Below are positions 1 through 50,726 of a stretch of 50,726 nt of DNA, piece after piece. The position numbers and the translations under genes are program-made. The DNA is from Pseudomonadales bacterium (GTDB taxonomy: Bacteria > Pseudomonadota > Gammaproteobacteria > Pseudomonadales > JAHRWD01), in NCBI GenBank assembly GCA_016763075.1, contig JAESUM010000033.1, forward strand, positions 1 through 50,726, written 5' to 3'. The notes below the pieces were generated by a model that did no database searches, had not been told where the DNA came from, and worked only from the letters and a program-made list of their open reading frames with translations. Position 1 is the stretch's first letter. The number at the start of each line of letters is the position of its first letter.

Positions 1-953
1 ATACCGGTGAAAAAGTATTACTCACCGAGCGCAACGGCTTTGTGCGCCGTGGTGAATTTAACCCCTCTAGTAACGTTGACTCAGAAGTAACCTGGGTGTT
101 TAACAGCGTTGGTCGACAAGATGTACTGGCCAACTACAGTGAACCAACCGTAGCGGTAATAGACCCTGACTTTACGGCAGCCAGCGCAAATTCAGTGAGC
201 TTTGTTTCAGGCTCCGCGTGGAATTCTGGTGTTTCTTTTGGGGTCAGTGGTTTTGGTTTAAACCTAGAAGATGAATTGGCTGGAAATGAGGTTGAAATCT
301 CTTATTTATTCGATTCAGCTGGTAATGGCGGGCGTTTTACATTCCAAGAATGGGATAACACGAATACCCAAATTACCAATATTGATGCCGTGATGACTTG
401 GGCTATTCAAGGTGAAAACCTAGAAATTACCATCACCGGTTCAAGTGATGTGCATACCATTGCTTTGAGTGATTTTAATAATACAGTGCGGCCTCAGGTT
501 GAAGTTGAAATTGTTAGTGGCAGTACCACCACATACAATAGCTATGGCTCTATGAACGATGCTCGAACTCTTGTACCGCAATCATACTTTGATACCCAAG
601 TGGTTGGCCGTACAAATCTAACCGTTGAAGCCGATGTATTAGGCCTATACGTAGATTATGTTTCGGATAATCGTACCGAGTTCCTTACTGGTGCTGTTAT
701 TAACTTGTACCAGTCTGGAGGTGTGCTTGAAGACACCGCGGCTTGGAGCTTTAGTGCAAGCACTAATTTAGTGACCATAGCATGGGGTCCATCTGATACG
801 GAGCCATTGGCATTCACGTTTGAAAGCATGATCGATCACGATAATAACGCTATAACACCCCTTGAAGATGTCTACACCATTCACGGATGGTGGGAAGTTG
901 ATGCTACAACGAACTTAGGTGTCTATTACTCAGACCGCACGCTTCGTCAGTAG
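1..953 (+). CDS. Unrecognised protein, C-terminal part only (5' end outside window)
   Basis: The reading frame is open from the first bases of the window to the TAG at 951-953, so the gene starts upstream and only about 316 residues are visible. A GTG at 42 could be read as a start, but in-frame codons continue before it and there is no ribosome binding site, so I treat it as internal. The visible part is rich in Thr, Ser, Asn, Val and aromatic residues in alternating patterns, has no cysteine cluster or membrane helix, and looks like an extracellular beta-rich protein. I do not recognise a family and propose no function. A hairpin terminator follows, so it probably ends its own transcript. 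Confidence 0.6.
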   Translation, partial: TGEKVLLTERNGFVRRGEFNPSSNVDSEVTWVFNSVGRQDVLANYSEPTVAVIDPDFTAASANSVSFVSGSAWNSGVSFGVSGFGLNLEDELAGNEVEISYLFDSAGNGGRFTFQEWDNTNTQITNIDAVMTWAIQGENLEITITGSSDVHTIALSDFNNTVRPQVEVEIVSGSTTTYNSYGSMNDARTLVPQSYFDTQVVGRTNLTVEADVLGLYVDYVSDNRTEFLTGAVINLYQSGGVLEDTAAWSFSASTNLVTIAWGPSDTEPLAFTFESMIDHDNNAITPLEDVYTIHGWWEVDATTNLGVYYSDRTLRQ

Positions 954-1032
954 TATTCACTACATTCGGTTTGATTTGTACGGGGAAAATCCAGTGTGCA
1001 AATCATGCCGAAGTTAATGGGTATAAAACAAT

Positions 1033-1060
1033 AACCTGCATATCCGCAGGTTTTTGTTTG
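1033..1060 (+). terminator. Rho-independent terminator
   Basis: A perfect 7-bp stem (AACCTGC at 1033-1039, GCAGGTT at 1046-1052) with a 6-nt loop is followed by a T-rich tract. It lies 80 nt after the stop of the first gene and before the next start, separating the two transcripts. Confidence 0.8.
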
Positions 1061-1132
1061 TATGAAGTTTGTAAAAATTGAACATAAAAATTTAATAAAT
1101 AGTAAAAACGAAACAGAACATAGGGTATACAC

Positions 1133-1963
1133 ATGAGAAAAATTATATGCACAGCGCTAGTGGTTGCAGGGCAACTGGCATCGGCTTCAGCATCTGCTTA
1201 TTCATCTTTATCCGTGGGTGTTGAAACACTGCGTTATCAGGAATTAACTACATTTATTAACCCAACAAACCCTGACTTTGGTAAAACCCTTAAAACAGTT
1301 TCAACCATTTCTAGCCCTGTTTACAGAACCAGTAGTTTGACTAAAGTAAATGAGCAATTTGAATTCTCTTTAGATGCTTCTTCTACGCTGCTACCACAAG
1401 ATGACACCGAAGTTTGGACAGTCGATGGCATACTAAGGCAGACCAACCAAGTGGATATGTTGCACAGTTCCATCACACTAACTGGGCATTATTTGCTGAA
1501 TAAAAACCATCGGTTTTTGGCAGGCCCTTCATATACTTTAAATACTTTTAGGCGCTTTGGTTTTGCAGACCCTACCTTGGGTGTACTGGAAGAACGCTCC
1601 GCTTCAGTAATATTAAATTTTGGCTACGGTTATGAAAGTGAGCGTAGCGCCAGCAAACGTTTTAATTATTCGGCAAAAATTCTTGCGGGAATTCCGGTCT
1701 ACCAATTGACCGAAAATACTGCATATCCAGGGTTTGAATTTACCGATGCTGGCGGGTATAACATTGATATTGAAGGCTCCGTTACTTACGGTGTTTTTGA
1801 TAAGCTGCAAGTCGGTGTGTTTGCATCGTATAGTTTTATGAAGCGTGATGGCGAGCGTATTTACACCACTCAATTCACCAATGTTCAATCTATCGTATGG
1901 CCCGATAACGAAACCAGAATCATTACCGGCGGACTTATTCTCGTGTGGGATTTTGGTGAGTAG
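1133..1963 (+). CDS. Probable secreted outer-membrane protein of unknown family
   Basis: The product is 276 aa. It starts with a signal peptide (basic MRK, hydrophobic core, small residues ending near ASA at about 20-22). The mature part is made of alternating hydrophobic/polar stretches of 9-12 residues with many Tyr, Phe and Gly, the pattern of amphipathic beta strands, and there is no internal helix. This suggests an outer-membrane barrel or a barrel-like periplasmic protein. The last residue is Glu, not the terminal aromatic usual for Bam substrates, so the barrel call is tentative. The ATG at 1133 is preceded by only a weak AGGG. The gene stands alone between a terminator and a rhodanese gene. 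No specific function can be given. Confidence 0.6.
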   Translation: MRKIICTALVVAGQLASASASAYSSLSVGVETLRYQELTTFINPTNPDFGKTLKTVSTISSPVYRTSSLTKVNEQFEFSLDASSTLLPQDDTEVWTVDGILRQTNQVDMLHSSITLTGHYLLNKNHRFLAGPSYTLNTFRRFGFADPTLGVLEERSASVILNFGYGYESERSASKRFNYSAKILAGIPVYQLTENTAYPGFEFTDAGGYNIDIEGSVTYGVFDKLQVGVFASYSFMKRDGERIYTTQFTNVQSIVWPDNETRIITGGLILVWDFGE

Positions 1964-2102
1964 CCAAAACATTTTTTTGCACTACACTGGTTTTTAAAGC
2001 AGTCAGTATTTTTGATCTTTCACTTATTCGTTACCCAAAACATATTGTGTAGCACCGGTGCGGTAAGTGAAGGTCATGAATGAATAAACAGTGAGGTGAA
2101 AA

Positions 2103-2477
2103 ATGGCACTAACATCCAAACAATTGATGCTCGAAGCGCTGGCTCAATTAGAGCAAGTGAACATGACCGAAGCCCACGACTTGTTGGAGAACCGCCAGGT
2201 GACGCTACTAGATGTTCGTGAAAAAGTAGAGTTTGATGCAGGCCATATCGATGGCGCAGAACATATTTCTCGTGGTTTATTGGAGTTCATGATTGAAGTG
2301 CACCCTAAGTTTTCTGATAGAACTTTGCCAGTTTTGGTGTATTGCAAAACTGGTGGCCGAAGTGCCTTAGCGGGCGCTACGCTCAGACAAATGGGTTTTA
2401 ATAGAGTACTAAACTTAGAGGGCGGTTTTGACGCTTGGACCCAAGGTCAGAATATCCCAGAGGGAATGCTCGACTAA
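2103..2477 (+). CDS. Rhodanese-like sulfurtransferase domain protein
   Basis: The product is 124 aa, a single rhodanese domain with no signal peptide, so cytoplasmic. The DVRE motif (37-40) followed by GHIDGA and the active-site loop YCKTGGRSA with Cys81 are typical of single-domain rhodaneses that carry persulfide sulfur. The tail LNLEGGFDAW is the usual C-terminal signature. A good GAGGTGA ribosome binding site precedes the ATG. The sulfur acceptor cannot be told from sequence. The gene lies 180 nt upstream of the nrdAB leader and is probably transcribed separately. Family call is secure, pathway unknown. Confidence 0.88.
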   Translation: MALTSKQLMLEALAQLEQVNMTEAHDLLENRQVTLLDVREKVEFDAGHIDGAEHISRGLLEFMIEVHPKFSDRTLPVLVYCKTGGRSALAGATLRQMGFNRVLNLEGGFDAWTQGQNIPEGMLD

Positions 2478-2658
2478 AATCAAGCGGTTTAGTTAGGCTT
2501 GCACGCAGTTGTTTGCCTACTTTACTTGGTTTTGTATATTCCCTTTATACCGTCGTTCTACGCCTAATCTTACGCCTACGTTTTAAACCTTCTTTCGCCT
2601 TTCCTGCGGTTAACAGTATTACCTCATTTTCGCAGCGTTTAGCTATCAAGGCTTAACG

Positions 2659-2865
2659 TTGGGCAAAACTAGCTCAAGCGTATTTTACTTGAAAACCCGG
2701 AGGGAAAACTATATCTTGTGGTCACTTCTTTAGAAAAACACATTATATTGTGTTGTGGGGAACCCGGTTAGAATCTGGGACTGTCGCGCAACGGTATTGA
2801 AGGCTACGGGTTTTATTCCGCTGTACCTTCTAAGTCCGATACCCGCTAACGAATAAACTGCCCAA
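2659..2865 (+). ncRNA. Cobalamin (B12) riboswitch core in the nrdAB leader
   Basis: The conserved core is readable: GGGGAA at 2757-2762, CCGGTTAGAATCTGG at 2764-2778, the CGCGCAACGGTA box at 2785-2796, and AAGTCCGATACCCGC at 2832-2846, ending with CTGCC at 2858-2862. A 7-bp outer stem is possible (TTGGGCA 2659-2665 with TGCCCAA 2859-2865). B12 riboswitches in front of B12-independent ribonucleotide reductases are a known arrangement: B12 shuts off the class I enzyme when a B12-dependent class II enzyme can take over. The core is secure. The 5' boundary is not, because a possible promoter and NrdR-like sites overlap the 5' half. Confidence 0.85.
2706..2753 (+). promoter_or_regulatory. Pair of NrdR-box-like palindromes
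   Basis: The known NrdR consensus is acaCwAtATaTwGtgt. The sequence at 2738-2753 (ACACATTATATTGTGT) differs at one position, and that at 2706-2721 (AAACTATATCTTGTGG) at about three. Their starts are 32 bp apart, three helical turns, as in known NrdR operator pairs. A possible promoter, TTGAAA (2689-2694) and TATCTT (2712-2717) with a 17-bp spacer, overlaps the first box. NrdR is the ATP/dATP-sensing repressor of ribonucleotide reductase operons. The palindrome at 2738-2753 could instead simply be a variable hairpin of the aptamer. Confidence 0.6.
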
Positions 2866-3031
2866 AACCTCGCGTAAAGGTACCTGGTGGTGATACGGGG
2901 TTGGCTTTCTTTTTTAACCTCTATCGTCCTCCCACTTGCATAATTGCGTCACCGTTTTGAGCCTTGTAACGAAGGCTTGCATCATTTTTTGATAGCAGGC
3001 TTTCATAAATTTGGTTAATCGGGAGGCTCCT

Positions 3032-5899
3032 GTGCCTTTGCAAAATTCCGCGTCATCGAGTGCAGCGTTAGCTAACTCTGCGCTCTCCAATTCAGCAGCA
3101 GCTGATACACCCTTACCCCAATCCAGTACATCAAACAGCCCGTCAGATTATTACGTTATACGGCGCAATGGCACGCGTACGCCATTCGATAAAAGTAAAA
3201 TTGTGGTGGCCATCACTAAAGCGTTTTTGGCAGCAGAAGAAACCAATGGGGCAGATTCAAGCCGTATTCATGAACTGGTTAACCAGCTCAGCAGCAAAAT
3301 TACTGCGGGGTTGTTTCGCAGCCATGGGGTCAACGGCACTGTACATATTGAAGATATTCAAGACCAAGTTGAGCTGGCCCTTATGCGTAGCGGTGAGCAT
3401 AAGGTTGCCCGCGCGTATGTGCTGTATCGTGCAAACCATGCCCAGCAGCGCCGCGAAATAGCCAGTGAGTCCGCTGATGATGCTAAGCCGTTAAAAATTA
3501 CTCACATAGATGGCACGCAAACATCGCTCAATCTTGATGAAATAAAACAGCGTATTGTTGAAGCAGCTTTGGGTTTAGAGCAAGTGGATACCAGCCAAGT
3601 ATTTGAAGACCTGCAGCGCAGCCTGTTTGACGGCATGCGAGATAAAGATCTGTGCACCGCTTTAGTTATGAGCGCCCGAGTCCGCATAGATCAGCAACCT
3701 GATTACAACTATTTGGCCGCGCGTTTGTTGCTCGGAAATATGCGTAGCGAAGCGCTTAGTTTTGTCCACGACAAGCCCTATTCGCCCAGCCCAAAACAAA
3801 TGCCGAGCTTATATGGGGAGTACTTCACGGCCTATATACACCGTGCTGAAAAATTACAATTACTCGACCCTGAGCTCAGCCGCTATGATTTAAAAAAATT
3901 GGCGGCGGCGATAGAGCCATCTCGTGATTTACAATTCACCTACCTTGGTTTGCAAACGCTTTACGACCGTTATTTTATACACAGTGATCAAATACGCATG
4001 GAGCTACCGCAGGTGTTTTTTATGCGGGTGGCAATGGGTTTAGCGATCAACGAAATAGACCGAGAAACCCGCGCGATCGAATTTTATCAATTGCTTAGCT
4101 CGTTCGATTTTATGTGCTCAACCCCGACTCTTTTTAATTCTGGAACCTTACGGCCGCAGCTTTCTAGTTGCTACTTAACCACAGTACCTGACGACTTAGC
4201 GGGGATTTACGATGCCGTAAAGGACAATGCATTGTTGTCAAAATATGCAGGCGGACTGGGTAACGACTGGACCCCTGTGCGTGGCCTTGGTGCAGCTATC
4301 AAAGGCACCAATGGTGTGTCACAAGGTGTAGTGCCATTTTTAAAAGTAGCCAATGATACCGCCGTGGCGGTGAACCAAGGCGGTAAACGTAAGGGCGCAG
4401 TGTGTGCGTATTTGGAAACATGGCACATCGATATAGAAGAGTTTTTGGAGCTGCGTAAAAATACCGGCGATGAACGTCGCCGCACTCACGATATGAACAG
4501 CGCAAACTGGGTGCCAGATCTGTTCATGAAAAGAGTGGCTCAAGAAAGCGAATGGACGTTGTTTTCCCCGGAGGAGGCGCCAATGCTGCATGAGTTATGC
4601 GGGGCCGAATTCGAACAAGCCTATGTTGAGTTAGAGCAGCGCGCTAGCCGTGGTGAACTGCGGCTTCATAAAACCCTAAAAGCGGTAGACCTGTGGCGCA
4701 AAATGTTGGGGATGTTATTTGAAACAGGCCACCCGTGGATCACCTTTAAAGACCCCTGCAACCTACGCTACACCAATCAGCACGTTGGGGTAGTTCATAG
4801 CTCGAACTTGTGTACCGAAATAACCTTGCATACCAATGCACAAGAGATTGCAGTCTGTAATTTGGGCTCGGTGAACCTTCCCGCGCATGTCGACAAAAAC
4901 GGCGTAGATCAACCCAAGCTCAAGCGCACCATAAGCACCGCCATGCGAATGTTAGATAACGTGATTGACTACAATTTTTATAACGTACCACAGGCGCGTA
5001 GTTCTAATCTTCGGCATCGGCCGGTTGGGCTCGGCGTCATGGGCTTTCAGGATTGCCTCTATAAACTGGGTATTGCGTATAGCAGCGAAGAGGCCGTAGC
5101 CTTTGCAGATGAGTCGATGGAGATGGTGAGCTACCGCGCAATTGAGGCCTCATGTGAGCTAGCAAAGGCGCGTGGAAGTTACTCCAGTTACAAAGGTTCA
5201 CTGTGGAGTCAGGGCATTTTACCGATCGATTCGCTACAAATACTGGCGGATCAACGCGGTGAGTACCTGCAGGTAGATCGCACTGAAACACTAGACTGGC
5301 AATACCTACGCGATCAAATAAACCAGCATGGCATGCGCAACAGTAATTGTTTGGCGATCGCGCCCACCGCGACGATTTCTAATATTTGTGGTATCTCGCA
5401 ATCAGTCGAGCCGACTTATCAAAACCTGTACGTTAAATCTAATTTGTCCGGCGAATTCACAACGGTAAACCCATATTTAGTGGCAGATTTAAAAGAGCTG
5501 GGTTTGTGGGATGCCGTGATGGTCAGCGACTTAAAATACTTTGATGGTTCTGTAGCATCCATTGAGCGAGTTCCGCAGCGCATTAAAACCTTATACGCGA
5601 CTGCATTTGAGATAGATTCACGCTGGCTAATAGAAGCGGCCGCACGGCGCCAAAAATGGTTGGATCAATCCCAAAGTCTAAATTTATATATGGCCGAACC
5701 CTCCGGTGTAAAGCTCGATAATCTCTATAAATTAGCGTGGGTTCGAGGCCTAAAAACAACCTATTACCTGCGCTCATTAGGTGCAACACATCTTGAGAAA
5801 ACCTCTATTGAAGAAGTAATCGATAAGCAAAACCCACAGCAAGAACAACCACCAAATATCTGCTCAATATTGGAGCCAGACTGCGAAGTTTGCCAATAG
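3032..5899 (+). CDS. nrdA: Ribonucleoside-diphosphate reductase class Ia, alpha subunit
   Basis: The product is 955 aa and reduces NDPs to dNDPs with NrdB. There are two consecutive ATP-cone domains (about 40-135 and 153-240), as in Pseudomonas-type NrdA; these bind ATP/dATP for activity control. Catalytic residues are visible: the redox pair Cys380 (SSCYL) and Cys609 (AVCNL), the radical site Asn592-Leu-Cys594-Thr-Glu596, Tyr911-Tyr912 for radical transfer, and a C-terminal Cys951-x-x-Cys954 for re-reduction. I chose the GTG at 3032 because GGGAGG (3021-3026) lies 5 nt upstream; the frame could also open at TTG 3011, but that has no binding site. The Ser/Ala-rich first 38 residues are a flexible extension. 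It is followed by nrdB, 60 nt downstream, and controlled by the B12 riboswitch leader. Confidence 0.95.
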   Translation: MPLQNSASSSAALANSALSNSAAADTPLPQSSTSNSPSDYYVIRRNGTRTPFDKSKIVVAITKAFLAAEETNGADSSRIHELVNQLSSKITAGLFRSHGVNGTVHIEDIQDQVELALMRSGEHKVARAYVLYRANHAQQRREIASESADDAKPLKITHIDGTQTSLNLDEIKQRIVEAALGLEQVDTSQVFEDLQRSLFDGMRDKDLCTALVMSARVRIDQQPDYNYLAARLLLGNMRSEALSFVHDKPYSPSPKQMPSLYGEYFTAYIHRAEKLQLLDPELSRYDLKKLAAAIEPSRDLQFTYLGLQTLYDRYFIHSDQIRMELPQVFFMRVAMGLAINEIDRETRAIEFYQLLSSFDFMCSTPTLFNSGTLRPQLSSCYLTTVPDDLAGIYDAVKDNALLSKYAGGLGNDWTPVRGLGAAIKGTNGVSQGVVPFLKVANDTAVAVNQGGKRKGAVCAYLETWHIDIEEFLELRKNTGDERRRTHDMNSANWVPDLFMKRVAQESEWTLFSPEEAPMLHELCGAEFEQAYVELEQRASRGELRLHKTLKAVDLWRKMLGMLFETGHPWITFKDPCNLRYTNQHVGVVHSSNLCTEITLHTNAQEIAVCNLGSVNLPAHVDKNGVDQPKLKRTISTAMRMLDNVIDYNFYNVPQARSSNLRHRPVGLGVMGFQDCLYKLGIAYSSEEAVAFADESMEMVSYRAIEASCELAKARGSYSSYKGSLWSQGILPIDSLQILADQRGEYLQVDRTETLDWQYLRDQINQHGMRNSNCLAIAPTATISNICGISQSVEPTYQNLYVKSNLSGEFTTVNPYLVADLKELGLWDAVMVSDLKYFDGSVASIERVPQRIKTLYATAFEIDSRWLIEAAARRQKWLDQSQSLNLYMAEPSGVKLDNLYKLAWVRGLKTTYYLRSLGATHLEKTSIEEVIDKQNPQQEQPPNICSILEPDCEVCQ

Positions 5900-5959
5900 G
5901 CTGCCCCTGTTATATTTGTGCAGTAGCGCTGTACAAAGAATAAATAAAGGAACATGAAT

Positions 5960-7102
5960 ATGTTGAATTGGGATGACCCGCTGGCACCAACCAGCAGTGG
6001 CTTGGAAGTGGAAGCTGACCCGGTGGATAAAAATTCGAATAGGAATAGATTAGCAAACGCTGCACTTGATGATGGTGCATTTGCCGAAGCATATGAACCA
6101 CCACAACCGGTAAATGTTGAAGATAAACGAGTGGTAAATGGCAACACCGATATCAACCAACTAGCACCGTTTAAATACCCTTGGGCCTGGAACTATTTTT
6201 TAAATGCCAATAAAAACCATTGGACACCACTTGATATAAATATGACGCAAGACCTGCATGATTATCAGCATAAGTTAACGACTGAAGAGCGCCATGTATA
6301 TGAAACGGTGTTGGCTTATTTAACTACTGCAGATATTTTAGCTATGCGCAATATTGGCTTAGCCGTCATGGAAAAAATGACTGCGCCAGAGCTTCAAATT
6401 TATCAAGCTCGGCAAGTCTATGAAGAAGCATTACACACATGGACGTACCAACACTGTATTGAATCGATGGGTCTTGATCAAAGCGAAATATACAACCGAT
6501 ACCGAGTGGTACCGCAAATACACCGGAAAATTCAGATATGTAATCGAAGGTTAGATTCTATATTACGCCCCGGTATTGATTTAAATGACCGAGCTGAACT
6601 AGAAAATTTTGCATTGGCATATTTCTTTTTTGCTGCGGTGTTTGAAGGGTGCTGGTTCTACAATGGATTTAGTCCAATATTTTCGTTACAACGCCGTGGC
6701 TTGATGAAAGGAACGGCAGAACAATTGCAATACATCATGCGCGATGAAGTGATGCACTGCTCTTTTGGAATTAGAGTATTAAAGCAGATATTCAAGGAAG
6801 AAAACCTACAGTTAGACCCCGTTGCAGTGCGCGAGATTTGGGATGAAGCAGAGGCGGCTGAAATAGAATATGCTGACTATTTATTACAAGACCCAATTTT
6901 GGGTTACGCAAAAGAAGATCACGTTGAGCAGTTTCGTTTTATGGCAAACCGCCGCTCGCGTGCCTTGGGGTTTGAAGAGCCTTTTCCCGGGGCTAAAAAT
7001 AGTTTGCCCTGGCTTGATGAGCAAACAAATTTACGAAAAGAGAAAAACTTCTTTGAAACTCGAGTGACGGAATACCAAACCGGTGGTGCTTTGGTTTGGT
7101 GA
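5960..7102 (+). CDS. nrdB: Ribonucleoside-diphosphate reductase class Ia, beta subunit
   Basis: The product is 380 aa, the diiron-tyrosyl radical subunit that partners NrdA. Iron ligands are recognisable: Asp125 in LTTADIL (by position), Glu156 and His159 in EEALH, Glu229 in VFEGCW, and Glu263 and His266 in DEVMH. The radical tyrosine is present four residues after the histidine (Tyr163), so this is a tyrosyl-radical and not a tyrosine-less class Ic protein. I chose ATG 5960 because AAGGA (5947-5951) is 8 nt upstream; an ATG at 5954 is only 2 nt from it. The gene is 60 nt after nrdA with no terminator between, so it is cotranscribed under the same riboswitch. Confidence 0.95.
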   Translation: MLNWDDPLAPTSSGLEVEADPVDKNSNRNRLANAALDDGAFAEAYEPPQPVNVEDKRVVNGNTDINQLAPFKYPWAWNYFLNANKNHWTPLDINMTQDLHDYQHKLTTEERHVYETVLAYLTTADILAMRNIGLAVMEKMTAPELQIYQARQVYEEALHTWTYQHCIESMGLDQSEIYNRYRVVPQIHRKIQICNRRLDSILRPGIDLNDRAELENFALAYFFFAAVFEGCWFYNGFSPIFSLQRRGLMKGTAEQLQYIMRDEVMHCSFGIRVLKQIFKEENLQLDPVAVREIWDEAEAAEIEYADYLLQDPILGYAKEDHVEQFRFMANRRSRALGFEEPFPGAKNSLPWLDEQTNLRKEKNFFETRVTEYQTGGALVW

Positions 7103-7129
7103 GATGAGTTAAATATTATATAAAGCATA

Positions 7130-7170
7130 AAAAACCCCTAAAGAAATAGAGTATTCCTTTAGGGGTTTAA
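7130..7170. terminator. Bidirectional terminator between nrdB and the DUF1501-like gene
   Basis: A 12-bp stem (7132-7143 with 7157-7168) has a 13-nt loop. On the minus strand it is followed by a run of Ts, so it should end the leftward transcript well. On the plus strand the downstream tract is TTTAAAAT-like and weaker. It lies between convergent genes. Confidence 0.75.
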
Positions 7171-7217
7171 AATAGAGGTTTAAATTTAAGCTTATTGATT
7201 ACAAGTTTTTACAAAAG

Positions 7218-8801
7218 CTAAATTACGCCGCTAACAATGGGTTCAAATGCAGTCATGTTATCTAAGTTCCCAAGGCCATTTCCTGGGAATAAGGTAGAGA
7301 AATTACCTTGGTCACCGTGTAAGGCCATGTAGTTAAGCAATACGGTATTCACCAATAAATTCACGTTATTAGCTGCAGGGGATGAAGCCGTTTCAACCGA
7401 CGCATCGGCTCGCATGTACCCTAGCTGTTGGTGAACCGCTTGTTGCTCAACCGTGCCGCCAATCAATTCGGCTCGGCCGCCGGGGTTGTACACCATAAAG
7501 AACGGTGATGCGGTAGAGCTGTTATCAGAAGACCACACACCTTTGCCGCGCCCATTCTCTGAGTCATCTATCATTCCGTTACTGGATAACGAGCCATCGC
7601 TGAATACGTACATCATTAATGGAACACCAACACGAGCCGCGTATTCAAGGCAAGCGCCCATGCAGCGCCCGGCACGCAAATCGCGTACTTCACCGGTTGA
7701 GCGGTTACCCGTGTGGTAGTCAAAACCGCCCATGGTAATGGTTCCAGCACCAGCGTAGCCATTAATGACCAACTTCATTACCGATGCGGCTTTACGAAAT
7801 TCACGGTCAGAGGCAAATTCTTCTGCGGTGAAAATGCCATTTTCACCGACAATATTGGCGTCTAGTGCTGGGTCTAGCTCAGAAGGGTCGCCAAATCGGT
7901 CGGCGATATCCGCGCTTTTTACATAGCCACATTCAACCAATTGCTTAAGTATTAGGTCGTTGGTGAGCTTGGTATCTACTTGGCCAAGCTTGCTGTTGCT
8001 GATTCGATAAATCGACTCCATCACCGCTACAGCATCTTCTTGGTTGAGCAAACCAATCAGGTCACCAACATCTACCAAGCCGGTAACATCGCTGGGGCGA
8101 TCAATTTTTGCAGGCCGGCCCTCTGGGTCTATCATCATGGCTGGGGCCATGGAGTTGCCGCCGGAATCTGAACTTGAAGAACCAATAAGGTTTAACAACG
8201 AGCCATCAGCGCCTGCTCGACGGATGCCATACATCGGGTTGTGCGGGTTGTTACCGGTATCGTTGTCGGAGCGCGCTGGGATCACGGCGCCGTTAATACT
8301 GGCCCGGGTTCCTATTGATGTTTTCTCCAACATGCCGCGCAAATAGCCGCTATCAGAATGAAAAGCCAGGCCTAATTCGGTATTGATAAAATCTGAAAGG
8401 CCGGTGGTGGGGTTGGCAATGGGCGGGATCATATCCCCGGGTAGCCCTAGCTTGCTGTAGCCAGCAGTGCTTAAGAAATCGAGTTGTCCACCGCGTTGCC
8501 CCACCAATACGTTGGAGCCTGCAAGGCTGGCGCCACCGGCTAAGTCAAAACAGATGAAGGGGATTTTACCAGCACCTTGAGTCGCAATTCCGCAGCTGCT
8601 TTTAAGGGCTTCCATATCCGTGGATAGGGCGGCCATTGCGCTGCGCGGGTTGCCAAACATGCTAAACATTGAAGTGCCGACAACGGTTCCCATTCCGGCC
8701 ATGAAGCCTTGTGAAACAAAATCACGGCGGGTAACAGGGCGTTTGTGGGCGGCGTGTCGCAGCGGCGCATCGGCGGGTAAAACTTTCGATATCCTGGACA
8801 T
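7218..8801 (-). CDS. Tat-exported DUF1501-like protein
   Basis: The product is 527 aa. A twin-arginine signal is clear: TRRDFVSQGF at about 24-33, then a Gly/Ala/Met-rich hydrophobic stretch. The body resembles the DUF1501 group (proteins distantly related to sulfatases/alkaline phosphatases), with FICFDLAGGASLAGSN near the start of the domain, a GGFDYHTG segment, and a metal-site-like MYVFSDGS. No biochemical activity is established for this group as far as I know. The ATG at 8801 has AGGA 8 nt upstream; a more upstream in-frame start would add a short tail without a binding site. It is the last gene of a three-gene minus-strand run, 55 nt after the LamG lipoprotein gene. In Planctomycetes DUF1501 genes commonly pair with cytochrome/LamG genes, which fits this layout. 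Confidence 0.7.
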   Translation of the reverse strand: MSRISKVLPADAPLRHAAHKRPVTRRDFVSQGFMAGMGTVVGTSMFSMFGNPRSAMAALSTDMEALKSSCGIATQGAGKIPFICFDLAGGASLAGSNVLVGQRGGQLDFLSTAGYSKLGLPGDMIPPIANPTTGLSDFINTELGLAFHSDSGYLRGMLEKTSIGTRASINGAVIPARSDNDTGNNPHNPMYGIRRAGADGSLLNLIGSSSSDSGGNSMAPAMMIDPEGRPAKIDRPSDVTGLVDVGDLIGLLNQEDAVAVMESIYRISNSKLGQVDTKLTNDLILKQLVECGYVKSADIADRFGDPSELDPALDANIVGENGIFTAEEFASDREFRKAASVMKLVINGYAGAGTITMGGFDYHTGNRSTGEVRDLRAGRCMGACLEYAARVGVPLMMYVFSDGSLSSNGMIDDSENGRGKGVWSSDNSSTASPFFMVYNPGGRAELIGGTVEQQAVHQQLGYMRADASVETASSPAANNVNLLVNTVLLNYMALHGDQGNFSTLFPGNGLGNLDNMTAFEPIVSGVI

Positions 8802-8856
8802 GATCAATTCCTGACAGTGGAGTGAGTGCAAATATTATCTTTGTAAAGATAGCTCA

Positions 8857-11403
8857 TTATTGGACCAATATAGCTGCGCTACCCAGTGTTGAAGCGCACA
8901 TCGCTTTGACGATGGTTTTGGTCCGGGTACTGTCACAGTTGGTGGGACAGGCACTGGTTAAACGGTCAAACAGGTTGTTGCTGTTGGTTGCGGCAGGGCC
9001 AATAAGCTCTGCTTTTAACGTAGCAAGACTAGTCGATGAGGTGAGTGGTGTATCGATAGCACCTGGCAAACCAATCATTTTTTCGAAGATTTGAGTCACG
9101 ATTTGGTTTTTAGCCGCGCTATCGCCGCTGCCAAATGCGCTAGCAACATCTTGCTCGAAGCCAAACCCTGCACCGAAGAAGGTATCGCGTAGCGTTGAAT
9201 CTTCAACCAACTCGCTGCAATAGCGTATTGCCAACTGAGTGACCGCCATTTGGTGGGTTGAAAGGAAGGTGTCGATATCTTCAACCGGCGGTAGTTGTTG
9301 GGTAATGGTGGTATAGGTCGATGCAACCGCTGCTAATGTTTGGTCAACACCGGTGACCACAGCCATGGTGGCGTTGATCTCACTAAAGGTGCGTACACCA
9401 ATATCCGATACTTGCGGTAAATCTGCCGGTGGAGCTGGTGTGGGTGGTACTGGTTCGGTAACCACATTGGTATTGCTACCAAGCCGTTCAAACGTTAAGA
9501 AGAACTGATCGGTTACCGGGCCGTTTTCGAGAGCAATGATGGTGCCAAGTGGCGACATCACTTGCCCAGCTTCGGTGTAATCAGTGTCGTTTAAAGTGAT
9601 ATCGAGGCTACGATAACTTTGGCCAATCGCGGCTTCTTTACCGTTAATACCAATTCTCATGCCTTGTACTGGAATGCTTCCAATGGTCGCTTCTGAATCA
9701 AGACTCAAGAAAAACGGTTTGTTAAACAGGTAACTGAAGTTATCGAATTGACTCACTTCGAAAATAATATAGCTTTCAGGTACGTTGATTAAATGCCCAA
9801 CACTGAACAGAAGATAGAATTTCTGTCCAACACCAACACTGAAGTTTTGGGTGATTTGCTCTTGCGTAAGGGCGCGATTGTGGATCGCTACCATGCGGAT
9901 GCTACCCTGCCAAATACGGTCGTTAGAGGGCTCGTTCCCCATGGCCAGTGCAAAGGTATCATCCCAGCCGGTGAGCGTACCGCCGGCTTCGGTGTCGGTG
10001 GTTGATCTGAGCATTCCGTTGACAAATATCTGCCGACCATTTACTGGGTCATAATTTACCACCACGTGTTGCAAGGTGGCCTGCAGCACTTCATCCGCAT
10101 CAGGTGTGGAAACTGCAGGCTCGCCATCGGCGCCGGTTGTACTGCTGCGGTTTAGCGCATTGTAGTTGTACAGGGTTTGCCCAAGTGTAAAGTTTCTAGC
10201 GCTTGAGCCACCGGAGTAACTCACAATACCCGCCGGGCCTTCTTGAGTGACGTTGCCTGGGGCAACCCATGCTTCAATTGAATATTCGCCGGTAGCGGTA
10301 ATCAGCTCGTGAAGCTTTTTACTGTTGGTGGTTGAACCCTGAGCTTTACCGTTAGCAACGCTAATACCCCAACCGCCAACCCAGCTATAGTCGCCGGTTA
10401 ACGATAGATTTAACGAAGGCTCAATGCCGCTGGTATCAAAGGCGGTGTTACCAGAGCCTGTTTTAAATTGGTACAGCGCAATGGCGTTGGTTTCATGTCG
10501 ACCACCACCACTAGCAACAATGCCATCGCCCACTAGGGTTAAGGCTTTACTTAGAACCAAAGTAGGGTCAATTACAGAGGTGCTAATGCCAGAGCTGAAA
10601 CTGGTAATGGCCGCGGCCATGGCATCGGCATCATCGGAGCAAACACCGCTCCAGCAGTTGTGAAACTCACTGCGTAGGCGAATAACCATACGTGAGCTTT
10701 CGGCGTTATCTAGCGAGATTTTGTTTTTAGCGGCGGCATAGGCAACGGCTATATCTGAGCTAGCAAAGAATGGCGCTTGGGGTGTTGCGGCGCTGTCGGA
10801 ATGGCAGTTTGAGCAGTTGGTGGTAAGTATTGGGTGGATAGTGCTACCAAAACTGCTTGGGTCCACAGGGAAGGTTTTACTGCTGCCCGGGTCGCGAAGA
10901 GTAGGCGCCTGTAATACCACTGCATTACTGGTAGAGCCGCTTCCACCAGCCCATGCCGCAATGTACGCTGTCATGATATCGCCGCAAGCACTGTTACTGG
11001 TGAGCCAGCAATTGTGCCCAGCAGCTACTTTTTGAACCAGCCGCGAATCCCCAGGTGAGGCAAGGTCAACCAACGGGTTTACCACCGAATATGCCGTGTT
11101 GATGTCATCACTTTGAACGAAGGTCGGTACTTGGCCGTCGGTTGTGTGGCAACTGCCACAGCGGTTTTCTGGGACTAAGTTGTCCCATAAATTCAGTTTG
11201 AACTGCTGTACATCCGCGGTAGCAGGTACTGGCCCAGTGTAGTTGGTAACCACAGTCGTGGTGGTATTAGGTAAAGATGCATTGTCTTCACCGCCGGTGC
11301 TACAACCGGCGATAAACACAACGGCAGCCGTAAGACCCAATAGCTTTTTACCGAAGGTTTTTGACGGTGTGGTTTTTGAACGTGTAATTGAAAGGTTCAT
11401 CAT
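8857..11403 (-). CDS. Lipoprotein with two cytochrome c-like modules and a LamG domain
   Basis: The product is 848 aa. A lipoprotein signal peptide ends at IAGC (Cys34). Two repeated modules follow, each with a haem-binding CxxCH (CGSCH 82-86 and CSNCH 197-201) and, about 45 residues later, HNCW followed by another cysteine (His130/Cys132/Cys140 and His248/Cys250/Cys255). A LamG/concanavalin-like domain spans about 305-522 (YSIEAWV, HVVVNYD, GRQIFVNG, ALTQEQI). The rest, to 848, is unrecognised and has several cysteines near the end. It should be a surface or periplasmic haem lipoprotein. The start ATG overlaps the upstream gene's stop (TAATG), so translation is probably coupled. The substrate bound by LamG is unknown. 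Confidence 0.75.
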   Translation of the reverse strand: MMNLSITRSKTTPSKTFGKKLLGLTAAVVFIAGCSTGGEDNASLPNTTTTVVTNYTGPVPATADVQQFKLNLWDNLVPENRCGSCHTTDGQVPTFVQSDDINTAYSVVNPLVDLASPGDSRLVQKVAAGHNCWLTSNSACGDIMTAYIAAWAGGSGSTSNAVVLQAPTLRDPGSSKTFPVDPSSFGSTIHPILTTNCSNCHSDSAATPQAPFFASSDIAVAYAAAKNKISLDNAESSRMVIRLRSEFHNCWSGVCSDDADAMAAAITSFSSGISTSVIDPTLVLSKALTLVGDGIVASGGGRHETNAIALYQFKTGSGNTAFDTSGIEPSLNLSLTGDYSWVGGWGISVANGKAQGSTTNSKKLHELITATGEYSIEAWVAPGNVTQEGPAGIVSYSGGSSARNFTLGQTLYNYNALNRSSTTGADGEPAVSTPDADEVLQATLQHVVVNYDPVNGRQIFVNGMLRSTTDTEAGGTLTGWDDTFALAMGNEPSNDRIWQGSIRMVAIHNRALTQEQITQNFSVGVGQKFYLLFSVGHLINVPESYIIFEVSQFDNFSYLFNKPFFLSLDSEATIGSIPVQGMRIGINGKEAAIGQSYRSLDITLNDTDYTEAGQVMSPLGTIIALENGPVTDQFFLTFERLGSNTNVVTEPVPPTPAPPADLPQVSDIGVRTFSEINATMAVVTGVDQTLAAVASTYTTITQQLPPVEDIDTFLSTHQMAVTQLAIRYCSELVEDSTLRDTFFGAGFGFEQDVASAFGSGDSAAKNQIVTQIFEKMIGLPGAIDTPLTSSTSLATLKAELIGPAATNSNNLFDRLTSACPTNCDSTRTKTIVKAMCASTLGSAAILVQ

Positions 11404-12644
11404 TAATCACCCATGCAGTAAACAGCGGATTCAGCAAATACTTGCTTGAGGCGATAGCCTCCAGACTTAAACGAACTGGTCATCGAGTCAATTTGAGCGT
11501 GGTCAGTGGAGTCCACCGGTGGTCGTAAACACACCGATTTAAAGACTTTCTTAACCTGGCAGCTGGCAAAGGCATCGCTGTTGGCCAGCTCTTGTCCCAT
11601 AGACTTGGCACCGTTACCACCGGATGGTCGTCCGGTATCCCAGCCCAGTAATGAGTTAGGCCCGTTGCGCCAGTAGTTATCCCAACGGTCATCTAAGGTC
11701 ACGTATCCGGGTTTAAAGTTTTCGTTGTTGTTGAAATATTTCCATTGCACTTGGGTGCCAGTTACCGAGTCGACAGCCCCTACATCGTTATAGACCAGTT
11801 CGCCGTTATCGCCATCGGGGTCGTTGGTTACGTCGTGGTTAAACTCGTAATAGGCGAAGGCTTGTGCCAATGGGTCCATACCACTGTGGCAACCAATACA
11901 GCTGTTGAGAAAGATCCGACTGTCGCCACCTGGGCTGCGCGATACGTCTTGGCGAATTCGATCACTGGGGCGAGTAATGTCTTTAATGGGTTCAAGATCA
12001 GTACACAGCTGATTCATCAAGGTGAACCGAAACATGGCACGGTTGGTACCATCAATAAAAAATGCTTTGGCTGCGGCTCTTGTGGTGGTAACACCTGCTG
12101 CAGCGGAAGCCGGAAAATTGCTCACTGATGACTGGGTGGTTTCAATCAGGTCCGTTGTCATATCAACGTTCTGAGCTTCGATCTCTTTGTAGTGGTTGTT
12201 GTTTGTAGTGGAGTAGGGAGTTAGACCAAGTGAAGGGTCTGCTACGAACAAAATGTCATCGTAAAGAATTCTTCTGAAATCGTAGTCTTTTAAGACAATG
12301 CCAATCACCGTTGCGGTGTAGTCATTGAGATCAGCAAATACGGTTTGTGCTTCGTTGGTCCATGGCGTGACCAAGTTCTTCAGCGTTACTGAGTAAAACG
12401 CCGGGTTGTTCATCGCTTCAGCGGCAGCATCTAACGGGTTACCGCTGGCAACCATGCCTTCTAGTGTATCGAGTACCGCTTGGCTGGGCGGAACCCCTGC
12501 AATTCTGTCGTGAATTCTTTTTGCCTGTTCGCGATCACCAGCGAAGCTAGGCTGGGACAGCAACATGCCGACCAACAGCATTAAGCAGGTGGTAGGTACT
12601 TTTTTTCGAAGATCTTTGGAGAAGTGATGTCTGCCAAGCTTCAT
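11403..12644 (-). CDS. Secreted monohaem cytochrome-like protein
   Basis: The product is 413 aa. It has a signal peptide (hydrophobic LMLLVGMLL, then QPSFAG, cleavage near 35) and a single haem motif CIGCH at 249-253, followed by SGMDPLAQAFAYYEF. The Cys before it (Cys214 in NQLC) and the region FRFTLMNQLC...DITRPSDRIRQDVSR recall the DUF1588/DUF1585-type segments of planctomycete cytochrome proteins, but I cannot assign a family firmly. I chose ATG 12644 because CAGGAG lies 8 nt upstream; an open frame extends further up but would bury the signal peptide. It is the first gene of the run with the LamG and DUF1501-like genes, and it diverges from the HzsA-like gene. Likely role: electron transfer or oxidation outside the cytoplasm, by inference. 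Confidence 0.65.
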   Translation of the reverse strand: MKLGRHHFSKDLRKKVPTTCLMLLVGMLLSQPSFAGDREQAKRIHDRIAGVPPSQAVLDTLEGMVASGNPLDAAAEAMNNPAFYSVTLKNLVTPWTNEAQTVFADLNDYTATVIGIVLKDYDFRRILYDDILFVADPSLGLTPYSTTNNNHYKEIEAQNVDMTTDLIETTQSSVSNFPASAAAGVTTTRAAAKAFFIDGTNRAMFRFTLMNQLCTDLEPIKDITRPSDRIRQDVSRSPGGDSRIFLNSCIGCHSGMDPLAQAFAYYEFNHDVTNDPDGDNGELVYNDVGAVDSVTGTQVQWKYFNNNENFKPGYVTLDDRWDNYWRNGPNSLLGWDTGRPSGGNGAKSMGQELANSDAFASCQVKKVFKSVCLRPPVDSTDHAQIDSMTSSFKSGGYRLKQVFAESAVYCMGD

Positions 12645-12933
12645 AGCCGTAGCTCCTGAGTTGCTGTTGTTGATTGTTGCTGTCGGTTTGCCGCGTTTGA
12701 AATCACGGCGATGCAAATAAGAATACAAACAAAATAATAAAAATCAGCGCAGTTGCAGTGAATAGCAGGGGTGGGTCACATTCTTTGGTGAGTGTTCTAA
12801 GAAATGTCTAAGTGGGTCACAAAAACTTGGCCAATGGCTGGCGATAAATGTCTTACCAAGTACTCTTTTCATACACCTAGTTAGATATGCGCGCTGTAGC
12901 ATTCCATTAAAACTGAGCGACAAGGCACTTGCT
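12645..12933. promoter_or_regulatory. Divergent promoter region with paired GTGGGTCACA direct repeats
   Basis: This spacer separates the leftward haem-protein operon from the rightward HzsA-like gene and must hold both promoters. GTGGGTCACA occurs exactly at 12771-12780 and again at 12812-12821, 41 bp apart (about four helical turns), and AAATGTCT also occurs twice (from about 12802 and 12846). This is the arrangement of two binding sites on one DNA face. I do not recognise the motif as belonging to a known regulator and found no convincing -35/-10 pair. Confidence 0.45.
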
Positions 12934-15603
12934 GTGATCAATTTTCTGAAAAAACCACTTTCTATATTGGTATTGGCCCCATTTATTTGGTCGGTTTCAG
13001 GCTGCGAAGAGGGGCTTGGCCGCGGCTCCGACCAAGAGCCCGATGCGGTTGCGGTTGATTTTGCCGTGGCGTACGTAAAGCGCCCATTACCGGTAGATAA
13101 CAACGGCGATGTGTTGTCACAAGATCTGCGTGAAGTGGCGCAATTTAACCCAGGCGCAGAATTGCGGATTCGTGACCGAGCTGCGGTTTCGGCTTCAGAT
13201 AGAGTGGTCACCGCCAACGCGTTTGCGCAGGGTGAGTTGTACGATGTAAAAGACCTGCAGCCTTCATATGATGGTTTAACCTTGCTGTTTTCGATGCGCG
13301 CACCGGATATCCCCGGAGCGGATGATGAAGATCAACCCAAATGGAATATTTGGGAATACAGCAGCGAAAGCGATAGCATTCGCAGGCTTATTAGCTCGGA
13401 TATTGCTGCCGAATCAGGACACGATATTTCGCCAAAATACTTGCCCGATGGCCGAATTGTTTTTTCTTCAAGCCGCCAGCGTCAGTCAAAAGCAACCCTG
13501 CTGGATGAAAGCAAACCGCAATTCACCGCGATGGATGAGCGGCGCAGGGATGGCGCGATGATGCTGCATGTGATGGACCCAAGTGGCGGTAATATTCGTC
13601 AAATCACCTTCAACCCCAGTCACGATTTAGACCCAACCGTACTGAACGATGGCACTATTATGTACAGCCGTTGGGATCACAACGCCAACCGCAATCAGAT
13701 TAATCTTTATACGTTAAATCCAGATGGCACCAACCATAGTTTGTTGTATGGCAGCAACAGCCACAACACCGGTACTAATGCCGCCACGGTGCAATTTGTG
13801 GGTGTGCAGCAATCTCAAAATGGCGACATATTGGCCATGTTGCAGCCAATGACGAGCCGCCATTACGGCGGTGATATCGTCAAAATTGACACTGAGAATT
13901 TCATTGATAATAACCGCGCAGTACGTGACTACAGTGGTTCAGAAACAACGGCTCAGCGCACCTTATTCGATAGCTCTGTTCGCACCGACAACGCACCGTC
14001 ACCCGGCGGACGGTACAGCTCGTTTTTCCCCCTTTATGATGGCACCAGTCGAGTACTGACAAGCTGGAGCCAATGTGCGCTAGAAAAAACAGACCCCGTC
14101 ACCATGGCCGTTACGGTACTGGTTTGTAATGAAGAGAATTTAGCCGATCCAGACGTAGAGGAAGCTTCTCCGAACTACGGAGTTTGGATGATAGATACCT
14201 CAGATAACACCCGTCTTCCCGTAGTGATTGCACAACCTGACACCTTTTTCAGCGACGTCATCATTATGCAGGACCGAACTACACCGCCCATCATTGCTGA
14301 CAAAACCGGCGGCGTAGACTTCGACCAAAGTTTGATCGATGCCGGTTTAGCGGTTGTTCATATTCGTAGTGTTTACGATAGGGATGGTGTTGATACCGCC
14401 GGTGGTAACGGCATGGTGGAGCTGGCAGACCCTGCGTTAACCAGTGCGGACGAACGAGCCGGACGCTTTTTGCGTATTGTTAAAGCGGCATCGTTGCCAA
14501 GTGACGAAGTGGTTGATCTGAATAACCGTGACTTCGGCCGAAGCACCCAGCAATTGATGCGCGAAATCATTGGGTATGTACCGATAGAGCCTGATGGTTC
14601 GGTAAAAATGACGGTACCTGCCAATGTACCATTAACGTTTAGCGTGGTTGACAAACAGGGCAAGCGAATCAGTGCTCGCCACCGTAACTGGGTGCAATTG
14701 TTACCCGGCGAAGAGCTAGAATGTGTGGGTTGTCACCAAGCCGGTAGTAGTTTGCCACATGGCCGGGTAGATGCCGCACCGCTTTCGGTAAACCTAGGCG
14801 CGCCAACTACGGGGCTTGAGTTCCCTAATACCGAACCGGCACTGTTGGCAACGATAGGCGAAAGCATGGCTGAGACTTATGCACGCATTAACTCGGTACG
14901 CTCGCCGACGGTCGACGTGGTGTATATAGATGATTGGACAAACCCCGCCGTGCGGGCAAAAGATGCAGCGTTTTCATACCAGTATGCAAATTTATCGACG
15001 GATGCACCGGCTTCGGCACCGTGCCAGACAACCTGGAATAACCTATGCCGAACCATCATAAGTTACCCCGAGCATATTCATCCGATTTGGCAACTTACCC
15101 GCCAAACATTAGATATCAACGATGTGGTGATCAGCGATGACAGTTGTCAGAGTTGCCATACCAACGAAGACGATATGCTCAACCCGCAGGTGCCTGTAGC
15201 ACAGCTTAATCTGCGTGATGGCCCATCAAGCGAGGAGCCTGAACATTTGACCAGCTACCGCGAACTGATGTTTAACGACAACGAGTTGGAGTTGCTTGAT
15301 GGCGCATTGGTTGATCGACTGATTCCGGTATTGGACGGTAATGGTGACCCTGTGGTCCAGTTGGATGCAGAGGGCGAAATAATACTGGATATCAACGGTG
15401 ACCCGATTCCAATCACAGCAACCGTAACAATAGCTTCCTCAATGAGTACTGCCGGTGCCAATTCAAGCCCGCGTTTCTACTCCCTGTTTGAAGCCGGCGG
15501 CAGCCACGCAGGGCGCCTTACAAGCGATGAGCTGCGCTTGATTTATGAATGGCTTGACCTAGGCGGCCAGTACTACAACGACCCCTTCGACGCACCTCAG
15601 TAA
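12934..15603 (+). CDS. HzsA-like dihaem lipoprotein with TolB-type propeller repeats
   Basis: The product is 889 aa. A short lipoprotein signal ends with VSGC (Cys24). The N-terminal half has TolB/PD40-type beta-propeller blades (SPKYLPDGRIVFSSSR at about 167-182 and DPTVLNDGTIMYSRWD). The C-terminal half carries two haem motifs, CVGCH 597-601 and CQSCH 738-742. Propeller plus c-haem is the plan of the middle part of hydrazine synthase alpha (HzsA), and proteins called HzsA-related occur widely outside anammox bacteria; nothing here implies hydrazine synthesis. The GTG at 12934 has AAGG 8 nt upstream. It diverges from the three-gene haem/DUF1501 operon with shared regulatory DNA, so probably acts with it at the cell surface. 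The family call is moderately sure and the function unknown. Confidence 0.7.
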   Translation: MINFLKKPLSILVLAPFIWSVSGCEEGLGRGSDQEPDAVAVDFAVAYVKRPLPVDNNGDVLSQDLREVAQFNPGAELRIRDRAAVSASDRVVTANAFAQGELYDVKDLQPSYDGLTLLFSMRAPDIPGADDEDQPKWNIWEYSSESDSIRRLISSDIAAESGHDISPKYLPDGRIVFSSSRQRQSKATLLDESKPQFTAMDERRRDGAMMLHVMDPSGGNIRQITFNPSHDLDPTVLNDGTIMYSRWDHNANRNQINLYTLNPDGTNHSLLYGSNSHNTGTNAATVQFVGVQQSQNGDILAMLQPMTSRHYGGDIVKIDTENFIDNNRAVRDYSGSETTAQRTLFDSSVRTDNAPSPGGRYSSFFPLYDGTSRVLTSWSQCALEKTDPVTMAVTVLVCNEENLADPDVEEASPNYGVWMIDTSDNTRLPVVIAQPDTFFSDVIIMQDRTTPPIIADKTGGVDFDQSLIDAGLAVVHIRSVYDRDGVDTAGGNGMVELADPALTSADERAGRFLRIVKAASLPSDEVVDLNNRDFGRSTQQLMREIIGYVPIEPDGSVKMTVPANVPLTFSVVDKQGKRISARHRNWVQLLPGEELECVGCHQAGSSLPHGRVDAAPLSVNLGAPTTGLEFPNTEPALLATIGESMAETYARINSVRSPTVDVVYIDDWTNPAVRAKDAAFSYQYANLSTDAPASAPCQTTWNNLCRTIISYPEHIHPIWQLTRQTLDINDVVISDDSCQSCHTNEDDMLNPQVPVAQLNLRDGPSSEEPEHLTSYRELMFNDNELELLDGALVDRLIPVLDGNGDPVVQLDAEGEIILDINGDPIPITATVTIASSMSTAGANSSPRFYSLFEAGGSHAGRLTSDELRLIYEWLDLGGQYYNDPFDAPQ

Positions 15604-15757
15604 TCATCGGGTTTATGTGGCTAGAGTGGAGCTATGAGAGCTGCATCACAATTTGAATGTATAACGGTATTTAACACCAGATTTGACCATGGCTTTGTAA
15701 ATTCGGCGACTACACTAAATGGTACTTTGGGTCATATATTAAAGAGAGTTTAAAAGC

Positions 15758-16579
15758 GTGACGAGGAACGGGCTGGTAAAGGAGTTGCTTCCAACCAGAA
15801 AGCAGAGCGTTAACGGTATTGCGGTGGTATTCGCGCTATTGGGTTTGATCTCGGGTAACCCGGCGTACGCCGAACTCTTTGCTGACCCTAATGGCAAAGT
15901 AGCCAAATCGGCTAACTGGGTGAGAGTAAACGATCCCTATATCGAATTTCATACGGGCCCAGGGGCGGGCTACCCGATTGTATTTGTGGTGGAGCGCGGT
16001 GATTCGGTCGAAATATTAAAGGAAAAGACCGGTTGGTTTAAGGTCATCACCGAAGCAGGAAAAAGCGGCTGGGTGAACCGTTATCAAATGGAAAAAACCC
16101 TGTTTGAAACCGGGGCAGAATTTACCGTAACTGATATCAATAAAGACGATTTTGAAAACCGAACATTTGAAGGTGGGGTTGGAATAGGAGATTTCCAGGG
16201 TGGTAGGTTGATGTCGTTATCCCTCGGGTACCGGTTTTCACAAACGCTTACCTCTGAGGTTTCGCTTTACCAAGTCAACGGAAATTTTTCGAGTAGCCAG
16301 CTGGTCTCGATAGGGTTTGTAAACCAACCCTTTAACCACTGGAAAGTATCACCGTTTATGTTTTTGGGTACAGGCATTATTCGGACCTCACCAAAAACAG
16401 CGCTAGTGCAAAGCGAGGACCGAACAGACCAAGTAGTCACCGTAGGATTAGGGCTTAAAGCTCATTTGACCAAACGATTCATTTTTAGAATCGAATACAA
16501 GGAACACATTGTATTAACTAACCGATCAAGAAACGAGAAAATCGACGAATGGAAAACTGGCTTCAGCGTATTCTTTTGA
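15758..16579 (+). CDS. Outer-membrane barrel protein with N-terminal SH3b domain
   Basis: The product is 273 aa. A signal peptide with a long basic n-region ends near NPAYAE (about 39). A bacterial SH3 domain follows at about 50-110 (NWVRVNDPYIEFHTGPGAGYP, RGDSVEILKEKTGWFKV, SGWVNRYQM). From about 125 on the protein has alternating amphipathic strands (SLGYRF, LTSEVSLYQV, SPFMFLGTGII, FRIEYKEHIVL) and ends in Phe-Phe, as barrels do. SH3b domains usually bind wall peptides, so it may tie the barrel to the peptidoglycan. The start is GTG 15758. The stop overlaps the start of the next barrel gene (TGATG), indicating coupled translation and probably a partner protein. Confidence 0.7.
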   Translation: MTRNGLVKELLPTRKQSVNGIAVVFALLGLISGNPAYAELFADPNGKVAKSANWVRVNDPYIEFHTGPGAGYPIVFVVERGDSVEILKEKTGWFKVITEAGKSGWVNRYQMEKTLFETGAEFTVTDINKDDFENRTFEGGVGIGDFQGGRLMSLSLGYRFSQTLTSEVSLYQVNGNFSSSQLVSIGFVNQPFNHWKVSPFMFLGTGIIRTSPKTALVQSEDRTDQVVTVGLGLKAHLTKRFIFRIEYKEHIVLTNRSRNEKIDEWKTGFSVFF

Positions 16580-17238
16580 TGACAGTACGAACTCGACTAA
16601 CCGCCGTGATCGCATCTGTGCTGATTCTATTCTCATCCTTTAGTCAGGCTGAAGGTTCACAATGGTCAATCAATTCTGGCGACTCGTTACAAATTTTTGA
16701 ACCCGAAGTAGAACGAACAGAAATTAATAAACCCGATATTGATACGGAAGATTTTGAATTTGGTGTGTCTTACGGGTTAATGAGCGTAGAAGATTTTGGC
16801 GTCAGTGCAGTGTTCTCGGCACGCCTTGCGTATCACATTAATGAATATGTATTTGTTGAAGCCATTTATGGGCAAACCGATACGCAAAAAACTAGCTTCG
16901 AGGTGCTTAATGCCACCAGCCTGCTTACCGATGAGCAGCGGCGCTATCAGTACTACAATATCTCTGTAGGCTATAACTTGTTACCCGGCGAAGTGTTTTT
17001 CTGCGAAAACAAAACGTTTGTTTCTGAGCTATATGTAGTGATGGGTGCAGGTACCACCGAGTTTGCCGGAGACCAATTTTTCACCCTGAGCTTTGGTATG
17101 GGCTATCGACTATTGTTAACTGACGAAATCGCGGTGCATGTTGATATTCGTGACCATATGTTAGATATCGATTTCTTAGGTATAGATAAAATCAGTCACA
17201 ACATTGAAACAACCGCTGGAATTACGTGGTTTTTTTGA
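16579..17238 (+). CDS. Outer-membrane beta-barrel domain protein
   Basis: The product is 219 aa. I chose the ATG at 16579, which overlaps the previous stop as TGATG and begins a clean signal peptide (MTVRTR, hydrophobic core, FSQAEG). An ATG at 16549 in the same frame would spoil the signal. The mature protein has a polar segment of about 35 residues, then strands with the alternating pattern (FEFGVSYGLM, AVFSARLAYHI, YVFVEAIYG, ISVGYNLLPG, LYVVMGAGT, FTLSFGMGYRLLL, HVDIRDHML) and ends ITWFF with a terminal aromatic. It resembles the small outer-membrane barrel domain proteins found beside TlpA/SH3 genes. Its cargo or partner is unknown. Confidence 0.7.
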   Translation: MTVRTRLTAVIASVLILFSSFSQAEGSQWSINSGDSLQIFEPEVERTEINKPDIDTEDFEFGVSYGLMSVEDFGVSAVFSARLAYHINEYVFVEAIYGQTDTQKTSFEVLNATSLLTDEQRRYQYYNISVGYNLLPGEVFFCENKTFVSELYVVMGAGTTEFAGDQFFTLSFGMGYRLLLTDEIAVHVDIRDHMLDIDFLGIDKISHNIETTAGITWFF

Positions 17239-17313
17239 CGCGGCATGACATGTTGCAGCGAGTTTGAATAATGATGTGCAACCTTTTAATTCAACGAATG
17301 TTTAGGTATCTCA

Positions 17314-17799
17314 ATGAAAATTAAAATCATTTTGGTGTTGCTTGCCAGTATGCTCTTTAGTCATGCGAGCATAGCAGCAGCGGTAGCCGCGCCTGACTTT
17401 ACATTGAAGAGTGATACCGGAGAAAATATTCGTTTAAGTGAGCTAAAGGGCGAAGTGGTGATGATTAACTTTTGGGCCTCATGGTGTGGCCCTTGTCGAA
17501 AAGAGATGCCAGAGCTTGCACAGATTCAGTCAGAATTTGAAGACTTAGGTTTTGTCATTTTGGGTGTCAACGTAGAAGAAGACTCCACTAAGGCGAATGA
17601 GCTTTTGGCGAAAAACCCAGTTAATTTTCCTATACTGTATGACACCGAAAACAAAGTAACCGAACTGTTTAGAGTAGATGCAATGCCCAGCACCATTTTG
17701 GTAGATCGTGACGGAAACATGCGTTATTTACATAAAGGTTATAAACCCGGATATGAAGATGCTTACGCTCAGCAAGTGAAAGCACTGGTCCGCGAATAA
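17314..17799 (+). CDS. TlpA/ResA-like periplasmic thioredoxin
   Basis: The product is 161 aa. It has a signal peptide (MKIKIILVLLASMLF, cleavage near AAA/AAP about 22-26) and a thioredoxin fold with WCGPC at 57-61 and the cis-proline loop DAMPST. NFWASWCGPCRKEMPEL is diagnostic of the TlpA/ResA/AhpC-TSA group, which reduce disulfides outside the cytoplasm, often for cytochrome c or metal-centre maturation. It lies between a barrel gene and a DUF4266-like gene whose product ends in Cys-Gly-Cys-Asn, an obvious candidate substrate (inference). The DUF3570 gene further down completes the set. Confidence 0.88.
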   Translation: MKIKIILVLLASMLFSHASIAAAVAAPDFTLKSDTGENIRLSELKGEVVMINFWASWCGPCRKEMPELAQIQSEFEDLGFVILGVNVEEDSTKANELLAKNPVNFPILYDTENKVTELFRVDAMPSTILVDRDGNMRYLHKGYKPGYEDAYAQQVKALVRE

Positions 17800-17826
17800 A
17801 CTATCGACACAGTAAAAAAATAGAAC

Positions 17827-17858
17827 GTTAAAGAACTAAAAAGTTAAAGAATTAAAGG
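17827..17858 (+). repeat. Two 16-nt degenerate tandem copies
   Basis: GTTAAAGAACTAAAAA (17827-17842) is followed directly by GTTAAAGAATTAAAGG (17843-17858), 13 of 16 identical. It lies in the spacer between the TlpA-like and DUF4266-like genes. The spacer has no clear ribosome binding site near the GTG at 17881. Confidence 0.6.
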
Positions 17859-17880
17859 ACTAACGAGTCAAACGTTTATT

Positions 17881-18123
17881 GTGATAAAAAAATCTAACAA
17901 GTTTAATAGCGCCGTATTGCTGTTGTGTTTGGGTTTTCTCATTGCTGGTTGCTCGGCACCAAAGCCTTGGGTGAAACCCTACGAGCGTAATAACCTGGCA
18001 GACCCGATCATGAGTTTTGACCGCGATGGCGTTGAAGGAAGTTACATGCATCACGTACATCAAGCCAGAGAATCTGCACGCGGTGCAGAGGGCGGCAGCG
18101 GCGGAGGTTGTGGTTGCAACTAA
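17881..18123 (+). CDS. Small DUF4266-like lipoprotein with Gly/Cys-rich tail
   Basis: The product is 80 aa. A lipoprotein signal (MIKKSNKF, hydrophobic core, LIAGC with Cys24) is followed by APKPWVKPYERNNLADPIM, the conserved start of the DUF4266 family. The C-terminus is low-complexity and striking: after a helical HHVHQARESARGAE stretch come glycines and the end Cys77-Gly-Cys79-Asn. The start is GTG 17881, chosen because it opens the signal peptide; no good binding site precedes it. DUF4266 genes commonly neighbour DUF3570 and thioredoxin-like genes, as here. The tail could bind a metal or cofactor or form a disulfide handled by the adjacent TlpA protein; this is inference. Confidence 0.75.
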   Translation: MIKKSNKFNSAVLLLCLGFLIAGCSAPKPWVKPYERNNLADPIMSFDRDGVEGSYMHHVHQARESARGAEGGSGGGCGCN

Positions 18124-18174
18124 GTCGCTATCCTTTAATGCCTGAAGTGGGCATAAAGCAGAGCCGATGCAGGT

Positions 18175-18218
18175 CTGAAATAGACATGAAGCAGACATGA
18201 AATAAGCATGAAAATCAC
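18175..18218 (+). repeat. Four 11-nt degenerate tandem copies spanning the DUF3570 start
   Basis: The units are CTGAAATAGAC (18175), ATGAAGCAGAC (18186), ATGAAATAAGC (18197) and ATGAAAATCAC (18208). Three begin with ATG, and the last ATG is the start codon of the DUF3570-like gene. An 11-nt period puts the three ATGs in different frames. Confidence 0.65.
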
Positions 18219-19362
18219 ATATTCCCCTTTAAAAATAATCCTTAAGTTTGTTGTAACCAGTGCCTTAGTGGGCATGGCTGCAATCGGCAAGGCCGCCATT
18301 CTTCCTGAAGACCGAACAGACCTGTTGTATCACTCATACAGCGGCGGCGGCGTGACTATTGAAGGGCCATCGTTATTGATTAGAAAAGGCCTTTCAGATT
18401 CTGTTTCTGTTACCGCAAATTATTATGTCGATACCGTAAGCAGCGCATCTATTGATGTGGTGTCCACCGCCAGTGCCTATGACGAAGAGCGCATAGAAAC
18501 CAGCCTTGGGCTAGATTACTTGCACGAAAAAACCCTGATCAATTTTGGCTACACTGAAAGCGAAGAAAACGACTATTCTGCCGCTTCCATTCGGTTTTCT
18601 ATTAGTCAGGATTTCTTTGGTGACTTAACCAATTTATCGATTGGTTATTCGCAAGGCTCCGACACCGTCGGCAAAACCGGTGATACCAGCTTTAAAGAAG
18701 ATGCCTCAGGTCGCAATTACCAGTTTAGCCTTTCGCAAATATTGACCAAAAATTGGATTGCAAACATCAGCGTTGAAACCGTGACTAGCCAAGGGTTTTT
18801 AAATAACCCCTACCGTACCGTGCGTTACTTAGATCCAAGCGTTGGTTTGGGCTACAGCTACGAAGCGGAAAGATACCCCGAAACACGCACCAGCGACGCC
18901 TTTGCTATTAGGTCAATGTATTACCTTAGTTACCGAGCATCGTTGATGTTGGAGTACCGGTACTTTCGTGATACGTGGGATATCGAAGCCGACAACGTCA
19001 CTGTTCGCTACACCCACCCGGTGGGCGAGCATTGGATATTCGAGGTTAATGCTCGGCTTTATAACCAGACCGGCGCAGATTTTTATGCAGACATTTACCC
19101 TTTTTCTAATTCCCAAACATTCCTTGCGCGAGACAAAGAGCTCAGCGCATTTAGCTCGCAGCGCGTAGGTTTTGCAGTGTCTTACGAGCACTCGCTTACA
19201 TCATCTTTTCTCGAACGGGTCAGCCTTAATCTGAAAGTAGATCAACTCAATTTTGACTACGATGATTTCAGAAATGTTACCGCAAGCGGTGCACCTGGCG
19301 CAGAGCCTTTGTACAGTTTATCGGCGACTGTGGTTCGGTTCTTCTTTTCCGCATGGTATTAG
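18208..19362 (+). CDS. DUF3570-like outer-membrane protein
   Basis: The product is 384 aa. A signal peptide (about 1-30, ending near GKAA) is followed by LPEDRTDLLYHSYSGGGVTIEG, typical of DUF3570. The remainder is a series of alternating strands (SVTANYYVD, ETSLGLDYLH, INFGYTESEE, LSIGYSQGSD, NYQFSLSQI, LMLEYRYFRD, VTVRYTHPVG, FEVNARLYNQ) and ends in FFFSAWY, consistent with a large barrel. In other genomes DUF3570, DUF4266 and a TlpA-like gene sit together, frequently with ApbE flavin transferase, suggesting a redox role at the cell surface. No ApbE or FMN-binding gene is in this window. The start ATG has no ribosome binding site and lies in an 11-nt repeat. Confidence 0.75.
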   Translation: MKITYSPLKIILKFVVTSALVGMAAIGKAAILPEDRTDLLYHSYSGGGVTIEGPSLLIRKGLSDSVSVTANYYVDTVSSASIDVVSTASAYDEERIETSLGLDYLHEKTLINFGYTESEENDYSAASIRFSISQDFFGDLTNLSIGYSQGSDTVGKTGDTSFKEDASGRNYQFSLSQILTKNWIANISVETVTSQGFLNNPYRTVRYLDPSVGLGYSYEAERYPETRTSDAFAIRSMYYLSYRASLMLEYRYFRDTWDIEADNVTVRYTHPVGEHWIFEVNARLYNQTGADFYADIYPFSNSQTFLARDKELSAFSSQRVGFAVSYEHSLTSSFLERVSLNLKVDQLNFDYDDFRNVTASGAPGAEPLYSLSATVVRFFFSAWY

Positions 19363-19413
19363 TGCTGCGCTGGCGCTAAGATCTCCGTTTTATATCTGAG
19401 TGATTCCGCCAAC

Positions 19414-19980
19414 ATGAGCGCTATTGAAACCATCCAACAGCGGCGATCCGCGCCAAAACTAACCACTCCAGCTCCCAGCGCGGAGCACTTGCAGGCAATT
19501 TTAGCCGCGGGTTTGTATGCGCCAGATCACGGCCGTCTTAAACCTTGGAAGTTTTTAACGGTTGAAGGTGATGCACGCATCAAGCTTGGGAAGCTTTACC
19601 TAAAAGCCGCCTTGGCTGAAACGGCTGATTTGTCGCAAGAGCGTCAGCAACGCATCAAAAATATGCCGTTACGCGCACCCACTGTGGTTATTGCAGTAGC
19701 GCAACCGGTTGAAGGTCATAAGGTACCGGTGCTTGAACAGCTCATAGCCACCGGTGCTGCCGTGCAAAATATGCTGCTCGCTGCGCAAGAGCTTAATATT
19801 GGCGCGATGTGGCGAACCGGCGAAATGGCGTATAAATCTGTTGTGAAAGCCGGGCTTGGGCTACAGTCAAAAGACGAGATTATTGCTTACTTATACCTAG
19901 GCACAGCGGTACTTACAGCAAAACCACGCGAACCCGACGCGGTCGACCAATACTGTGTTTCGTGGACAGGTGACGACTAA
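19414..19980 (+). CDS. Nitroreductase family protein (YdjA-like)
   Basis: The product is 188 aa, an FMN-dependent NAD(P)H oxidoreductase of the small YdjA type. IQQRRSAPKLTTPAPS at the N-terminus gives the RRS motif that contacts the FMN phosphate, and AAGLYAPDHGRLKPWKF is the usual following motif. The C-terminal part (NIGAMWRTGE, YLYLGTA) also fits. No signal peptide, so cytoplasmic. It starts 51 nt after the DUF3570-like gene on the same strand and could be in the same transcript, but this family is common in isolation. Physiological substrate unknown. Confidence 0.85.
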   Translation: MSAIETIQQRRSAPKLTTPAPSAEHLQAILAAGLYAPDHGRLKPWKFLTVEGDARIKLGKLYLKAALAETADLSQERQQRIKNMPLRAPTVVIAVAQPVEGHKVPVLEQLIATGAAVQNMLLAAQELNIGAMWRTGEMAYKSVVKAGLGLQSKDEIIAYLYLGTAVLTAKPREPDAVDQYCVSWTGDD

Positions 19981-20078
19981 TTCAATAAGCCAGTCTATAA
20001 TGCTCGCCGGTCGCACCGGTAGCCTATGTTGGGTTGATCTGTGACCGCTTCTTGCCGATACAATACTAGAGGTTCTAC

Positions 20079-21632
20079 TTGTTACTTTCCGATCTTACTC
20101 TTCAGCCAAACATACACCACGCACTAGAATCTCTGCAGTTTCTTGAAGCTACTCCGGTGCAAGCTGAAGTCATCCCAATAGCCCTTGAAGGCAAAGATGT
20201 TCTGGTCAGTGCAGAAACCGGCAGTGGCAAAACCGCTGCATTTTTGCTGCCCATTCTTCAGCGCATGTTGGTATCGACTAATCCAGCTAGCGGAACCCGC
20301 GCACTTATTTTGGTGCCAACGCGAGAGCTAGCACGGCAAATCAACAAACAATGCCGCGACTTTGTGCGCTACACGCCCATCAAAGTGGGTGTCATCACCG
20401 GCGGCGACGAGTTCAAATATCAAAAAGCATTGTTCCGAAAGAACCCAGAAATTCTGATAGCCACGCCAGGCCGCTTACACGAGCACATGGATCGCGGCCA
20501 CGCAGATTTCACCCAGTTAGAAGTACTAGTACTGGACGAAGCCGACCGAATGCTCGATATGGGCTTCAGTGAAGAAGTGCTCGATATCGTCTCGCGTTGC
20601 AACAAACAACGCCAAAGCATGTTGTTCTCGGCAACCCTAAGCGAAAAATTATTAGGGGGTGTAGCGGGTGAAGTACTCAACGACCCAACCACCATTACCC
20701 TTAACAGCGTGCAAGACCAACACGAAAATATCCGCCAAGAAATTGTCCTCTCCGACAGCCTCGAGCATAAAGAGAGCCAACTGGGTTGGCTGATCAAAAA
20801 CGAAACCTTTGTGCGTGCCCTGGTATTCACCAATACCCGCAACCGCGCCGACAAACTCGGCGGCATGTTGCGCGGCGGCGAGCGCCGTGTAGGCATTTTG
20901 CATGGCGACATGGACCAAACCCAACGTAACTATGTGCTGCAACAAATGCGCAATAGCCGCATAGATATTCTCATAGCAACTGACCTTGCGGCCCGTGGCT
21001 TGGATGTTAAAAATATTGACTTGGTAGTTAACTTCGATATGGCCCGCAGTGGCGACGACTACATTCACCGTATTGGCCGAACTGGCCGCGCCGGAGCCAA
21101 AGGTCTAACCATATCATTGATCAGTGCATACGAATGGAACCGCATGATCAATATCGAACGGTACCTGCGTCATACATTCGAGCGCCGAGATACCGCGGAA
21201 CTCAAAGGTAAATTTAAAGGCCCAGAAAAGCTTAAAAATTCTGGTAAAACCGTTGGCACCAAAAAAGATAAAAAGAAAGAAGACAAGGTGGCTAAAGACG
21301 AACCCAAACAACGCCACCGCGATAAAAAGAATGTTGGTAAACGTAGAACACCGACTGATCCAACATTAAGAGATGCTGCGCGAGAAGTAGAAAGAGAAGC
21401 CAAAGCTAAAGAAAAACTAAGAGTACAGCGCGCCGAACAAGCTGAGTTCGACGAATGGGACGACGATGATATTGTTGAAGGCGCAACGGAAAGATCGGCA
21501 GAAAGGTTAGGAGAAAACACAACAGAGAAAACAGAAACTAAGCCCGCTAAGAAAAGTGTTTGGGGCGATAGGTCCGACAAACCAAAACGTGATGGCTACG
21601 CAGCGTTTAAAAAGAAGCCCAGAAAAGATTAG
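20079..21632 (+). CDS. srmB: DEAD-box RNA helicase, SrmB-like
   Basis: The product is 517 aa. It contains the full set of helicase motifs: Q-motif (ATPVQAEVIP), I (AETGSGKT), Ia (PTRELA), Ib (TPGRL), II (VLDEADRMLDMGF), III (SATL), IV (LVFTNTR), V (ATDLAARGLD) and VI (HRIGRTGRAG). The charged tail contains RHRDKKNVGKRR, nearly the same as the C-terminus of E. coli SrmB, the helicase for early 50S assembly; the tail here is longer. I chose the TTG at 20079 because AGAGG (20068-20072) is 6 nt upstream and no other in-frame start is better. The metallopeptidase gene follows after 22 nt. Confidence 0.82.
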   Translation: MLLSDLTLQPNIHHALESLQFLEATPVQAEVIPIALEGKDVLVSAETGSGKTAAFLLPILQRMLVSTNPASGTRALILVPTRELARQINKQCRDFVRYTPIKVGVITGGDEFKYQKALFRKNPEILIATPGRLHEHMDRGHADFTQLEVLVLDEADRMLDMGFSEEVLDIVSRCNKQRQSMLFSATLSEKLLGGVAGEVLNDPTTITLNSVQDQHENIRQEIVLSDSLEHKESQLGWLIKNETFVRALVFTNTRNRADKLGGMLRGGERRVGILHGDMDQTQRNYVLQQMRNSRIDILIATDLAARGLDVKNIDLVVNFDMARSGDDYIHRIGRTGRAGAKGLTISLISAYEWNRMINIERYLRHTFERRDTAELKGKFKGPEKLKNSGKTVGTKKDKKKEDKVAKDEPKQRHRDKKNVGKRRTPTDPTLRDAAREVEREAKAKEKLRVQRAEQAEFDEWDDDDIVEGATERSAERLGENTTEKTETKPAKKSVWGDRSDKPKRDGYAAFKKKPRKD

Positions 21633-21654
21633 CCACTAAAATTGGCAATGGCGC

Positions 21655-22356
21655 GTGGACACTGAGCTTGGTTTCGAATATCGAATCGTTCGTTCAAAAC
21701 GTAAAAGCGTCGCCATTCACCTTCGTAATGGTCAGGTTGAAGTCCGTACGCCACAGCGGGTAGACCCAGCCTGGGTTCAACAGTTTGTAGCCAGTAAGGC
21801 TGGCTGGGTTAACACTCAGCTCGCGCAGCAACTCAAAAACAAGTCGCAGCAATACCGCATGGCCGAGGGTGAAATCATCACCTTTCTCGGCCGAAAACTT
21901 CAATTAAAATTACGCATAGCGACCCGCAATAAAGTGTATATCGAAGCCGGTAAGCTCTGTATTGAGGGCCGAATCGAACGGCCAGAGAAAGCCTTAAAGT
22001 TATTTCACAACTGGCTTAAAGAACAAGCTCGTGTGTACATGATACCCCGCGCAGAAGCCTATGCCGCCCGGCTGGGCGCAGAAGACAAGCTACAACAAAT
22101 TCGTTTTCGAAAAACCCGCAGCAAATGGGGGCACTGCTCCAGCAAAGGCATTATTCAGTTTAATGAGCTGATAATGCTGGCACCGGCGGAGGTAGTAGAG
22201 TACTTAATGATTCACGAAGTATGTCACTTGGTTCATATGAATCACTCCAAACAATACTGGAAGCTAGTGGCGAGCCATTGCCCAGCGTATAAAAAACCAC
22301 AAGCTTGGTTGGCGGAAAATGGTCATCGGTTTTGGTTTGATATTGAAGCTTTATAA
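21655..22356 (+). CDS. YgjP-like (DUF45/M48-type) metallopeptidase
   Basis: The product is 233 aa. The zinc-protease motif HEVCH lies at 187-191 (HExxH), with a third possible ligand in HMNHSKQYW. Upstream, RKTRSKWGHCSSKGIIQFN is the family signature of YgjP/DUF45 proteins. The N-terminal 60 residues (YRIVRSKRKSVAIHLRNGQVEVRTP) match the usual beta domain. The start is GTG 21655, 22 nt after srmB, so it is likely cotranscribed. No signal peptide. The substrate is not known for this family; in some bacteria YgjP genes sit beside restriction systems, which is not the case here. Confidence 0.85.
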   Translation: MDTELGFEYRIVRSKRKSVAIHLRNGQVEVRTPQRVDPAWVQQFVASKAGWVNTQLAQQLKNKSQQYRMAEGEIITFLGRKLQLKLRIATRNKVYIEAGKLCIEGRIERPEKALKLFHNWLKEQARVYMIPRAEAYAARLGAEDKLQQIRFRKTRSKWGHCSSKGIIQFNELIMLAPAEVVEYLMIHEVCHLVHMNHSKQYWKLVASHCPAYKKPQAWLAENGHRFWFDIEAL

Positions 22357-22400
22357 ACGGGCATTTAACTGCGAATGCGGGAGGTATTCAGATGCCTGGT

Positions 22401-22441
22401 AGTTGATTAGACTAGGAAATTCGTTCCCGGTCTAATCAGCT
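22401..22441. terminator. Long hairpin between convergent genes, probable terminator
   Basis: A 12-bp stem with one G-U pair (22401-22412 with 22430-22441) and a 17-nt loop lies between the stop of the YgjP-like gene and the stop of the opposing DUF4345-like gene. There is no T-run, so intrinsic termination is uncertain. Confidence 0.4.
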
Positions 22442-22456
22442 ACAGCAGTCATTGGG

Positions 22457-22864
22457 TTAAAACAGTTGCTGGCTTTTAGTGGATTCGGAAGTAGGTTTGA
22501 AAAAAGCAATTGCCGCGAGTATAGCCGTCAGTGCTTCATACCCCAGTGCTCCAAATGTATAAGAGGTAACGGGGTCTGTTGTGATTGCAAACGAGACAGC
22601 ACGAACAGCCGCAAGGCCCCCAATCAAACACATGATCATCAGTAAACCTGCTTTGTTGTATTCAGGTTTGAGTGCGGCGATTAGGCAAAAAACACCCAAT
22701 CCTGTTTGAAGTCCACCGTACATCGCCGCAGTTTCAATCCATGAATCGGCGTTGTTTAAAATAAGCCCACTGTATGCAGCAGGTATTTGCGGAGCGATGA
22801 TACAAACGAGACCGTAGCCAATAAATACTACGGCGGTGACCCATAAAACGGCTTTGTTTATCAT
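22457..22864 (-). CDS. Small four-helix membrane protein (DUF4345-like)
   Basis: The product is 135 aa with four predicted hydrophobic segments (about 5-27, 45-67, 72-92, 102-124). The pattern YGL...PQIPAAYSGL, GGLQTGLGVFCLIAALKPEY and a final FGALGYEALTAILAAIAFF fits DUF4345-type membrane proteins. The ATG is preceded by AGAGGAA at good distance. It is transcribed leftward, opposite to its neighbours srmB/ygjP, and appears to stand alone. No function is known. Membership in DUF4345 is a reading of the pattern only. Confidence 0.6.
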   Translation of the reverse strand: MINKAVLWVTAVVFIGYGLVCIIAPQIPAAYSGLILNNADSWIETAAMYGGLQTGLGVFCLIAALKPEYNKAGLLMIMCLIGGLAAVRAVSFAITTDPVTSYTFGALGYEALTAILAAIAFFKPTSESTKSQQLF

Positions 22865-23230
22865 GTTGAATTCCTCTTATAGTTGTTGTTTGGAATGTAG
22901 TAAGGCGAGTGTGTTATATACCAAGCTAAAATTCAGCTTGCTTGTGTGCATTATTTTTTCAGGGTGGCTTTCAAGAAATAGAGCGCATTCTTTAAATCCT
23001 TTGTGGACACACCAAGAACTCATTTAAAGTTAGAGATTAGAGGCGTAAAACTCCAGGTTAATTTGATTGTTGAGCTTTTCTATAATCGCGTTACATAACA
23101 TCTTGGTTTTCCCTATAGGCTGGCTGAATTTGAGGTGGAGATGGGCTGACTGTGGGGAGGTAGGCTACGCCAGCGAAGCCCATCAGTCTACAGCCAAGAA
23201 CCTAGGCCGTGCTTAATGCTTCTGCCGAAC
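22865..23230. other. Gene-free stretch with one imperfect inverted repeat
   Basis: No plausible gene is seen. The first 60 nt hold the promoter side of the DUF4345-like gene. At 23140-23184, GATGGGCT and AGCCCATC enclose a G/C-rich centre containing GTAGGCTAC, which resembles the REP-type palindromic elements common in gammaproteobacterial spacers. A single copy in this window does not prove a repeat family. Confidence 0.35.
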
Positions 23231-23444
23231 CTAATGCGGTATATATGTTTCCTTAGTTACTATTTCTTCTGATCGGTTAAATTCACCGCCCCAATCGCGA
23301 GATATATCGTATTCGACTACGTAGAATTCATTTTAGAGATAAGCAATGGCGTAAATAAATCACTGTTGTGGCCCATTGAGTATACTTTGTTCCGGTTTAT
23401 GAGATAACAAATAAGCTTGCTAGCATGAGTGTGAGTTTTTTCAT
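23231..23444 (-). pseudogene. Frameshifted gene for a small secreted protein
   Basis: An ATG at 23444, with AAAGGAGA just upstream, opens a signal-peptide-like start (MKKLTLMLASLFVIS), then a stop at 23397-23399. Shifting frame there gives INRNKVYSMGHNSDLFTPLL and LISK without a stop, and a second shift at the AAAA run near 23332 gives NEFYVVEYDISRDWGGEF, NRSEEIVTKETYIPH and TAG at 23231. Adding one base at each of the two places restores a single 71-residue protein. It therefore looks like a real small exported protein broken by two single-base losses, or by sequencing errors. I do not recognise the family. Confidence 0.6.
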
Positions 23445-23620
23445 GTAAGTCTCCTTTATAAGTACACAATGGTTGTCAGTATCTTAATCGTATAAATTCT
23501 AGAATTCCGAATGATTGGAATCGTTAAGCTATTATGAATCTTCCGAAGAGCCGACCTACTCGCTACATATTTGGCTTGAATGGGGCATGGTTATTTTGAG
23601 TAGGAGCTACAAATAAAAAC

Positions 23621-23683
23621 AAAAAAGGCCGCCACGTTCACCTGACAATTTAACTTGCGAAGGTGAACGTGGTGGCCTTTTAA
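23621..23683 (-). terminator. Strong terminator after fklB
   Basis: A 21-bp stem (23623-23643 with 23661-23681, one G-U pair) and a 17-nt loop are flanked by A-runs on the plus strand, that is a T-run when read leftward. It lies 66 nt past the fklB stop. On the plus strand TTTT also follows, so it can act both ways. Confidence 0.85.
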
Positions 23684-23748
23684 TTCGGTATTACTCACTG
23701 GAAGCGAATCAGTAATGCCGTAAACGTATAGCTTGTTTAAAGCAGGTG

Positions 23749-24369
23749 TTAACCCACAATAGCGAGTAGCTCCACATCAAAAATCAAAGCGGAGTAGGGG
23801 CCAATGTCGCCGCCTGCACCATTTTCACCATAGGCAAGTTGGTAGGGCAGATAGAGTTTCCATTTTGCGCCTACTTCCATCATTTGAAGTGCTTCGGTCC
23901 AGCCTGCAATTACGCCACCAACGGGGAATTCAGCCGGATCGCCACGATCGTATGAGCTATCGAATACTTTTCCGGTAATCAATGTGCCGTGGTAGTGGGT
24001 ACGAACGGTTGAGCTAGCGGTTGGTTTTTCACCATCACCGGCATTGATGATTTCATACTGCAAGCCTGATTCGGTCACAGTGATCTCTGAACGTTTGGCA
24101 TTTTCTGCCAGGAATTTTTCGCCTTCGCCTGCTAGTTCCATCGTTTTCTCCGTTTTTTGGGCTTGCATATGTGCGCTGATCTCTTTGAATGCCGCATCTA
24201 AAACTGCTGGCTCAATGGGATTGGCAGCATGGTTGAGTGAGTCGCTAACACCTTCGATGACGGCTTCGATCGACATGCCATCAAATGGGTTGCTATTGAG
24301 TTGGTCACCCAGTTGGCGGCCAATGCCGTAGCTAACTTGTTGTTCGGTTGTGCTGTACTTGTCTGACAT
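23749..24369 (-). CDS. fklB: FKBP-type peptidyl-prolyl isomerase, FklB-like
   Basis: The product is 206 aa, the same length as E. coli FklB. The N-terminal dimerisation helices (YGIGRQLGDQL, IEAVIEGVSDSLN, ISAHMQAQ) precede the FKBP domain (about 95-206) with VRTHYHGTLITGKVFDSS, FPVGGVIAGWTEALQMMEVG and YGENGAGGDIGPYSALIFDVELL. No signal peptide is present, so it is the cytoplasmic FklB and not FkpA or Mip. It catalyses cis/trans isomerisation of prolyl bonds in folding proteins. AAGG precedes the ATG by 7 nt. Single gene with its own terminator. Confidence 0.9.
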   Translation of the reverse strand: MSDKYSTTEQQVSYGIGRQLGDQLNSNPFDGMSIEAVIEGVSDSLNHAANPIEPAVLDAAFKEISAHMQAQKTEKTMELAGEGEKFLAENAKRSEITVTESGLQYEIINAGDGEKPTASSTVRTHYHGTLITGKVFDSSYDRGDPAEFPVGGVIAGWTEALQMMEVGAKWKLYLPYQLAYGENGAGGDIGPYSALIFDVELLAIVG

Positions 24370-24451
24370 ATTATTACCTTCTTATGTATTCAACTTGTGC
24401 ATTTAACAGTGTTCTGGGTTAAGAGCTGATTTGGTTCTACCTACGGGTGTG

Positions 24452-26041
24452 TTAGTCGCCCTGGCTACGTAGGTACTCTTCATAGCTGCCTTTAAAATCA
24501 ACTACACCTTCGGGGGTGAGTTCGATAATTCGGGTTGCCAGTGAGGAGACAAACTCCCGGTCATGGCTGACAAAAATCAGTGTGCCGGGGTAGTTGTCCA
24601 GCGCTAGATTAAGGGATTCGATCGATTCCATATCCAGGTGGTTGGTGGGTTCGTCCATCAGCAATACGTTGTCTTTTTGCAACATTAATTTGCCGAACAA
24701 CATGCGGCCCTGTTCGCCACCGGAAATAACCTGTACGGACTTTTCAGATTCATCACGGGAGAACAGTAGCTTGCCGAGAACACCGCGCAGTACTTGCTCG
24801 TCGTCGTTGGGTTTGCCCCACAGGCCGATCCAGTCGAACAGGCTCATGTCGGTGCCAAAATCGTCGCTGTGATCCTGGGCGTAGTAGCCTTTGGTGGCAT
24901 TTTCAGACCATTTTACGCGGCCGCTAAGGGGTTCTAGTTCGCCTAGTAGTGCACGCAGTAATGATGTTTTGCCCGCGCCGTTTGGCCCGATAATAGCGAC
25001 TCGTTCGCCGGCTTCAATCATTAGGCTGAGGTCTTTGAACAGCACCAGGCTGTCAAAACCTATGGTGAGATCAGCCACTTCAAGTGCTTGCCGGTGTAAT
25101 TTCTTTTCCTGGTCAAAACGAATAAACGGATTCACTCGGCTTGATGGTTTCATTTCATCAATTTTGATTTTGTCGATCTGCTTAGCACGCGAAGTGGCTT
25201 GTTTAGCTTTGGACGCATTGGCGGAAAAACGGCTAACAAACGCCTGCAGTTCAGCGATTTGAGCTTTTTTACGTGCATTTTGGTTTTGCTGCAGTTCGCG
25301 GGACTGAGTAGCTGCAATCATGTATTCGTCATAATTTCCGGGGAATAGCCGCAGTGCGCCATAGTCGAGGTCAGCCATGTGTGAGCAGACGGTATTTAAG
25401 AAATGACGGTCATGCGAGATGATGATCATGGTGCAGCTGCGGCGGTTAAGCTCTTCTTCCAGCCACGTAATGGTGTTGATGTCCAAGTTGTTTGTTGGCT
25501 CATCGAGCAGCATGATATCGGGGTCTGAAAACAGCGCCTGCGCGAGCAGTACTCGTAACTTCCAACCCGGTGCGACGGCGCTCATGGGGCCTTCGTGTTG
25601 CTCTAGCGGAATGCCTACTCCAATCAGCAGTTCGCTTGCGCGGGATTCTGCCGAATAGCCATCCATTTCGCCAAATTCTACTTCAAGATCGGCTACGCGC
25701 ATGCCTTCGTCTTCGCTCATTTCAGGCAAAGAGTAGATGCGTTCGCGCTCTTCTTTAACTTTCCAAAGCTCGGCGTGACCCATAATGACGGTGTCGACGA
25801 CTTTATATTCTTCGAAAGCAAATTGATCTTGCTTCAATACGCCCAAACGCTCATTTGGATCCGTCGAAATATTACCGCCGGTAGCTTCTAATTCGCCGCT
25901 GAGAATCTTCATCAGGGTCGATTTCCCGCAGCCATTTGCGCCAATCAGGCCATAATGGTTACCGTCGCCAAATTTGGCAGAGATATTTTCGAACAGGGGT
26001 TTGGCCCCAAATTGCATGGTGATGTTGGCTGTTGAGATCAA
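24452..26041 (-). CDS. ybiT: ABC-F ATPase YbiT
   Basis: The product is 529 aa. It has two ATP-binding cassettes in one chain: Walker [10 protein letters not shown] and GPNGAGKTS, signature-like [10 protein letters not shown] and ISGGEQGR, Walker [12 protein letters not shown] and [11 protein letters not shown], separated by the basic linker (about 240-305). No membrane segments, so it belongs to the soluble ABC-F ribosome-binding factors. The start [20 protein letters not shown] and overall sequence match YbiT closely. ABC-F proteins act at the ribosomal E site; the exact role of YbiT is only partly known. The start is TTG at 26041, fitting the family's N-terminus. Confidence 0.92.
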
Positions 26042-26144
26042 GATGGTGTTCCGGAGTTGATTAGGCGTTGGTATTGGCGCGGAATTCTAACATACTCACG
26101 GGTAGATGCTGCCTAGCTTAAGCGTTTTACGAACACCACGGCGT

Positions 26145-27455
26145 TTACCAAAGCTCGATGTTCTCGCCGTCGCTGCTAGCTACGGCCTTAGACGCTGGTT
26201 CAGCTGCTTTTTTGAAATTGGGTTTCGGTTTTTCAGCGCGAGGAGTATCCATTTCATCAGCACGGACGTCTACCCGTTTGCTGATATCACCGATGATATT
26301 AAAGCGGTTAAGGTTACTCTTCATCGCTTTAGCCAATTTACGAAGGTCGCCTGCGGAAACACGGTGCATGTTGGAGTTTTCGAGTGCCCCGGCGTTTAAG
26401 TTCCCAAGGGTATCTACCGCTAACTGTACTTCGCCTGCAGCACCTGATTGCACTTTAATAGATGCACTAATAAGTGAGGCGGCCTCGCATGCTTCTTCAC
26501 TACTGGTAGAGATCGACACCAGTATGTTTCTAATTGAATTGGTTTGTTCTCGGGCTGTTTGCGTATGGGTATTGCTCGATTCCATGCCTACAGAGATTTT
26601 TTTTGTGGTTTGTTGGATAGAATCGACAATGCCGTGGATTTCTTGTGTCGCTTCGCTGGTACGTTGGGCCAAATTACGTACTTCGTCCGCAACGACTGCA
26701 AAACCTCTGCCGTGTTCACCAGCCCGCGCGGCTTCAATAGCGGCGTTGAGAGCGAGTAAATTGGTTTGATCGGCTACCGAGCGGATCACATCGACGATCG
26801 TTCCAATATCTAAACTACGTTCTTGAAGTAAGATTAAGTCTTCAATAGCTTGTTGCATATCTGAGGTTAAAATATCCATTGTACCTACGGCTTGTTGAAC
26901 CTCATCGCGACAGTCAGACACCAGCTCACTGGTTTCGTTTTCTGATTTGTTGATATGGTGTACCTGTTGCCCTGCTGCGAGGGAGGCTTCGCTCATACGC
27001 GATACAACCTCGGCAACCTTTTCGCCAAAGTTCGCTTGAATATCGGCCTTCTGAGCCATGTTTTGGTAGCTTTCGTGTAGCTCGTCTGCCATGGGCAACA
27101 AGCGCGTGGACGAATGGGTAAGGGAAGATATGGCTTCTTCTGTCGAACTGATCAGTTCTGACAAATACTCGGTAAAGCTATTGATGATTGGGTTTTTCGA
27201 TGCAGCTAATTCGACGTTCAAATTAATTTTATCGCCGCTGTTAATGACGGACAGGCTTTCGCCGAGTTTGCTGAGCTCCTGCGCCATCCATGTGCGATAA
27301 ATCCATATTCCAGCAGTCACCGTGACGATCGATTTCGCCACCAGTAGGGCAAGTAACGATGTTTCAAGACCGTACATAGAGTAGAGAACGTAGTCAGGTA
27401 TAGAGACGAGAGCAGCAGCAATGGCCAAGATTACTACGAGCTGTTGTTTTTCCAT
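26145..27455 (-). CDS. Methyl-accepting chemotaxis protein without a ligand domain
   Basis: The product is 436 aa. Two hydrophobic helices (about 6-28 and 32-52) are joined by only a few residues, so there is no periplasmic sensor domain. A coiled-coil signalling domain follows, with the highly conserved hairpin tip around 229-262 ([39 protein letters not shown]). There is no CheR-tethering pentapeptide; the tail is basic/Ala-rich and ends NIELW. It likely senses a membrane or cytoplasmic cue, or receives signals from a partner. AAGGG lies 9 nt before the ATG. No che genes are near. Confidence 0.9.
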
Positions 27456-27724
27456 CTACAGTGACCCTTTGAGACATTTAACAGCGCCCTATTGTAGGTT
27501 GAATTATCCAGCATTCTAAGGGCGCGTGGACAAGTTTCCTCAGTATAGATACAAATTAGAATAGTGAAGGGTGACTGAGCGATAAACCTTTGATTGCCGA
27601 CAGCGGTGATGATTGAACGCAGCTCAGCGCTGGCTTGCTGGGGATATATTGGTATGATCCCGCGGTATAAATATGGACCCACTGTTTAGGGTTTTTGTAT
27701 TGAGCAAACATTGAGGCTTGGATA

Positions 27725-28054
27725 ATGAGTGAAGAAATATCAGATTCGGATGTTTTACGAGCAAAACTCAATGCTGAAACCGCAGAAATTAGTTGGATGG
27801 AGCTTCAACGTCCTCACGCAGCAGGCAATGTGATTCAAGTCAGTGCTACGCTAGATTTGGTAGAAGTTGGCGCACATTTTGTGACGGACAATAGCGCTAA
27901 AATTCAAACATGGACCACCGCTGGAGACATTCAGCCGGTAACCGATACGCAGGCGGCTGCTTGGGTTGTGGTAAACCAAACGTTGTGGGCCTTGGTTATT
28001 TCGCCTTGGGTGTTGGTGCAAGATAAACAAGAAGATGAAAACAAAAGTGAATAA
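27725..28054 (+). CDS. DUF2288 domain protein
   Basis: The product is 109 aa. The sequence LRAKLNAETAEISWMELQRPHAAGNVIQVSATLDLVEVG matches the DUF2288 pattern (start of domain, ETA.I.W.EL..FFA.G.V..V...LDLV.V), and LWALVISPWVLVQ is its end. It is small, soluble and without known function. GAGG lies upstream of the ATG. It is divergent from the chemotaxis gene, with a 269-nt spacer in between in which I saw no clear promoter, and precedes slyX by 51 nt, so these two are probably cotranscribed. Confidence 0.8.
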   Translation: MSEEISDSDVLRAKLNAETAEISWMELQRPHAAGNVIQVSATLDLVEVGAHFVTDNSAKIQTWTTAGDIQPVTDTQAAAWVVVNQTLWALVISPWVLVQDKQEDENKSE

Positions 28055-28105
28055 CGACATTGATGCGCCATATAATAATGTCCGCATGAGCGAGGAGTAA
28101 AATTT

Positions 28106-28306
28106 TTGGAAAATCGACTAGCCGAAATTGAAATACAAATCGCTCATCAGGAAGAGGCGATACACCAACTGAATCAAGTGATTTATAAACAGCAAAAACA
28201 AATCGATTTATTGGAATTAGGTGCCAAACACTTGATGGGCCGAATCCATACGTTATCCGACGGCAATGACGATTCTTCCGAGCAAGAGCTGCCGCCTCAT
28301 TATTAA
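28106..28306 (+). CDS. slyX: SlyX family protein
   Basis: The product is 66 aa with a heptad pattern throughout the first 45 residues (LAEIEIQIAHQEEAIHQLNQ, VIYKQQKQIDLLE), a short coiled coil, and an acidic end with PPHY, as is usual for SlyX. No function is established for the family. The start is TTG at 28106, with GAGGAG at 28092-28097 placed 8 nt upstream, which decides the start. It follows the DUF2288 gene on the same strand. Confidence 0.85.
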   Translation: MENRLAEIEIQIAHQEEAIHQLNQVIYKQQKQIDLLELGAKHLMGRIHTLSDGNDDSSEQELPPHY

Positions 28307-28326
28307 TAGCGCGGCGCTTTTGCGGG

Positions 28327-29730
28327 CTAAGACGATTGTTTTGAATAACGGTGGTAACTAAAGGCCGCGCTTGCACAGCACAACAACCCTAGTAGAGCGC
28401 CGGCCAGCACATCGCTGAACCAGTGAGCATCTAAATAGAGCCTGCTAATGGCTGTGAGTAAAATGGCAATTGCCGCGACTAAATAGACCTTCCAATGGTG
28501 TTGGCGCTGCATATATTGACAGACCAAATAACCGCCAAACCCAACCAGCAATGTAGCCAAAACCATATGGCCGCTCGGGAACGAGTACGCATCTATGCCA
28601 TGGGATAGTGCTGAAGGCCTGGTCACTTGCAGCCAACCTTTCAACCCCAGCACCGCTGCAGCACCCGCCACAGAAATGGCCCACGCGTGATTAACTGTCC
28701 ACTTGTTTTGGTGTTTAACACTGTAAAGCGTACATGCTATTAATAAAGCTGCGAATAACCGGTAGTCCCCCAACCACGTTATACCGCTGAAAAACGGTTC
28801 GGCTAGTGACGTGTTTGATGTGCTTTCAGCAAGAACACCGCGTAACTCTTGAAGCCATTCGCGTAATGCCACATTGAGCTGAACGAGGCTTGGTAGTTCT
28901 AGCGCCATAATGGTTATTAGGCTGATCAACAGCACCACGCACAGTACAATTAATGCAGCCGCGCCCAGCGGAAACCAGCCAAGGGTATTTTGATGCGTGC
29001 CAGCAGCTGCGGAGCCACGCGTTGTATTAAAAGGTTGCTGGTAACGTAGCCAAACCAAACGCGGAACATTGCGGGCACTGGCCCAGCGCTGGGCTTTTAA
29101 ATAGAAGCTGCCATTAAACGCCAATTGTTGCAGCGCACGCTGCAATAGCCACAGCAATGCCCAGCCTCCCATGGTGCCAAACAGAATCCACAACATAATG
29201 TTTTGTGTGAGTTCATCGCCGGCTTGTACTGATGCGCCAATGTAGTAACCCGGCAGCAAGTACACCGGTGCCCAAGCTAGCGCTGAAATAATATTGGTGG
29301 CAATGAAGCGGCCAGCGGGCATATCCATCATGCCTGCGACCATTGGGATAAACGGCCGAATAGGACCAATAAAACGCCCAAAAATTATGCTTTTCCCACC
29401 GTGATTCAAAAAAAAGCGTTCGCCGTTTTCGATCCACTGTGGGTGACTGCGAAAAGGCCAGTAGCGCTGTAAGTGCTGATGAAAATAGCGCCCAACAAAA
29501 AAGCTCAGGCCATCGCCGACAATAGCACCAAAGAATGCCGCGGCGAGAACCGGCCAAACCCCCAACACGCCGCTACCGGCAATGGCTGCGATTCCAAACA
29601 ACAACACAACGCCGGGCACAATAAGCCCGATCACCGCCAATGACTCCGCCATAGCGATCAAAAAGATCATCCAGCCAGTCCAGCTGGGGTTGGCTTGTAG
29701 CCAGTCGAAGATCGGTTGGATATCAGGCAT
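28327..29730 (-). CDS. Fused DedA-family / PAP2 phosphatase membrane protein
   Basis: The product is 467 aa with about ten hydrophobic segments. The N-terminal half (about 1-200) is a DedA/SNARE-associated domain with FGRFIGPIRPFIPMVAGMM; DedA proteins are linked to undecaprenyl-phosphate flipping. The C-terminal half (about 260-460) is a type 2 phosphatidic acid phosphatase with all three motifs: KGWLQVTRP, SFPSGHM, and SRLYLDAHWFSD. The fusion would join lipid-carrier recycling and dephosphorylation of undecaprenyl pyrophosphate or a related lipid in one protein (inference). Such fusions are known in other proteobacteria. It is convergent with slyX and leaves only 20 nt between stops. Confidence 0.9.
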   Translation of the reverse strand: MPDIQPIFDWLQANPSWTGWMIFLIAMAESLAVIGLIVPGVVLLFGIAAIAGSGVLGVWPVLAAAFFGAIVGDGLSFFVGRYFHQHLQRYWPFRSHPQWIENGERFFLNHGGKSIIFGRFIGPIRPFIPMVAGMMDMPAGRFIATNIISALAWAPVYLLPGYYIGASVQAGDELTQNIMLWILFGTMGGWALLWLLQRALQQLAFNGSFYLKAQRWASARNVPRLVWLRYQQPFNTTRGSAAAGTHQNTLGWFPLGAAALIVLCVVLLISLITIMALELPSLVQLNVALREWLQELRGVLAESTSNTSLAEPFFSGITWLGDYRLFAALLIACTLYSVKHQNKWTVNHAWAISVAGAAAVLGLKGWLQVTRPSALSHGIDAYSFPSGHMVLATLLVGFGGYLVCQYMQRQHHWKVYLVAAIAILLTAISRLYLDAHWFSDVLAGALLGLLCCASAAFSYHRYSKQSS

Positions 29731-30100
29731 GCGTGTTAGGCAGATCCTTTATTTGGTTGTGAGTGTGATTACGAGTGCGAGGGTTGTGCTTGGTACTTGG
29801 TGGTGTGGAATTTGGCCGCTCGGTGTAAAACACTGGGTAACGGCGCGTGCTGCGCAGCAGCTAATGTTGCAAGCAGCGGTTACCAGCCGCTATCAGCCGT
29901 TGTGCGCGTTTGAACAACAAAACCATAACAGCCGCGCAGTATATAGGCTTTCGGGTTTGTTTCGTAACGGTTTGGCGGCGCGGCATGTATAATGCGCAAA
30001 AACAGGTTTGAGGTCTTTTTGCGTGTTTGCAATAAGCCTTATTTTAACCCCTTTTTCCGATCACTTTTCTAATCACGATTAGAGCGTTACAGGCAACATC
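29731..30100 (+). promoter_or_regulatory. Spacer with candidate proA promoter and operator-like palindrome
   Basis: No gene is supported here. A perfect TATAAT lies at 29988-29993, preceded directly by TG; no good -35 sits at 17 bp, so it may depend on an activator or be weak. At 30068-30083, TCTAATC-AC-GATTAGA is a 7-bp palindrome in the proA leader, 17 nt before the ATG, possibly an operator. The first 200 nt are upstream of the DedA-PAP2 gene. Confidence 0.4.
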
Positions 30101-31375
30101 ATGGTCTCCAATATCAAGAATTATATGGCAGAGCTTGGCAGCAAAGCGCGCCGTGCTTCTCGTAAAATGGCCAGCGCATCAACGCAGCAAAAAAACCAAA
30201 CCTTGTTTGCGATCGCCAAGCACCTTGAGCTGCAAAGCGAAGCACTGCTTAACGCCAATAAAAAAGATATGAACGCAGGCGTTGAAAAAGGTTTAGACGC
30301 AGCATTGTTAGACCGGCTTGAGCTGACTCCTGCACGTATTGACAGCATGATTGAAGGTCTAAAACAGGTCGCTAGTTTGTCTGACCCCATTGGTGAAATC
30401 AACGGCATGAAATATATGCCCAGCGGAATACAGGTAGGCAAAATGCGCGTGCCATTGGGGGTGATTGGCATTATTTATGAATCGCGACCCAATGTAACCA
30501 TTGACGCCGCAAGCCTGTGCTTAAAGTCAGGTAATGCGACCATTTTGCGCGGTGGCTCTGAAGCGCTGCATTCGAACCAAGCGATAGCCGCCTGCATATA
30601 TGCAGGGCTAGAAGAAATCGGCATGCCGCTTGATGCGGTACAAGTGGTGAGCACCACTGACCGCGAAGCCGTGGGCGAGCTCATCACCATGCCTGAGTTT
30701 GTCGACGTAATTATTCCGCGTGGCGGAAAAGGCTTAATTGAAAGAATTAGCCGCGATGCAAAAGTCCCTGTTATTAAGCATTTAGATGGCATTTGCCACG
30801 TTTATGTCGATGACCGAGGCGACTTAGAAAAGGCTGCTAAAGTAGCGTTTAATGCCAAAACCCAACGTTACGGCACGTGCTGCACCATGGAAACATTGCT
30901 GGTGCATGAGGCGGTAGCGGCTGATTTATTGCCAAGTTTGGCAGCACTTTACCAAGAGCAAAACGTAGAACTACGTGGTTGCCCTAAAACAATTGCGGCC
31001 ATAGCCGGCGCAGTGGAAGGTGTTATAGCGGCCACCGAAGAAGACTGGAGTACAGAATATCTGGCGCCGGTGTTGTCTATAAAGTGCGTGGATTCAATGG
31101 ATACTGCTATCGAGCACATTAACCAGTACGGGTCGCACCATACGGATTCAATCATCACCGAAGATTACACCCGTAGCCGGCAATTTATTACTGAGGTGGA
31201 TTCAAGCTCGGTAATGGTTAATGTATCGACACGTTTTGCAGATGGCTTTGAATATGGCCTAGGTGCTGAAATTGGTGTTTCTACCGATAAAATTCATGTG
31301 CGTGGGCCAGTAGGGTTAGAAGGGTTAACCTCTGAAAAATATGTAGTGCTGGGCGATGGTCATATCCGCCAGTGA
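30101..31375 (+). CDS. proA: Gamma-glutamyl phosphate reductase
   Basis: The product is 424 aa, full length. It reduces glutamyl-5-phosphate to glutamate-5-semialdehyde with NADPH, the second step of proline synthesis. [33 protein letters not shown] is the nucleotide-binding region, and the catalytic cysteine lies in [47 protein letters not shown] is the characteristic C-terminus. The stop overlaps the nadD start by 4 nt (GTGA), so the two are translationally coupled. It is the first gene of the long co-directional block that continues to lipA. Confidence 0.97.
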
Positions 31376-32061
31376 GCGAAACGTTAGATCAAACTGAGTC
31401 CATGAGTACGCCTCGTTCAGTGGTCGCTTTTATGGGTGGCACCTTTGACCCCCTGCACTTTGGTCATTTAAGAATGGCGCGCGAGCTGAAGCAGGCCATT
31501 GCAGCGGGCCAGTTTAGGTTGGTTCCATGCGGCGATCCGTACCATAAAGCCCATCCGGTAAGCCCTGCCAGCCAACGCGTTAAAATGCTGGAGCTGGCGC
31601 TGGCGAATGACGCTGAATTGGACCTTGATACCCGCGAGCTAAAGCGCGACGGCCCCACCTACAGTTACGATACGCTGGTGTCGTTGCGGCAAGAGCTTGG
31701 CGCTGATGCAAGCCTTATAATGGTGATGGGTATGGATAGCTTTTTATCCTTGCCGAAGTGGCATAATTGGCAAAAATTGACCGAACTAGGGCACATATTA
31801 GTCGTGCACCGGCCCGGTTCAGAGCAAGCTTTGAGTGAACCGTTGCAGAGCTGGTATGCCAACTGCAAAGCCACGCAATTGGAACAACTTCGTAGCAGCA
31901 GTCATGGCTTGGTGTTTGATTTAAGAATGACCATGTTAGATATTTCTGCTACACAAATTCGGGGGTTATTGTCTGAAGGACAATCGCCGCAATACTTATT
32001 ACCGGAAAGCGTGCTTGAATATATAAACCAGACCGGTTTGTACTGCTCGCAGCCTGACTAA
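31372..32061 (+). CDS. nadD: Nicotinate-nucleotide adenylyltransferase
   Basis: The product is 229 aa from GTG 31372; an ATG at 31402 is a possible shorter start. It makes deamido-NAD from nicotinate mononucleotide and ATP. The nucleotidyltransferase motif [13 protein letters not shown] is at the start of the domain, and [13 protein letters not shown] near the end supplies the second ATP-binding motif. The order proA-nadD-rsfS-rlmH-mrdA is conserved in many gammaproteobacteria. The next start codon follows 10 to 40 nt later, depending on the start used for rsfS. Confidence 0.95.
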
Positions 32062-32098
32062 ACAAACACATTTGAACGATAACGCTACGGCCAACAAT

Positions 32099-32476
32099 AT
32101 GATGACACCAGACCAATTGAAACAACGCATCCTCGAATTACTCGATGACAGTAAAGCCAAGGATGTGCTTTGTATTGATGTGAGAGACAAGACCAGCGTT
32201 ACCGACTATATGATCATTGCTAGCGGCACCTCCAGCCGCCATCTCAACTCCATTGCCGAGCATGTTGCACTTGAAACCAAGCGCCAAGGCGAAGTGGCTT
32301 TAGGTGTTGAAGGTAAGGGCGGCTCTGAATGGGTGCTGCTCGATCACGACTGCGTAATCACGCATATTATGCTGCCTGAAGCTCGCGAATTTTATGACCT
32401 TGAGCGTTTATGGCAGCCATTGGCTCCCGGTGCAGTTAAGCTTGAACAGGATCAAGATCACAACCAAGAGCCTTAA
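32099..32476 (+). CDS. rsfS: Ribosomal silencing factor RsfS
   Basis: The product is 125 aa. It binds uL14 on the 50S subunit and stops subunit joining when nutrients are low. KAKDVLCIDVRDKTSVTDYMIIASGTSSRH is the family signature, with WVLLDHDCVITHIMLPEAREFYDLERLW at the end. I took the ATG at 32099 because the TTG at 32072 in the same frame adds a tail not usual in the family; neither has a clear ribosome binding site. It lies between nadD and rlmH, 8 nt before the latter, as in E. coli and relatives. Confidence 0.93.
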   Translation: MMTPDQLKQRILELLDDSKAKDVLCIDVRDKTSVTDYMIIASGTSSRHLNSIAEHVALETKRQGEVALGVEGKGGSEWVLLDHDCVITHIMLPEAREFYDLERLWQPLAPGAVKLEQDQDHNQEP

Positions 32477-32484
32477 TTTTTAAC

Positions 32485-32952
32485 ATGCGTGTTCGATTAA
32501 TCTGCGTTGGAACCCGCATGCCCCAATGGGTCACAAGCGGCTTTGGTGAATACCAAAAACGGTTAGTGAATGATCTGCGCCTTGAGCTGGTTGAAGTAAG
32601 CGCCGGCGTTAGAAACAAAAACGCAGACTTAAAAAGAATCGTCGCAAAAGAGGGCGAGGCATTGCTAAAAGCAGTGCCTAAAGGCGACTTGCTGATCGCG
32701 CTCGACTTGACCGGTAAACAGTGGAGCACCGAGCAACTCTCCAAAGATATTGTTGGCTGGCAAGGTCAAGGCAGAGATGTCAGCTTGCTGGTTGGCGGCC
32801 CCGATGGCCTGCACGCCAGTTGCATACAGCGCGCAGAATTTAGCCGCTCATTGTCAAAGTTAACCCTTCCTCACCCGCTTGTGCGAGTGCTGATGGCCGA
32901 GCAAATATACCGCGCGTGGAGCCTTAGCAAGGGTCACCCTTACCACCGTTAA
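32485..32952 (+). CDS. rlmH: 23S rRNA pseudouridine(1915) N3-methyltransferase
   Basis: The product is 155 aa, the normal size. This SPOUT methyltransferase modifies pseudouridine 1915 in helix 69 of 23S rRNA, using SAM, on assembled 70S ribosomes. MRVRLICVGTRMPQWV at the start, LVGGPDGL in the knot and LPHPLVRVLMAEQIYRAWSL then GHPYHR at the C-terminus are diagnostic. It follows rsfS after 8 nt and precedes mrdA after a spacer with three inverted repeats. Confidence 0.97.
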   Translation: MRVRLICVGTRMPQWVTSGFGEYQKRLVNDLRLELVEVSAGVRNKNADLKRIVAKEGEALLKAVPKGDLLIALDLTGKQWSTEQLSKDIVGWQGQGRDVSLLVGGPDGLHASCIQRAEFSRSLSKLTLPHPLVRVLMAEQIYRAWSLSKGHPYHR

Positions 32953-32961
32953 GTTGCTCAA

Positions 32962-33050
32962 TAGGTGAACCTACCGCAAGCACCTGTGTTAACACAGGTT
33001 CAGCGCGGTTAAACTAGGTCAATTCGAATAACACCCAGCTAAATTGACCT
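32962..33050 (+). repeat. Three consecutive inverted repeats between rlmH and mrdA
   Basis: TAGGT-GA-ACCTA (32962-32973), the perfect 18-nt palindrome ACCTGTGTTAACACAGGT (32982-32999), and AGGTCAATT (33016-33024) with AATTGACCT (33042-33050). All three share an AGGT/ACCT arm. The last stem ends 6 nt before the mrdA ATG, in the place where a ribosome binding site would be expected. Confidence 0.6.
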
Positions 33051-33056
33051 CCTACC

Positions 33057-34931
33057 ATGCCTGAGCCGTTACACCTCAATAACCCCGTGACCGAACGCCG
33101 CATATTCAATGCAAGGCTCGCAGTGTGCTTGCTTATTGTCGTATTGATGGCGGTGGGTTTAATGGTGCGAGCGGCCTATTTACAGCTGGTTGAGCATGAC
33201 CGGTATGCAACCCTATCCGATGAAAACCGCCTCAGGGTTCAGCCAGTAGCGCCGACTCGCGGCCTTATTTATGACCGTAATGGAGTTTTGCTTGCGGACA
33301 ACCAACCCGGGTTCACACTGGTTATTGTGCGTGAACGAGCTAAAGATCTTGATCAGTTGCTGATCGAGCTGCAATCTATTATCGAAATCTCGGACCGAGA
33401 AATTCAGCGCTTTCAAAAACGCCGTAAACGCTCCGGGGCATTCTTTGCATCACTGCCGATCAAATTCAAACTCACGGATCAAGAAATCGCCAAATTAGCG
33501 GTGAATAAACACCGATTACCTGGGGCCGAAATACGCGCCCAATTGGTACGGCATTACCCAATGGGCCACTTAACAACCCACGTGGTGGGCTATGTAGGCC
33601 GTATTAACGAACGTGAACTACTCAAAACCGACCGTGTTCAGTACAGCGCAACCAACCATATTGGCAAAACAGCCATCGAAAATTTCTACGAATCGGTGCT
33701 GCATGGAAGCGTGGGCCATGAAACCGTCGAAACCGATGCGCAGGGCAGGGTGCTTCGCACGCTTGAGCGCATCGACCCTGTTCCGGGAAGTGACATACAG
33801 CTTCATTTAGACATTGAGCTGCAGCGCGTCGCAGACCAAGCATTGGATGGTAGGCGTGGAGCAGTGGTGGCTATAGAAATTGAAACCGGTGGAGTACTGG
33901 CGATGGTCAGTAAACCTTCTTTTGATGGCAATAAATTTGTCACAGGAATTGACAGCAAAAGTTACAACAAGCTGCGAGATTCACTGGATTTACCGATGTT
34001 TAATCGCGCCCTTCGCGGTGTGTATCCGCCAGGCTCAACCATTAAACCTTTTATTGGATTAGCCGGTTTGGATACCCGCGTGGTTAATTACTACAGCCGA
34101 GTACGTGACCCGGGTTGGTACCAATTAGAAAACGACGAGCGCTTCTACCGTGACTGGAAAAAAGGAGGCCATGGGTGGAGGGTAAATTTGCAACAGGCCC
34201 TTATTGAATCCTGCGATACCTATTTTTATGACCTATCTTTTAAATTGGGTATTGACCAAATTCACAACTACCTTAACCGTTTTGGTTTTGGCCAGCGTAA
34301 TTTGGTGGATCTTCCCGGCGAGGCCTACGCTACGTTACCTTCGCGTGACTGGAAAATGAAAACCTACGGTAAATCCTGGTATCACGGCGAAACATTGCTA
34401 GCGGGTATTGGCCAAGGGTACTTTTCGGTTACCCCAATGCAGCTGGCAACCGCGACGGCAACCTTTGCCAGCAGAGGTAAAACCGTGCAAGCACGCATGT
34501 TGGTGACAACCCCTGAAGAAAACTGGCCAACTCTGGAGAGACAAAAGTTACCCAATGTTGAGCTAAAGAGAAAGGCCGATTGGGATTACCTGTTCGATTC
34601 GATGGAGAAAGTAGTGCACTCTGCCCGCGGTACCGCGCGGCGAATAAGCATTGGAAGCCAATACCGTATTGCGGGTAAAACCGGAACCGCCCAAGTAGTA
34701 GGGATTCGTCAAGGCGAAGAGTATGATGCTGACGCATTGGAAGAGCGAAAACGAGATCACGCTCTGTTCGTTGGGTTTGCGCCGGTAAAAGCGCCAAAAA
34801 TAGCGATTGCCGTGATTGTCGAAAACGGTGAGCACGGAAGCTCCGTAGCGGCCCCGATTGCCCGCAAATTATTTGATGCGTATTTACTGACTAAGCCAAA
34901 CATGGGTTTAAAATTAAGCAACACACCTTAG
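33057..34931 (+). CDS. mrdA: Penicillin-binding protein 2
   Basis: The product is 624 aa. It is the transpeptidase of the elongation complex, working with RodA at the inner membrane. A short cytoplasmic tail is followed by one membrane helix (about 20-42). The dimerisation domain contains RGLIYDRNGVLLADN. The transpeptidase motifs are S327-T-I-K330 (PPGSTIKP), S385-C-D387 and K541-T-G-T. The C-terminus shows DHALFVGFAPVKAPKIAIAVIVENG. No proper ribosome binding site is seen before ATG 33057; a hairpin occupies that position. rodA follows after about 110 nt. Confidence 0.96.
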   Translation: MPEPLHLNNPVTERRIFNARLAVCLLIVVLMAVGLMVRAAYLQLVEHDRYATLSDENRLRVQPVAPTRGLIYDRNGVLLADNQPGFTLVIVRERAKDLDQLLIELQSIIEISDREIQRFQKRRKRSGAFFASLPIKFKLTDQEIAKLAVNKHRLPGAEIRAQLVRHYPMGHLTTHVVGYVGRINERELLKTDRVQYSATNHIGKTAIENFYESVLHGSVGHETVETDAQGRVLRTLERIDPVPGSDIQLHLDIELQRVADQALDGRRGAVVAIEIETGGVLAMVSKPSFDGNKFVTGIDSKSYNKLRDSLDLPMFNRALRGVYPPGSTIKPFIGLAGLDTRVVNYYSRVRDPGWYQLENDERFYRDWKKGGHGWRVNLQQALIESCDTYFYDLSFKLGIDQIHNYLNRFGFGQRNLVDLPGEAYATLPSRDWKMKTYGKSWYHGETLLAGIGQGYFSVTPMQLATATATFASRGKTVQARMLVTTPEENWPTLERQKLPNVELKRKADWDYLFDSMEKVVHSARGTARRISIGSQYRIAGKTGTAQVVGIRQGEEYDADALEERKRDHALFVGFAPVKAPKIAIAVIVENGEHGSSVAAPIARKLFDAYLLTKPNMGLKLSNTP

Positions 34932-34948
34932 ATTACCAAGCGTTTAAA

Positions 34949-35032
34949 ATAAGGCTTTGTGCATAAGGTTCTGTAAATAAGATTTTGTAAGCAAGCCTCT
35001 GCAAAAATAGGCGAAGGGAATAGATTCTGTAA
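34949..35032 (+). repeat. Degenerate 14-nt tandem repeat upstream of rodA
   Basis: Six units of exactly 14 nt lie head to tail: ATAAGGCTTTGTGC, ATAAGGTTCTGTAA, ATAAGATTTTGTAA, GCAAGCCTCTGCAA, AAATAGGCGAAGGG and AATAGATTCTGTAA. The consensus is near ATAAGGTTCTGTAA; the fifth copy is the most diverged. The array fills almost the whole mrdA-rodA spacer and ends 8 nt before the rodA ATG. Confidence 0.7.
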
Positions 35033-35040
35033 AGTAGGTT

Positions 35041-36183
35041 ATGCAAAAAACGTATCAACATCAGCTGTCTAATTATCAAAACCCCAAGCCCTCATTGGGC
35101 CCGCGTGGGGTGCTTGCACGGCTTGATCTTATTTTGCTTTTTCTAATCATTATTCTTAGCGGCTTTGGGCTTATCGTACTGTACAGCGCCAGTGAGCAAA
35201 GCCAGGCCATCATGGCGCGCCAGTCGAGCTACCTAGGCGCTGCGTTCTTAGGCATGTTGATACTCGCGCAGATTCATCCACGGCATATAGAACGTTTGGC
35301 CACGCCCTTATTTGTGTTCGGTACTCTTTTGTTAATAGCCGTGTTGGTTATGGGGACAGGTGCCAAAGGCGCGCAGCGTTGGCTGGCTATACCCGGGTTA
35401 CCGCGTTTCCAACCCTCTGAATTAATGAAATTGTTCGTGCCCATATTAGTGGCAAGTTATTTGGCCAGAAGGCCGATACCGTCGTCACTTAAGCACCTGT
35501 TTTTTTCAGTGGTGTTTATTTTGTTATCCGTAGGGTTAATTGCGCAGCAGCCTGACCTTGGCACCTCAATTTTGATCGGCGCATCGGGCTTCTTTGTGAT
35601 ATTTTTGGCAGGGGTTTCGTGGAAGGTTGTGATGGCTTCTATCGTGGCCGCTTTAGCATCACTACCGGGCTTATGGTATGTCATGCGTGACTATCAGCGG
35701 CAACGAGTATTAACTTTATTAGACCCTGAGCGTGACCCATTGGGCAGCGGCTGGAATACTATCCAATCAAAAATTGCGATTGGCTCTGGCGGAATGGAAG
35801 GTAAAGGCTGGCTCAACGGTACGCAGTCGCATCTCGACTTCTTACCCGAGGGCCACACAGATTTTATTATCGCTGTACTGGGTGAAGAGTTTGGGTTTAT
35901 TGGAATCCTATTCGTGATGCTGCTTTATTTGATGATTGTGGCGCGTGGTGCTTATATAGCCATCACTGCAGACGGCACCTTTAACCGACTGTTAGCGGGA
36001 AGTATTACTCTCACGTTTTTTGTCTACGTATTTGTTAATATCGGCATGGTTACTGGTTTGTTACCGATCGTTGGAGTGCCGCTTCCTTTGGTGAGCCAAG
36101 GGGGAACTTCTCTCATTACGTTGATGGCGGGTTTCGGTATTTTGATGTCGATCAATTCGGACCGCTCCTTAATGCGCCATTAA
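35041..36183 (+). CDS. rodA: Rod-shape peptidoglycan glycosyltransferase RodA
   Basis: The product is 380 aa, a SEDS-family polytopic membrane protein that polymerises lipid II in the elongasome with PBP2. GAKGAQRWLAIPGLPRFQPSELMKL is the conserved periplasmic loop, and LPEGHTDFIIAVLGEEFGFIG contains the catalytic region. PIVGVPLPLVSQGGTSLITLM is the SEDS signature near the C-terminus. The spacer to mrdA carries a 14-nt repeat, and no ribosome binding site stands at a good distance from the ATG. mltB follows. Confidence 0.96.
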   Translation: MQKTYQHQLSNYQNPKPSLGPRGVLARLDLILLFLIIILSGFGLIVLYSASEQSQAIMARQSSYLGAAFLGMLILAQIHPRHIERLATPLFVFGTLLLIAVLVMGTGAKGAQRWLAIPGLPRFQPSELMKLFVPILVASYLARRPIPSSLKHLFFSVVFILLSVGLIAQQPDLGTSILIGASGFFVIFLAGVSWKVVMASIVAALASLPGLWYVMRDYQRQRVLTLLDPERDPLGSGWNTIQSKIAIGSGGMEGKGWLNGTQSHLDFLPEGHTDFIIAVLGEEFGFIGILFVMLLYLMIVARGAYIAITADGTFNRLLAGSITLTFFVYVFVNIGMVTGLLPIVGVPLPLVSQGGTSLITLMAGFGILMSINSDRSLMRH

Positions 36184-36248
36184 GATTGGCTGCGCAATTC
36201 CGGGGTTTTACTTCATTGAACAAGAGTTTTAAAACACAAAGGATCAAT

Positions 36249-37229
36249 ATGTTTACGCGTTTATTTATAGCTCTATTTACGTTGGTTGTTTCTCAGCATG
36301 CACTAGCATCTGATGACCCAACACCCTATTTAGGCTATTCAGAAGTGAATGAGCTGATTGACTCGATGGTTAAAGAGCATGGATTCGATCAAGCTGAACT
36401 CAAACAGCTGTTTGGCGCTGCTAAGCGCAAGCAATCAATCTTGGATGCTATTGCGCGCCCGGCTGAAAAGACCAAAGAATGGTGGGAATACCGCAATATT
36501 TTTATCAAAGATAAACGAATTGCGCAGGGCAAAGCTTTCCTGAAAAAGTATCACGTAATTTTAAGCGAGGCTGAGCAGAAGTTTGGCGTACCTAAAGAGA
36601 TTATTGTGGCCATTTTGGGGGTGGAAACTCGATACGGTCAATACACCGGCGGTTATCGAGTGATTGATGCGCTCACTACACTTTCATTTGATTACCCTCG
36701 CAGGCAAACGTTTTTTCGTAAACAGCTGGTCGAATTTTTATTACTGGCTCGTGAAGAGAACCAAAACCCAGAAGATTTAATGGGGTCCTATGCTGGTGCA
36801 ATGGGCTATGGCCAGTTTATGCCTAGCAGTTATCGAGCCTACGCAATTGATTTCGACGGTGACAATAAACGCGATATTTGGACGAATCCGGCAGATGCCA
36901 TCGGTAGCATTGCGAATTACCTTAGCCGGCATGGTTGGAAGGCAGGGGAGCCAATCATTGTCCGTGCAAATGTCAAAGGTAACGATTTCGAGTCGATTGC
37001 CAATAAGAGCTTAAAGCCGGCTCATAGCGTTGCGAAATTATCCAAGCTGGGTGTGGTTGCCCAAGGCCAATATCCCAATGATGCACTGGCGTCTTTGGTC
37101 AAACTCAAAAATAAACAACGTGTTGAATATTGGATTGGGTTTAAGAATTTCTACGTGATTAGCCGCTATAACCACAGCCGTTTGTACTCAATGGCGGTAT
37201 TTCAGCTCGCACAGCTTGTTAACGAATGA
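36249..37229 (+). CDS. mltB: Lytic murein transglycosylase B
   Basis: The product is 326 aa. It cleaves peptidoglycan glycan strands to 1,6-anhydro ends. The catalytic Glu126 lies in ILGVETRYGQYTG, and YAGAMGYGQFMPSSYRAYAIDFDGD is the MltB family signature. I took ATG 36249: AAAGGA lies 5 nt upstream and it begins a signal peptide (FIALFTLVVSQHALAS); an in-frame TTG at 36186 would bury it. The signal has no lipobox, so this protein is probably soluble in the periplasm, unlike E. coli MltB, which is a lipoprotein. It overlaps rlpA by 4 nt (ATGA). Confidence 0.94.
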   Translation: MFTRLFIALFTLVVSQHALASDDPTPYLGYSEVNELIDSMVKEHGFDQAELKQLFGAAKRKQSILDAIARPAEKTKEWWEYRNIFIKDKRIAQGKAFLKKYHVILSEAEQKFGVPKEIIVAILGVETRYGQYTGGYRVIDALTTLSFDYPRRQTFFRKQLVEFLLLAREENQNPEDLMGSYAGAMGYGQFMPSSYRAYAIDFDGDNKRDIWTNPADAIGSIANYLSRHGWKAGEPIIVRANVKGNDFESIANKSLKPAHSVAKLSKLGVVAQGQYPNDALASLVKLKNKQRVEYWIGFKNFYVISRYNHSRLYSMAVFQLAQLVNE

Positions 37230-38032
37230 TCAAACGTAATGCGTCATTAACCGCAAAATATTGTGCGGTTTTAGCCATTGTTTTAGGTGTTTTCGGTTGT
37301 AGCCAGTATCAACGTGATGGCGCCCCTAGCGGCCCACTTGAGCTCGATGAAATTGAACCTGTCACGGCCAAGTATGAGCCGCGTTCACGCGGGGGGAACC
37401 GCAACCCGTATACGGTTTTAGGCAAAACCTACCAACTATTGCCAACTAACCAGCAGTACCGCGAACAAGGCATCGCCTCGTGGTACGGCACAAAATTCCA
37501 CGGTAGAAAAACCGCAAATGGCGAGCGCTACGACATGCGCGCGCTTTCGGCCGCACACCGAAGTTTGCCGATACCCACTTATTTGAAAGTGACAAACTTG
37601 TCAAATAACCGCTCTGTAGTGGTGCGGGTTAATGATCGCGGGCCATTTCACAGCGATCGTATCATCGACTTATCTTTTGGCGCGGCCTCCATGCTGGGTT
37701 TTGCTAACCAAGGTACGGCTAACGTATTGCTTGAATCGATAGATTTCCCTGAAGCTAAGTTAAGCTCTGCGTCAACAGAGCCGGCCGCAGCAAATCATTA
37801 CCTTCAGGTTGGAGCATTTTCTAGTGAACGTTCCGCGCAAATGTTAAAACAAAAGATTGAGCAACTGGTTGTTCACGCGGTTGAAATCAAACACAACGAT
37901 GCCCAAAAGCGGCTGCTGTACCGAGTATTTGTCGGGCCGTTTAACTCGTTAGATGTATTGGCCTCAGTGAAACAAAAGCTCTATTTTGAAGGAGTAAAAC
38001 AGTCGCATCGGGTACCTGCGCCGATATTATAG
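37226..38032 (+). CDS. rlpA: RlpA-like septal ring lytic transglycosylase lipoprotein
   Basis: The product is 268 aa. A lipoprotein signal ends VFGC with Cys25. The double-psi beta-barrel domain (about 80-175) has GIASWYGTKFHGRKTANGE, and its catalytic-type VNDRGPFHSDRIIDLS. A C-terminal SPOR domain (about 190-268: YLQVGAFSSERSAQMLKQKI, YRVFVGPF) binds denuded glycan strands at division sites. In Pseudomonas RlpA cleaves stem-less glycans. It overlaps the mltB stop, so the two are coupled, and dacA follows, as is usual. Confidence 0.94.
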   Translation: MIKRNASLTAKYCAVLAIVLGVFGCSQYQRDGAPSGPLELDEIEPVTAKYEPRSRGGNRNPYTVLGKTYQLLPTNQQYREQGIASWYGTKFHGRKTANGERYDMRALSAAHRSLPIPTYLKVTNLSNNRSVVVRVNDRGPFHSDRIIDLSFGAASMLGFANQGTANVLLESIDFPEAKLSSASTEPAAANHYLQVGAFSSERSAQMLKQKIEQLVVHAVEIKHNDAQKRLLYRVFVGPFNSLDVLASVKQKLYFEGVKQSHRVPAPIL

Positions 38033-38182
38033 CCGTTGCAAACCATCTGCTATTCTCAAAGCGTATATACAGCGTTATGGTAATTACATGGCCGCTTCGA
38101 TTGGTATACAATTGCTGTCGTTTACGCTCTGTGCTCTGCGTCGTGCGCCACACTCCACACTAAGACTTTATACTGAGATCAA

Positions 38183-39355
38183 ATGATCAAATTTTCGCTG
38201 TTAAAACCACTTTCGTGCCTGCTGTTTATATTGAGCGCCGCGGTTGCGAATGCTGCGCCATTGATACCTGCGGCACCAAAATTAGCGGCCAGCGCTTTTC
38301 ATTTAATAGATGCCCACAGCGGAAAAGTGATCGCGTCAAAAAATGCAGATCAGCGCTTACCTCCCGCTAGCCTGACTAAAATGATGACCAGCTATATCGT
38401 TGCTTATGAAGTCAGTAAAGGCCGAGTGAGCCTTGATGACATGGTACCAATCAGTATTGCTGCTTGGAAGAAAGGCGGCTCAAAAATGTACGTACGTGAA
38501 GGTACGCGGGTTAAATTGCGTGACCTGCTTAAAGGCATCGTGATCCAATCCGGCAACGATGCAAGCATTGCGGTGGCTGAATATATCGCCGGAAGTGAAG
38601 ACGGCTTTGCCGAGCTGATGAACCACCAGGCTAAGCTGCTTGGTATGAAAAACACTCAATACATGAATGCAACCGGATGGCCTGTAGAAGGGCATTATTC
38701 AACCGCCGAAGATTTGGCGATTCTGGGCGTGGCAGTGGCTCGAGATTTCCCCGAACATTATAAAATTTATTCCGAAAAATATTTCACCTACAATAATATT
38801 CGGCAACCGAACCGCAATAAATTATTGTGGCGCGATAACTCTGTTGACGGGCTAAAAACAGGCCATACTGAAGAAGCAGGCTACTGTTTGGTTGCTTCTG
38901 CAGTTCGAAAAAACATGCGCTTGGTTTCGGTTGTGATGGGCACCAAATCTGAGAAATCTCGTTCTCAGGAAAGCCAAAAATTATTGAACTATGGGTTTCG
39001 GTTTTATCAAACGCATCGGCTGTATCAGCAGGCAGAAAAAATACACGATGGCCGTGTTTGGGGTGGTAAACAAGATCAATTGCAGCTGGGTTTGAGCGAA
39101 GATCTTTACGTCACCATTGCGCGTGGCGAATATGCCAACCTTAAGCCTTCACTTGAGTTAAACGGAGTGATCAATGCGCCGGTAACGACAGGCCAGGCAT
39201 TAGGTTTAGTGCGTGTCATGCTCGACGGTAAGCTGGTATCAGAGCGGCCGCTGGTTTCACTTATGGATATCGAGCAAGGCAGCATCATTAAGCGTATCGG
39301 TGATTCAGCTGAACGGTTTTTCTCAGAAACCTTCGAATCGATCTTTGCCGACTAG
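38183..39355 (+). CDS. dacA: D-alanyl-D-alanine carboxypeptidase (PBP5/6 type)
   Basis: The product is 390 aa. It removes the terminal D-Ala from peptidoglycan pentapeptides in the periplasm. A signal peptide ends near VANAAP (24). Active-site motifs: S63-L-T-K66 (PPASLTKMM), S-G-N in QSGNDASIAVAEYIAG, and K-T-G in DGLKTGHTEEAGYC. The C-terminal beta domain is followed by an amphipathic helix (SAERFFSETFESIF) that anchors the protein to the inner membrane. The spacer to rlpA is 150 nt and could hold a promoter. ybeD follows 22 nt after the stop. Confidence 0.95.
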   Translation: MIKFSLLKPLSCLLFILSAAVANAAPLIPAAPKLAASAFHLIDAHSGKVIASKNADQRLPPASLTKMMTSYIVAYEVSKGRVSLDDMVPISIAAWKKGGSKMYVREGTRVKLRDLLKGIVIQSGNDASIAVAEYIAGSEDGFAELMNHQAKLLGMKNTQYMNATGWPVEGHYSTAEDLAILGVAVARDFPEHYKIYSEKYFTYNNIRQPNRNKLLWRDNSVDGLKTGHTEEAGYCLVASAVRKNMRLVSVVMGTKSEKSRSQESQKLLNYGFRFYQTHRLYQQAEKIHDGRVWGGKQDQLQLGLSEDLYVTIARGEYANLKPSLELNGVINAPVTTGQALGLVRVMLDGKLVSERPLVSLMDIEQGSIIKRIGDSAERFFSETFESIFAD

Positions 39356-39377
39356 AATACGTTCACAGAGTATTATT

Positions 39378-39644
39378 ATGGACCAAGAGCCACCTAAGGT
39401 TGAGTTTCCCTGCCAGTATCCGATAAAGGTGATGGGCCAAGCCGCGCCAGATTTCAAAAGATTTGTGTACGACACCATTAAAAAACATGCGGATGATCTT
39501 GAATATGAAAACGTCAGTATTCGAGAAAGTCGTACCGGTAAATTTCATGCGGTAACGGTCACGATCGAGGCAACGGGAACACCGCAGTTAGAGGCTATTT
39601 TCAAGAGCCTTAAAGATAGCGGCCGAATTAAACTTGTACTTTGA
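39378..39644 (+). CDS. ybeD: YbeD-like DUF493 protein
   Basis: The product is 88 aa from ATG 39378; the longer open frame running into dacA is not used. It is a small alpha/beta (ferredoxin-like) domain: FPCQYPIKVMGQAAPDFKRFV at the start and SGRIKLVL at the end, as in E. coli YbeD. The family has an ACT-like fold and is proposed to be regulatory in lipoate or amino-acid pathways; this is not settled. It sits between dacA and lipB, the same order as in E. coli. Confidence 0.93.
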   Translation: MDQEPPKVEFPCQYPIKVMGQAAPDFKRFVYDTIKKHADDLEYENVSIRESRTGKFHAVTVTIEATGTPQLEAIFKSLKDSGRIKLVL

Positions 39645-39659
39645 TATTGGCTTAGTGCG

Positions 39660-40259
39660 GTGATTAATATTCGTCAGATGGGGATGCGGCAATACGCCGA
39701 AACCCTCGAAGAAATGCAAGCGTTCACGGCTGCTCGCACGCATAGCACGGAAGATGAAATTTGGCTGTTACAACACTACCCCGTGTTTACCCAAGGCCAA
39801 GCAGGTAAGCCGGAGCACTTGTTGCATGCAGGTGTAATACCGGTTGTGCAGTCTGACCGCGGTGGCCAAATTACCTATCATGGCCCGGGTCAACTTATCA
39901 TCTATTTGCTGATCGATATTCGAAGAAGGAAAATCGGAGTACGCCAGCTGGTCGATTTAATCGAACAAACCATCATCAGTTTATTGGATGAATACGCAAT
40001 AGAATCCCGCGCTAGAAAAGATGCCCCGGGGGTGTATGTTGGAGCATCAAAAATTGCAGCGCTAGGTTTACGTATTAGGAAAGGCTGTAGCTATCATGGC
40101 TTGAGCTTGAATGTCGACATGGATTTACTACCCTTTAACCAAATCAATCCCTGTGGAATGCAAGGTCTTGGTGTCACTCAAATGAAATCATTATGTATCG
40201 ATGCTGAGCTTGAAGCGATAGGTGAACGACTAGCCTGTAAATTAATAGAGCAACTATAA
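39660..40259 (+). CDS. lipB: Octanoyl-ACP protein transferase
   Basis: The product is 199 aa. It moves the octanoyl group from acyl carrier protein to the lipoyl domains of 2-oxoacid dehydrogenases and Gcv[21 protein letters not shown] contains the conserved RGG-x-x-T-x-HGPGQ motif. Lys and Cys of the active-site dyad are recognisable in [12 protein letters not shown] and in [13 protein letters not shown]. The start is GTG 39660, 15 nt after ybeD. lipA, the next step, follows 90 nt downstream. Confidence 0.95.
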
Positions 40260-40349
40260 CCTAATAGAGCAGCTAGTAGCTTGATCTTAAAGCCGGACAC
40301 TAAGCCCTAGTCCGGAAAAATTCGAAGTACAATATTAATCCGGAATATA

Positions 40350-41381
40350 GTGTCAATGGAAAAAATACCTCGGGATTCTCAGCCCGAAACCAAGGGTCTC
40401 ACTCCTATACAAAACACCCCAAAAAAACCGAGAAAGGTGAAAGCGGGTGAGAAATTACGTGGTGCAGAAAAGGTTGCCCGCATTCCAATTAAGGTAATAC
40501 CGACGGATAAAATTCCACGTAAACCCGACTGGATTCGTGTTCGTATTCCCGCTTCCAAGGAAGTGAATAATCTTCGTAAGCTTCTGCGTAAGCACAAACT
40601 AAGCTCGGTGTGCGAAGAGGCATCCTGCCCCAACCTTGGTGAATGTTTCCAAAATGGTACCGCGACATTCATGATAATGGGTGAAGTGTGTACCCGCCGT
40701 TGCCCATTTTGCGACGTGGCTCATGGTAGGCCCAACCCGCTTGACCCAAATGAGCCTTATGAGCTTGCCGCTGCAGTATCGGAAATGAAACTGCAATACG
40801 TGGTTATCACATCGGTAGATCGGGACGACCTTCGTGATGGCGGTGCTGGGCACTTTACAGACTGTATTCGTGAGATTCGAAATCTTATGCCTTCAATTAC
40901 GATTGAAGTATTGGTACCAGATTTTCGTGGCCGAATGGATAAAGCCATGGCCATTCTTGCGAAAACCCCAGCTGATGTGTTTAACCACAATATGGAAACT
41001 GTACCGCGGCTGTATAAAAAAGCGCGCCCCGGTGCGGACTATCAATGGTCACTGGATTTATTAAAACGCCATAAACAAGAAGTACCGTCTGTGCCAACTA
41101 AATCTGGCCTGATGTTAGGGCTTGGCGAAACCGACGAAGAAATCATTGAAGTGCTTAAAGATTTGCGTGCACACAATGTTGATATGATTACCCTTGGGCA
41201 ATATTTGCAGCCTAGCCGGAATCATCTAGCTGTCGAGCGTTTTGTTACACCCGATGCATTTGATGCATTGGGTGAAATTGCGAAAGAGCTCGGTTTTAGT
41301 AGTGTGGCAAGTGGGCCGCTGGTTCGATCGTCATATCATGCAGATGAGCAAGCTAAAAAGGCAGTCAAGGAAATAAATTAA
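40350..41381 (+). CDS. lipA: Lipoyl synthase
   Basis: The product is 343 aa from GTG 40350, or 341 from ATG 40356. This radical-SAM enzyme inserts two sulfurs into protein-bound octanoate. The auxiliary [4Fe-4S] cluster motif is [12 protein letters not shown], the radical-SAM motif [13 protein letters not shown], and the conserved C-terminal end [10 protein letters not shown] provides the serine ligand. The first 60 residues are Lys/Pro-rich and longer than in E. coli. It ends the conserved block; the next gene has its own leader. Confidence 0.96.
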
Positions 41382-41626
41382 AGTTCGGTTGTCGTACATT
41401 GTACGTAATGCGAGAACTGTTTGAATTGAATATTCGCAAAACCAAGTTCTGATAATTAAGATGACAGTGAATCTCTGACTACGTAAAGTTAACTTGATTT
41501 TTTGTGCGTAAAAAATAGATAATTGGTCGTTGAATTGATTTATACTATGCGGCGAACCGAATTTCCGTTGGGAAAACTACGTTTGATCGACAACCTATTA
41601 TATAAAAAATTGTAGAGGGGCTTTAC

Positions 41627-42256
41627 ATGAAGAAGATTATTTTAACTTGCGCGACTACCGGCATTCTTTTAGCAACACCCGTTATGGCTGAAGTCAGTGC
41701 GAGCGCTGCTTTGTCCACCGAATATATCTGGCGTGGTGCTACACAAACTTCGGACGATATGGCTTATTCCGGCGGCGTTGACTATAGCAATGACAACGGC
41801 GCATATGCTGGTGTTTGGGCATCTAACGTTGATTTCGGCGATGCTGATATCGAAGTAGACGTATACGGTGGTTATTCTGCTGCTATCAACGATGACCTGT
41901 CTTGGGATGTTGGCTTCATTAGCTACAACTACCCTGGTGCAAAAGGTCGTTTTGATGAGCTTTATGTTGGCCTAGCTTATGGCGCATACAGCATCACTTA
42001 TTATGATGATATCGACCTGCGTGCAGATGGCAGTATTGGTAGCTACGTCGAAGCAGGTGCTGATTTTGAAGTTGGTGACTACGGCGTAAGCTTGCACCTT
42101 GGTAACTATGACTTTGAGCAAGGCTATTCAGTTGTCGATTACAGAGTTGCTTTTTCAACCGAAATCGAAGGGTTTGGTGTTGAGCTAGCAGTTTCTGATT
42201 CTGATGCTGAAAAAACAGCAACTGATGTTACTTTGACAGTGTCAATGGGATTCTGA
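41627..42256 (+). CDS. TorF family putative porin
   Basis: The product is 209 aa. A signal peptide (MKKIILTCATTGILLATPVMAEV, cleavage after MA at about 21) is followed by SASAALSTEYIWRGATQTSDDMAYSGGVDYS, the typical start of the TorF/Gcw_chp family. Alternating strands follow, and the protein ends VTLTVSMGF with a terminal Phe. It is acidic. The barrel is inferred; what passes through it is not known. GAGGGG precedes the ATG at a suitable distance. The 245-nt spacer before it holds only a possible TATACT at 41541. A strong terminator follows, shared with the opposing purD. Confidence 0.85.
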   Translation: MKKIILTCATTGILLATPVMAEVSASAALSTEYIWRGATQTSDDMAYSGGVDYSNDNGAYAGVWASNVDFGDADIEVDVYGGYSAAINDDLSWDVGFISYNYPGAKGRFDELYVGLAYGAYSITYYDDIDLRADGSIGSYVEAGADFEVGDYGVSLHLGNYDFEQGYSVVDYRVAFSTEIEGFGVELAVSDSDAEKTATDVTLTVSMGF

Positions 42257-42295
42257 TTTTGAGATCGGCTCTTTTACTAAGCTGATTTCGTCAGA

Positions 42296-42328
42296 CAAAA
42301 AAACCCCGCTTTTGCGGGGTTTTTTTTG
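42296..42328. terminator. Bidirectional terminator between the porin and purD
   Basis: The stem CCCCGC (42304-42309) and GCGGGG (42314-42319), extended by A and T runs, has a TTTT loop and is followed by eight Ts on the plus strand. The upstream A-run gives a T-run for leftward transcription from purD as well. Confidence 0.92.
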
Positions 42329-42422
42329 CCTTTGATTTTGTTTGTGATTTTACGTTGTGCGGTATTCCGTGGGTTAAATGTCTGGGTTCACCTGTTGGCA
42401 CACAAGACGGTTCAAAGCGGTT

Positions 42423-43730
42423 TCAGCTAACTATTTTTGAGCTTTCTTCTCGAGCAATTGCGCGGTAACCGATATCGGTGCGGAAATATGCATCTTTCCA
42501 GCTTATCTGGTTAACTGCTTGGTAGGCTTTTTCCTGTGCTTGCGCAACGCTATGGCCAAGCGCAGTAGCGCAGAGTACTCGGCCACCGTTGGTGACTACA
42601 TCGCCGTCTGATTGACAGGTGCCGGCATGGAATACTTTCACGTCAGGTCCATCGTTGCTGGTTAAACCAGAAATAGGCAGTCCGGTGTCATATTTCTCGG
42701 GGTAGCCACCTGAGGCAAGTACTACGCCTAATGCGCAGCGGCTATCCCATTTTGCTACCGCTTTATCAAGGTTTTGGTCGATCGCTTGGTTGCACAGCTC
42801 AAATAGATCTGATTTGAGCCTAAGCATAATTGGCTGAGTTTCCGGATCGCCAAAACGGCAGTTATATTCAAGTACTTTGGGTACGCCGCTTTCGTTAATC
42901 ATCAATCCTGCATAAAGAAAACCAGTGTAACGATTCCCTTCATCTGCCATACCTTTAACGGTTGGTATGATCACTTCGTTCATGACTCGTTGATGAATCT
43001 CGTCGGTGACCACCGGTGCGGGTGAATACGCACCCATGCCACCGGTGTTTGGACCCAAATCACCATTGTCGCGTGCTTTGTGATCTTGTGATGTAGCTAA
43101 GGGTGTTATGTTTTCGCCATCCACCATCACGATAAAGCTAGCTTCTTCACCAAACAAAAATTCTTCGACGACAACACGGTGACCAGCTTCTCCAAACTGA
43201 TTACCGCTTAGCATGTCGGTGACGCTATCAATGGCTTGTTGTTCGGTTTGAGCCAGAATGACACCCTTGCCAGCGGCCAGCCCATCGGCTTTGACCACGA
43301 TAGGGGCGCCCTTGCTGCGGATGTATTCGACTGCTGGAGCAACTTCAGTGAAACTTTGATACCAGGCAGTCGGAATGTTGTGGCGTGCCAAGAAGTCTTT
43401 GGTGAAGGTTTTAGAGGCTTCTAATTGAGCCGCGCCTTTGGTGGGCCCAAAACAGCGTAACCCGGCATCGTTAAACTGATCAACAATGCCCGCGACAAGC
43501 GGTGCTTCCGGGCCAATCAACGTCATTTGCACGTCGTTATCTTTTGCAAACTGTACCAGTGCATCAAAATCCATCGTGTCTATCGCGATATTTTCTATAC
43601 CGGGCTCAAGATTGGTTCCAGCATTGCCTGGAGCTACGTATACCGTAGACACTTGGTCCGATTGAGCGAGTTTCCAGGCAAGCGCGTGCTCACGGCCACC
43701 GTTTCCAACTACAAGTACATTGGCAGGCAT
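42423..43730 (-). CDS. purD: Phosphoribosylamine-glycine ligase
   Basis: The product is 435 aa, full length. It joins glycine to phosphoribosylamine with ATP in purine synthesis. NVLVVGNGGREHALAWKLAQS at the start, the ATP-grasp region VVKADGLAAGKGV, HKARDNGDLGPNTGGMGAYSPAP and EYNCRFGDPETQPIMLRL are diagnostic. AAAGGA lies 8 nt before the ATG. It follows purH by 83 nt, the usual order, at the end of the minus-strand block. Confidence 0.97.
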   Translation of the reverse strand: MPANVLVVGNGGREHALAWKLAQSDQVSTVYVAPGNAGTNLEPGIENIAIDTMDFDALVQFAKDNDVQMTLIGPEAPLVAGIVDQFNDAGLRCFGPTKGAAQLEASKTFTKDFLARHNIPTAWYQSFTEVAPAVEYIRSKGAPIVVKADGLAAGKGVILAQTEQQAIDSVTDMLSGNQFGEAGHRVVVEEFLFGEEASFIVMVDGENITPLATSQDHKARDNGDLGPNTGGMGAYSPAPVVTDEIHQRVMNEVIIPTVKGMADEGNRYTGFLYAGLMINESGVPKVLEYNCRFGDPETQPIMLRLKSDLFELCNQAIDQNLDKAVAKWDSRCALGVVLASGGYPEKYDTGLPISGLTSNDGPDVKVFHAGTCQSDGDVVTNGGRVLCATALGHSVAQAQEKAYQAVNQISWKDAYFRTDIGYRAIAREESSKIVS

Positions 43731-43813
43731 GTTGAGATTCCTTTAAAGATAATGCTGCGTCACATCAAAGATTCGCAACATCAAAAATGGTAAGTTTTGG
43801 GTTAGGCGGGCCG

Positions 43814-45388
43814 TTAGTGTCTGAAGTGGCGCATGCCGGTAAAGACCATAGCCATTCCGGCTTCATTAGCGGCTGCGATAACTTCATCGTCACGAATAGA
43901 GCCGCCGGGCTGAATGACTGCGGTGATACCTGCTTGCGCAGCGGCATCGATGCCATCTCTGAACGGGAAGAACGCGTCAGATGACATGACCGACCCTTTA
44001 ACAATAAGCCCTTCATCTTGTGCTTTGATGCCCGCGATTTTTGCGCTGTAGATTCTACTCATTTGACCTGCGCCAACGCCGACAGTCTGGCCGTTCTTTG
44101 CATAAACGATAGCATTGGATTTAACGTATTTGGCTACTTTCCAAGCAAACAATAGATCCGTTAGTTCGGTGGGTGTTGGCTTGCGTTCAGTGGCTGTAGT
44201 GAATTGATCTAAAGTAACTTCTGCTATATCGCGATCTTGGACCAATAAGCCGCCGTTTACGCGTTTAAAATCTAGATCCGCTGTTCGCTGTATTGGCCAT
44301 TGGCCGGTTGCCAGCACTCGAATATTTTTCTTGGTGGCTAAAATCGGTAAAGCGTCGTCAAGTATGCTTGGCGCAATGAGAACTTCTACAAACTGGCGGT
44401 CAAGAATCGTTTGAGCCAAAGAAGCTGTCAGCGGGCCATTGATAGCAATGATTCCGCCAAAGGCTGAGGTTGGGTCTGTTTGGAAGGCCTTGTCATAGGC
44501 TTCCGCAAGGCTTGAAGACGTTGCAACACCGCACGGGTTGGCATGTTTTACGATCACGCAACTGGGCCCTTCAAAACTGCGAACACACTCAATAGCGGCG
44601 TCAGAATCGGCCAAATTGTTATACGATAATTCTTTACCTTGAATTTGCGTGGCTGTGGATATGCCAGCTTCCATCGGTGTGTGTTCTTTGTAGAACGCGG
44701 CCTTTTGGTGAGGGTTTTCGCCGTACCGAAGGTCTTGAACTTTAACAAACTGTTGGTTAAATGTTGCTGGGAACGGAGTCTCTTCGTTACGTGCGCCAAG
44801 ATAATTGGCGATAGCGCCGTCGTAGTGAGCGGTGTGTTCAAATGCTCTGCAAGCCAATTCGAAACGAGTGGCACTGCTGACCGATCCGTTGCTGTGTTGG
44901 AGTTCCTGCAGTACTCGCTCGTAATCGCCGTTATTTACGACAATGGTGACGTCGTTATGGTTTTTTGCAGCAGAGCGAATCATCGTCGGGCCGCCAATAT
45001 CTATATTTTCAATAGCATCGGCTAGTGTGCAGTCGTCCTGAGCCACGGTTTGCTCAAATGGGTATAGGTTGACTACGACTAAATCGATGAAGTCGATATC
45101 GTGTTGTGTAGCGACTTCGGTATCGGTATCACGGCGGCCTAAAATAGCGCCATGTATTTTAGGGTGAAGGGTTTTAACCCTTCCGGACATGATTTCCGGA
45201 AAACCCGTGTAGTCAGAAACTTCTTGTGCGGGTACACCGTTGTCATTTAACAGCTTGTGAGTACCGCCGGTCGACAATATTTGTACGCCCAGTTTATGCA
45301 AACCTTGGGCAAACGGCACAAGATTAGTTTTATCAGAAACACTGATCAATGCGCGTTTAACCGGCGCCGAATGTTGGATGTCGCTCAT
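43814..45388 (-). CDS. purH: Bifunctional AICAR formyltransferase/IMP cyclohydrolase
   Basis: The product is 524 aa and carries out the last two steps of IMP synthesis. The N-terminal cyclohydrolase (about 1-200) has [19 protein letters not shown] and [14 protein letters not shown]. The C-terminal formyltransferase has [10 protein letters not shown]-type [27 protein letters not shown] with the catalytic Lys-His, and [12 protein letters not shown]. The start has only a weak binding site. It lies 146 nt after fis, so it may have its own promoter. Confidence 0.97.
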
Positions 45389-45534
45389 GTTGTAGGTATC
45401 TGTAACTCGTCGGTGGGATTAGTGAAACGGGTCAAGCTGAAACGATGCAAACGAGTGCCAAATTTAACGAATAAAAAATAGCGAGGCGGATATAGCAATG
45501 AATGCTATACCCGGTATTTCGAGTAGTCGGTCGT

Positions 45535-45825
45535 TTACAGCATGCCGTAAGTTTTAAGTTTTTTACGTAATGTACCGCGGTTTAAGCCTAGCACTTCTGA
45601 AGCTTTAGTTTGATTTCCGCGGGTATGTTTCATAACCGCTTCCATCAGCGGTGCTTCTACTTCAGACATGACTAGCTGATACACATCTTTTACGGACTGT
45701 CCGTCGAGGTGTGAAAAGTAGTTTTCCATCGCTACTTCTACGCTTTCTCGTAATGAATGAGTGGTATTAACCGGCTCATCGATCGGCGTAATATTCTGTT
45801 CCAATACGATATCTAATTCGCTCAT
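45535..45825 (-). CDS. fis: DNA-binding protein Fis
   Basis: The product is 96 aa. It bends DNA, organises the nucleoid and activates growth-related promoters. The N-terminal part is the beta-hairpin arm, and the helix-turn-helix is [26 protein letters not shown], almost identical to the family consensus. The start overlaps the dusB stop as ATGA, with AGGGAG upstream, so it is translationally coupled to dusB, the classical dusB-fis operon of gammaproteobacteria. Confidence 0.97.
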
Positions 45826-46895
45826 GCTGCTGCTCCCTTTGGCGGCTCGATTTTTCTAATAATATTTTTTATAAAGTCGTTTTGGTCATCTACTGATGTT
45901 AAAGCGTGAAAGCTTTGTACAAATGAGTGCGAATCTTGTGTCGATTGTACAAAGAAATCTTGCTTCGCGACGGCTTGTTCGGTGTACCAAGCGATGTGTT
46001 TCCTGGCAATCCTAACGCCGATGCGTTCACCGTAATGATTGTGTATTTGACGGACATGGTCCTGTACGATTTTACCTTTCTCCAGAACAGTCAATTCCTT
46101 TTTCTGACGTCCGGTCTGCAGAAAGTACGCGATTTCACCGAGTAACCAAGGTTGCCCTTGAGCACCACGGCCAATCAAAATAGCATCACAGTTTGTGTAT
46201 TCTAACACCACTTTTGCTTGTTTGGCTGTAGTGATATCGCCGTTTGCAAAAACCGGTATATTTAATCGAGATTTTACGTTCGCGACGGTTTCATATTCGG
46301 CAGTTCCAGTGAAACGACTGACCCCGGTACGGCCGTGTATCGCAATGGCTTGGATGCCGCAATCTTCTGCAATTTTTGCGATGCTCAGTGCATTTTTATT
46401 GTCGTCGGCCCAACCGGTTCGTGTTTTTAATGTCACCGGTATATTTACCGCGCTGACAACCGCAGCGAGAATTTCGGCGATTAATGGCTCGTCGCGCATC
46501 AATGCCGAGCCAGCGGCTTTTTTGCATACCTTTTTTGCAGGACAACCCATATTGATATCAATAATTTGAGCGCCTAATTGCTCGTTCATGCGAGCAGCTT
46601 GCGCCATCGCCTGCGGATCATTGCCAACAATTTGAACTGAACGTGGTTCGTTATCGTCAGGTAATATTATTCGCTGCTGGGTTTTTCGGCTGTTCCATAA
46701 TTCCACTTTAGACGTGATCATTTCTGAGGTGGCAAGCCCTGCGCCCATGCTCATCACGAGTTGCCGAAATGGCCGATCGGTAATACCAACCATAGGAGCA
46801 AGTAGTACTGCAGATGCAAGTTGGTATGGCCCAATGCTCGGCGCAGGGTAATTGTGGCTAAGCATTGCGTCGGGCGTAGATGAAATGATCTGCAT
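45822..46895 (-). CDS. dusB: tRNA-dihydrouridine synthase B
   Basis: The product is 357 aa. It reduces uridine in the D-loop of tRNAs with [26 protein letters not shown] is the start of the TIM barrel, [22 protein letters not shown] carries the catalytic Cys, and [18 protein letters not shown] and FANGDITTA bind FMN. The ATG at 46895 gives about 20 extra N-terminal residues; an ATG ten codons later is equally likely, and neither has a clear binding site. It is coupled to fis by a 4-nt overlap. Confidence 0.95.
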
Positions 46896-46963
46896 GAACG
46901 TATTACGGCTTGGAGTTTTATTTAAACGTTGGTAAGGATGGTTACTGCGTTAATAGCGAAACG

Positions 46964-48064
46964 CTACTGCACAACTTTAACGCTGAAATTTGTGGCTTCA
47001 TCACCGGGATGTTTTATTTCAAAGGATAAATGTATCGGCACGGCGATTGGCATTTTATCCAGTGGTGTAAAGTCGGCGTTTAAATATTCTTCGGGCGTGA
47101 ACAGCCGAGTAGCGACAAGCTGTTGTTCAAGGTTGCTAAAATCGAGTTGAACTTTAGGGAATGATTGAGAAAAAGTTGCGTTGTTAATCAAAATTAGATC
47201 GACGGTTAGGGCGTTTTTCAACGTAGGGTGTGGCCGTATGGTCAGTCCCGTACTGGTGATGTTCGATACATCTACTTGGGGTGGCAGTTCACAATCGAGT
47301 TGTGCGCAAATAATTTTGTATGCAGGTCGAAGTCTGTCGTCTATCGCAAGTTGATCAAAATAGAAAAACCCTAATTGTGCGACGAGCGCGACTACTGCAA
47401 CCAATGTCAATAACGGCCAAAGAAAACCGAATAGTTTTGACGAATCTTTGGTGTTGGTCGCAGTGGTGTCGTTAATATCAGAGGAGTCGAGTCCCAAATC
47501 TGGGATATGAAAATCATCGTCATGACCATAGAAATCGACAACTTCGTCTACTGGACTTTCACCGTCGTTCTCGGTGTTTGTCGTAGATTCGTCATCAACT
47601 TTTGGCCGAGGGGTCTCTGCGGTTTTCGTTGTGTTATCCGTAGCGGCTTTTGAATCGGCCTCAAGTAATGCGAGGACCCAATCGTCTTCGCTGACCGTGT
47701 TGTAATTTTCCTCGTCTTGAAATGCCTCAGGCGTAAAACCTTCTGCGGTTGCTTCCCCGAGCGACATCGATTTGAACGATTCGCTAAAAGCATCATCGCC
47801 TACCACGTCTATGTCGGAAAGTTGGTCAGGGAACAGACTGCCCGTTCCAGTAGCCTTGGCTTCATCGTCTGTTGGCGAGGTAGGCTTTGTTGACGGCGAG
47901 ATGGGTGGTTTCGATTGGCCCGCTTGTGGTTCGGAGATCTTGCGTTCAGTCGCCGAGAATATATGCCCGCAGGGTCCACATCTTACCGTACCTAGCGCCG
48001 CACGAAGCTGAACGTCGGTTACGCGGAACGCGGTTTGGCAGTGAGGGCATTGGGTATAGATCAT
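46964..48064 (-). CDS. Zinc-ribbon (MJ0042-type) and DUF3426 membrane protein
   Basis: The product is 366 aa. The N-terminal zinc ribbon (about 1-40) has CPHCQTAFRV and CGPCGHIFSA, two CxxC pairs. An acidic, Asp/Thr/Ser-rich disordered linker spans about 45-215, followed by one membrane helix (FLWPLLTLVAVVALVAQLGF) and a C-terminal DUF3426 beta domain that would lie in the periplasm. I took ATG 48064, which opens with the zinc ribbon; a longer frame upstream adds no conserved sequence. The position between prmA and dusB is conserved in pseudomonads and relatives. Function unknown. Confidence 0.88.
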   Translation of the reverse strand: MIYTQCPHCQTAFRVTDVQLRAALGTVRCGPCGHIFSATERKISEPQAGQSKPPISPSTKPTSPTDDEAKATGTGSLFPDQLSDIDVVGDDAFSESFKSMSLGEATAEGFTPEAFQDEENYNTVSEDDWVLALLEADSKAATDNTTKTAETPRPKVDDESTTNTENDGESPVDEVVDFYGHDDDFHIPDLGLDSSDINDTTATNTKDSSKLFGFLWPLLTLVAVVALVAQLGFFYFDQLAIDDRLRPAYKIICAQLDCELPPQVDVSNITSTGLTIRPHPTLKNALTVDLILINNATFSQSFPKVQLDFSNLEQQLVATRLFTPEEYLNADFTPLDKMPIAVPIHLSFEIKHPGDEATNFSVKVVQ

Positions 48065-48152
48065 GAAGAATTTTAATGTCGGTTGAACGAGTGCGCTATT
48101 ATCTAATACTTTCGGTGAAATTGCAGGCAATCGTAAATTTTGCCGTTAGAGT

Positions 48153-49034
48153 TTATTTCCGAACAGCCTTTAGAAGCACCCATTCTTCTTTAACTTTGGG
48201 TTCTTCAAATACAAACCAAGTCTCATAAGCAGATCGAACCGATTCAATTTGATCAACTAATATTCCCGACAGCGCGAGTAAACCATCTTTATCCACGAGC
48301 GATGAAAACAGTTCCGCAAGTTCGATTAATGGCGTGGCGAGGATATTGGCGACCAGAATATCGGTTTGGGTATTTGGGAAATCTTCCGGTAGATAACATC
48401 TGATTTGGTAGCTGTTTTGGTCATTGAGCTCGGCATTTTGCGTAGTCGCTTCGAGTGCCTGAGTGTCAATGTCGATCATGTGGTTTTCGCGAGTACCGAG
48501 TAAGCATGCGGCAATGCCTAAAATCCCCGAGCCGCAGCCAAAATCGATCAACGTCTTATTTGTCAGCTTCTGTTGCGCAAGCCACTCTAAACAAAGTGCA
48601 GTCGTCGGGTGGCTGCCGGTACCGAAGGCAAGCCCAGGGTTGAACCGCAAGTTGTTAGCTTCAGGGTGAGGGGCCTCGAACCCCTGTGGAATAACCCACA
48701 GGTTATTGCCGAATTCCAATGGCTGAATATGTTTCATCCACTCGGTTTGCCAGGCCTTATCTTCAATAACTTGAATGTTGTGATTTAACGGTGTTGGGCT
48801 GGGGTATTGCGCATTAAGCTGCTCAACAAGTTGTTGCGCGTCAGCATTGGCGTCGAACAGCGCGGTAATGCGCGTTCGATTCCATAAAGGATTTGTACCT
48901 AAGGCTGGTTCGTACAGCGGTTGGTCTGCGGCGTCTTCAAAAGAGATTGAAAGCGCTCCGAGAAGATCGAGAATGAGTTCGATAGTATCGGATTGCAGCT
49001 TGTCGGTTTCGATGCGTAGTTGTAACCAGGCCAT
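48153..49034 (-). CDS. prmA: Ribosomal protein L11 methyltransferase
   Basis: The product is 293 aa. It trimethylates amino groups of ribosomal protein L11 using SAM. The N-terminal substrate-recognition domain (WLQLRIETDKLQSDTIELIL) is followed by the methyltransferase domain with LAFGTGSHPTTALCLEWL, the SAM-binding DFGCGSGILGIAA, and the NPPY-like region DILVANILATPLIEL. It starts the minus-strand set prmA-DUF3426-dusB-fis; the terminator of rne lies just upstream. Confidence 0.96.
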   Translation of the reverse strand: MAWLQLRIETDKLQSDTIELILDLLGALSISFEDAADQPLYEPALGTNPLWNRTRITALFDANADAQQLVEQLNAQYPSPTPLNHNIQVIEDKAWQTEWMKHIQPLEFGNNLWVIPQGFEAPHPEANNLRFNPGLAFGTGSHPTTALCLEWLAQQKLTNKTLIDFGCGSGILGIAACLLGTRENHMIDIDTQALEATTQNAELNDQNSYQIRCYLPEDFPNTQTDILVANILATPLIELAELFSSLVDKDGLLALSGILVDQIESVRSAYETWFVFEEPKVKEEWVLLKAVRK

Positions 49035-49100
49035 AGAAAGTTTTCTTGATCAATATTGATGTCAGTGGCGCGGTGGTAGCTCAGTAAAACTACTCGGCGA

Positions 49101-49142
49101 ACGTAAAAAAGGCCGTTGAACGCAAAAGTTTCAACGGCCTTC
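49101..49142 (-). terminator. Terminator after rne
   Basis: A 12-bp stem (49109-49120 with 49130-49141) with a 9-nt loop; read leftward it is followed by six Ts. It lies 30 nt past the rne stop and about 70 nt before the prmA start, so prmA should have its own promoter. Confidence 0.85.
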
Positions 49143-49170
49143 TTAGGCTTTTAGTTAGGGGCTGTAAGCG

Positions 49171-50726
49171 TTATGGCTCACTGGGGCTAGCTGGCGGCTC
49201 AGTTGGTTTAAGAGCGAACTCGGAAGACGCACTCTTTGCTTCGCTAGGTTTTGGCGTAGCTTTGCGTGCGCGTCTTGGATCATTCGATGCACGACGAGGT
49301 TTTTTCGGAGCTTCTGGTTTCGATTTTTCAGCAGGCGCTTTTGGCGCTTGTGCTGCTTTTTCAAGACTAGAGACTTTCTTTTCAGTGCTTTCTGCTACAG
49401 CAGGTTGTACTGCTGTAGGTTTCGGCGCAGGCGTTTTCTCCTGTTTAGGTTTCGGCGCAGGCGGTTTCTCCTGTTTAGGCTTGGGCTGCTCAGCTTTAGC
49501 TTCTGGCTTATTGGGCTGTTGAGGCTTTGGCGCTGGAGCGCGCTGCTCTGGATTAGCCTCGTTTTTAACTTCGGGCTTAACATCCACTTTCGCTTCTGTC
49601 TTAGCGTCCGGCTTCGGCTCTGATTTAGGCGCAGCAGCTGGTTTAGCTTCAGGTTTTGGCGTTGGCTTTTGCTGCACGGCGGCGTCAGGCTTCTTAGGCT
49701 TGTCGTTGCGCTCCTCGTTGGGTTCTACTTTAGCTTCAGGTTTATTGTCGACTGTTGGACGAGCTTTTGGCTGCCGGTTAGCATTTTGGTCACGACCAGA
49801 ATTTTGGCGAGTGTTACCGTTCGGCGCATTATTAGCGTTGCCGCTCTCATTACCCGAGTTCTGGTTAGTGGTGGGTTCAGCTATATTACCGTTGCTTTCC
49901 GACTCTTTTCGTTGGTTGTGGCTATTTCTAGGTTTGCGTTGAGCGGGGCGCTTGTTTGCTTGTTGGCGATTATCATCAGCTTTTTTCTGGCCGCGGTCTT
50001 CGTTTGAATTGCGCTTGGGTCGGTCATCTTGTTTTCTCTGGTTGTCAGAGTTATCAGATGATTTACGCTGTTGTGGACGATCTTGTTTCTGTGGTCGTGA
50101 CCGGTTCTGAGACGAACCTTGTCCCTGGCGCCCTCTTGAACCTTGTTTGTTACGAGACTGCCCAGAAGAGTTCGAACGTTTACGACGTTGATCAGAATTT
50201 CCACCGCGGTTATCCCTCGATTGCGAATTCTCTTTCTTAGGTTCCGGTGCTTTGGCTTCAACGGCTGGTTTTTCAGCAGATCCGCCAAACAGTTTGCCAA
50301 ATACTCCGCCGATTCGACTGCCTATGCCAGGCGTTGGGCTGCCCGGAGGCGGCTCAGGTGCTTTGACGGTCGATACTGCTGGTTTCTGACGTTCTTGATT
50401 GTCTTCTTGGCTAGCGCGAACAGGCGTAGGAAGTTTAACTTCGTGGCTCAGTACGTTGGTTTCGCCATCTTTCACCTTGAACACTTCGTATTCAGGTGCT
50501 TCCATGTGCGGGTTTGGAATGACGGTGATGGTGGAATCATATGTCGCTTCAAGCGAGCTGATGCGTGCACGTTTTTCATTGAGCAAGAATGATGCAACCG
50601 GTAGTGGCACGATAGCGCGAATATGCGTGCCGGGCTCACGTACAGTGGTTTCTTCAATTAAGCGCATCACGGACAACGCGAGGGATTTATCGGCCCGAAT
50701 GGTGCCTTGGCCATTACAGCGAGGGC
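49171..50726 (-). CDS. rne: Ribonuclease E, C-terminal part (5' end outside window)
   Basis: The visible part is 517 residues and the frame is open to the window edge. It begins with PRCNGQG and ALSVMRLIEE, the end of the catalytic half of RNase E, and passes HIRAIVPLPVASFLLNEKR. From about residue 120 on it is low-complexity: an Arg/Asn/Gln/Ser-rich stretch (RNA-binding scaffold) and then Pro/Lys/Glu/Ala-rich repeats, including two 10-residue copies. The end DPRRARKATPKPSE is basic. This half normally binds RNA and degradosome partners. The missing N-terminal half lies beyond the window. Confidence 0.93.
   Translation of the reverse strand, partial: PRCNGQGTIRADKSLALSVMRLIEETTVREPGTHIRAIVPLPVASFLLNEKRARISSLEATYDSTITVIPNPHMEAPEYEVFKVKDGETNVLSHEVKLPTPVRASQEDNQERQKPAVSTVKAPEPPPGSPTPGIGSRIGGVFGKLFGGSAEKPAVEAKAPEPKKENSQSRDNRGGNSDQRRKRSNSSGQSRNKQGSRGRQGQGSSQNRSRPQKQDRPQQRKSSDNSDNQRKQDDRPKRNSNEDRGQKKADDNRQQANKRPAQRKPRNSHNQRKESESNGNIAEPTTNQNSGNESGNANNAPNGNTRQNSGRDQNANRQPKARPTVDNKPEAKVEPNEERNDKPKKPDAAVQQKPTPKPEAKPAAAPKSEPKPDAKTEAKVDVKPEVKNEANPEQRAPAPKPQQPNKPEAKAEQPKPKQEKPPAPKPKQEKTPAPKPTAVQPAVAESTEKKVSSLEKAAQAPKAPAEKSKPEAPKKPRRASNDPRRARKATPKPSEAKSASSEFALKPTEPPASPSEP
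49416..49475 (-). repeat. Two 30-nt tandem copies inside rne
   Basis: Two head-to-tail 30-nt copies, 49416-49445 and 49446-49475, differ at one base. They encode two KPKQEK-x-PAP decapeptides in the proline-rich RNase E tail and keep the frame. Confidence 0.8.

Follow-up and report, generated by a model that had tools for sequence, protein, structure and literature searches.

An NrdR operator pair superimposed on a cobalamin aptamer: a predicted two-input leader upstream of class Ia ribonucleotide reductase genes

The leader of the nrdAB genes in a Pseudomonadales bacterium appears to combine two regulatory inputs on one stretch of nucleotides, an NrdR operator on the DNA and a cobalamin aptamer in the RNA, controlling a class Ia ribonucleotide reductase (RNR) that is itself B12-independent. 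We consider this reading likely, with a probability of roughly 0.84, on the strength of sequence comparisons made around a 50,726-nucleotide stretch (assembly GCA_016763075.1, contig JAESUM010000033.1), hereafter called the window, and its relatives.

According to this two-input reading, at high dATP an NrdR tetramer would occupy both boxes of the operator, over the -10 element and approximately +15 to +30, and block initiation. P2 is the first helix of the aptamer; a transcript escaping this block would start at its foot and fold into the cobalamin aptamer. Once B12 is bound, a kissing loop between L5 and a downstream CGCG would lower nrdAB expression, and the cell would use its B12-dependent NrdJ. 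In Streptomyces nrdABS, adenosylcobalamin (AdoCbl) reportedly lowers expression too. The second box would be double-coded, as DNA operator and as the RNA 5' side of the peripheral P2-P3 arm; since this arm is free in length and sequence, the aptamer could have taken shape around an operator that was already there. We infer the start site, NrdR binding, the ligand and the direction of the switch. There is also a more intricate version, which we find rather unlikely, in which NrdR on box 2 kinks the template, or blocks it, during synthesis of the aptamer, so that dATP would alter folding or pausing and with it B12 sensitivity, in addition to initiation, the P2-P3 arm having evolved from the operator.

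Results

An NrdR operator pair and a cobalamin aptamer upstream of nrdAB

The window encodes on its forward strand the class Ia large subunit NrdA (3032-5899; NF005544, 1615 bits) and small subunit NrdB (5954-7102; NF005550, 351 bits). For nrdA we chose the GTG at 3032, behind GGGAGG; the open reading frame as listed opens at TTG 3011. Upstream of them lie two NrdR boxes, box 1 (AAACTATATCTTGTGG, 2706-2721) and box 2 (ACACATTATATTGTGT, 2738-2753), neither assigned to a strand and separated by 32 bp from start to start, about three helical turns. Box 2 has no mismatch to the NrdR box consensus ACACWNTATNTWGTGT.

To score the pair we used a two-box matrix whose training set comprised 40 regions upstream of nrdA from the same order, all of them lacking a visible riboswitch core; the RF00174 matches that these 40 genomes do have all lie away from nrdA, judging by coordinates. 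A pair above threshold was present in 33 of the 40 training loci (one of the 33, L005, is doubtful), mostly 31-32 bp apart. With this matrix, derived from riboswitch-free nrdA promoters, the window pair scores 30.7, the top value among the nrdA-linked aptamer loci scored. The next-best pair across the 50.7 kb scores 15.4, and the highest in 200 windows simulated with a first-order Markov model is 23.2. Both boxes have C at position 4 and G at position 13, in a numbering that we mapped onto the GC pairs in the excerpted text of PMC9110341. As far as comparison of sequences goes, these results confirm the predicted operator pair at 2706-2721 and 2738-2753, which a sequence-only reading of the window had first described as two NrdR-box-like sites 32 bp apart.

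The aptamer was recognized as an RF00174 match at 2714-2864, which overlaps both boxes and passes the gathering cut-off narrowly (35.5 bits against 31.5). All its elements lie on the forward strand. In a fixed-register comparison of 28 related loci, the P2 helix is formed by a 5' strand at 2726-2733, between the two boxes, and a 3' strand at 2846-2853; in the window seven of the eight positions pair, with one U.C mismatch (2729/2850). Box 2 itself forms the arm between P2 and P3, an RNA hairpin at 2737-2754 (AACACA-UUAUAU-UGUGUU) that also appears in the full-length fold. The core runs from GGGAA through P4 and L5 into the P6 arm (2758-2822, end approximate) and includes L5 (CTGTCGCGCAAC, 2781-2792), while the RF00174 match and the core pattern place the B12-box equivalent (AGTCCGATACCC) at 2833-2844. 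Downstream, an ACC-TCGCGTAAA-GGT hairpin can be read at 2867-2881. The CGCG in its loop (L13, 2870-2874) is complementary to the CGCG in L5, with which it could form a kissing interaction. The L5 motif CGCGCA is found in 28/28 loci, and the downstream CGCG in 24 by script and in the remaining four by eye. As for the expression platform, a terminator scan and a full fold of the window leader gave no convincing OFF structure.

Promoter and start of transcription

A predicted promoter, TTGAAA-N17-TATCTT, spans 2689-2717 on the forward strand, with its -35 element at 2689-2694 (comparable in 27/28 related loci) and its -10 element at 2712-2717, inside box 1. Two such sites were found in a 611-bp stretch against 0.8 expected; a promoter-like site is also present at 2513-2540. 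From the promoter scan, the predicted start is an A at 2724, 7 nt after the -10; transcription probably begins near 2724, at the foot of P2. The promoter-like match overlapping box 1, the likely start near 2724 and the presence of dATP- and B12-sensing elements within approximately 100 bp, all anticipated by the sequence-only reading, find support in the sequence. That reading had also considered NrdR binding inside the transcribed aptamer, which would hold for box 2, within the predicted RNA; box 1 would be promoter DNA, outside the transcript. It had further expected a riboswitch working with a shortened 5' end. As the predicted start stands at the foot of P2, no part of the aptamer would be cut off; the relatives start at the same helix, and nothing is shortened.

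Transcription could instead start well upstream, for instance from the promoter-like site at 2513-2540, in which case both boxes would be transcribed and the segments 2659-2665 and 2859-2865 would form a real outer stem. This appears improbable to us. The 7-bp complement of these segments is perfect, yet it is out of register with the P2 common to the relatives, and the outer stem once assigned to 2659-2665 was given up, as they hold no in-register counterpart. Several other loci also have 7-10 bp helices in front of box 1, at unrelated places, and the complement is best taken as chance. Moreover, -35 and -10 elements with 17-18 nt spacing stand directly before P2 in 27/28 loci. Immediately upstream of the nrdA leader, on the same strand, there is a 124-aa rhodanese-like open reading frame (2103-2477; named by eye). 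Longer nrdA transcripts could arise in addition by read-through from this frame, but they would not be the main design.

Recurrence of the layout in the order

We searched 390 genomes of the order for NrdA and chose 55 that had several RNR matches and the window's NrdA type, a few of these RNR matches being split or doubtful second ones. An RF00174 scan of the 55, with stricter filters that possibly missed weak aptamers and with nearness to nrdA judged by eye from coordinates, gave 27 matches just upstream of nrdA. All 26 that were scored have a pair 30-32 bp apart, with scores from 11.0 to 30.7; the weakest is barely above the 99th percentile (10.4) of 1040 simulated upstream regions, whose maximum of 20.1 exceeds most of the 26. 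The 27th locus, L072, did not satisfy the core pattern and was included manually; its pair scores 22.8. Together with an nrdD leader also added by hand (L112), they make up the 28-locus set, in which L064 was retained throughout as an exception.

In 27/28 loci we found a sigma-70-like promoter whose elements are 17-18 nt apart, its -10 in box 1, and P2 between the boxes; of several possible promoter placements near box 1, the best was taken for each locus. The P2 5' strand ends 13-16 nt past the -10 (+/- one), and box 2 begins a few nucleotides later. In the fixed register 147/168 cells of P2 pair, whereas shuffling the 3' strands gives 137.0 +/- 2.0, and 0/5000 shuffles reach 147; this shuffle ignores kinship, which is close among many of the 28 loci (family f19). 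The C and G of the box motif are both present in box 2 in 24/28 loci, and in box 1, aligned by best score, in 12/28.

As controls we took every other RF00174 match in these 55 genomes, 95 in all, of which 40 were scored first and then the remaining 55. Three of them, at 17.2, 21.0 and 15.5, turned out to be RNR cases. The one at 17.2 (L112) precedes nrdD and nrdG, encoding a class III reductase, and the other two (L219 and L220) precede proteins with the same start as L112's NrdD, an assignment by resemblance of the protein start; among the controls, downstream genes were identified for these three alone. None of the 92 remaining cobalamin aptamers has a comparable pair in place: the highest score, 11.7, comes from boxes that precede the aptamer match by about 190 nt, and the runner-up scores 8.5.

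The nrdD leaders L112/L114, L219 and L220 (G375:C21, G305:C1 and G145:C1) have operator and aptamer superposed, L219 and L220 as judged by eye. So the superposed layout would not be limited to nrdA.

Constraint on box 2 as DNA and as RNA

Within the 28 loci, the spacing between box 1 and box 2 stays at 30-32 bp, while the distance from box 2 to the GGGAA of the core varies from 1 to 74 nt. In 23/28 the left half of box 2 pairs with a distant strand and not with its own right half, and the motif is kept nonetheless, which indicates that the palindrome is dispensable for the RNA. In four loci, the window among them, box 2 forms the arm hairpin by folding on itself, as it does in part in L064. 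The RNA arm seems to be under selection as well, since the five bases that open box 2 pair, in at least four of five positions, with the five bases beside the core in 19/28 loci (best of four offsets, unshuffled), and the first pair varies. All five pair in 12/28, all of them f19, the first pair being C-G in five, A-T in four and G-C in three. According to these comparisons, box 2 appears to be a DNA operator that also codes for an arm of the aptamer, and the constraint acting on it seems to be both DNA and RNA.

Could the operator be a relic, NrdR control having been replaced by the riboswitch and box 2 kept only for the sequence of the RNA arm? In favour of this, the C4/G13 combination is missing from box 1, aligned by best score, in 16/28 loci. 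Against it, the window pair has the highest score of its set, NrdR is present in the genome, and the arm can take on many sequences and shapes. We regard a relic as very improbable. Even less credible is that the palindrome at 2738-2753 is only an RNA hairpin of the variable arm, resembling an NrdR box by chance: the predicted window RNA does fold into this hairpin, and a hairpin is part of the Rfam model at the same position, but a palindrome conserved only as RNA, the contrary case named in the sequence-only reading, was not seen, since the distance to the promoter and the motif are kept where the arm pairs differently (box spacing of 30-32 bp against a core distance of 1-74 nt, distant pairing in 23/28 loci) and 0/92 non-RNR aptamers contain a comparable pair.

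Distribution outside the order

We scanned 80 named NrdA loci with Rfam, a few of which have too little upstream sequence to tell, and found a riboswitch upstream of nrdA in 14, seven gammaproteobacterial and seven alphaproteobacterial. In all seven gammaproteobacterial leaders the predicted -10 (TATCTT or TATATT) follows the -35 by 17 nt and lies six bases inside box 1. In at least four of them the boxes flank P2 (clearly in L154, L162 and L193; with 5 bp in L140), and its position relative to the boxes is ambiguous in L142, L150 and L188. Six of the seven alphaproteobacterial leaders have weaker pairs (13.2-21.5) in the same place, with poor -10 matches; in the seventh, L171, no pair was found in the riboswitch leader. 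Judging from these sequences, the layout is possibly present in Bradyrhizobium relatives too. Cultivated carriers include Bradyrhizobium strains (L183-L186 and L189) and Nitrococcus mobilis (L188). A Bradyrhizobiaceae nrdA leader, L195, keeps the NrdR pair and has no Rfam riboswitch, its aptamer having apparently eroded. No RF00174 match was found near nrdA in G093, presumably a close relative of P. aeruginosa.

An NrdA tree was built from the 98 of 110 loci with coding sequence at hand, in which the order's 27 riboswitch carriers are represented by only two. Seven changes of the riboswitch label are needed on this tree, at least four of them on well-supported branches, which implies repeated gain or loss of the combination. 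The NrdA of the window does not join the main clade of its order but groups near L140, L154, L142 and L150, which also have such leaders; its long branch makes this placement uncertain. nrdAB and the leader may have moved together. Two metagenome-assembled genomes titled Klebsiella pneumoniae (L170 and L173) have an NrdA that groups with unrelated gammaproteobacteria and is 63-64% identical to that of the window; their labels look wrong.

Operator and aptamer do not always coincide. The best pair of L064 (G213) lies upstream of P2. Five family-f5 genomes whose NrdA is of another type (about 31-32% identical) also have riboswitches before nrdA; in these the NrdR pair ends on the -10 and the aptamer follows, as judged by eye (less clearly in L119). 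These six leaders indicate that superposition is not obligatory and that a side-by-side arrangement is also possible.

NrdJ and the second riboswitch of the genome

The window's genome encodes an NrdR protein (contig G000:C52; 217 bits, over the family cut-off) and a B12-dependent NrdJ (TIGR02504, 574 bits). nrdJ has its own NrdR pair about 90 bp upstream (L052:3459-3505, contig G000:C18; score 24.2, 31 bp apart) and no RF00174 match, both matches of the genome lying elsewhere. The second cobalamin riboswitch is on another contig than nrdAB (G000:C68:13240-13497, reverse strand); it precedes a 664-aa open reading frame resembling an outer-membrane receptor and one of 202 aa resembling a cobalamin adenosyltransferase, both named by eye.

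In the first sample, a NrdJ-like match was obtained in 8/8 genomes with riboswitch and nrdA and in 2/40 riboswitch-free genomes, NrdJ-like meaning a weak match to NrdA (about 25% identity); the riboswitch-free G077 and G089 show still weaker, split matches. The association refers to this first sample, as the 55 genomes were picked for several RNR matches. The sole same-genus genome in our samples, G001 (99% complete), has a NrdJ-like match and no NrdA match, and judging from it nrdAB may be an accessory backup.

Discussion

As an architecture predicted from sequence, the superposition of operator and aptamer is well supported. One stretch looks selected at once as the operator of a repressor on DNA and as part of a ligand-binding RNA, and deoxynucleotide level and B12 supply would both gate a class Ia RNR through a single short leader. 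A natural comparison set is at hand, with arms of approximately 20 to 94 nt around an operator fixed relative to the promoter and leaders whose pair lies outside the aptamer. For annotation, the rule would be that the aptamer of such leaders begins at about +1, between the boxes.

Dual control of nrdAB by NrdR and B12 is already known. In the literature that we searched, mostly open-access papers, we found neither a description of an operator superposed on an aptamer nor a paper joining 'NrdR box' with 'riboswitch'. According to PMC9110341, NrdR in the presence of dATP and ATP occupies two boxes spaced by about three turns and kinks both; in PMC12051234, binding is best at integer helical turns. 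The 32 bp of the window agree with this spacing. The nrdA promoter of P. aeruginosa resembles the window in that NrdR-box1 overlaps the -10, and mutation of its box 2 gives expression like that of an nrdR mutant; it differs in that no riboswitch on nrd genes is reported in the available portion of that source (PMC4409342).

Other parallels are the nrdAB and nrdDG leaders of Propionibacterium (Cutibacterium) acnes, where NrdR boxes and an annotated cobalamin riboswitch occur together on operons for B12-independent RNRs and NrdJ is the B12-dependent alternative. Within the extracts of PMC3848588, the authors propose from transcript data that B12 lowers nrdAB and NrdJ takes over, and speculate that a promoter at the nrdDG boxes would yield a transcript without a working riboswitch. 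nrdAB differs from the window in having a single box that overlaps the promoter, and the same extracts do not describe an operator inside the aptamer for these leaders. Streptomyces coelicolor likewise has a class Ia RNR with both inputs: a B12 riboswitch that places nrdABS under AdoCbl control (Borovok 2006, as cited in the excerpts of PMC5962746 and PMC4991794) and NrdR binding at nrdAB (PMC9110341, excerpt). A regulator protein is also combined with a B12 riboswitch in the eut systems of Listeria and Enterococcus as outlined in PMC4991794 (excerpt); there, however, EutV binds RNA, whereas the NrdR of the window would bind the DNA of the very stretch that encodes the aptamer.
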